IMG/VR virus record: IMGVR_UViG_3300025141_000319
Location: 1-36,835 of that record
DNA from: a virus
DNA: 36,835 bases
Strand: one strand, 5' to 3'
The first letter of the stretch is position 1. Every line of letters begins with the position of its first letter. The notes beneath the pieces are model-generated. The model did not search any database and was not told where the DNA came from. It saw nothing but the letters and a program-made list of their open reading frames with translations. The translations under genes and the position numbers were made by a program. This document shows, one piece after another, positions 1 through 36,835 of the stretch.

Positions 1-1
1 A

Positions 2-121
2 TCGGATATGCCGACACTGGTAAATAAGATATTGCAGATGGCAGGGATGAATATCAGGGAGCAGGCGGTAACACAGTACGGAATGCAGGAAGAAGCTATT
101 GAAGATCAAAAAGAAGTATAA
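2..121 (+). CDS. C-terminus of an upstream head protein (partial)
   Basis: An open frame runs in from the left edge and ends in a TAA whose last base is the A of the next gene's ATG (TAATG overlap). The 39 visible residues are Met- and Gln-rich and end in the acidic stretch EEAIEDQKEV. From its place directly before the adaptor-like gene it is probably the end of a portal or other head gene. The fragment is too short to show this directly. Confidence 0.6.
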   Translation, partial: SDMPTLVNKILQMAGMNIREQAVTQYGMQEEAIEDQKEV

Positions 122-1044
122 TGGCGTATATAACAAATTATAAATATTATGAGAATGACGGTACCGTCCCTAAGAATGCTAACTGGGGCTCATATCAATT
201 CGTTAGCCTCAGTGAGATAGTCAACAACTTCATGCTTATGTATGTCGGCGATGATAAGCTCGTGGATAACGTAAAGAGATATACCGTGCTATTCCATGCT
301 AAGAGGGGCATACAGGAGATAAACTATGATGCCCTCAATAATATAAAGGTCCTTGAGCTCATCGTGGGCGATGATCTGAAGTTCATCCTCCCTCCCGACT
401 ATGTCAACTACGTAAGGATATCGGTAGAGAAAGATGGCGTAGTATATCCGCTGCATGAAAACACTAAGATAAACTATGCCAGCGAATACCTTCAGGACAA
501 CAATAACGACTTCCTCTTCGATCAGAATGGCGAAGTCCTTGAAGCTGAGAACTCCAACCTCGATAGGAACAGGCTCGCAGGGCTCCCCAAGAAAAGATTT
601 ATGGGCGAAGGCTCGTGGTATGGTAGCATGGGATGGTTTGTCGATGGCAACTGGTATTTCAGCTATGGCGTAGGTGGTGGCATGATGGGTCTTAATACCG
701 AGACGGCAAATATCAACGACAACTTTAGGATAGATAAAAGCTCTGGAGTGATAAACTTCAGCTCAGGAGTAAAAGACCAACATATAGTAATAGAGTATGT
801 CTCCGATGGCATGGAGAACGGCACCGATGCCAACGTATCAATAAATAAACTCGCCGAAGAGTATCTATACAGTTATATTAAGTGGGCGATATTAAATAAT
901 AAAGTCAATATTCAGGAGTATGTCGTTAGAAGGGCTGCGAAAGAGAAGATGGCGAAACTAAGGAACGCAAATATCAGGTTAAGTAATATACATTCCGGCA
1001 GGCTCCTTATGAACTTGCGCGGTCAAGATAAATGGATAAAATAA
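121..1044 (+). CDS. Head-to-tail adaptor / ring-like structural protein
   Basis: A 307-residue virion protein. Its N-terminal third carries a pattern I recognise from structural proteins of Bacteroidetes and marine podoviruses: an LSEIVNNFMLMYVGDDK segment, then FHAKRGIQEINYDAL, then LPPDYVNYVRISV. These proteins sit just before the tail-tube or nozzle gene and are thought to play the connector role of T7 gp11 or P22 gp4 (family inference). A Gly/Trp/Tyr/Met-rich loop at about residues 160-195 is low complexity. The C-terminus is basic and helical. The start overlaps the previous stop by one base, and the next gene begins one base after its stop, so translation is probably coupled. Function is inferred from position and the N-terminal pattern, with no catalytic motif. 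Confidence 0.62.
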   Translation: MAYITNYKYYENDGTVPKNANWGSYQFVSLSEIVNNFMLMYVGDDKLVDNVKRYTVLFHAKRGIQEINYDALNNIKVLELIVGDDLKFILPPDYVNYVRISVEKDGVVYPLHENTKINYASEYLQDNNNDFLFDQNGEVLEAENSNLDRNRLAGLPKKRFMGEGSWYGSMGWFVDGNWYFSYGVGGGMMGLNTETANINDNFRIDKSSGVINFSSGVKDQHIVIEYVSDGMENGTDANVSINKLAEEYLYSYIKWAILNNKVNIQEYVVRRAAKEKMAKLRNANIRLSNIHSGRLLMNLRGQDKWIK

Positions 1045-1045
1045 C

Positions 1046-4000
1046 ATGGCGAAGTTAAAAAGGAGCTTTGTTGCGGGTATAATGAATAAAGACCTTGATG
1101 AGAGGTTGATACCTCCCAATCAGTTCAGGGATGCATTAAACGTAAGCGTAGGGATATCAGAGCAGTCGGATGTCGGCGCCGTAGAAAATACCAAGGGCAA
1201 TACCAATATCAGCGCTATAACATTTCCCGGTGGCATAAACCAAAAGTGTGTCGGTGCGGTATCGTATCCTGAGGAGGGTAAGATATTCTGGTTCATAGCA
1301 TCGGATGCCAACTGCTACATCTATGAGTTCGATGAGGTCAATGACGTAACAACGAAAGTCCTTGAAGATGATAGGGGTGCCTCTACTCAGGTGCTAAACC
1401 TACAAAAAGATTGGCTCATAACGGGAGTGAACTACTATGATGGTTTCCTATATTGGACCGACGACTACAACCCACCACGGAAGATTCATGTCGGTAATGC
1501 CAAGACTAAGACACAGGCTTCGGGGGCATCGTGGTTCAATGAAGATGATCTTAACGTCATCGTGAAGCCACCACTAAATGCGCCATCATTGGTGCTTTTT
1601 AGCACTAATACACAAGAGAACAACCTCTCGGAGCGATTTATACAATTTGCTTATAGATACAAATATGACGACGATAACTATAGTGCTCTCTCATCTTTTT
1701 CTGCTACTGCTTTTTATCCAGGCAGTTTTTCTTTGGATTACGTTGAGCACATCAATGAGGCTATGGTCAATAGCATCAACAAAGTTCAAATCTCTTATAA
1801 CACGGGTACGTCGCTGGTTAAGGAGATACAGATAGTATTCAGGGAATCGCGGAGCACCAATATATATATAGTAGAGAATATCAATAAAGCCGACTTCGGA
1901 TACATTGATAACGACAGTCAGAACACCTTCTTCGATAACAGCAAGATATACAGCGTTCTCCCAGAGGCGCAGCTAACACGCTTATTTGATAACGTACCCC
2001 TAAAAGCTAAAGCCCAGGAGATAATCGGCGAGAGGCTCGTCTATGGCAACTACCTACAATTCAGGGACTTAACCCGCGATGGCGAAAGCATAAACCTTAA
2101 CTATACCTTAGAGCTTAATGAAAGCACGGCAGCAACGACGCTTAATCCTATGCGTACCTTCCGCAGTGATAGGGACTATGAGGTGGGGATAGCATACCTC
2201 GATGACTACGGCAGGATGACGACAGTACTGACGACACCAACACGGGGTAATGTTACGGCGACAGGTCTTGATGGCACATTATATATCCCTCCCGCCAATT
2301 CCGTTACCGCCAATGATATAAAATTCAGTATTGACAGTCTTGCCCCCGATTGGGCGACATATTACAGGCTTTTTATGAAGCAGAAGAAGGGCGATTACTA
2401 CTGCCTCTTCCCAATGTTTTTTGTTCAGGACGGCATATACCGGTGGTTTCAGATATCTGTTGCCGATAGGGATAAGTTCGCTATAGGGGATTATCTGATA
2501 TGCAAATCCAATGAGTCGGGACCATCACTATCGAACACTCAATATAAGGTTCTCGATATCAAGATGCAGGAAAAGGACTTTCTGGATAATGGCGAATCGG
2601 CGGGACTATATTTTAAGATCGGCGTCGAGGGCGACGACTTCAAAGATGTCAACTTAACAACTATAACTTCTAGGGTTAATGGCGCTGTAGGTCCTCAATC
2701 TTGGTCTTGGAAGGAGGGGGCATTGCAGGTTTTTAATACAGGCACCAAAACAGATATAGTAGCCCATTGCCAGAATGTAAACGACCCTATTGCATACCTT
2801 AAAAATGATAATAACAAAGACGATTTAACCATTGTTTATCCTTCGGGAGGCACTTCTCCTTTTGGTGTCTTCACTAAAGACAATAGGATTACAATAAAGA
2901 TAGTAGGAAGCACAACTATCGGTGGGATAAAAGTAGACACTTTCCAGGCATATGATCTTGACGGGGACAACTATGAAATTGATGGCGTGGCAGGCTCTGT
3001 CGCTATTACGGGGAATGGACAAACCATTGGGGGGGGCAATAGCGGGGTAGGGTTAAAGGTTTATAAAATAAAATTCAAGGATATATCAGGACATACTGTC
3101 GGCGATAGGTGGGTTATTAATGTACGGGCTAAACTAGCAAAAGGCAACAAAACAATAGGTGGGGGCACCCTACAGGATATTGATGATGGATGGGGTCCCA
3201 AAGGATCTCCTGTTCAGGGAGGATGGGCTCTTTTTCCCGATGACACATGGGGATTAGATACCGCAGGCGATATCAGCAACTCAGGGACTTCGATAGATAG
3301 ACCCATATATGCGGGAGCTCAAATATCATTTTCTATATATGAGAATAATCCCAGAGGTAAAGGCGGTAGTATAAGCACCCCACTTCAGGAGTTTACTTCT
3401 AGTAGAAACTATGTCAATATAGAAGAGTGGTTCTATGAAGATAATATCTATAGAGATTTTGTTCAATTAGATGCTAACGGAACCGATGTAGGTAATGAAA
3501 ATGTTTTATTTAGAAGAACGGTAAACTGGAAAAAACAGACGAGCTGGAATTATACCGTGGGGCGAGCAAAATTAGGAACTAATCCATTTAATCCCATAAG
3601 GATGATAATACAAGGGAAGGGGATTACTGATAGAGCCCTTCTTTTTGAAGGGCCACTCTACGAGAACTATGGATTAGGTTTAAATAATGTACCTAATTTC
3701 ATTAGAGTTAAATTTTCCCTAAAGCAAACATCGACGCCACTAATATTTGAAACTGACCCCATAGATAATGATATTGACGTATTCCACGAACTCTATGGCA
3801 CCTATGCCGTAGATCCCGCAACGGGGTACCATAATGGTAATACACAGAACCAAGCGGCAGGAGTGCCAGCGGAGGTAAACATAAATAACTTCAATGGTCT
3901 TGCCGCAAACATCCAAAACAACAACTTCAATGCCTACACCTTCGGTAATGGCTTAGAGAGCAATAGGATAAAAGATGATTTTAATGAAGACATAATACAA

Positions 4001-6802
4001 TATAGCCCCCGCGTAAATTCTATAATCGATGATTATAGGCAGGAAAGGAAGATAGACAGCATAACATGGAGCGCCCCAACGAGTAGGCTCCTCAATAACC
4101 TCAACGAGTTCAACCTCTCAACGGTAAACTTTAAGAACCTCGATATCTCCTTCGGAAGCATACAGAAGCTATATAGCAGAGACACCAACCTCCTCGTCTT
4201 CCAAGAGAATAAGGTGTCTTATGTGCCGTGGAATAAAAGTATATTGAGTACAGCATCGGGGAGCCTTAACGTAACGCAGTCATCGGAGGTGGCAGGGACG
4301 CAGGTAAGCTATGTGGGAGAATATGGTATCAGCAACAACCCCGAATCATTTGGGCAGTGGGGCAATACCTTATATTTTACCGACGTCAGAAGAGGCTCGA
4401 TAATGAAGCTCGGCGGTAATGGGCTCTTTGAGATTAGCTCTCAAGGGATGAGGGACTACTTCAAAGACCTTTTCATAGCAGAGCCACGAACGGTGCAGCT
4501 CGGTGCCGTAGATCCATACAGCGAGAAGTATGTGATGGCACACCTTACAGATACTCTCCCTTGCTCCTTTAGTGTCGGAAGCTATACCGATGGCGATACC
4601 ATTACTAAGACAAATGCAGGGCAGACCTTCTCCCTTAACATATCATCAGATGTGGCATGGGCAGCAGCCCTTGTCGGTGCGCCAGCATGGGCTTCCATTG
4701 CTCCCGCAACGGGGTCAGGCGATGGCGGAGTAACGATAACGATAACAGCGAATACGGCGCCGGGAGCGGCAGTGCGATCTACGACGATACGTTTTACTGC
4801 CTGCTCAGTGAATACCGATATAACACTTACACAGCAGAACATCGCTTTAGAGATTGACAGGGAGGTGGTAACACTAACGAATCCATGTAATGGCGGTCTT
4901 TTAAATAAGCCCTCATATGACTACACCTCAAATGCTGGTAGCGATGTAGCCTTCACAGGATATATCCCCGCAAAAGGCACCGTAGGGCGCTTTACGGGAA
5001 CAACGGGGTGGCCACCAGCAGCATCGATACCTACACCGGGAGATACGGTAACATTAAAGGGCTCGATACTAACAGATAGCGGCGCCGATAAAGGCTTTAA
5101 TGATGGTCTTAATAACAAGATGTATTACCTCGTCACGGACACGGAATATACCAATGGCGATACGGCATCACTGAAGGCAGCAGCAACGGTGGTTGGAGCG
5201 ACATATAATGCGGTATCACAAGCCTATGAGGCAGACTTTGTATATAACAGACCCTCGGATGAGAAATACCTATACCTACTGTGGGACTATACCGATAATA
5301 TCCCTGTGGGAACGACGGGATGCTCGGAGGCTCAGGTGGGGACATCGTGTGTAGACATGGACTATGGCACCAATATAGGTCAGGCATCATTGGGTTATGA
5401 CGCCAGAGATACCCCCAATAGGTTCGTATTCACATATAATGACGTAACGATATTCGATACGGGATATGTTGGTCTTAACACCACAGCAAACTATAACGCC
5501 CTTATTGCGGCGGGAGTAGCGGAGGACGATATAAGCTTAGTAGCCCCATATGGGGGAACAATAAATAATGGTGTCGGAACGGAGTCATTCTCAAAATATT
5601 CCGCCTCGATAACGAAGGGAGAGCTTACAGTATATTCCCCCTTGGCAACAGCCGATGGGTGGTGCGTGAGTTCGGTAGCGCCATCGCTGACGTCATTCCT
5701 GATATATACTACGGGAAGGGAAACGGATACTGATGTATGCACCGATACCGCCGGAACGACATATTACCATGACGGCACCAATATCGCCCCTGAGACCAGC
5801 AACACAATATATACTGATGCGGAAGGGACGACGAAGCTTGAGGGTGCGACATTATATTATGCTTTAGGGAGTTCAGGGCCTTCAAATACCTGGATAGTAG
5901 TAAATAATGCTGGTATGGTAGTTCAGACTGGAGGATGCTCGTGCGCTGAAGTCGCCATACCAGTTATTAGCACTACAACAATAACATTAACTGAAAATGC
6001 TGATGTCTCATACACTATCGATGCCACCAACAATCCATCATCGTGGGCGATAGTTAGCACCTGCAAGGAGTATAGCCTCTTTGGTGGCACGCGGGGAGCG
6101 GTATTCTCAGGGACACACTGTAGAGTCGCCGAAGCGAAAGTGATAACAGTGGGTGGTGGCAATACCACTACGCAATGTTTCTCTGGCACCACGGTATCGC
6201 AGCTATCGGGATCAACAGATGCCACATACACCCTTGTTGGGGTATGCCTTGAGGATATATTACCTAACGGCATGACTTTCGATAACGGCGTTTTGGAGGG
6301 TAAGCCTAGCGAATCGGGAGAATATGCTATAAGACTAACGGCAACGAACTGCTTCGGCACTAGCGTTGAGACGGTTGTTATCATCTCTGTGAGCCCGGAG
6401 GGATTATTCAGGTTCAATATGGACGGAGGCAGTCCCCAAGATACATCGAGTGCGGCGTGTGCTCTAACGGCGGAATACAGCTACTTCTATCACAACGGAG
6501 ACTTCGCATATCCCATACTTAATGACAGGGTATTCGTCCTCGCCGAAGATGACGATAGATTACTTGAATCGCCACCGACACTTAACGCTACGGGAGCGAG
6601 CAACTATATCCCCTTCAATGGTCAGGATAAGTGGTACCTGATGGATAATAACACCACCATTAAGATAGCCCGTGATGGCAGAGTAATAGATACCTATGAG
6701 TGTATCGCGGGAACTAAGAAAGTTACGGAGGCGGGAGCAGGAGGATTTGCTCCCGACACTGACAAAACGACGGAGGGAGGCTCGGATAAAACATTAGAAT
6801 AA
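1046..6802 (+). CDS. Large tail tube/nozzle-like protein with C-terminal BACON-like and Ig-like domains
   Basis: A 1918-residue structural protein. The N-terminus (KLKRSFVAGIMNKDLDERLI, then PPNQFRDALNVSV) resembles tail tubular B / P22 gp10-type stabilisation or nozzle proteins of crAss-like and other Bacteroidetes podoviruses, which fold as beta-propellers. About residues 1-1170 form this part. Residues about 1173-1268 look like a BACON domain: an SLNISSDVAWAA strand, PAWASIAPATGSGDGG, TITANTAP, then a closing ITLTQQ strand. Near residues 1650-1790 there is a putative-Ig (He_PIG-like) segment with LPNGMTFDNGVLEGKPSESG. The C-terminus is Gly/Thr-rich. The domains imply surface or glycan contact at the tail tip. 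Residues about 530-910 (bases 2640-3780) look more AT-rich than the flanks, which may mean an acquired insert. It is much longer than T7 gp12 (about 790 residues) because of the added C-terminal domains. Confidence 0.7.
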   Translation: MAKLKRSFVAGIMNKDLDERLIPPNQFRDALNVSVGISEQSDVGAVENTKGNTNISAITFPGGINQKCVGAVSYPEEGKIFWFIASDANCYIYEFDEVNDVTTKVLEDDRGASTQVLNLQKDWLITGVNYYDGFLYWTDDYNPPRKIHVGNAKTKTQASGASWFNEDDLNVIVKPPLNAPSLVLFSTNTQENNLSERFIQFAYRYKYDDDNYSALSSFSATAFYPGSFSLDYVEHINEAMVNSINKVQISYNTGTSLVKEIQIVFRESRSTNIYIVENINKADFGYIDNDSQNTFFDNSKIYSVLPEAQLTRLFDNVPLKAKAQEIIGERLVYGNYLQFRDLTRDGESINLNYTLELNESTAATTLNPMRTFRSDRDYEVGIAYLDDYGRMTTVLTTPTRGNVTATGLDGTLYIPPANSVTANDIKFSIDSLAPDWATYYRLFMKQKKGDYYCLFPMFFVQDGIYRWFQISVADRDKFAIGDYLICKSNESGPSLSNTQYKVLDIKMQEKDFLDNGESAGLYFKIGVEGDDFKDVNLTTITSRVNGAVGPQSWSWKEGALQVFNTGTKTDIVAHCQNVNDPIAYLKNDNNKDDLTIVYPSGGTSPFGVFTKDNRITIKIVGSTTIGGIKVDTFQAYDLDGDNYEIDGVAGSVAITGNGQTIGGGNSGVGLKVYKIKFKDISGHTVGDRWVINVRAKLAKGNKTIGGGTLQDIDDGWGPKGSPVQGGWALFPDDTWGLDTAGDISNSGTSIDRPIYAGAQISFSIYENNPRGKGGSISTPLQEFTSSRNYVNIEEWFYEDNIYRDFVQLDANGTDVGNENVLFRRTVNWKKQTSWNYTVGRAKLGTNPFNPIRMIIQGKGITDRALLFEGPLYENYGLGLNNVPNFIRVKFSLKQTSTPLIFETDPIDNDIDVFHELYGTYAVDPATGYHNGNTQNQAAGVPAEVNINNFNGLAANIQNNNFNAYTFGNGLESNRIKDDFNEDIIQYSPRVNSIIDDYRQERKIDSITWSAPTSRLLNNLNEFNLSTVNFKNLDISFGSIQKLYSRDTNLLVFQENKVSYVPWNKSILSTASGSLNVTQSSEVAGTQVSYVGEYGISNNPESFGQWGNTLYFTDVRRGSIMKLGGNGLFEISSQGMRDYFKDLFIAEPRTVQLGAVDPYSEKYVMAHLTDTLPCSFSVGSYTDGDTITKTNAGQTFSLNISSDVAWAAALVGAPAWASIAPATGSGDGGVTITITANTAPGAAVRSTTIRFTACSVNTDITLTQQNIALEIDREVVTLTNPCNGGLLNKPSYDYTSNAGSDVAFTGYIPAKGTVGRFTGTTGWPPAASIPTPGDTVTLKGSILTDSGADKGFNDGLNNKMYYLVTDTEYTNGDTASLKAAATVVGATYNAVSQAYEADFVYNRPSDEKYLYLLWDYTDNIPVGTTGCSEAQVGTSCVDMDYGTNIGQASLGYDARDTPNRFVFTYNDVTIFDTGYVGLNTTANYNALIAAGVAEDDISLVAPYGGTINNGVGTESFSKYSASITKGELTVYSPLATADGWCVSSVAPSLTSFLIYTTGRETDTDVCTDTAGTTYYHDGTNIAPETSNTIYTDAEGTTKLEGATLYYALGSSGPSNTWIVVNNAGMVVQTGGCSCAEVAIPVISTTTITLTENADVSYTIDATNNPSSWAIVSTCKEYSLFGGTRGAVFSGTHCRVAEAKVITVGGGNTTTQCFSGTTVSQLSGSTDATYTLVGVCLEDILPNGMTFDNGVLEGKPSESGEYAIRLTATNCFGTSVETVVIISVSPEGLFRFNMDGGSPQDTSSAACALTAEYSYFYHNGDFAYPILNDRVFVLAEDDDRLLESPPTLNATGASNYIPFNGQDKWYLMDNNTTIKIARDGRVIDTYECIAGTKKVTEAGAGGFAPDTDKTTEGGSDKTLE

Positions 6803-6820
6803 AAATATTAAATTTGTATT

Positions 6821-8647
6821 ATGACTAAAATTTCACAATATACGGCAATGACGACCCTCGCGAGTGGGGATCTGTTAGATATCTCTGAGGACCTCGGCGG
6901 CAGTTACGGCAGTAGGTCTATCACATATGCAAACCTACTGACGAACCTGAACTCAGGATTGGCGATACCATCATTGGGGGCAGCCAATCGCGTTCCTTAT
7001 ATTAATGCGGGAGCGACGGACTTCGACTACTCGGCGGACTTCACATATGACGGCACCATTTTAACATTGGAGTCGCCACTACTCGTCAATGACGAGAACG
7101 AGCTTAGGCTAGGAAGCGACACCGCCTACTACAATGCATTGAAGTCGCCTGCGAGTATGGGCTCAAACCTTACCTATACGATGCCGGGAGCTTTACCAAC
7201 CTCTACGGGGCAGGTGCTGGCAGCGACGACGGGAGGAGTGATGAGCTGGGCTGATAATTCGGAGCCTGTAGTAAAAATTGTTGACAACTTATCAGATTTC
7301 AATAGTGCTATCGTGGCTTTCAATGCCGCCAGCGAAGGTGGTATAGTAAAGTTGGGAGCCCACATCCCCCTAAGCGCTAATCAAGAAATTGATTTTGGTG
7401 TAGGCATAGAAGTTTGGGGCGGTGGATTTGGTTTTACTCTAGCGGCTATTAGCGGGATAGATGCAGGAACAACTACAGGAACAACTACAGACAAATTAAT
7501 AGAGGCGGGGCAGAACTTCCTTACCACGGTAAGTATTGGCGACAGGGTTAATAATACCACCGATGCCACTCACGCATATGTAACCGCAATAGATAGCGAC
7601 ACTCAGCTTAGCCTTTCGGCTGATATAATGACGTCAGGAGAAGCATATACTATAACATCTAATGCAAAAATTATCGTTAAAGGTACGCGGGGAACATTTA
7701 GGAATGTGTCTTTTACGGGGACTAGACAGCTTACAGGGGCTCTTGATAGCCAACAATGCATAGAAATCGATGATGGCAGTATGGCGATATTTAAAATGAT
7801 AGAATGCACATTTAGTGATATCGTAGGAACGGATACAGGGATATATAATAATTCGGCAACTTCTCCTATTTATATAAAAGACTGTGCTAATTGGACTATC
7901 TTTGAGTTTTTATTTTTTGCTGTAGGATCACAGGCATCAGGTACTGATAAAGAACAAGGGCCATTAGGCGTTTATTGGGACTCGGCATCAAATTCTGGTA
8001 CGAGGCTTATATTTAAAGACTTTTATAATCCTTCCCCCGAAGTTCGTACTAAGGCAACACGCTTTACGAGATATAGGGACTCCTTGAAGATAAGGATTGA
8101 CGGCTCCACGTCAACAACGTATCAAAACCAAGTGGTATATGATGAGACGCTAACTATAGACTCTGCATCAGCATGGCCTAACATGGACTTGTATCCTAAT
8201 ATGTATGGTTCTTCAACAGTAGAAACTTCTAATAATCCAACCTCTGTTGCCACCTATGGTGTCCCAGGAGACATTATTGTTACAGGAAGTGAACTATATA
8301 TGAAGTATAATGATATTGGCGATGACCTTGATTGGTGTAATATTGTATATAAAACTGTAGAAAACACAGTCCTAACAACATACTCTATTACTATAGTTGA
8401 TAACAATAAATTTATTGTTTTAACAAATGCATTAAATGTTAATGTTAGAATACCAACTAATGCAAGTCATCCTTTTGATATAGGAACAGAAATAGGGTGT
8501 GTTAATATAGACACAGGAACAATGACGGTAATGAATGGAGGGGTAACTCTATATCATCCCCCTGGCGGTTCTGGTAATTATGTAGCCGCATCGAGGGAGG
8601 TTGTTACTCTAAAAAAAATAGCTACAGATACATGGGTCATAGTGTAG
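6821..8647 (+). CDS. Tail fibre / tailspike-like protein
   Basis: A 608-residue fibre-like protein. The N-terminus (KISQYTAMTTLASGDLLDIS, then SRSITYANLL) is the typical virion-attachment start of many phage fibres. Residues about 90-145 have a fibre-shaft pattern (LTYTMPGALPTSTGQVLAAT). Residues about 150-400 are rich in short beta strands with Gly/Asn turns, as in a right-handed beta-helix. The C-terminus (VTLKKIATDTWVIV) is the usual ending of such fibres. Residues about 222-285 are a module repeated in the next large gene. Codon use shifts near base 7270: GC-rich codons before, AT-rich after, as expected if the receptor-binding part was exchanged. It probably binds host surface glycan; no depolymerase active site could be identified by eye. 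Confidence 0.7.
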   Translation: MTKISQYTAMTTLASGDLLDISEDLGGSYGSRSITYANLLTNLNSGLAIPSLGAANRVPYINAGATDFDYSADFTYDGTILTLESPLLVNDENELRLGSDTAYYNALKSPASMGSNLTYTMPGALPTSTGQVLAATTGGVMSWADNSEPVVKIVDNLSDFNSAIVAFNAASEGGIVKLGAHIPLSANQEIDFGVGIEVWGGGFGFTLAAISGIDAGTTTGTTTDKLIEAGQNFLTTVSIGDRVNNTTDATHAYVTAIDSDTQLSLSADIMTSGEAYTITSNAKIIVKGTRGTFRNVSFTGTRQLTGALDSQQCIEIDDGSMAIFKMIECTFSDIVGTDTGIYNNSATSPIYIKDCANWTIFEFLFFAVGSQASGTDKEQGPLGVYWDSASNSGTRLIFKDFYNPSPEVRTKATRFTRYRDSLKIRIDGSTSTTYQNQVVYDETLTIDSASAWPNMDLYPNMYGSSTVETSNNPTSVATYGVPGDIIVTGSELYMKYNDIGDDLDWCNIVYKTVENTVLTTYSITIVDNNKFIVLTNALNVNVRIPTNASHPFDIGTEIGCVNIDTGTMTVMNGGVTLYHPPGGSGNYVAASREVVTLKKIATDTWVIV

Positions 8648-8684
8648 AATTAAGTATAAAAAACCAACAACAGATAATATATAT

Positions 8685-8732
8685 ATGAAACATACAGATA
8701 CAGGGACCGACACTAACTGGAAAACAATATAA
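8685..8732 (+). CDS. 15-residue mini-ORF with HTDTGT motif
   Basis: An ATG at 8685 opens a 15-codon frame (MKHTDTGTDTNWKTI) that ends in TAA overlapping the next gene's ATG by one base. It is the only ORF in the 84-base gap between the two fibre-like genes. HTDTGT followed by a Thr/Trp stretch is, from memory, a recurring element at the start of small fibre modules in Bacteroidetes phages. It could be a real micropeptide, a translational coupler for the next gene, or the degraded 5' end of a longer fibre gene. The TAATG overlap is the main support. Confidence 0.4.
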   Translation: MKHTDTGTDTNWKTI

Positions 8733-9703
8733 TGGCAGCGGTAACGGTAACATATTCTCATAAGCTAAATGGATGGACGTCATTCTTTTCATATACTCCT
8801 GAGTGGATGATAGGGATGAACACCAACTTCTACTCTATGAGTGACGGCAATCTGTACCGACACCGCGATGATGCTACGGCACGAAACAACTTCTACGGGG
8901 TGCAGTACAACTCCACGATACAGACGGTATTCAATGACGCCCCCCTCGATGCCAAGATGTTTAAGACGATTGGTCTTGAGGGCGATGATCCGTGGACGGC
9001 AGCGATAACTACAGACTTCGGAACGGGAGCCATCGACTCAACATACTTCCAATTAAAGGAGGGCGACTACTATGCATATATAAGGAGAGACAGCGGCAAT
9101 ATCGACATTGATCTGATGTCGGCACAGGGGATAGGGACAGTAACGACGGTAACGACGACGGTTCCAGATTCGGGGACAACAACAAATGTTGTAGCGGATA
9201 AGCTTGAGCAAACGGGTCAGAACTTCCTTACCACAGTAAGCATTGGAGATACTGTTAATAACACTACTACTGGCAAATCAGCAATAGTAACGGCGGTAGA
9301 CAGTGATATTCTGCTAAGTCTTGACTGTGATATAATGACTACAGCGGGGCCTTCTTTCGATAATTACACCATCAACGTAACAACCTTGTTGTTTAATTTC
9401 AGCCTTGGCAGTATTGTAAGTATCGGCGATACTGTATATTTCGGTGCTACACCAACATTAGGGGGCACCATAACAGCAATAGACGATACACTTTTAACCA
9501 TAAGCTTAACGAGTGATGGGTCGTGTGGAACGATAGCCGGCACAGCACCTGTTAACGGAGACTATATATTGTATTTTAAAGATGCGGTAGCGGAGTCTTA
9601 TGGTGCGCGAGGATATTATATGGAGGTAAGCTTAACGAATACCACGACAACGGCGGTGGAACTCTTCGCCATCACATCGGAGGTGTTCAAAAGTTATCCC
9701 TAA
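8732..9703 (+). CDS. Fibre-like virion protein sharing a module with the upstream fibre
   Basis: A 323-residue, beta-rich, Thr/Asp/Gly-rich protein without recognised catalytic residues. Residues about 1-125 carry aromatic stretches (WTSFFSYTPEWMIGMNTNFY) that I do not recognise. Residues about 148-215 repeat the module of the preceding fibre: GQNFLTTVSIGD, a VNNTT turn, an AIVTAVDSD strand, then DIMTT. Residues about 225-285 look like a third, diverged copy (SIVSIGDTVYFGATPTLGGT). The start overlaps the mini-ORF stop. It probably belongs to the adsorption apparatus as an accessory fibre, collar or tail-knob component. The assignment rests on position and the shared module. Confidence 0.55.
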   Translation: MAAVTVTYSHKLNGWTSFFSYTPEWMIGMNTNFYSMSDGNLYRHRDDATARNNFYGVQYNSTIQTVFNDAPLDAKMFKTIGLEGDDPWTAAITTDFGTGAIDSTYFQLKEGDYYAYIRRDSGNIDIDLMSAQGIGTVTTVTTTVPDSGTTTNVVADKLEQTGQNFLTTVSIGDTVNNTTTGKSAIVTAVDSDILLSLDCDIMTTAGPSFDNYTINVTTLLFNFSLGSIVSIGDTVYFGATPTLGGTITAIDDTLLTISLTSDGSCGTIAGTAPVNGDYILYFKDAVAESYGARGYYMEVSLTNTTTTAVELFAITSEVFKSYP

Positions 9704-9710
9704 GATTTAT

Positions 9711-9718
9711 TATCTTTG
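9711..9718 (+). promoter_or_regulatory. Bacteroidetes-type -7 box (TATCTTTG)
   Basis: TATCTTTG matches the Bacteroidetes -7 consensus TAnnTTTG exactly. It lies in the 40-base gap between the second fibre-like gene and the ejection-protein cluster, 25 bases before the ATG at 9744. No good -33 TTTG is visible at the expected spacing, so it may be weak or activator-dependent. If active it would transcribe the three internal-protein genes separately from the tail genes. Confidence 0.45.
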
Positions 9719-9743
9719 CATTAACAGTATTAAATAAAATATT

Positions 9744-10604
9744 ATGCCAATACCATTAGCAGTAGCAGCAGGATTAGGGTTAGTTTCCACTGGAATGGGT
9801 ATCTATGATACGATAAAAGGGGGTCAACAACGACGTGAGGCTGAGAAGGCATCAGAAAAATTCGCTACAGACATTAAAAATTTACGAGCCAAAAACCTTA
9901 TGGAGGGGATAGGAATCCCCATGCGAGGTTTCGATTTGGCTAAGGAAGCCCAGGCACAGCGCTACGCTACAGGAGTAGCGGCACTACAGTCGGCAGGAGC
10001 CGAGGGTGTGCTCGGAGGACTGACAGGATTAGAGAGACAGCAGGGGCAACAGGATCTTGCTCTGGCGGCACAGCTTGAGAAGATGGAGTATGCCAGAAAT
10101 TTAGAGAGGGCACGACAGGCTCAAGCTATAGAGAATCAGGCTACAGGGCGAGAGGCTCAGCTTGGCTTTATGCGCTTACAGGGTGCTGGTCAGGCAGCAG
10201 CAGAAGGGGCACAACGACAGCAGGCAGGAGTTCAAAGTATTATTGGTGGCTTAGGAACGGCGGCAGAGCTGGGATTGAAATATTCTCCATTATATGGAAA
10301 AGATAAAGTTGATCCCGCAGCAATGACAGGGATGGTAAATATAGGAGGGGATACTTCACAGACCAGCAGAGTTGGAAGGCCGCCCATCTATAGTGGGTTA
10401 GGTCCTTTCCAGCCGGGCATGAATCCTATGTCACAACCTCTAAGTCAGACATATACGGGGCCATTCCCACTTCATTCATTAGGCGCTGTATCAACAGGAC
10501 TAGATTATACGCCAATGGGTGGACAAGAAATTTCACTGGGTGGAGGTTTAGCGCCTTCGGCGTTAACAACGCCATATTATTGGAATCCTTGGAATCCAGG
10601 ATAA
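9744..10604 (+). CDS. Internal virion (ejection) protein, T7 gp14-like in position
   Basis: A 286-residue protein. The N-terminus has one hydrophobic Gly/Ala segment (IPLAVAAGLGLVSTGMGIY, residues 3-21) followed by a basic turn. Residues about 30-165 are a long Ala/Gln/Glu-rich helix. The last 100 residues are Gly/Pro-rich and probably disordered. A short membrane-active N-terminus plus a long helix, in the first of three clustered genes of increasing size, is the pattern of T7 gp14-type proteins, which are ejected and enter the outer membrane. This is inference from architecture and order. A -7 promoter box lies just upstream. Confidence 0.58.
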   Translation: MPIPLAVAAGLGLVSTGMGIYDTIKGGQQRREAEKASEKFATDIKNLRAKNLMEGIGIPMRGFDLAKEAQAQRYATGVAALQSAGAEGVLGGLTGLERQQGQQDLALAAQLEKMEYARNLERARQAQAIENQATGREAQLGFMRLQGAGQAAAEGAQRQQAGVQSIIGGLGTAAELGLKYSPLYGKDKVDPAAMTGMVNIGGDTSQTSRVGRPPIYSGLGPFQPGMNPMSQPLSQTYTGPFPLHSLGAVSTGLDYTPMGGQEISLGGGLAPSALTTPYYWNPWNPG

Positions 10605-10618
10605 TTAAATAAAAATAA

Positions 10619-12382
10619 ATGGAATACGCAGGATACGTAAGAAGAGGAGCCCCAACAGACTGGTCGAAAGTAACAGGGGGAATAGCACAAAGGCTCGGCG
10701 CCGTAGAGGAAAGCAGAGAGAAAGAGAGAGAGAAGCTCGATACGCTGTTCACTGAGACCACGAAGATAGTTGGCGACGTAGAGATGGGTATGAACCCTGA
10801 GTTCAATGAGACCATACTATACACAGCAGATAGAGGTAGGCAGTTAGTATATGATGCATATAAAAAGCTCAAGAACGGGCAGATACAACCTCGCGAGTAT
10901 CGCAATATCCAGAATAACGTACAGGCGCGGTGGGCAGAATATGACACCGCAGTAAAACAAAAGAACAACCGCTTCGCAACGATAGAGGAGCGCACACGAA
11001 AAGGCACCAACAGCGAAAGGGAGCTGTGGCAGAATAAGAAGATCGCCGAGATGGAGGCTTTCAAAGACTACAGCCTTGAGTGGGGTAGTGATGGCAACTT
11101 AGTATATGCCAAGAGGGACGACAAAGGGAATGTTATCGCTGGCAGTATCATGCCGATATCGGCGCTTAACAAGACGCCTAACGTCCTCGTCGACAGGTTC
11201 AACCTAGCAGAGAGGGTAGGCAAGTACAAGAAGAACTTCGGCGCCTTTGAGATTGAGGAGGGAGGATTTATCCTTGGTGGTGCGGCTGTTGATAAGTTTA
11301 ATAAAGCCAAGGAATCTGTTATAGGCTCTCTATATACTACCGACAACGACTATGGCGATGCCCTATTCGATAGCGGCTATGATGAGTTCGTACCATATGA
11401 GGAGGGCGATGAGGTTCCTGAGGGAACAGCAGAAGACGGTACCTCGCTCGCTGTAAAGATGGTATTAGATAAGCAGTCTAAGACATGGACGGCAGTACCT
11501 ACAGATAAACAGAAAGACTATGCCCGCAGGATGGCAGGAGATGCTATAGATACTATGGTGGGATATAAGAAAAGGAAGGTTAAGCAAACCCAGACCAGAC
11601 CTACACCACAATCAAAAATAGATAAGCAGCAATCTTATGTCGATGCATATGAGCTTACCCATAAGATAGCGGGAGGCGATGAGAATACTCTCGATACTCT
11701 TATCGATACAGACATAAAAGCGGGGACAGTTGCTAGTTATAAAATATATCCTGACAGAGTGGTGCTAACGATGAAGCCAAAGAGAAAAGGAGAGGAGGGC
11801 GAAGAAATTACTGTTGACAAAAAAAATCCTGAGGAAGCCTTTAAGCACGTTTATAAATATGAGGATGTCGCAGATTTAAAAACCGGGTGGGACTATGGCA
11901 AAGCGCAGTTTGGTGGCAAAGAAGGAGATATAAAGATTGTTGAGGGACAGAGAGCTGATATGAGCGAACTTGCGTCCTTAGGTATAGAAAAGACTACAAT
12001 AAAAGAGTGGCTCGAAAAAGATACTAAGGATCAAAAAAACCGACAAGAGATAAAAGATTCAGTACAAGAAGAAATAATATCTCATATAAAGGATTTTGGA
12101 GGGGGCAAAATAAGTCCAGATAAAATTAAAATTACTTTCTCTGCCGACAATGAAGATATTAAAATACAGATAGGCGAAGGGGAAGAATACACTGCGTCAG
12201 TAAATTATAGTGGAACAACCGCTGGTGTACCCCAATGGGCTAGTGGTGCCAATATTAAAGATTTTAACACAGCGCTTCTTAATGCCATAAACTCCTATTC
12301 CAAAAAATATAATGAGTCACTGAAAGCGGGAGTGGCGGCGCCAGGAAAGACTAATATAAATGCTTCCAAAAGAAAGAAATAA
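10619..12382 (+). CDS. Internal virion protein, T7 gp15-like in position
   Basis: A 587-residue, highly charged, mostly helical protein with no enzymatic motif I can recognise. The N-terminus (MEYAGYVRRGAPTDW) leads into a Lys/Glu-rich coiled-coil-like region at residues about 28-145. A mixed alpha/beta stretch follows, then a Lys/Asp-rich C-terminus ending SKRKK. It lies between the gp14-like gene (14-base gap) and the giant gp16-like gene (5-base gap), the order of the T7 internal core. It is probably a periplasmic tunnel component of the ejection machine. Size is close to the T7 family (about 750 residues), but homology cannot be shown by eye. Confidence 0.5.
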   Translation: MEYAGYVRRGAPTDWSKVTGGIAQRLGAVEESREKEREKLDTLFTETTKIVGDVEMGMNPEFNETILYTADRGRQLVYDAYKKLKNGQIQPREYRNIQNNVQARWAEYDTAVKQKNNRFATIEERTRKGTNSERELWQNKKIAEMEAFKDYSLEWGSDGNLVYAKRDDKGNVIAGSIMPISALNKTPNVLVDRFNLAERVGKYKKNFGAFEIEEGGFILGGAAVDKFNKAKESVIGSLYTTDNDYGDALFDSGYDEFVPYEEGDEVPEGTAEDGTSLAVKMVLDKQSKTWTAVPTDKQKDYARRMAGDAIDTMVGYKKRKVKQTQTRPTPQSKIDKQQSYVDAYELTHKIAGGDENTLDTLIDTDIKAGTVASYKIYPDRVVLTMKPKRKGEEGEEITVDKKNPEEAFKHVYKYEDVADLKTGWDYGKAQFGGKEGDIKIVEGQRADMSELASLGIEKTTIKEWLEKDTKDQKNRQEIKDSVQEEIISHIKDFGGGKISPDKIKITFSADNEDIKIQIGEGEEYTASVNYSGTTAGVPQWASGANIKDFNTALLNAINSYSKKYNESLKAGVAAPGKTNINASKRKK

Positions 12383-12387
12383 AACCT

Positions 12388-15300
12388 ATGGATGAGAAAT
12401 ACATACAAGAGCTATATAGCGGATTAGGGGGCACAGAGGTACTGGGAGATTATAACGATTTCTATGAGCTTATCACTAATGACGATACTTATATACAAGA
12501 TATTCATTCAAACTTTGGAGAAGAAACATTAGGGGACTATAACGATTTCTATGATCTAGTAAAAAAAAAAGACGAGGCTGGGGTATCTCCTATAGAAAAG
12601 GAGGGAGAAGTTATTACATCGGATTCAGAAGAGGGAAAAGAGGAGGCTGGGCCTGCGGTTGTTTCTGTTTTAACTGAAGATAAAGATGTCGTAAAGACTG
12701 AGGAAGTCACAGAGGAAAAGCCTGCAACACCACAATATAAGGAAGAGAAAGCCGATTTACCTAAACAAAGAAAGGGAGAAGTTTATATAGACGAAAAGAG
12801 CGGGGAGACTTCAGAGACCCCCTTTTACGAAGGCCAAGACCCATCAACACATTTAATGCGAGCCGAACAACTGGAAGACGGTAGTTGGGTAGGCTTCCCT
12901 TCACTCTTCCAAAACGAAGATGGGACATGGACAAATATGTCTAATGAAGCAAATTGGGAGAAAGTATATAATGAAGCTAAAAGAAGAGGCGAAGTTTATG
13001 ATTTTGGCAAAGATAAAGAAAAGGCCCTCGCTTTTGGAGAAGGGTCTTGGAAGAAAGATGTATCATCACTGCGCTCGCGATGGGAGAACACCATGAAATC
13101 AATACGCGATCTTTACACTGTTGAAAAAGAAAAAATAATGAGTGCCGAGCCCGAAACGATAGAAGAGCTTGGCGAGAAGCAGGGATGGGATAAGTGGGGA
13201 GATGAAGACCTCTCAGGAGAACACATAAAAAGCGCTAAAGATATACCCCTCGATGGAGTGGTCGGAGCGTTCCTGTTAGGGCAGCAAGATGACGATGTAG
13301 TTCCCATACTACAGAAGATGTATGGTGTCTATGGTTTCGATTTTGAGAAGACTGTTTCTCCCACAGATCAAGTTTTAGTGCGCCCAAAAAAAGAGGGGGC
13401 TAAACCACAGTGGTTTAATCTTGACCAGATGTTTGACTTTCAGGATAAAAAGGAGGCTGAGAAGTTGCGTGCTTTCCTAAAAGAAAATGCTTCAGACCCC
13501 ATCCGTGGCGATATAACAAAAGTACTGGAGGCGGCGAAAGCAAAAGACAGAGAAGCCTTTGCACAGATATATGACCAGACACTTATCGACGATGAAAAGG
13601 CGGCGGTCTTATCACAGGTAGAGCAGCTACGCATAGACCAGGGCACCATAGAACAGATAAACAAAAACTTCGCCGAGCAGAATGCTGATATAGAGATTCG
13701 CTTTGAGGAGGCTAAGAAAAATGGACATATACCACCAGAACTAAAACGTGATGTAGAGAAACTTTTAAAAGATGAAGAAGAAGTTATACGTCTTAACAAA
13801 CAATATAATGCCGACAGAAAGGGGACGATATCCCGTCAGGAGGAGATTGAAGCACTTATGGGTGCGCAGTTTGAATTGAAGGCTTCTCAGGGAGGTCCAA
13901 TAGGAAATACATGGAACGCTTTTCTTAATGGCTTTGGTTGGATAGCCGGTGGCGCCACAGATATAGGCATCGATCTTGCCGTAGAGGCTGCCAATGCGGT
14001 AGGTCTTGTTGAAGGCGACGCCGATAAGCTAAAGAAAGAATATAAAAAGGAGCTTCCCGCAATACGAAAATCTTTTGTTCATGTGCTGGGGTCGGATGCT
14101 ACTCCCGAAAGCTTAGAGAAAGCAAAGCAAGATTTTTGGGGTGGAGCATGGTATGGTCTTGTGGAGAGTGTCCCCGCTATGTTGGGGGCATCAGCAGTAA
14201 CACCCGCGCGTATCGCCATGCTTGCAGGCTCGACATCGGGGTTAGGTAAGACCATTCATAGTTTTGCCAAAGCCGTTCCCGGCGCTTCGGTATTTGGGTT
14301 ACAGGTAATAGACTTCCTTAATCAGGAGATGGAAAAGAATCCTGAGTTCAAGGAGATATCCGAGCGGGAGAGGTGGCTCGTTAAAGCCCCCACAGCCATT
14401 GTTGTTGGAGTATTGGAAAACTTTGGGTTGAGAAACGTCCTTAAAGGTAAGGCTGGAGTTATAGGGAAACTTGTTGACAGGGTGTTAAAGAGAGCCCCTA
14501 AAGGAGCTACCTTTGAGGTACTCGAAGACATAGCAATAAAAGAAGTAAAAAGAGATTTGCTTAAAGGGATATTAAAGAGAGGTGTCGCCGGCACTATTGC
14601 TGCGGGAGCGGCAGAGTTTGAAACGGGATTCACACAGCAGGTGGCAGAGATAGGCATTAAAGATATATACAACACCGCGAAAGGTAAAGAGCTTTTTAAG
14701 GACGTTGATTTCTTTAGCATGAAAATGTTGGAGGACGCCGTCGTTGCTGGCGCTCAGGAGGCGATAGGGGGAAAGATAGTCCACGGACTGATGGCGGTGC
14801 CCGCAGGATATAGTGAACACAATTTGGGGGCTAAAGCTACCGACCAGCAGTTTGAATTATTGGAGCAGGTAATCACTAACCCTGAGTTTAGAAATATCCT
14901 TACCACAAGCTTTAAGAATCAGATAATAGCAGGCAACATAACCCATGCCGATGCGGCGAAGCAGAAGAGGGAGATAGAGCTGGCGGCAGCGACACTATCG
15001 TCATTAGACCCTGCAATGCCGACACAGAAGAAGAGGCAGATATTTGATCTGCTAAATGAAAAGAAACAGCTAGAGGAAAAGATAAAGCCCCTTGCTGAGG
15101 AGACCACAGAAGAAGAGCGTAACAGGATAAGCGAGATTGACGAAACCATAAAGAAGGTTATAAGCGAGCCTGTCGTAAAAGAAGAAGCCCCTGTTGCTGA
15201 GGAGGTGGTAGAGGAGGAGGAAAAGAAACCAGAAAGGGGAAGAAAACAGATAGACCGTCATATTTCGACATTAAAAGAAGCTACCACCCCTGAAGAAAAG

Positions 15301-18300
15301 CTTAATACTATTAATAAATTAAAAAGAAATATGTCTGAAGGAGCAGTAGCTACTAAAGAAGAATTAGAATTAATAAATAAAATAGAAGAAGAATTAAAAA
15401 AGGAAGGATATGAGATAGTGGATTTAGAGGGGAGAGAATATAATGAAGGCATGAAGCTTGAACCAGACTTTGAGATTGATGAAAATCTAGAAGAAGGTGT
15501 TGGGATTATTGACAAAGTATTATCTCCACAAATAATGAAAGACGGAAAAGTCGTTCAGCCTGCTAAAGTAATAGTCAGAATAGGAAGTAAAAAAGATGCT
15601 AAATTAAAAGAATTAGAAGATGCTGAAACAAAAGCATATCAAGGCAAAGATTTAGAAGCAAAGAAAAAAGCATCTAAGGAATTAAGGGATTATAAAAAGA
15701 AGATAGTAGAGCGAGCACAGAAGAAAGCAGTAAAGAAGGCTCCCGCTGAAGCTGTGGTGGAAGAGGTTAAGGAGGAAGTGGTTACTGAGGAGATAAAGCC
15801 CGATGATTATGAAGTGCATCTGGCGGGTGTGTATAATCCTTATCAGGGGTTTATAGAAGGCGCCTACGTAGATGCTGGGGTGGTTATTGGGGATACAAGG
15901 TACATGGACGTTGAGGCTAAAGCAAAACTGGATGATACTGAAATTATAGATGATAATGTTGTAATACAGGAGCAGGTTCGGAAGGATAAGGGGGGAACCC
16001 CAAAGAAGGTATTTACCCTCTATGACAAGTCCACGAAGGATAAAGATGCCCGCCCATCCGTACATACGGTGTCTATGGTCTTTGAGGAGACGAGCCCCCA
16101 GACGATAGAAAGCGTTAAGGAGCAGCTCATAAGCCTTAACGAGAAGATAAAGGAGAAGCGTGATAAGGATAAGAAGTTCGAGTGGAGCGAGGACCTGCCG
16201 GGTGTCATAAAGGACTTTAAGGCGGAAGCACAGAAGAAAGCAGTAAAGAAGGCTCCCGCTAAAGCTGTGGTGGGAAAGGTTAAGGAGGAGATAAAGCCCA
16301 AGAAGAAGAGGCTCAGTAAAGCTGAGAAGAAAGCGGAACAGATAAAGAAGCAGGCTAAGGAGCGCCAAGAGAAAAAGGAAGAAGTAAAAGAAGAAGTAGT
16401 GGAGGAGGTTGCCGAAGATGCTGGCGAGGTAGCAGCAGAATATAGAAAAGCAAAAGAAGATTTCCTAAAAGACAACCCTGATACACCACAGTCAGTTATC
16501 GATGTGATGGATAACATGATAAAGAGTGCTGAGGAGCTTGATGCCAAAACAAAAGAGGCACCCATAGAAGAGCAGGCAGAGCCCTATGAGCAGTGGCTTG
16601 ATGGATATAAAGAAAGGACGGGGCAGTTCTTAAAAGACAACCCTGACTTAGGACAAGGGGCTAAAGATGCTATCAGCAATATGATGGCTCAGGCAGAGGC
16701 TCTTCAAGAGAAAGCCAGCAAGGAGAGGGTCTTTGGGGAAATAGAAAATCGTATCGTACCAGAGATAAAAAAGCGACAGCCCAACCTTGATGCTAAAACC
16801 TTGAAAGAGGTGCAGTCTAAAAAAGCAATAGCCTACCTCCAAGGCACCAAATGGTACGAGCAGGCTACTGATACGCAGCGTGATGCAGCGGTAAGGGAGG
16901 TAAAGAAAATGTTAAAGATGCCTGCTAAAGCAGCACCATCGATAAGCAAGCTATTCAAGATCGCCGCCGATAAGGTTATAGAAGTGACAGATAAGCAACT
17001 GCGTAAGTGGATGTTAAAAGATCTGGAGACAGGAAAAAAGGCTGGCGTAAGAGAAGCGAAAGCGCAACAAAGAGAAGCGGCAAAAATAAAGAAAGCCTTA
17101 AAGGATGAATTAAGCAAAGAGCTTAATGCCATATTAAAAGAAGGTAAAGGGAAGCTGACTATCCCACAAGTGAGAGCGATATTAAATAAGTTCGATAAGA
17201 TGAATATCCTCAACGAAACTAAGAGAGAAGCCTTTATCGACTATACTAAAAAGGTTCTTAAAAAAGCTGAATATGTAGAGCAAATAAGTAAGGCCAACAA
17301 ACAACGAAAGAGGGCATTGAAAAATATAAAAAGGAAGATAGGCACAGCGCAAAACCTGTTCCCACTCTTAAAGAAACTGTTTGCCATAAACCCTACCTTA
17401 ATACCCCTTAGTCAATTAGACAAATACTTTGATATAGTAAATGAGTTTGGCAGTAGCGCCCGCGTGCTTAACCTTAAAGAGAAAGGTAAGACATCAAAAG
17501 ATGCTAATAATATTCTCAACAAAATAGAAGAAGAAGTTGAAGTCGTAGAGCCTGAAGTAAAAGAGAAAACTAAAGACATCATCGACTTGATAAACAAACC
17601 ATTCCTTACTGAAGAGGATAAAAAGGCGATAAGGGAGAAAGCTGAAGACTTTACTGAGTCCACATTAAATAAATTCGATAGAGCGACCCTCGAAGAGCTG
17701 GCGATAATATTAGAAGACACTCCCACAAGGAAGATGGTGGATGAGTATATTACCGAAAGGGACAGACTGACGCAAGATATTCTCGATGACAAAGCTAACA
17801 TTGACAACCTGGATTTGCAGGATGAAAAAAATACAGCAGACAGAATAAATGATCTGACAAAAGAAGATCTTAATGATCTTGATGGAGATACTTTAAATAA
17901 CATAATGAAAATTAAAGACAACATCGAGAATGGTTTCCTTCCCCATGCTGCCATACAAATATTAACTGAAGTGGATTCCAATACTGCCGCTACACAAATT
18001 TTGCCGGCAGTAAAAAAGATAGATGAAAAGAAATATCTTCGTTTCTTTAGCACACTATATGGAAATATAAAAACTGCCATAAGTGGAGGAAAAACAACTT
18101 CTACCCTAAAGCAAATGGAATCTAATCCCATCACTGTTATAGATCAAATATTTGGCAACCTAAAAAACAAAAATATATTTAATAATACGTTTGGTAAGCT
18201 TGCAAAAAAGTGGAGCTCATATGAGTCTCAGCAGGCAGCAATGGATGAGAAGTATGACACGGCAGAGAATCTAATATCATCACAATTTATTTCCAATCCC

Positions 18301-20457
18301 AACAAAGTTGTTAAGTCGCGTTATAAAATAATGGCATACCTCTTACAGCAGGAATATCAAGCTAATGAGGGTAATGCCACTGTCGCTCCAGCCCTAGATT
18401 TTATAAATGAAACCATAAAAGCAGCAGACAATTTACGCATGAACATTGTCAATGACCATGATGCCAGGATATTGAAAGAGATAAAAGATGAGTTTACCGT
18501 AGATGGGAAGATAGATGCTAAGAAAATTAAAGATAGCCTAAGCAAAAAAGAAAAGAAAGCTTTGGAGATTATAGAAGAAGCTAATGCCTCTTTGGGACCT
18601 AAAGCCCTTTATACGTCCTCAGTTATTAGGGGCAACAGGGTTGATATGCTTAACAACTATGTTCATCATCAGGTAATATCACAAGAAGAAACTAAAGACT
18701 TTCTAAATCAACAGGAACAATTTGTTAACCCCTCCACAAAAGCAGGAAATCTATTAGCCAGAACCGAAGGGGCTAAACCCATAAACTTTGATCCTATAAG
18801 TTCGGGAAGACGAGCAAGTAGAATGACTTTACTGGATTATAATATGACTGAGGTAATAAAGACGGTTAGAAAAACCGTTAAGAAAGTTAAAGATACCATT
18901 GATTCTGACCCTAAATCCAGTAAACTGCAAAAGGAGGGGGCAGCCTCTTTAGAAATGGGGGTAGAAAACATATTAAAGTTAGTTTTTGAGAATCAGTTTT
19001 CATCACTTACGGGGTGGGACAAGGTGTTAACGAAAGTAAAGAACATAGGATATTATGCCGCCCTGGCTTCAGTGCCACGGGCCGCGGCGGAGTTATCAAG
19101 TAACTATTTATATGGAATGTTGTCATCGCCAAAAGAATTATCCAAAGGCTTAACAACATATATGAAAGTCAGTATATCAAATGATAGTGTTAACATATTA
19201 CAAAATGTAGAGAGTGCCGAAACAAACAAACTCTATGGCGCGGAAAAACTTGCCGGTAAATATGCAGACAGCGGATACTTTTCAAGAGGAAAAGATGTAG
19301 GCTCGTCGGCTGTTAATGATGTTAAAAACATGATTGCTTTTGTCCATAACAACAGCACAAAGAGATTATCGCAGTTAACATCTACCATCGCGGGAGCCTT
19401 AATATCTACTCCCGATAAAGCCTTGTCGCGACCATTATGGTTTGGCACTTTCGCCACTAAATTTCAGGAGGTCTCAGGACAGAAAGTGGACTTTGATAAG
19501 ATAAGAGACAATGATGCTCAATATATGAAAGAAAATAAAGAAGCCATAGATGCCGCTACCCTATCGGCTGATGAAGCTTCGGTAAGGGCATCTACTACCA
19601 CCAACCCTTTCGAGAGCATAATGAAAAATGTAGCCCGGAACGAAGGGAGTGGAAAGAAAATGTTAAGAGCCGTTAATAGTTATATGGCTCGATTTAGTTT
19701 ATATGAATATACTACTGCTAGAACAGCTATATATTCTATGATGGGCGTTGGGGAGCTAAGTCCTGTAAAGGGGGCGGCATTAATGCTGGGGGTAACAGCA
19801 AGGATGTCAGCATATGTGGTGTTATATAATGTGTTTAGAAATGCATTTCAGAGTCTCTTTGGAGTTGAAGAAGAGGATGATGAAGACATTGAAGATTTAA
19901 TATCACGACAGATAGTGGGATCAGCGGTATCGCTGTTTACACGAAGGACATTAGGAAACATTCCTATGATGCCTATAAACCTACTAATAGAAAAAGGTAA
20001 TGAAAAGTTTTTACAAGACCTTAGAGATGGCAAATTATATGATGCCTTTAAACATAGTATCGTCTTTTCACAAATATCCCCTGAAGATTTTGGTAAATAT
20101 GGCTTTGAAGAGCTTATGTTAAGAAATTTTGCAGGCCCTCTAAGTCCCGCAGTACGTTCAGCAGCACGCGCTTACGCTGTAATAGTAAGATCACAAACGG
20201 CTAAGAAGCCGGAAACGCGACAAAAATATATTGATGAAATGACAGGGCGTATGGCAATAGAGGCGGCAGGGAATCTAAACCTCCTTCCTTTCTATAAAGA
20301 TATAAGAAGCATTATCGTTAAGGATATGTTTAAAGACAGCGATAAGAAAGAAGAAGGCCAATCAAAAGCGAAGGCTAAAGCTAAAGCAACGGCGAAGCCA
20401 ACAGCGAAAGCGAAAGCAGCGGAAGCGAAAGCTAAAGCTAAAGCAACGGCGAAATAA
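12388..20457 (+). CDS. Giant internal virion / ejection protein (2689 aa)
   Basis: The largest gene in the window. Residues 4-62 are two tandem 30-residue units sharing LGDYNDFY. Residues about 155-220 hold a block (STHLMRAEQLEDGSW ... ANWEKVYNEAKRRGEVYDFG ... FGEGSWK) that I recall from other giant phage proteins. Hydrophobic Gly/Ala-rich segments near 505-545, 590-620, 665-680, 735-790 and 2450-2500 could interact with membranes. Residues about 900-1600 are very Lys/Glu-rich and probably coiled-coil or disordered, with internal repeats. The C-terminus is a Lys/Ala tract like a histone H1 tail. Last of three genes of rising size, it fits the gp16/polyvalent-protein role: carried in the capsid and ejected to help DNA entry. 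No lytic transglycosylase motif was found. Bases 15270-15720 look unusually AT-rich. The stop overlaps the next ATG by one base. Confidence 0.6.
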   Translation: MDEKYIQELYSGLGGTEVLGDYNDFYELITNDDTYIQDIHSNFGEETLGDYNDFYDLVKKKDEAGVSPIEKEGEVITSDSEEGKEEAGPAVVSVLTEDKDVVKTEEVTEEKPATPQYKEEKADLPKQRKGEVYIDEKSGETSETPFYEGQDPSTHLMRAEQLEDGSWVGFPSLFQNEDGTWTNMSNEANWEKVYNEAKRRGEVYDFGKDKEKALAFGEGSWKKDVSSLRSRWENTMKSIRDLYTVEKEKIMSAEPETIEELGEKQGWDKWGDEDLSGEHIKSAKDIPLDGVVGAFLLGQQDDDVVPILQKMYGVYGFDFEKTVSPTDQVLVRPKKEGAKPQWFNLDQMFDFQDKKEAEKLRAFLKENASDPIRGDITKVLEAAKAKDREAFAQIYDQTLIDDEKAAVLSQVEQLRIDQGTIEQINKNFAEQNADIEIRFEEAKKNGHIPPELKRDVEKLLKDEEEVIRLNKQYNADRKGTISRQEEIEALMGAQFELKASQGGPIGNTWNAFLNGFGWIAGGATDIGIDLAVEAANAVGLVEGDADKLKKEYKKELPAIRKSFVHVLGSDATPESLEKAKQDFWGGAWYGLVESVPAMLGASAVTPARIAMLAGSTSGLGKTIHSFAKAVPGASVFGLQVIDFLNQEMEKNPEFKEISERERWLVKAPTAIVVGVLENFGLRNVLKGKAGVIGKLVDRVLKRAPKGATFEVLEDIAIKEVKRDLLKGILKRGVAGTIAAGAAEFETGFTQQVAEIGIKDIYNTAKGKELFKDVDFFSMKMLEDAVVAGAQEAIGGKIVHGLMAVPAGYSEHNLGAKATDQQFELLEQVITNPEFRNILTTSFKNQIIAGNITHADAAKQKREIELAAATLSSLDPAMPTQKKRQIFDLLNEKKQLEEKIKPLAEETTEEERNRISEIDETIKKVISEPVVKEEAPVAEEVVEEEEKKPERGRKQIDRHISTLKEATTPEEKLNTINKLKRNMSEGAVATKEELELINKIEEELKKEGYEIVDLEGREYNEGMKLEPDFEIDENLEEGVGIIDKVLSPQIMKDGKVVQPAKVIVRIGSKKDAKLKELEDAETKAYQGKDLEAKKKASKELRDYKKKIVERAQKKAVKKAPAEAVVEEVKEEVVTEEIKPDDYEVHLAGVYNPYQGFIEGAYVDAGVVIGDTRYMDVEAKAKLDDTEIIDDNVVIQEQVRKDKGGTPKKVFTLYDKSTKDKDARPSVHTVSMVFEETSPQTIESVKEQLISLNEKIKEKRDKDKKFEWSEDLPGVIKDFKAEAQKKAVKKAPAKAVVGKVKEEIKPKKKRLSKAEKKAEQIKKQAKERQEKKEEVKEEVVEEVAEDAGEVAAEYRKAKEDFLKDNPDTPQSVIDVMDNMIKSAEELDAKTKEAPIEEQAEPYEQWLDGYKERTGQFLKDNPDLGQGAKDAISNMMAQAEALQEKASKERVFGEIENRIVPEIKKRQPNLDAKTLKEVQSKKAIAYLQGTKWYEQATDTQRDAAVREVKKMLKMPAKAAPSISKLFKIAADKVIEVTDKQLRKWMLKDLETGKKAGVREAKAQQREAAKIKKALKDELSKELNAILKEGKGKLTIPQVRAILNKFDKMNILNETKREAFIDYTKKVLKKAEYVEQISKANKQRKRALKNIKRKIGTAQNLFPLLKKLFAINPTLIPLSQLDKYFDIVNEFGSSARVLNLKEKGKTSKDANNILNKIEEEVEVVEPEVKEKTKDIIDLINKPFLTEEDKKAIREKAEDFTESTLNKFDRATLEELAIILEDTPTRKMVDEYITERDRLTQDILDDKANIDNLDLQDEKNTADRINDLTKEDLNDLDGDTLNNIMKIKDNIENGFLPHAAIQILTEVDSNTAATQILPAVKKIDEKKYLRFFSTLYGNIKTAISGGKTTSTLKQMESNPITVIDQIFGNLKNKNIFNNTFGKLAKKWSSYESQQAAMDEKYDTAENLISSQFISNPNKVVKSRYKIMAYLLQQEYQANEGNATVAPALDFINETIKAADNLRMNIVNDHDARILKEIKDEFTVDGKIDAKKIKDSLSKKEKKALEIIEEANASLGPKALYTSSVIRGNRVDMLNNYVHHQVISQEETKDFLNQQEQFVNPSTKAGNLLARTEGAKPINFDPISSGRRASRMTLLDYNMTEVIKTVRKTVKKVKDTIDSDPKSSKLQKEGAASLEMGVENILKLVFENQFSSLTGWDKVLTKVKNIGYYAALASVPRAAAELSSNYLYGMLSSPKELSKGLTTYMKVSISNDSVNILQNVESAETNKLYGAEKLAGKYADSGYFSRGKDVGSSAVNDVKNMIAFVHNNSTKRLSQLTSTIAGALISTPDKALSRPLWFGTFATKFQEVSGQKVDFDKIRDNDAQYMKENKEAIDAATLSADEASVRASTTTNPFESIMKNVARNEGSGKKMLRAVNSYMARFSLYEYTTARTAIYSMMGVGELSPVKGAALMLGVTARMSAYVVLYNVFRNAFQSLFGVEEEDDEDIEDLISRQIVGSAVSLFTRRTLGNIPMMPINLLIEKGNEKFLQDLRDGKLYDAFKHSIVFSQISPEDFGKYGFEELMLRNFAGPLSPAVRSAARAYAVIVRSQTAKKPETRQKYIDEMTGRMAIEAAGNLNLLPFYKDIRSIIVKDMFKDSDKKEEGQSKAKAKAKATAKPTAKAKAAEAKAKAKATAK
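12397..12573 (+). repeat. Two tandem 30-residue repeats at the N-terminus of the giant protein
   Basis: Residues 4-33 and 34-62 align: YIQELYSGLGG/LGDYNDFYELI and YIQDIHSNFGE/LGDYNDFYDLV. The DNA is also similar (tataacgatttctatga in both), so the duplication is fairly recent or constrained. Each unit is probably one small helical hairpin. Confidence 0.75.
15715..16299 (+). repeat. Dispersed direct repeat pair inside the giant protein gene
   Basis: Copy 1 begins at 15715 and copy 2 at 16228. The first 33 bases are identical, encoding AQKKAVKKAPA. Similarity continues through GCTGTGGTGG and GTTAAGGAGGA to ATAAAGCCC, with a short length difference. The copies flank an insert of about 420 bases. 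A further protein-level repeat follows at about 16455-16720 (two FLKDNPD units, each followed by a helical stretch). Confidence 0.7.
20374..20453 (+). repeat. Lys/Ala-rich low-complexity repeat at the 3' end of the giant gene
   Basis: A 23-base unit (gctaaagctaaagcaacgg + cgaa) occurs identically at 20374-20396 and 20431-20453, with similar AAAGCG units between. It encodes alternating Lys-Ala-(Thr/Glu/Pro) residues up to the stop codon. Confidence 0.75.
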
Positions 20458-20945
20458 TGATAACACTATCCGTTAGTGATAATGACATACAGTTTGCCAA
20501 AGAGCAGATAAAACGCTTCACAGAAATACCTCAGGGTAAGTGGCGATACGAGGGGGTAGAGGCATGGCGAGGCATAGTATGTGAGATGCTCACATCAGAA
20601 TGGCTCGAACAAAACTTCAAAGTGCAGGAGCGAGCGAAAGGACTCGATACCACAGGAGTACCCGACGATTATGATCTCGTCATCAGCAATAAAAAGGTGG
20701 AGATAAAGTCAGCTACCAAGAACTACTTCAAATATGTGATGCCGAAAATACATGACGTCATCAATAAACCCAAAGACATATATATCGCCACGAAATATAA
20801 TGAGACCACCACCCCCAATGAGGTTATCGTGGTAGGATATATGAATCGTGAAGATATCTTCAACCACCCCATAGAGCAGGATAAGGGAGCGCCATACTAT
20901 AAGGTGCCCCTAAAAGCTTTCAGCCCCTTTAGAATAAGTGTGTGA
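20457..20945 (+). CDS. PD-(D/E)XK-family nuclease
   Basis: A 162-residue protein with the restriction-enzyme-like core. Glu43 lies in an early helix (RGIVCEMLTSEWL), Asp73 follows in DDYDLVIS, and the E-x-K motif is VEIK with Glu82 and Lys84. A central strand-helix (KDIYIATKY, VIVVGYM) completes the fold. Candidate roles are Holliday-junction resolution, packaging-linked cleavage or host-DNA degradation; sequence alone does not decide. It is coupled by a TAATG overlap to the giant virion gene, so it is expressed late, which favours DNA maturation or packaging over early host takeover. Its 3' end overlaps the convergent phosphoesterase gene by 17 bases. Confidence 0.68.
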   Translation: MITLSVSDNDIQFAKEQIKRFTEIPQGKWRYEGVEAWRGIVCEMLTSEWLEQNFKVQERAKGLDTTGVPDDYDLVISNKKVEIKSATKNYFKYVMPKIHDVINKPKDIYIATKYNETTTPNEVIVVGYMNREDIFNHPIEQDKGAPYYKVPLKAFSPFRISV

Positions 20946-22050
20946 TACGAGCCACCTGACCGTGAGACTTGTGGTGGACGAAGCCCTCAACGGCTTTGGG
21001 GGCGTGGGCATAGCCCTTCCTGTGGTGCCACCCATCGGTACCGGAGGGGGAGCGTAGGCTCTCCACGGTAACGCCGATATGGTCTTTGGAGACTTTATGG
21101 TGGAGGTGGTGCGTATAGATGTATTTGTGTTTCGTCTTACCCCACTCCTCCTTGGCTTCCTGAGCCATAAGAAGAGGTAGGTCGGAGAGCTTACCCATAT
21201 CGCCATGAGTAGTACCGATCAGGTTGTTGCCATACCTATAGTATTTCCTGTGGTTGATACTGACGTCGAACGTTATGTTGGCGCAGTTCATAAACCAGGT
21301 GCTGATGGTATCGGCGAGGAAGAAGCCATTGGTGTAGTCGTGGTTGCTGGGGTTGAAGATGAAGTGTACATCGGCGATAGCGAGGAGCATCTCGATGACC
21401 TCGACATATAACTTCTTGGCGACGAGGAAGTTCTCATACCACATCCCATCGGTGTCTTGTGGTGTTCCCTTCGTCGTCGTCCGGTGGGGAGTGTCGATAT
21501 GGAGGATGTCATTACCCGCAACGAAGAGTATCTTATCGATATTGAAGCCCTCGGATTTATCCAGTATCCCCTGAACGCCATCCTTGACGCGTTGCACTGC
21601 TATCTGGGAGTTGTATTCCTCTCCCGTCTCTAGTGATGTCGCCAACTTACCGATGTGGATATCGGCGGGATCGACAACGAGGAGGTGTCCATCGCGGACA
21701 TTCTCCCTAACGATGGTGGGATACTTGGGGGCGTGCTCGCGCATGGAGTCGATGATTTCATCGCGCACCTCGTCATAGCTGACGATGTTTTCGTCTTTGA
21801 CATGGATGGAGAAGTGCTCCCCCTTATACCAATAGTGGTTAACCTTATCGATGGGAAGCCCCGCTTCCTCACACTGCTCTACTAATCCCGTGCTATCTAT
21901 TTTCTTTACCCACCGACGCACCGCCTTGCGGCAGCCATCCTCTGTTATGCTTAGCTTGAATTTCTTTATCAGCTCACGCGCGATATGTGTTTTGTTCTGG
22001 GTAACATTTTTATATAGATAGATAGCATATTCACGCTGTTCCTGTGTCAT
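20929..22050 (-). CDS. Calcineurin-like metallophosphoesterase with N-terminal HTH-like region
   Basis: A 373-residue enzyme with the binuclear-metal phosphoesterase motifs in order: D130-x-H132 (ADIHIGK), GND at 179-181 with His184 (AGNDILHID), N236-H237 (NPSNHD), THGD at 281-284, and a final THHLHH. Residues about 1-60 look like a helix-turn-helix region: TQEQREYAIYLYKN, then GCRKAVRRWVKK. The family includes Mre11/SbcD-type DNA nucleases and phage phosphoesterases. No SbcC/Rad50 partner is present here. Among replication genes a DNA end-processing or repair role is plausible but unproven. The start overlaps the upstream small ORF by 20 bases; the stop lies inside the convergent nuclease gene. 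Confidence 0.78.
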   Translation of the reverse strand: MTQEQREYAIYLYKNVTQNKTHIARELIKKFKLSITEDGCRKAVRRWVKKIDSTGLVEQCEEAGLPIDKVNHYWYKGEHFSIHVKDENIVSYDEVRDEIIDSMREHAPKYPTIVRENVRDGHLLVVDPADIHIGKLATSLETGEEYNSQIAVQRVKDGVQGILDKSEGFNIDKILFVAGNDILHIDTPHRTTTKGTPQDTDGMWYENFLVAKKLYVEVIEMLLAIADVHFIFNPSNHDYTNGFFLADTISTWFMNCANITFDVSINHRKYYRYGNNLIGTTHGDMGKLSDLPLLMAQEAKEEWGKTKHKYIYTHHLHHKVSKDHIGVTVESLRSPSGTDGWHHRKGYAHAPKAVEGFVHHKSHGQVARITHLF

Positions 22051-22228
22051 CTATGTTTTTCTTTTCAACCTCATGGAGGAGAGCGGTAAGCTGGTGGATG
22101 GTGTCCTTCAGCACTACGTTGTTCTCATCCATAAGAGATTCATATATATCATCACTGAGATGGTGGATTTCCTCCATCAAGAGGTTGATATATTTTATCT
22201 TATTATAATCGCCCCTCTGGACTGCCAT
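22031..22228 (-). CDS. Small helical protein of unknown function (65 aa)
   Basis: Unrecognised. Starting at the ATG at 22228 it gives MAVQRGDYNKIKYINLL and then an acidic amphipathic helix with regular Leu/Ile spacing up to HEVEKKNIDDTGTA, likely a small coiled coil. Its 3' end overlaps the phosphoesterase start by 20 bases, so the two are probably translated together. A TATCTTTG box ends 4 bases before the ATG, unusually close. Either the message is nearly leaderless or translation starts further in, at Met18. Confidence 0.55.
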   Translation of the reverse strand: MAVQRGDYNKIKYINLLMEEIHHLSDDIYESLMDENNVVLKDTIHQLTALLHEVEKKNIDDTGTA

Positions 22229-22231
22229 ACA

Positions 22232-22260
22232 CAAAGATACATAAATAATTTATACACAAT
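22232..22260 (-). promoter_or_regulatory. Candidate Bacteroidetes-type promoter (ATTG-N17-TATCTTTG)
   Basis: In the 34-base gap between the reductase stop and the small ORF, the minus strand reads TATCTTTG (22232-22239), an exact TAnnTTTG -7 box. ATTG lies 17 bases upstream (22257-22260) as a possible -33 element. It would drive the small ORF and phosphoesterase apart from the reductase. Confidence 0.45.
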
Positions 22261-22262
22261 TT

Positions 22263-25073
22263 CTATACATTTACTACTTCACAGCTACCTCCCGCACAGG
22301 CGAGCTCGCCACTCAAGTCGGTATTATCGTCACTCTCAACGACTTTAGTGAGGTCAATCTCTGTCAGCCTGTCATAGCGGCGCACGAAATCCGCCTCCGC
22401 AATAGGCTCGAAGGGAGCCTGCTGGTAGACGCCGCCATCATAGGGAAGGACGGAGAGACCGTTGAACTCGCTCTTATGTTTCCACATCCACTCCATAACC
22501 TCGTCCCACTCGTCCTCTTTTATGGACACCGTAGCTGAGACATTGTTAGTATTTGATCCCGAAACGTGCCCCTCGGCGACCCATTCCCTGTTAAATTTCG
22601 ATACCCTTTCCAATAAATCCAGTGCCGTCTCATCCTCGCGAGTGATGGCGCTATCGACAGCTTTTTGGGGTATCTCAATGACAGCGGTGTTGGGGAGGGC
22701 GTGGTATTCTGCTACTAGCTCAGGGTGGTAGTGACTCAGATATTTATATAGAGCCTCATCTTTGGTGCATTGCATCCTCCTGATGTAGAACTTCGAGTGC
22801 CATGCGTGGATGCCACTGGAGGTGCCGACGACACAACTCGTTGTCCCCGAAGGCTTTATGGTTGTTAGCCTAGCCGCAGGATTTATCCCTATTAATTCCG
22901 CTACTTCTATGTTGGTATCTTTAACATATGCCGCCGCCATCTGAAGATCGTACTTCAGTATCTCGCCATTACATATCCCCGTCATACCGACACCGATGAG
23001 GGCGTCCTTTTCTGTTGTCGCCTGCCATATGGGTCTGAGGTAGTGGAAGTCGGTGTATCCCGCCTGTAGGGTGCCGAAGAATGCCGCTACCTGACACCTC
23101 CTATTAAGGTCTTCCTGGCTCTCGATGTTACCGACATTTACTTCCGTGAGGTTGCAGAAAGAGTATGGCCTAAGGGCGATCTCGCAGTTGTGGGCAACGA
23201 GACCATTAACTATACCCCAATGGGTGTCGTCATCGATGCTGAAATCATATACCGTATCTATGCCAATAGATTTTATTGAATACACAAAAGGAGCCTTAAC
23301 CTTAATGGTATCTTCGAGGGCTTTCCTCTTATATGTTTGTACGAAGCCGATCTTAGAAGCAAAAGATATCATGTCTTTTAGATTAGAGATATTAATATCA
23401 TAGGACTGGCGGCACGTATAGGTGCCGTTGGCGAACTCAACATCAGTAGATTTGTTGGTAGTGATATATGCCGATTCCATACCAAGGTCATATAAAGCAT
23501 CCAATACCTGTATCGCCAATCGGTATGATGTAGTCTTTAAGGCTACCCTATGGTTGGTAATGACGCTGCCATTAGCGGAATATAAACCACATAGCATCTC
23601 CGCCGTAACATTATCGGGGAGGAGCCTATTGAAGGTGCGTTGTCGAGTGTCGATGCCACGCCCCTCCATGACACCATACGATACCGCAGTGGTAAATGTT
23701 ACCTTAGCATTACCGCTCCCGAAGAGGGCTTTTACCTCATCATCTTTAGTGGGAGTGAAGCTACACTCTATATTCTTATGTATTGATTGGTCTTTTCTGA
23801 AAGAGCCGTCCCCAATTAGGAAGCCATATTTTATATCTTCAGAAGAGAAGTCGCTGCGGTGGGAATAGAAAGGCATTATCTTCTTTCCTTTAAGGTTGGA
23901 GACCTCACATTCGGTGCCGTCATTAAGCATAAACCTATGGTCGCCAGTAGCCTTTACGGTGTATGGTTCCTTGGTGTTACCTGCTTTTATTTCAAAAAGC
24001 TCCTTCTCGCCAGTACACCATGCCGTGGCAGGCTTTACCTCTCCCCTATAGTTTATTATATTGAAGTCGCTATCAGCTAATGAGGATATCGCAATATTGC
24101 CCTCGGTAGTTTTTAATAGCTCGTCGCCACCAAGGCAGCATGGGTTGCAACCGTAATCCCTATCGTTGGAGAAATATATCCCCGGCTCGCCACAACCACT
24201 ATTTTGTATCTTCTCCCATAGTGAGCTAAAGAATTTCTTCGTTACCCTATGCCTAAGTATCACTGCCGAGTTATTGGCGCGACCCCTCTGTGGGTTCTTC
24301 TCCCACCACGGTCCCGCCTTCGCAGCCAGCATGACATCATCATCGGCAGAGAAGAGCGATATCAGGGCAGCACGGCGGATGCCACCAGCAAGGACGGCAT
24401 CAGCGATATGGCATACTATATCGTGGGCTTCGATGGTCGTGAGCTTCTGCCCATCGGTTTTCCTTTCGAGGATAAGCTCGACATTAAAGAGGCACCTCTT
24501 CAGGGGCTCCGGTCCGGGGGCTTTCCCTCCCGCCGTTACGAGGCGCGATCCCTTGGCTCTGATATCAGTGAAGTCGAAGTGGGGCTTCGTTTTCCTATCG
24601 CCGAAATATGATGAGAGGAGGTGCCTGACGGCATCAGCCCACCCCTCGATGCTATCGCCGACGAGGTATTTCTGCTCCTTCAGGGGCTTACGAATCTCAG
24701 GGAGGTTATTGATATGGTGGTACTGCACCGAGAAGCCTACTCCCGTGCCTCCAAGGAGGAGGAACATTATCTCCGAGAACGACCTGTAGTCATCGATGGG
24801 GAGGTAGGCGCAGTTGTATACCCGAGACTCATTCTTTACTATAGCGGGACCAGAGAACTGTGCCGCCCGCATACTCATCAACACCTTCTTATCGCGAATC
24901 ATCGTCATTTTTGAGGTAATAGCTATAGCGAGGGAGGGATATTTCTTTTTCATCATACCTTCATACCTATCACATATCTCGTCCCAGGTCTCCCGTCTGT
25001 TGGCGTGAGATAAAAACTTGGCGTACTTATTAAAGACGACGATGTCACTAAGAATTTTGTTGTTCTTTTCCAT
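22263..25073 (-). CDS. nrdJ: Class II (adenosylcobalamin-dependent) ribonucleotide reductase with intein
   Basis: Makes deoxyribonucleotides with a B12-generated thiyl radical. The 936-residue precursor holds a 317-residue intein (residues 313-629); the spliced enzyme would be 619 residues. The monomeric reductase signature is complete. Cys88 (VYNCAYLP) and Cys640 (SFCNLTEVN) correspond to the redox pair and Cys312 (GCNPC) to the thiyl cysteine. Glu631 follows in the C-x-E arrangement. After splicing Cys312 and Cys640 are 11 residues apart, as Cys408 and Cys419 are in the Lactobacillus leichmannii enzyme. The C-terminal CAGGSC gives the re-reducing pair Cys926/Cys931. It is shorter than the bacterial enzyme (about 740). 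A single-gene, oxygen-independent reductase suits a phage. The A-rich leader AAAAACAACACCATT precedes the ATG. No second reductase subunit is seen. Confidence 0.92.
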   Translation of the reverse strand: MEKNNKILSDIVVFNKYAKFLSHANRRETWDEICDRYEGMMKKKYPSLAIAITSKMTMIRDKKVLMSMRAAQFSGPAIVKNESRVYNCAYLPIDDYRSFSEIMFLLLGGTGVGFSVQYHHINNLPEIRKPLKEQKYLVGDSIEGWADAVRHLLSSYFGDRKTKPHFDFTDIRAKGSRLVTAGGKAPGPEPLKRCLFNVELILERKTDGQKLTTIEAHDIVCHIADAVLAGGIRRAALISLFSADDDVMLAAKAGPWWEKNPQRGRANNSAVILRHRVTKKFFSSLWEKIQNSGCGEPGIYFSNDRDYGCNPCCLGGDELLKTTEGNIAISSLADSDFNIINYRGEVKPATAWCTGEKELFEIKAGNTKEPYTVKATGDHRFMLNDGTECEVSNLKGKKIMPFYSHRSDFSSEDIKYGFLIGDGSFRKDQSIHKNIECSFTPTKDDEVKALFGSGNAKVTFTTAVSYGVMEGRGIDTRQRTFNRLLPDNVTAEMLCGLYSANGSVITNHRVALKTTSYRLAIQVLDALYDLGMESAYITTNKSTDVEFANGTYTCRQSYDINISNLKDMISFASKIGFVQTYKRKALEDTIKVKAPFVYSIKSIGIDTVYDFSIDDDTHWGIVNGLVAHNCEIALRPYSFCNLTEVNVGNIESQEDLNRRCQVAAFFGTLQAGYTDFHYLRPIWQATTEKDALIGVGMTGICNGEILKYDLQMAAAYVKDTNIEVAELIGINPAARLTTIKPSGTTSCVVGTSSGIHAWHSKFYIRRMQCTKDEALYKYLSHYHPELVAEYHALPNTAVIEIPQKAVDSAITREDETALDLLERVSKFNREWVAEGHVSGSNTNNVSATVSIKEDEWDEVMEWMWKHKSEFNGLSVLPYDGGVYQQAPFEPIAEADFVRRYDRLTEIDLTKVVESDDNTDLSGELACAGGSCEVVNV
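23187..24137 (-). mobile_element. Intein with LAGLIDADG homing endonuclease in the reductase
   Basis: A self-splicing, in-frame 317-residue element. It starts at Cys313 (CLGGDELLKTTEGN, block A) and ends with GLVAHN at residues 624-629 (block G), followed by Cys630 as +1 nucleophile. Block B is ATGDHRFM with the T-x-x-H motif; block F is VYDFSIDDD. Two LAGLIDADG-type helices are visible at precursor residues about 416-425 (YGFLIGDGSF) and 493-502 (LCGLYSANGS). The second has Asn where the catalytic Asp is usual, so the endonuclease may be impaired. Length fits a full intein. The boundaries come from the exact continuity of the flanking reductase motif. Confidence 0.93.
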
Positions 25074-25103
25074 AATGGTGTTGTTTTTAGGTGTTAATAA
25101 TGA

Positions 25104-25481
25104 TTAAAAAATATTGCGTATCTTCCTGTTATGCGTAGTGATGATTCTGTCATCGAGCATAAGATCGAGATACCGGTCTGATGATACCTCTTCGATGTCA
25201 TAGAGGTATATCTCCCAGGGGCTAACGATATCGAACCACAGTTCAAAGAATATGTCTTTTCGTCGTAGGTCATTTACTATAACTCCCAGTGAGGTGTCTT
25301 CATCAATAGTGTTTGTTATCCTTTCTACTACTTCAAATAAATAATTCGCCACAAATGTAGCATTCTTTTCTATCTTTGTTACGACATATCTGTCAACAAG
25401 TAAGCTCTTGGTATTTCTGTCATCGCTTAGCGTTTCGATGTGTATATCGTGAGGTACTCTTATTGTCTCCTTTTTCTTCAT
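25104..25481 (-). CDS. Hypothetical protein (125 aa, or 135 aa from an earlier start)
   Basis: Not recognised. Acidic and beta-rich, with YVVTKIEKNATFVANYLFEV and DIFFELWFDIVSPWEIYLYD segments and a basic end (NRKIRNIF). I chose the internal Met (MKKKETIRVP) at 25481 because it reduces the overlap with the VRR-NUC gene to 62 bases; the ATG at 25511 would make it 92. Either overlap is long for this genome. Its position between the nuclease and the reductase suggests a DNA-metabolism operon, no more. Confidence 0.55.
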   Translation of the reverse strand: MKKKETIRVPHDIHIETLSDDRNTKSLLVDRYVVTKIEKNATFVANYLFEVVERITNTIDEDTSLGVIVNDLRRKDIFFELWFDIVSPWEIYLYDIEEVSSDRYLDLMLDDRIITTHNRKIRNIF

Positions 25482-25719
25482 CCCCTGTATATATTTCTGT
25501 TCTAATACCATGACTTGTTAGCTCGCTGATGCGGTACTTCTGTAGCTCGCTGACCTTCCCTTTCGGGGTTTTCACTTCCGAGAAGAGGACGTCACTGTTG
25601 CGCGGTATGGCTATCAAGTCGGGGATGCCATTTTTGTTAGTCTTCATAAGCTTAATCACATAGTACCCCTCGGCTTCAAGTTGCCCTATCCGGCGCTTCT
25701 GTATCTGCTGCTCCGTCAT
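25420..25719 (-). CDS. VRR-NUC domain nuclease
   Basis: A 99-residue stand-alone VRR-NUC protein. Residues 1-82 follow the family: IQKRRIGQLEAEGYYVIKL, then NKNGIPDLIAIPR with the catalytic Asp, then VLFSEVKTPKGKVSELQKYR with the E-x-K pair. Such proteins are structure-specific nucleases related to the FAN1 nuclease domain; phage members cleave branched DNA. The ATG overlaps the stop of the helicase gene by one base (TAATG), so the two are translationally coupled and may form a helicase-nuclease pair. The C-terminal 17 residues are charged, non-family sequence overlapping the next ORF. Confidence 0.85.
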   Translation of the reverse strand: MTEQQIQKRRIGQLEAEGYYVIKLMKTNKNGIPDLIAIPRNSDVLFSEVKTPKGKVSELQKYRISELTSHGIRTEIYTGDEEKGDNKSTSRYTHRNAKR

Positions 25720-26963
25720 TAAAACAAAGTTAACAAATCATTGTTAAAGTGTTTAAGGGTGTAGTTCTTCTTGCCGTTCACTGTTTTATATATCTTATCT
25801 TCGATTCCGTCCTCAGCAAAAACCCAATATACCTTATTGAAACCACGGTCTTTAGTGGTCATCCTATCCCTGCTCTGCCAATAACTGGTGGCGCTGAAGT
25901 CGATATTGTAGTATACTATATGCTTAGCCTGACGCAGGGAGATGCCCTCACGCCCACTAACTATCTGTAGGGCGATGCTCTTTTTGGGATCGCTATTGAA
26001 CTCATCGATATCGGTAGTGATGCGAGCCTTGGGATATACGTCGAGGATAGCCTGTAGCTCCTGCTTGAACTTGTAGTATATCGCTATCTTCTGGTCATAG
26101 AACCTCTTGGAGATATAGTCCGCCTTGCTCCAGTCGATGACCTTGGCTTTACCGCTCTCAAAGATTACGGTACCGCTATACAGTTGGTGTAGCTTGCTCA
26201 TCATCTTAACGCCAGTGTCGGCGAGGATGGTGTCGCCCTTGCCGTTGATGACGCGGTCCTTCCTTAGGAGGTGGCTCATCTTATAGGTAAGGTATTCCAT
26301 CTTAACATATAAGACCTCCTCTTCCACCTCGGTTTTAAAGCCTGCCTCCTTCTGGGTGTAGTTTATCATGTAGGGCTTCATCGCTTTAAGGATCTTCTCC
26401 TCAATACCCGCGGAGTAGTCGTTGATCATATTCCCTGATATCTTCATCTGCCTGACATCGACATAGTCTTTAGACCACTTATAGAAGTTCTTGTAGTGGG
26501 CGAAGGGATTGGCATGGTGTCCATACACCTGGTGGTACATCTGCGAGTACGACTCCGGTGTCGGCGTCCCCGACATGAGGATGAGGCCACACCTATGCTT
26601 GGCGAGGAGGCTCTTTACCTGTACGGCACGCTTGCTCGGTCTGGCGAAGGCTCCCATGCAGTGGGCTTCATCACATATTATGGTATCGAAGCTTAGGGTG
26701 TTATCGACCTTATGTAGGGACTCGTAGTTTATGGTGGTAAGCTTATACCCCGGTGCCAGCATGGCATAGTCAGACTCTATGCTTGAGATGGCTTTCTTCT
26801 TAGTGATGAAGAGAACGGATGATGCCCCCATCCCTTTACATATGCCGAGGGCTGTCAGCGTCTTCCCTGTGCGCACCTCCATAGCGAGGTAGAGGAAGCA
26901 CGACTTCTGCATTACCTCTATGCCCTTGCTGATAATCTCTTTCTGGTATTGTCTAAATTCCAT
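25719..26963 (-). CDS. SNF2/SF2-family DNA helicase
   Basis: A 414-residue ATP-dependent DNA translocase. The N-terminal FRQYQKEI is the Q-like motif. Motif I is MEVRTGKTLTA (about 28-38), motif II is the DEAH box at 98-101 (TIICDEAHC), motif III is LMSGTPTP (129-136). In the second RecA domain motif V is IVSGREGISLRQA and motif VI is YWQSRDRMTTKDRG. Compact SNF2-like helicases of this kind are common in phage replication modules and are thought to help replication or recombination. The gene overlaps a small ORF upstream by 11 bases and the VRR-NUC gene downstream by one. No missing core motif. Confidence 0.88.
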   Translation of the reverse strand: MEFRQYQKEIISKGIEVMQKSCFLYLAMEVRTGKTLTALGICKGMGASSVLFITKKKAISSIESDYAMLAPGYKLTTINYESLHKVDNTLSFDTIICDEAHCMGAFARPSKRAVQVKSLLAKHRCGLILMSGTPTPESYSQMYHQVYGHHANPFAHYKNFYKWSKDYVDVRQMKISGNMINDYSAGIEEKILKAMKPYMINYTQKEAGFKTEVEEEVLYVKMEYLTYKMSHLLRKDRVINGKGDTILADTGVKMMSKLHQLYSGTVIFESGKAKVIDWSKADYISKRFYDQKIAIYYKFKQELQAILDVYPKARITTDIDEFNSDPKKSIALQIVSGREGISLRQAKHIVYYNIDFSATSYWQSRDRMTTKDRGFNKVYWVFAEDGIEDKIYKTVNGKKNYTLKHFNNDLLTLF

Positions 26964-27183
26964 GTTTCAATATTTTTTGTAGTTCTTTATGAGTATATTT
27001 TTTGTTTGGCTTCATCTTTTTATCCAGTCTGTCAAACTTATCACACAATTCATCGAGGGTCTCACAATGCATGAGCGTCCGCCATCCAAAACTAAAAGGC
27101 TCCTGTTTCTGAGGGTCGGTATTATAGTGAAACACATTCTGTTCTTCATTGTATTCTAAGTGATATAAATATTCATCTTCCAT
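26953..27183 (-). CDS. Small hypothetical protein (76 aa)
   Basis: Unrecognised. The N-terminal half is acidic and aromatic (EDEYLYHLEYNEEQNVFHY), then FSFGWRTLMHCETLDELCDK, and a Lys-rich C-terminal helix. Overlaps of 11 bases at each end with its neighbours show it is a real member of the operon. Confidence 0.65.
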   Translation of the reverse strand: MEDEYLYHLEYNEEQNVFHYNTDPQKQEPFSFGWRTLMHCETLDELCDKFDRLDKKMKPNKKYTHKELQKILKHGI

Positions 27184-27358
27184 AGTGTTCGCGTTTTTGG
27201 TTTTCTAATTCCTCAAGTTCTTCGCCCTCAAGGATATGGGGAGACTCGTAGACCTCTACGAGCTTATCATCGACATATATCTTTACCTCCGTGGAGATAT
27301 TCTCCGGCTCATCGAAAGAGAAAGGGTAATACATCGTTACAAAGCGTATCTTCTTCAT
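27173..27358 (-). CDS. Small hypothetical protein (61 aa)
   Basis: Unrecognised. A beta-rich start (MKKIRFVTMYYPFSF, VKIYVDDKLVEVY) followed by an acidic helix (ILEGEELEELENQKREHYGR). It overlaps the methyltransferase gene upstream by 4 bases (ATGA) and the 76-residue ORF downstream by 11, which supports translation. Confidence 0.65.
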   Translation of the reverse strand: MKKIRFVTMYYPFSFDEPENISTEVKIYVDDKLVEVYESPHILEGEELEELENQKREHYGR

Positions 27359-28431
27359 ATAAGGTTTTTTAAGATATTATACAATACGCCTACTGTTATG
27401 CTATTGCCAGCCTGCTTATACATCTGAGTGTCAGAGCAGGGCATCTTAAAGGTATCAGGGAAGTCCTGAAGCCTGAAGCATTCTCTGGGTGTTAATCTTC
27501 TGATATTATATTTATTAGACTCTATAATAGCTTGATTGCAAGAGGTATCTAAAGTCTGTGCCACAGACTTTCCAACTCTGCCACGCCTTGTTTCTGAATT
27601 AGGCTGTGATAGGTTTATGCTATCGCCCTCTTTTGCTATCTCATACCCCTTTGAAGTTGCTGATTTGACTTTTAGATATTGCAAATCTGAACTTTGTTTA
27701 GAATAATTTGCTGTTATACAATTAACACTTTGAGTTTCGTTACTTATAAACTCCTGACTTCTTGGGTGTTTAATTAAATGTTTTACCATCTTCTCACTCA
27801 AATAAAACTTCTCATCAACGCCATCCTCTAAAACATCTTTAAGCCTCTTGCTTAAATGCTGCACTTTAGGGAAGCGGAAGCTATTATCTTTATCATCCCT
27901 GATGCCAATTATAAATATCCTCTCCCGATTCTGTGGCACGCCATAGTCCTTAGAGTTTAATACCATATAATATACGTGGTAGCCGGCGCTGTCTTCATGG
28001 GGGAAGATCATAGGATTGCCATTGACACTTTTAGCCAGATAATCAATCCATCTTTGAAATGTTTTGCCATTGTCATCAGAAAGCAAACCTTTGACGTTCT
28101 CAAAAATAAAATATCGGGGTCTGTTCTTAATTATAAACTCATGGGAGTTGTAAAATAAAACCCCTCTTTTATCTCCCTCGCCACCACGCTTTCCGGCAAG
28201 GCTGAACGCCTGACACGGAGGGCTCGTCATATAGATATCAAGAGGCTCCTCGGGGATATCTCTCTCATAGACATCTTTAGGGTAATAGTCGGGCTCGCCG
28301 TAGTTGGCGATGTATGTCTCACGGACATATTTGTCCATATCGCAGGCGAAGACATTGGTGTACTTAACACCAAGCCTTATCAGGGCCTGCTCAAAAGCCC
28401 CTACGCCACTGAAATCACTTCCTATCCTCAT
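27355..28431 (-). CDS. DNA cytosine-C5 methyltransferase
   Basis: A 358-residue S-adenosylmethionine-dependent cytosine-5 methylase. Motif I is DFSGVGAFEQAL (residues 6-17), motif IV is SPPCQAFS with catalytic Cys73, motif VI is the ENV triplet at 111-113, motif VIII is QNRERIF (167-173), and motif X is KQAGNSITVGVLYN near the end. The variable target-recognition region lies at about 200-325; its specificity cannot be read by eye. No obvious cognate restriction gene is adjacent, so it is probably an orphan methylase that shields phage DNA from host restriction or marks it. It is coupled by ATGA overlaps to small genes on both sides. Confidence 0.92.
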   Translation of the reverse strand: MRIGSDFSGVGAFEQALIRLGVKYTNVFACDMDKYVRETYIANYGEPDYYPKDVYERDIPEEPLDIYMTSPPCQAFSLAGKRGGEGDKRGVLFYNSHEFIIKNRPRYFIFENVKGLLSDDNGKTFQRWIDYLAKSVNGNPMIFPHEDSAGYHVYYMVLNSKDYGVPQNRERIFIIGIRDDKDNSFRFPKVQHLSKRLKDVLEDGVDEKFYLSEKMVKHLIKHPRSQEFISNETQSVNCITANYSKQSSDLQYLKVKSATSKGYEIAKEGDSINLSQPNSETRRGRVGKSVAQTLDTSCNQAIIESNKYNIRRLTPRECFRLQDFPDTFKMPCSDTQMYKQAGNSITVGVLYNILKNLI

Positions 28432-28610
28432 GCTATATCGTTTATATCGTCAGGTAAATTAAATCTTCTTATTATAGGGTCTACCTCATCGCCGGGATCG
28501 GAGATGATGTATTCGCTGATAACTTTTAAGGAGCCCGCAATGGACTCCAGAGCCTCCACCATGCGCTCCTCACGCCCTTTCGGGGTCTCGTATTTTCTAT
28601 TTTCTATCAT
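28428..28610 (-). CDS. Small hypothetical protein (60 aa)
   Basis: Unrecognised. A basic N-terminus (MIENRKYETPKGREERM), an amphipathic helix (VEALESIAGSLKVISEYII) and an acidic tail (PGDEVDPIIRRFNLPDDIND). It overlaps the methyltransferase start by 4 bases (ATGA) and begins 6 bases after the 49-residue membrane ORF stop. It may be a small partner of the methylase or independent. Confidence 0.65.
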   Translation of the reverse strand: MIENRKYETPKGREERMVEALESIAGSLKVISEYIISDPGDEVDPIIRRFNLPDDINDIA

Positions 28611-28616
28611 TAGTTT

Positions 28617-28766
28617 CTATTTAGTTTTTTCCTTACAATGAATTGTCTTATCTTCGCGCTCCATATTTTTTACCTCGCACATATGGTTTATAACAACCAG
28701 CAATACTATCAGCGATATTACCAAAGCAAAAACTACGCTCATAGGGATATCATCTTCATGGCTCAT
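28617..28766 (-). CDS. 49-residue single-pass membrane protein
   Basis: A short frame: an acidic N-terminal stub (MSHEDDIP), one strongly hydrophobic span at residues 9-27 (MSVVFALVISLIVLLVVIN), then a charged Lys/Glu-rich tail with two Cys (HMCEVKNMERED ... IHCKEKTK). The ATG overlaps the upstream stop as ATGA and the next gene starts 6 bases after its stop, so it fills the gap exactly. By charge it is probably an inner-membrane protein with a cytoplasmic C-terminus. Function unknown; the size resembles small phage membrane effectors such as superinfection-exclusion or anti-lysis peptides, but nothing here specifies that. Confidence 0.65.
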   Translation of the reverse strand: MSHEDDIPMSVVFALVISLIVLLVVINHMCEVKNMEREDKTIHCKEKTK

Positions 28767-29125
28767 AGGTCTATATGTTTATGTATGTTATCAAATGCCC
28801 ACTCGTAAGCCTCCTTGGGAGTATCGAAATTCGACTTCGTCTCCTCAGTGACCCAGTAGCCTCTTACCTCTTTATATATAGCACATACCCAGCTCCCCGG
28901 AGAAGCGAGGGGCGATACCTGTATCCACCACCCCTTGTACTGCAATTTTAATAGTCTCTCCATAATATTTAATTTAGTATCGTCATAGCATCGGTTGCAT
29001 AGCGTAGTGAGCAGAGCGAAAGGATCACACCGATCACTGGCATCGGGAGAGAATATCTTTCCCTCGCCGATATCGAAACCCGACTTACACTTATCACATT
29101 CAAAATGGTACTTCAACTTCTTCAT
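28763..29125 (-). CDS. Small zinc-knuckle protein of unknown function (120 aa)
   Basis: Two Cys pairs, CDKC near residues 10-13 and CNRC near 43-46, suggest one treble-clef-like zinc site. The second half (YKGWWIQVSPL, VCAIYKEVRGYWV, then DTPKEAYEWAFDNIHKHI) is a small beta-alpha domain of the kind seen in many short phage ORFs. I chose the Met at 29125 (MKKLKYHFECDKC); the frame opens earlier, at 29170, but that would put 71 bases inside the primase gene. The stop overlaps the membrane ORF start (ATGA). Probably nucleic-acid or protein binding. Confidence 0.65.
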   Translation of the reverse strand: MKKLKYHFECDKCKSGFDIGEGKIFSPDASDRCDPFALLTTLCNRCYDDTKLNIMERLLKLQYKGWWIQVSPLASPGSWVCAIYKEVRGYWVTEETKSNFDTPKEAYEWAFDNIHKHIDL

Positions 29126-31484
29126 TTTTTTCGTTAAAGATAAAATATTTCCCGCTTCTATCCCTCTCAACCGTAGGCGCTAGCCCCGTCTTCCTATAGG
29201 CATAAGCCTCAACCCACTTACCGAACTTCTGTGGCGTGATGTTCATCTTATCGAAGTTGGAATACTCAGCCGTAAAGGCGTGCCATAGCGTGTGTTGGTA
29301 GATTTTAACATCGGTGTCGATGTCCTGAACATTAAGGGGTTGGTTGATCCAATGGTAGAAGGCAGGGTGGGTCGCCGCTTGGAACCTCCTCTCCTCCATA
29401 TTGCGGAACTCGCTATCGATGAAACCCGTATTGAGGTATCCCCGCAGGCATCCCAACATATAGTTATCGAAGCGGAGCCACTCCTCAGCATCCCAGTCAT
29501 CAAAGAGTAATCTTCCGAACTCATCCATGGGAGTGAAGTTCTGGGAGTAGAACTGCGTGAACTCAAGCTCCCACTTCCTCCTCTCGAAGCTATTGCCCTT
29601 ACCGATGATGGCGTAATTGGTAGTGATGACGACCTTGGGGGACCTCTCGAAAGGGATCTTGATGGCGTCTTTATTCTTTTTCTCTAAGGTAATGCCCTCA
29701 GTGACGACACTGAAGAGGCGCTCGAAATTGAAAGCCTTCTTGACATCATCGAAGCATAGTATCTGTGAGTCCTGAGAGACGAGCTGATAGGCGAAACTTT
29801 TCTCGAAGGCGAAGCTCTTACCGTCGATAGTGACCACCTTCTTCATCTGTGATACGCCATTAACGAATAAGCCTTTTCCCGTGCCACCCTCAGGGTTCTC
29901 GCTAAGTATCTCGTCATTGATGATGACGGCGGGGCAGTAGCTCCTGTTCTTAAAGCCATGAAGCAGGAATCCTACCGTGCTCTCAATGGAGTCGACATTG
30001 ACGGGGTTGGTGCCGGCGACATTACTTATGAACTGCCTAAAATCGCAGTCGGTGTCATCGCTAATCTCGAAGTCCCTGTTTATTATCTGCTCCCTCCATA
30101 CGTAACCACCCAAGTCGATGTAGTCGATCATCTCAATACCGGGGGGCGTAACCTTAACGGCGCAGTTGCGGAAGTAGATGTATGCCGTCTCTTTAGTATC
30201 GGCGATGAAATAGGCATCGATGCTTTTTAGCATCCCCAGGAAGTCGTCCTTGAAATACCTCGTCTTATCGGCGAAGTGGTTGTATACCAACATATCGCCA
30301 TTGGCATATAGGTGCGCCAAGATGAAGTCTTTAATCTGCTCGGAGACGACGTTATCGATGAGGTTATCAGTGACTTTAACGAACATAATAGCGGTGCTAC
30401 CCTCAGGGGAGAACTTATAGAAGCCATTATCCTCCAAGAACTCCTTGAACAAGTTGTGGACGATATTAACGCCTCCCTTAGAATTTACCGTCCAGAAATT
30501 CAGCCTCGACGATTCCGTTCTTACATCATCGATGACGCGGTCCATATCTTCGGTCTCGATACCGCTAATCCTGAGGTCGTGTTTTATCTCGCTCTCGCTA
30601 ACGCCGAGCTTAACTTTCCTCCTGATGCCATCCATGGCATTGGTGTCCTCGAAGAACTTAGTGCCATGGCCTGCCGTATTCTTATATGCCGAGTCGATGA
30701 CGGTTTTTATCTCGTTACCGCTAAAGCCCTTCTGCTCATACTGTCCCAAGAGGTAGTGGGCGAGAGATTTCGCTACCCCGAAGTCATTGAAGGCTGAAGC
30801 CAAGACGAAGAGGTTGTTGTTGCGCTCTCCCTTGATGAGGCCGTACTTGGCATCCCACCACTTCAGGAGCCTCTTTACCACCTCGTTCTCATCATTGACG
30901 CGAATGGTGGGTCTGGCGTTATGCATCTCCATATACTGATGCTCCTCATCTTCCTTCTCCTCCCATAGCTCGCTATCGGTGTTAATATATATGTCGGGAT
31001 CATAGCTCTCGTAACAAACCCTGCTGATATTCTTGCACGTCTTATCGAACTCCACGCAACCGAAATATTCCTCCAAAGCTTTGAAGTATTCGCAGTGAGC
31101 CTCAACATCGGGGGGTATCCTAATGAGGACCTTTAAGCCATTGCCACTGGGAGATACGAAAACGGCATATACGTACTTGTCTTTACTTACCTCGGCCTTC
31201 TTCTCATTCATCGCTTTCTTGGTTTTAAAACCATCGAAGTCGAGGCATATGAGACCGGAATGTCGCTCTATAGCTTTGTCCTCACGCTTACTGAAAGTTC
31301 CCGAAAAACATATCGCGGGGAGGTCCTGCTTGAGGATGTTTCTTTTGTCTTTATCCTTCTCTTTGCGGATAATATCTATGAGATCGCGGGTCTTACCGCT
31401 CTTTATCCTCTCCAAAATGATGTTTACATGGCGGACAAATGGTGCCGAGGTCTCCTTAATATTCTTGAATATTGTTATTTCCAT
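29100..31484 (-). CDS. Primase-helicase: VirE-N / AEP-like domain fused to SF3 helicase
   Basis: A 794-residue replication protein. Residues about 55-170 match the VirE-N / BT4734-like primase-related domain: SGLICLDFDGF with Asp82 and Asp84, then VYAVFVSPSGNGLKVLIRI, then NISRVCYESYDP. Residues about 200-320 are a linker with PriCT-like helices. Residues about 480-660 are the helicase: Walker A ENPEGGTGKGLF (529-540), Walker B ILCFDDV (575-581), sensor-1 VVITTNY (618-624) and the Arg pair in ERRKWEL (634-640), as in D5/DUF5906-type SF3 helicases. It would prime and unwind at the phage origin. A 201-base repeat-rich gap precedes its start. No polymerase is seen in this window. Confidence 0.86.
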   Translation of the reverse strand: MEITIFKNIKETSAPFVRHVNIILERIKSGKTRDLIDIIRKEKDKDKRNILKQDLPAICFSGTFSKREDKAIERHSGLICLDFDGFKTKKAMNEKKAEVSKDKYVYAVFVSPSGNGLKVLIRIPPDVEAHCEYFKALEEYFGCVEFDKTCKNISRVCYESYDPDIYINTDSELWEEKEDEEHQYMEMHNARPTIRVNDENEVVKRLLKWWDAKYGLIKGERNNNLFVLASAFNDFGVAKSLAHYLLGQYEQKGFSGNEIKTVIDSAYKNTAGHGTKFFEDTNAMDGIRRKVKLGVSESEIKHDLRISGIETEDMDRVIDDVRTESSRLNFWTVNSKGGVNIVHNLFKEFLEDNGFYKFSPEGSTAIMFVKVTDNLIDNVVSEQIKDFILAHLYANGDMLVYNHFADKTRYFKDDFLGMLKSIDAYFIADTKETAYIYFRNCAVKVTPPGIEMIDYIDLGGYVWREQIINRDFEISDDTDCDFRQFISNVAGTNPVNVDSIESTVGFLLHGFKNRSYCPAVIINDEILSENPEGGTGKGLFVNGVSQMKKVVTIDGKSFAFEKSFAYQLVSQDSQILCFDDVKKAFNFERLFSVVTEGITLEKKNKDAIKIPFERSPKVVITTNYAIIGKGNSFERRKWELEFTQFYSQNFTPMDEFGRLLFDDWDAEEWLRFDNYMLGCLRGYLNTGFIDSEFRNMEERRFQAATHPAFYHWINQPLNVQDIDTDVKIYQHTLWHAFTAEYSNFDKMNITPQKFGKWVEAYAYRKTGLAPTVERDRSGKYFIFNEKNEEVEVPF

Positions 31485-31604
31485 AGTGATTGTGTGACGT
31501 AAATCTTCGTTTTGTGACGAAAGTGTGATAAAAATAAAATTATAAGTCCTTGATTATCAACCGATGTTACCAATGTGACGTAATTCTTTCCTATTATACG
31601 TATT

Positions 31605-31612
31605 CAAAAATA
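31605..31612 (-). promoter_or_regulatory. -7 box TATTTTTG for the primase gene
   Basis: The minus strand reads TATTTTTG, an exact TAnnTTTG match. The CCCTATAGGG palindrome lies about 19 bases upstream, where the -33 element should be. Transcription would begin near 31600 and give a leader of about 115 bases that carries one group of TGTGACG repeats. Confidence 0.4.
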
Positions 31613-31631
31613 AAGAGTATATATATATATA

Positions 31632-31641
31632 CCCTATAGGG
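31632..31641. promoter_or_regulatory. Palindromic candidate operator CCCTATAGGG
   Basis: A perfect 10-bp palindrome next to the alternating TA run, in the expected -33 position of the primase promoter. A dimeric regulator could bind here. Confidence 0.4.
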
Positions 31642-31685
31642 GATATAGAAAAATTTACGTCACATTCGTCACACCGTCACACTAA

Positions 31686-32045
31686 CTAAAAGGGTAAGTC
31701 GGGATTAACGTCAGCCTCGACCTCAGCCTCAACAGGCGCCGCCTTAGCTTTAGCGATAACACCATCAGCGCCAACAACGACACCGTCGGGGTTGTCTTTG
31801 TTTACAATGGTAACAACACCATTGCTCCAGCTAAGCTTTCCGTTGCCAAGGTATACCCTCTTTGCTTTGGACTTACGCTCCTCCTCAGTCTGATCCATCC
31901 AAACGGAAACATTATTTCCATACTGATCCACTTCGTCATTAATTGCAAAAGACATATTGAAGCCTAGGGCTCCACTTTTTAATGTCTTTAATCTTGATTT
32001 GTCGATGGCCTTTACGTTGCACCAACACTTTCCTAAATTTGCCAT
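31686..32045 (-). CDS. SSB-like single-stranded DNA-binding protein
   Basis: A 119-residue protein. The first 85 residues are beta-rich with exposed aromatics and Lys/Arg (MANLGKCWCNVKAIDKSRLK, GFNMSFAIND, VYLGNGKLSWSNGVVTIV), consistent with an OB-fold. A disordered Ala/Glu/Val-rich linker follows. The tail ends DVNPDLPF, the acidic-hydrophobic tip typical of SSB proteins (DDDIPF in E. coli) that recruits partner enzymes. It lies between the exonuclease and primase genes, as expected for an SSB. It is not close to classical SSB, so the call rests on the tip, size and place. The leader AAAATTACTATT precedes the ATG. Confidence 0.72.
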   Translation of the reverse strand: MANLGKCWCNVKAIDKSRLKTLKSGALGFNMSFAINDEVDQYGNNVSVWMDQTEEERKSKAKRVYLGNGKLSWSNGVVTIVNKDNPDGVVVGADGVIAKAKAAPVEAEVEADVNPDLPF

Positions 32046-32074
32046 AATAGTAATTTTAGCTTGTTAATAAATAA

Positions 32075-32812
32075 TTAAAATAAAACGCTCTCAGCAACAT
32101 ACTGAGAGATATCATCAGTGGGGTCCTCCCCAAAGAATTTCTTATATACCTCAAGGGCATGAATAACTTTCTCCCTACCACGCTCCAGGAAGGCATCAGA
32201 GCAGGTAAACACCTCAAGTCGGTGGCTTCCCTTCTCAATGACATAAAACTCCAATGGCTTACCAAAGAACTGATTGTAAAGCCACGCCTGGGAGTCATAA
32301 TTGTACCTGTTGGCACTGAACCGGAACTCAGATAACCTCGATGTTGTCTTCAGATCAATGAGTTTATCACTGCATACCACATCAGCCTTACCTTTCCACA
32401 TATGCTTAAAAATCTTCTTTACGGCAGGAACCTCGAACTCATTGCCATCGGCATATATCTCCGATGAAAAGCGGAAGTTCTCCCTTACCTTCTGCGCCAT
32501 GATATCAAGCTCTGCCTGTTCCGGTGCCAGTAGTAAGATATCAGCGCCCATGTCAATGATGGCCTCCTTATACTTTTTAGTGCTACGGGAGGAGGCATCG
32601 ATAACGACATATGAAGCTAACTTCTCAGGCTCCAACACGGCATGATGCATATAGCTCCCCTTTAACATATCTATGCTTGGTGGTGTCGATACGCCAAACA
32701 TCTCCGGATTATCGAGGAGTTTCTTGATATCAGAATTTGATAGGAACTGTTTCCCGAAAGCACCGTAGTACTGCTCGTCATCCTTTAGTGTCTCTATTAT
32801 TTCCTGGTTCAT
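32075..32812 (-). CDS. RecE-type PD-(D/E)XK exonuclease
   Basis: A 245-residue nuclease of the exodeoxyribonuclease VIII / Cas4-like superfamily. Visible motifs: His56-His57 in KGSYMHHAVLEPE, Asp144 in GKADVV, the D-x-K pair in LIDLKTT (Asp153, Lys155), and YDSQAWLYNQFF as the Q-x-x-x-Y helix. The enzyme would resect duplex ends to give single strands for the annealing protein, whose gene overlaps its start by 4 bases (32809-32812). Together they form a RecE/RecT-like pair. Length fits the phage PDDEXK-type family. Confidence 0.87.
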   Translation of the reverse strand: MNQEIIETLKDDEQYYGAFGKQFLSNSDIKKLLDNPEMFGVSTPPSIDMLKGSYMHHAVLEPEKLASYVVIDASSRSTKKYKEAIIDMGADILLLAPEQAELDIMAQKVRENFRFSSEIYADGNEFEVPAVKKIFKHMWKGKADVVCSDKLIDLKTTSRLSEFRFSANRYNYDSQAWLYNQFFGKPLEFYVIEKGSHRLEVFTCSDAFLERGREKVIHALEVYKKFFGEDPTDDISQYVAESVLF

Positions 32813-33420
32813 GTGAATATCTTTTTAAGCTCAGTGATCATATGTGGCGTGAGGTCTATGTTCTGAGATTTCACTTGGTCGAAAACAAGTTGCTTATTGC
32901 CCTTGTTCTTTCTCGCATAACCCTTCAATTTATTCCACTTATCAGTCGCTATAGATATCTTTTTCTGCCCATTGGCTTTAGCCTCAGGGAGACCATCAAC
33001 AATCTCTATTCTGGGCAAATCTTCCCCTTCATAGATGTATAGACCAAGGCCATGCATTGCTAATGCCTTTGTAAGGCATCTCTGGATGGCTGTATTGACA
33101 TCAAATGAGGTCACGCTATCTGCACCTATACTCTTATTGCGATAGTCCATTACAGGCAAATAATTGATATGCTCAATTCCACTGATAGTAACGCCAACTT
33201 TTACCCAACAAGATTTTCCGTCAGTATAATAGTTCAATACCCTATTTTGGTTATCGACATTTTCATATACCGTATAGTTGATATCGGGGCATAGCTTCTT
33301 AGCCTCAGCCCACGCACACGCCCAACTAAGGTATGTCAGTGATCCTTTCTTTTCGGTTTTGTCAGATACATCGATAGCATATAGCGTCTCGAAAGTAGTT
33401 TTTGTTTTCTTTGTTGTCAT
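32809..33420 (-). CDS. Single-strand annealing protein, DUF1071 / Sak3-type
   Basis: A 203-residue recombinase-like protein. It carries the DUF1071 signature: LTYLSWACAWAEAKKLCPD, then a Tyr-rich TVYEN segment, SCWVKVGVTISGIEH, YLPVMDYRNKSI, VTSFDVNTAIQRCLTKALA and HGLGLYIYEGEDLP. This family belongs to the Rad52-like/Sak group of phage annealing proteins, which pair complementary single strands during recombination-dependent replication. The C-terminus is a Lys-rich helix. It is coupled by ATGA to the exonuclease. The leader AATTAAACAACACTATT is one of the conserved A-rich leaders in this operon. Confidence 0.88.
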   Translation of the reverse strand: MTTKKTKTTFETLYAIDVSDKTEKKGSLTYLSWACAWAEAKKLCPDINYTVYENVDNQNRVLNYYTDGKSCWVKVGVTISGIEHINYLPVMDYRNKSIGADSVTSFDVNTAIQRCLTKALAMHGLGLYIYEGEDLPRIEIVDGLPEAKANGQKKISIATDKWNKLKGYARKNKGNKQLVFDQVKSQNIDLTPHMITELKKIFT

Positions 33421-33439
33421 AATAGTGTTGTTTAATTAA

Positions 33440-33838
33440 TTAATATCCTTGTCTTTTAATCACAAATAATTCGTCATGGAGCTTGTTCTCAAGTAGTGTC
33501 CTCCTCTTCTTGGCCTTCAGGAGGTCGGGAGTATTGCCACCACGACCCAACCTCTTTACCTCCATATCTAAAAGGTTAATCTCGGTACGCATATTATCGA
33601 TGCGTAAGTATTCCGTTCCCGCCCTGAAGCCGTACATCCTGAAAGGGAGGATCTGCCTCTCACTCAAGGGAGCAAATGTGCCACCACCAGTATTGAGGTT
33701 GAAGAGTTTTACCCTCCCCCCCTTCTTGCTTATCTTACACCCATTATAGAGGCAATACCTCTCGCCCTCCTCGGTGGAGTATTTATCCAAGAATTTGTCT
33801 TTGATGACGTTAGAAAATATTTTAGTCAGCGTTAGCAT
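33440..33838 (-). CDS. Hypothetical protein (132 aa)
   Basis: Unrecognised. A basic protein with KFLDKYSTEEGERYCLYNGC, a Gly-rich turn (NLNTGGGTFAPLSERQILPF) and a C-terminal Lys/Arg-rich helix (LLKAKKRRTLLENKLHDELF), so nucleic-acid binding is possible. I chose the ATG at 33838, preceded by AAGAGGT; the frame opens at 33895 but that would overlap the next gene by 74 bases. With this start the overlap is 17. Confidence 0.62.
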   Translation of the reverse strand: MLTLTKIFSNVIKDKFLDKYSTEEGERYCLYNGCKISKKGGRVKLFNLNTGGGTFAPLSERQILPFRMYGFRAGTEYLRIDNMRTEINLLDMEVKRLGRGGNTPDLLKAKKRRTLLENKLHDELFVIKRQGY

Positions 33839-34025
33839 ACCTCTTTTGTTTAAGCCAGTTTTTTGCCCTATCGAAATTATCGGTCTTAATCTCAAACCAC
33901 GATACCCTACCCAAAAAATCGGCGTAATTGGGGTACTGGGTGTGGTTGTTGAGTTGGTCCGCGGAGGTATCGAATACCTCGCAGAACATCCTATCAGCTT
34001 TATCGGTGTAGTTTTCCCAGTTCAT
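33822..34025 (-). CDS. Small hypothetical protein (67 aa)
   Basis: Unrecognised. Aromatic, mostly helical (MNWENYTDKADRMFCEVF, YADFLGRVSWFEI) with a basic C-terminal helix (FDRAKNWLKQKRYAN). The start overlaps the upstream stop by 4 bases (ATGA), good support for translation. Confidence 0.62.
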   Translation of the reverse strand: MNWENYTDKADRMFCEVFDTSADQLNNHTQYPNYADFLGRVSWFEIKTDNFDRAKNWLKQKRYANAD

Positions 34026-34222
34026 TTCTTAGCGTATTTTTTAGCGTAGTCAACGGCGCCGGCTTCAGCAATAAGATCACGGAAGGCCTTGCCCAACTCA
34101 GCATCGTTACTGTATTTCAGTGGTAAAGCAAATAGGTCTTTTACATTGATGCCCTTAGTTTGGTAGGGGTGTTCGTAATACGTTTTCGTTTGTCGTAACT
34201 CGTTAAGGGTTCTTCTCTTCAT
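34022..34222 (-). CDS. Small hypothetical protein (66 aa)
   Basis: Unrecognised. Starts MKRRTLNELRQTKTYYEHPY; the second half is a helix (AELGKAFRDLIAEAGAVDYA) with a Lys-rich end. The ATG at 34222 is preferred to the one at 34255 because it follows the operon's A-rich leader (AAATTAAATACAATT) and overlaps the upstream gene by only 20 bases. Confidence 0.58.
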   Translation of the reverse strand: MKRRTLNELRQTKTYYEHPYQTKGINVKDLFALPLKYSNDAELGKAFRDLIAEAGAVDYAKKYAKK

Positions 34223-34433
34223 AATTGTATTTAATTTTGTAGTTATTATAATCAATTTGATGACCTCGTTTTTTTATCTCCTGAACAAGAGCGAAGGAGT
34301 AGTCGTTGCCCCATGGCTCCCTCCTCTTAGCCATCAGTGATAGTATCACTTCAAGCTTATCGATGCCAAGAACAGATAATTTATGTCCATACTCGATGAG
34401 GTTATCCCGGTACTTGGAGTATGCGCTATCCAT
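34203..34433 (-). CDS. Small hypothetical protein (76 aa)
   Basis: Unrecognised. A helical N-terminal half (MDSAYSKYRDNLIEYGHKL, then LEVILSLMAKRREPWGND) and a Tyr/Lys/Asn-rich basic C-terminus. Overlaps the upstream gene by 8 bases. Confidence 0.6.
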   Translation of the reverse strand: MDSAYSKYRDNLIEYGHKLSVLGIDKLEVILSLMAKRREPWGNDYSFALVQEIKKRGHQIDYNNYKIKYNYEEKNP

Positions 34434-34632
34434 GTGCCTCTACATAGTCATCGATGATGTAATTCATCTCTTCAACGGCATCCTCTTCAGTGGCGAAGCC
34501 ATCGGCTAAAACTCTCTGGCGTACCTCCAGGGGGAGAGTCATGGAGTCATCCTCTTCAATGATAAGAACGATATTGTATTTGCGTTGGGTATTGTTCATG
34601 ACCTCAACAATGTAGTCAGTGGTTTTACTCAT
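34426..34632 (-). CDS. Small acidic hypothetical protein (68 aa)
   Basis: Unrecognised. Beta strands (YNIVLIIEEDDSMTLPLEV) then an acidic helix (ATEEDAVEEMNYIIDDYVEA). Net charge strongly negative, as in DNA-mimic or anti-defence phage proteins, but this is only a composition remark. The leader AACTAAACCCACTACT precedes the ATG. Confidence 0.6.
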   Translation of the reverse strand: MSKTTDYIVEVMNNTQRKYNIVLIIEEDDSMTLPLEVRQRVLADGFATEEDAVEEMNYIIDDYVEAHG

Positions 34633-34646
34633 AGTAGTGGGTTTAG

Positions 34647-34928
34647 TTAGTTTAAAGAATTTTCAATGTCATTTTTCATCATGTCTTTATGGACTTTTTG
34701 ATATAGGTCATTACTGCGCTTCGTGAACTCAGTGTCAGTGATCATCTTCTCATCGGAGCAGAAACACGCCTCGGCATATAAATTCACTATTACCTCCTTA
34801 GCAAGGAAAGATATAAACTCAGCATCTTTGACATTGAGCCTGTCGCTATGAACTTCGATGTATGCCTTTATTAAATGCATGGCTTTTAAAAAGCTATCGT
34901 GTACGGGGTCGAATTTTGTCTTCTCCAT
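34647..34928 (-). CDS. Small helical hypothetical protein (93 aa)
   Basis: Unrecognised. Almost entirely helical by pattern (FLKAMHLIKAYIEVHSDRL, AEFISFLAKEVIVNLYAEA, LYQKVHKDMMKND) with a CFCS turn. The start overlaps the upstream gene's stop by one base (TAATG). Confidence 0.6.
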   Translation of the reverse strand: MEKTKFDPVHDSFLKAMHLIKAYIEVHSDRLNVKDAEFISFLAKEVIVNLYAEACFCSDEKMITDTEFTKRSNDLYQKVHKDMMKNDIENSLN

Positions 34929-35134
34929 TAGTTTTTATTTATCTGTGTTTGTAGTATCTCCATCTTTAGCTTATTGAGTTCTTCCGTAGCGTAGTGTAGG
35001 TAGTCTTCATAGATGGCCTGCGCCACCGGAGAATATGCGCCCCCGTAATACATATTGAAATTATTAGTTTTGCACTCCAGTTCAGTGAACTTTTCGGCAA
35101 GGCAATGCGCCTGATCTTTAAGTAATTTGTCCAT
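34928..35134 (-). CDS. Small hypothetical protein (68 aa)
   Basis: Unrecognised. Two amphipathic helices (MDKLLKDQAHCLAEKFTEL and IYEDYLHYATEELNKLKME) separated by a Tyr/Gly-rich turn (NMYYGGAYSPV). First gene after the candidate promoter at 35151-35182, with leader TTTAAACAAACTACT before the ATG. Confidence 0.62.
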   Translation of the reverse strand: MDKLLKDQAHCLAEKFTELECKTNNFNMYYGGAYSPVAQAIYEDYLHYATEELNKLKMEILQTQINKN

Positions 35135-35150
35135 AGTAGTTTGTTTAAAT

Positions 35151-35182
35151 CGAAAGTATTATATATATTATATTATAACAAA
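35151..35182 (-). promoter_or_regulatory. Candidate Bacteroidetes promoter (TTTG-N20-TACTTTCG)
   Basis: The minus strand has TTTG (35179-35182), a 20-base spacer of almost pure A/T, and TACTTTCG (35151-35158), one mismatch from TAnnTTTG. Spacing suits the -33/-7 arrangement. It lies in a 69-base AT-rich gap and would start the next transcript about ten bases before the 68-residue gene. Confidence 0.5.
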
Positions 35183-35203
35183 TTTATTTATCAACATTTT
35201 TGC

Positions 35204-35347
35204 TCAATTCAGCCGTGCCAGAGTGTGAAAAATTGCCATCCTGACAGAGTGCGCCAACTCAGGCTCAAGGTCTCTGTCTACAGTTTTATACAATTCCAGT
35301 AATGATGTTAATATCTCGCTTTCTTTTACCTTTTTAATAGTTTTCAT
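35204..35347 (-). CDS. 47-residue hypothetical protein
   Basis: A short frame: MKTIKKVKESEILTSLLEL, a Lys/Asp-rich stretch, then AHSVRMAIFHTLARLN. Helical, with a hydrophobic face. It overlaps the upstream gene's 3' end by 14 bases and is preceded by AATTTAAAACAAACAACC, the leader shared by its neighbours. Those two signs make it a likely gene despite its size. Confidence 0.55.
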   Translation of the reverse strand: MKTIKKVKESEILTSLLELYKTVDRDLEPELAHSVRMAIFHTLARLN

Positions 35348-35582
35348 GGTTGTTTGTTTTAAATTTCTTGTTATATAAATCTGTGGTTTTTTCTATTAGG
35401 TTGAGCAGGTGCGTCAAATTAACTATACTTAAAGTTAGATAAGTGTAACCCTTAGTATCGACATGGACACAATCATCATAATGGAAAGTACACGTTATAG
35501 GATCGCCCTCTTCATCAATTATTTCAATGGTATAATCCCCATCTAAGTTTTTAGTTAACTCATTTTTGTATGGCATCATCAT
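35334..35582 (-). CDS. Small hypothetical protein (82 aa)
   Basis: Unrecognised. Begins with three consecutive ATG codons. Beta-rich (GDYTIEIIDEEGDPITCTF, YTYLTLSIVNLTHLLNLI) with a basic tail. The true start could be any of the three Mets; leader AATAATTAAAACTAAA. Confidence 0.6.
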   Translation of the reverse strand: MMMPYKNELTKNLDGDYTIEIIDEEGDPITCTFHYDDCVHVDTKGYTYLTLSIVNLTHLLNLIEKTTDLYNKKFKTNNHENY

Positions 35583-35596
35583 TTTAGTTTTAATTA

Positions 35597-35872
35597 TTAA
35601 ATAATTTTACCATCAATTAAATTGTGGCTATCATCGAAAACCCTTTTGTCTCCATAGACCAGAGCGACTTTTATCTCTCCAACATTTTTATTGCCATCCT
35701 GCCAAGGCGAATACTCCGTGCCTTTTACCGCCTCAATATCCTCCGGTGTTGTGAAGCTTATGTCTAGGCCGTGCTCTAGGTCGTTGTCAATGCCAAGGCA
35801 TATCTTAATCGTTGTGTTTGTCATAGGTATTTCTATGCCTATCCACTTGGGTGTTGTGATCTTGTCTTCCAT
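35597..35872 (-). CDS. Small hypothetical protein (91 aa)
   Basis: Unrecognised. A beta-sandwich-like pattern (WIGIEIPMTNTTIKICLGI, LDISFTTPEDIEAV, EIKVALVYGDKRVF). Leader TTAAAACAAATAACT directly before the ATG. Confidence 0.6.
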   Translation of the reverse strand: MEDKITTPKWIGIEIPMTNTTIKICLGIDNDLEHGLDISFTTPEDIEAVKGTEYSPWQDGNKNVGEIKVALVYGDKRVFDDSHNLIDGKII

Positions 35873-35883
35873 AGTTATTTGTT

Positions 35884-36135
35884 TTAATCATTAAATAATA
35901 AATTCCATTCTTCAGGAGTCCATCCAGTAATCAGTATCTCCCGTTCATCAAGAGTAAGATCAGGCATGGCATCCTGCATGAGCATACCCCCACACCATAG
36001 CTTATAGTTTTCTAAGGGAACAGTAAAAGAGTACTTCCTTTTTGTTACCTGACAGATGCGCTCCACTAAGACGCTACTGTCGGTGTATATGCTGACAGTC
36101 GCAGGTGTCGGTATAAGTAAAATATTGTCTTTCAT
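35884..36135 (-). CDS. Small hypothetical protein (83 aa)
   Basis: Unrecognised. Beta strands (ILLIPTPATVSIYTDSSVL, KYSFTVPLENYKLW) then a C-terminal helix (LTLDEREILITGWTPEEW). Leader AAAAACCAATAATT. The first 11 bases, ATGAAAGACAA, also occur twice nearby. Confidence 0.58.
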   Translation of the reverse strand: MKDNILLIPTPATVSIYTDSSVLVERICQVTKRKYSFTVPLENYKLWCGGMLMQDAMPDLTLDEREILITGWTPEEWNLLFND

Positions 36136-36207
36136 AATTATTGGTTTTTTTTGTACATTTTTATGCTCTTATTGGATATCCTCTTGTCTTTCATCCTTCA
36201 TTTGCTA

Positions 36208-36426
36208 TCATTTCATTGGCCTGATGCAATCGGTTTCCGGCATTCCGGTATAATAAAAATCTCCACAGTCATTAGGATAGATGTTTTCTTTACATGACCA
36301 ACAGACCATCTCGGTTACGTCTGTCCTGTGAAATAATGTCGTATCACAATGAGAACAAGATATTAAATTAATCCCTTGCCTTTGGATCTCTTCCTGCAAT
36401 TCTATTTGTTTTTCTAAAGGTTCCAT
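36208..36426 (-). CDS. Small zinc-ribbon protein (72 aa)
   Basis: Two CxxC knuckles, CSHC and CWSC, about 20 residues apart, form a probable zinc ribbon. An acidic Gln-rich helix (MEPLEKQIELQEEIQRQG) precedes it. The ATG at 36426 is chosen because it follows the shared leader AACTAAAAAACCAATAACT; the longer frame from 36522 would overlap the upstream gene by 83 bases. Zinc ribbons of this size in early phage genes often bind nucleic acid or host RNA polymerase, but the target here is unknown. Confidence 0.62.
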   Translation of the reverse strand: MEPLEKQIELQEEIQRQGINLISCSHCDTTLFHRTDVTEMVCWSCKENIYPNDCGDFYYTGMPETDCIRPMK

Positions 36427-36439
36427 AGTTATTGGTTTT

Positions 36440-36673
36440 TTAGTTAATAATTTTAATTCTAAAATGTTCTCTTGGCTCATAGGAATCTTTACCCATGTAG
36501 CCTTTAGAGATTGCATACTCAATATCTGCTATATGCTCTTGTATTTCAGCCTCAGCCTCTTCTCTGGTATCAAATAATTCGCTAACCTCTCCGTTGTCAT
36601 CAGAGAAAAAAGCATCATCCCATCCATAAATATAATCCCTTTGCACTTTGTATTTCTTGCTCTTGTCTTTCAT
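36440..36673 (-). CDS. Small conserved-type hypothetical protein (77 aa)
   Basis: The pattern YIYGWDDAFF, then LFDTREEAEAEIQEHIADIE, then SKGYMGKDSYEPREHFRI resembles a small family of unknown function that I recall in many phages and bacteria (GW-D turn, threonine-capped EAEAEI helix, acidic C-terminal strand). No enzymatic residue stands out. Leader TTAACTAAATAAATAATAG. Confidence 0.62.
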   Translation of the reverse strand: MKDKSKKYKVQRDYIYGWDDAFFSDDNGEVSELFDTREEAEAEIQEHIADIEYAISKGYMGKDSYEPREHFRIKIIN

Positions 36674-36735
36674 CTATTATTTATTTAGTTAATGTTTAAG
36701 TCTATTCGGTATATACGTTCTTTTTAATAAAAGGT

Positions 36736-36834
36736 TCATTTCTTTTTCTTTTCATCGATCTCAAGGACAACGTACTCCTGATTGTCAAAATCGTTTACAG
36801 AGTTTAAAGCATTAGCTGATACTATTGCTGATCC
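36736..36834 (-). CDS. C-terminus of a further early gene (partial)
   Basis: The minus-strand frame entering from the right edge reads 32 residues (GSAIVSANALNSVNDFDNQE, then YVVLEIDEKKKK) to a TGA at 36736. The acidic and Lys-rich end and the 62-base gap to the next ATG fit the pattern of the other early genes. Too short to assign. Confidence 0.5.
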   Translation of the reverse strand, partial: GSAIVSANALNSVNDFDNQEYVVLEIDEKKKK

Positions 36835-36835
36835 A

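Follow-up and report, generated by a model that had tools for sequence, protein, structure and literature searches.

Conserved sites are generally preferred by inteins (PMC2814812), and the inteins of phage ribonucleotide reductases (RNRs), together with split NrdJ genes, have been reviewed earlier (PMC3653736). Among the described systems, NrdJ-1 (marine metagenome; 8ubs) is a split intein without an endonuclease in a class II RNR, with NPC and SEI as its native flanks (PMC13123727); in the native NPC context its splicing proceeds with a half-life of 26 s (PMC13123727). In the same protein, the only phage relatives with an annotation are the RNR inteins of Nodularia phages (vB_NspS-kac68v161 gp185 and relatives, 'intein-containing RnR'). 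Furthermore, an intein of the class I R2 subunit (NrdB) of Aquifex aeolicus lies between RNR catalytic residues, and its post-translational removal has been shown (PMC8772380). Here, an intein in a viral NrdJ gene was analyzed within a window of 36,835 nt, the whole stretch of DNA under study. The features on which the analysis relies are as follows.

22263-25073, minus strand: NrdJ precursor open reading frame, 936 aa without an internal stop (open reading frame list and translation)
24138-25073, minus strand: N-extein, NrdJ residues 1-312, ending in GCNPC (open reading frame, translation, 1L1L alignment, TIGR02505)
24147-24149, minus strand: Cys309 (position -4), which forms CNPC beside intein Cys1 (homologue alignments)
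24138-24140, minus strand: codon of the thiyl Cys312, the last residue of the N-extein
23187-24137, minus strand: intein of 317 aa, class 1 with LAGLIDADG (profile matches, alignment, AlphaFold model)
24135-24137, minus strand: codon of intein Cys1
23808-23810, minus strand: block C acid Asp110 (GFLIGDG), intein residue 110, kept
23571-23573, minus strand: block E Asn189 (YSANGSV), at the position where the catalytic Asp is expected (intein alignment)
23187-23192, minus strand: intein His316-Asn317
22263-23186, minus strand: C-extein, NrdJ residues 630-936, including the stop codon, starting CEIALRPYSFCNL

The window intein shares with NrdJ-1 the class II RNR site NPC^[S/C]EI (the caret marks the insertion point), Cys1 and the splicing-domain fold, with a Foldseek TM-score by target of 0.70. 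It differs in being contiguous and in carrying a LAGLIDADG domain and a +1 cysteine, where NrdJ-1 is split and has a +1 serine; its 317 contiguous residues thus set it apart from NrdJ-1-type split inteins, the site alone being common, and a phmmer comparison of the two inteins returned no match. The Nodularia phage inteins, 35-39% identical to it over the full length, have the same blocks and also YSANGSV, but they lie one codon upstream (NP^CGEI), in a distant RNR, with the thiyl cysteine as the +1 nucleophile. The Aquifex intein differs in subunit and class, its host having a di-iron site and no thiyl cysteine. More closely related are NrdJ inteins in IMG/VR (L180, L118, L194, L184, L159, L103, and L137), which occupy the same site, belong to the same clade (100/98), carry the same YSANG motif and are up to 43% identical to the window intein, the nearest inteins being about 41% identical; they differ in lying on unannotated contigs, with the endonuclease shortened in L137 and the block C acid absent in L184. 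Scans for close relatives based on the intein returned L003 (a 25%-identical N-terminal fragment), the Nodularia phage genome, and L091, an IMG/VR contig that has 4,841 nt in common with the window without a difference and hence represents the same virus, so that these scans provide no independent support. The fecal phage MT835482 was rejected as an RNR intein, its intein lying in a terminase-like protein.

An RNR intein at the NPC site is already known, and on these comparisons the window adds another member. The novelty implied in the original prediction was accordingly not borne out, NPC^[C/S]EI being the native site of NrdJ-1 (PMC13123727) and one used in about 100 other viral stretches. 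The GTNPC^C signature (GTNPC followed by an intein start) was found by pattern scan in 113 viral stretches; the GTNPC-anchored patterns demand Thr at position -4, so that the window itself escapes them. Contiguous inteins are present in 42 of the 113, and at 45 further RNR loci the C-terminal half of a split intein is located on the same stretch, both halves thus being present; the remainder are cut off, undetermined or not RNRs. Split loci such as L104, L106, L107, L109, L110, L111, L112, and L115 are NrdJ-1-like and apparently uncharacterised, and L213 (GTNPCCLVGSSEII) presumably resembles NrdJ-1 itself.

On homology, the host protein is a monomeric class II ribonucleotide reductase (NrdJ, RTPR type). 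The spliced product would comprise 619 aa and reads GCNPC-CEIALRPYSFCNL across the join. The C-extein holds the +1 Cys630, Glu631, the redox Cys640 and the C-terminal CAGGSC pair, Cys926 and Cys931; Cys312, Glu631, and Cys640 of the precursor become residues 312, 314, and 323 once spliced. In the alignment to the L. leichmannii RTPR 1L1L (E 9e-38), C312, E314, and C323 of the spliced protein take the positions of C408, E410, and C419, which bears out both the predicted position of the intein directly after the thiyl-equivalent Cys312 and the predicted recovery, by splicing, of the 11-residue spacing between catalytic and redox cysteines. The features of a monomeric class II RNR are all present, namely the thiyl Cys, Glu at +2, the redox Cys at +11, the partner Cys and a C-terminal CxxxxC. 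The NCBIfam RTPR model TIGR02505 is by far the best for the spliced protein, at 258.5 bits against an equivalog cut-off of 340, and the Pfam barrel-domain model also fits, with a score below its cut-off.

The predicted coordinates proved exact: the minus-strand interval 23187-24137 spans 951 nt and encodes 317 aa (residues 313-629 within the 936-aa frame). The class II NrdJ intein identity proposed for the insert agrees with the RNR homology, the profile matches and the RNR-intein relatives. The LAGLIDADG_3 match has an E-value of 5e-8 and 33.5 bits, above the cut-off of 22.5, while the Intein_splicing match (E 1.7e-7, 31.6 bits) lies slightly below the Pfam cut-off of 35.8. Together with identities of 35-43% to other RNR inteins over the full length (viral RNRs, same or adjacent site), these E-values place the intein match far beyond chance. 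Since the Intein_splicing and RTPR scores fall below their cut-offs, the spliced RNR and the intein are both regarded as divergent members of their respective families. The hallmarks of class 1 were found, comprising Cys1, the block B TxxH, the block F Asp and His, the C-terminal His-Asn and the +1 Cys630; C1, T64, H67, D298, H306, and H316 are invariant across 12 aligned inteins, and N317 is present in 11 of them. A search of PDB sequences gave marginal matches only. The AlphaFold model of the intein (pLDDT 87.6, pTM 0.85) displays the HINT horseshoe fold, matching PI-SceI, Mxe GyrA, Ssp DnaB, Npu DnaE, and NrdJ-1; in Foldseek PI-SceI and PI-PfuI were best, followed by mini-inteins, with I-DmoI for the endonuclease part. 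Sequence and predicted fold together mark the insert as a complete class 1 intein.

Both predicted splice sites were confirmed, the junction residues being NPC|CLGGD...VAHN|CEIALRP and the codons AAC CCA TGC | TGC CTT GGT ... GCC CAC AAC | TGC GAG ATC. NPCCEI is read straight through in all 80 of the best uninterrupted viral homologues (IMG/VR, 60-74% identical), a set chosen as best-aligning, with NPCCE contained in one of the two scan patterns, which is therefore uninformative on intein frequency. Uninterrupted homologues that do not join NPC to CEIALRP, named in the original prediction as evidence against it, numbered 0 of 80. In the same 80 the thiyl Cys, the Glu, the redox Cys and Cys88 are invariant, and the C-terminal pair (Cys609/Cys614 in spliced numbering) is kept throughout. 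Microcystis phage Mel-JY01, Vibrio phage VPs20, and Oceanospirillum phage PD0307 (55-57% identical) are likewise uninterrupted at NPCCEI. The RNR genes of VPs20 (L007 1450-3345) and PD0307 (L008 1501-3348) are labelled 'recombinase' in public records. As the homologues and the three phages all read NPCCEI, the +1 cysteine is a residue that this RNR group normally carries and no intein scar, and excision would yield a normal 619-aa enzyme.

Taken as a whole, the locus is best explained by a cis-splicing class 1 intein at NPC^CEI of a phage NrdJ, likely a homing parasite, and we place the probability of this reading at roughly 0.93. From the conserved residues and the model, we infer that the intein splices. 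Cys1 would attack the Cys312-Cys1 peptide bond to form a thioester, after which the N-extein would be transferred to the +1 cysteine of the C-extein. Cyclisation at His316-Asn317 would then free the intein and ligate NPC to CEIALRP, returning the thiyl Cys312, Glu314, and the redox Cys323 of the 619-aa enzyme to their canonical spacing. The unspliced precursor is presumably inactive, because 317 residues part the thiyl Cys from the Glu and the redox partner.

It had also been proposed that splicing may respond to oxidation or metals. For this no specific support was obtained, the -1 Cys being common to all inteins at the site and Cys309 solitary. In such a scheme a disulfide or a metal at C309-N-P-C312-C1, with the +1 Cys, would allow oxidation or zinc to keep the precursor inactive. 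Cys1 does adjoin the extein Cys312, and a CxxC arises through Cys309; moreover, there is precedent in M. smegmatis DnaBi1, which is blocked by H2O2 through a catalytic-Cys disulfide (PMC6195587), and in other inteins where extein cysteines serve as partners (PMC6195587). However, NrdJ-1 still splices in seconds in its native context with the same -1 Cys (PMC13123727), and class 1 inteins vary in this respect, DnaBi2 not being redox sensitive (PMC6195587). Position -4 is Thr in 80 of 80 empty homologues and in 16 of 16 other aligned rows, so that Cys309 is unique to the window; the change from Thr to Cys at 309 needs at least two base changes. No conserved pair of intein cysteines near the junction was found in the clade alignment, in which Cys242 of the endonuclease domain is conserved, Cys77 partly, and the others not. 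The AlphaFold model of the full precursor (pTM 0.62) has a pLDDT below 50 at residues 308-312 and 630-634, leaving the junction geometry unreadable. Conditional splicing is thus considered improbable, and slightly less probable still is the specific proposal that the Cys309-Asn-Pro-Cys312-Cys1 cluster gates splicing by redox or metal and confines dNTP synthesis to the reduced cell; redox control of splicing is a guess. If splicing were conditional, dNTP supply would be tied to the redox state during infection.

Under the main reading, the element most likely persists as a mobile parasite of a position where any mutation would be fatal to the enzyme. We infer spread by homing from the distribution of inteins across the trees. 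In the extein tree the window groups with the uninterrupted L011 and L012 (100/100; 71-74% identical), while the closest inteins (L180, L118, and L194) sit in another, more distant RNR branch. With the nearest RNRs free of the intein and the nearest inteins in distant RNRs, the distribution is patchy, a pattern to be expected from homing or from repeated loss. The G+C content of the intein is 43.5%, against 51% in both exteins; this would be a weak sign of a separate origin, as the exonuclease gene adjoining the RNR (20929-22050) is also at 51% and the window at 43.7%.

The case for homing is less strong in view of block E, where residue 189 is Asn. LAGLIDADG enzymes normally carry Asp or Glu at this catalytic position. 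Two LAGLIDADG helices (blocks C and E) are present in an endonuclease fold for which Foldseek returned PI-SceI, PI-PfuI, and I-DmoI, and an acid ends only the first of them, Asp110. At the block E position Asn occurs in 9 of 9 members of the window intein's clade (including L180, L118, L194, L159, L184, L103, L137, and L004) and Asp in 3 of 3 Anaerolineae inteins. A literature search on Asn in the second LAGLIDADG motif gave nothing useful. With its layout complete but Asn at one of its two catalytic positions, the LAGLIDADG domain may today cleave both strands, nick or do neither; what stands is the domain homology. Conservation of the rest of the YSANG motif within the clade argues against simple decay of the endonuclease. 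A wider form of decay, in which the intein has become a pseudogene that no longer splices and leaves the phage reductase inactive, would accommodate Asn189 and the trimmed or lost nucleases of the clade (L137, 248 aa; L171, 133 aa; L155, 126 aa). Loss of the nuclease nevertheless leaves splicing unaffected, and the intact splicing and RNR catalytic residues in an open frame of 936 codons would be unexpected in an element long dead, which makes this explanation very unlikely. Phage RNR genes do carry introns and are a frequent target (PMC3653736), yet a group I intron or free-standing homing gene is hardly conceivable here and was ruled out by the continuous, stop-free frame and the splicing blocks, with a full intein of splicing fold and Cys/His-Asn/Cys junctions.

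The most unusual observation concerns relatives of the window intein, among which the insertion site appears to shift by one codon; the window itself has the NPC^C form. An NP^C start matches 60 other stretches, of which 15 hold a contiguous insert followed by an RNR C-extein that can be recognised, and the same site is also used in Nodularia phages and in Anaerolineae RNRs. At NP^C the thiyl cysteine itself would have to act as the +1 splicing nucleophile. The intein tree requires no fewer than five switches between NP^C and NPC^C on its starred branches. Within the window's clade (100/98), the Nodularia intein is of the NP^C form and all other members are NPC^C; L223 (NP^C) clusters with L132 and L147 (NPC^C). 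RNR inteins at two sites flanking the thiyl cysteine can be seen at L004 1531-4980 and at the L223, L132, and L147 junctions. At about position 1294 of L266, a tandem duplication of YLNNDKDWGTNPCI, the peptide at the N-extein junction, directly precedes an NP^C intein start.

Elsewhere in the window, positions 1046-6802 encode a virion protein of 1918 aa. Its N-terminal part matches the muzzle protein of crAss-like phages (E 8e-17), and it has a BACON domain, a possible sign that the phage belongs to Bacteroidota hosts and has a tail of podovirus type. As a single case, the locus is one more RNR intein. Considered with its relatives, the radical-cysteine loop of viral NrdJ emerges as a heavily used site, in which inteins that are contiguous, trimmed or naturally split are found together. 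This set could supply new split inteins for protein engineering, and it is suited to the study of intein decay, splitting and change of position.
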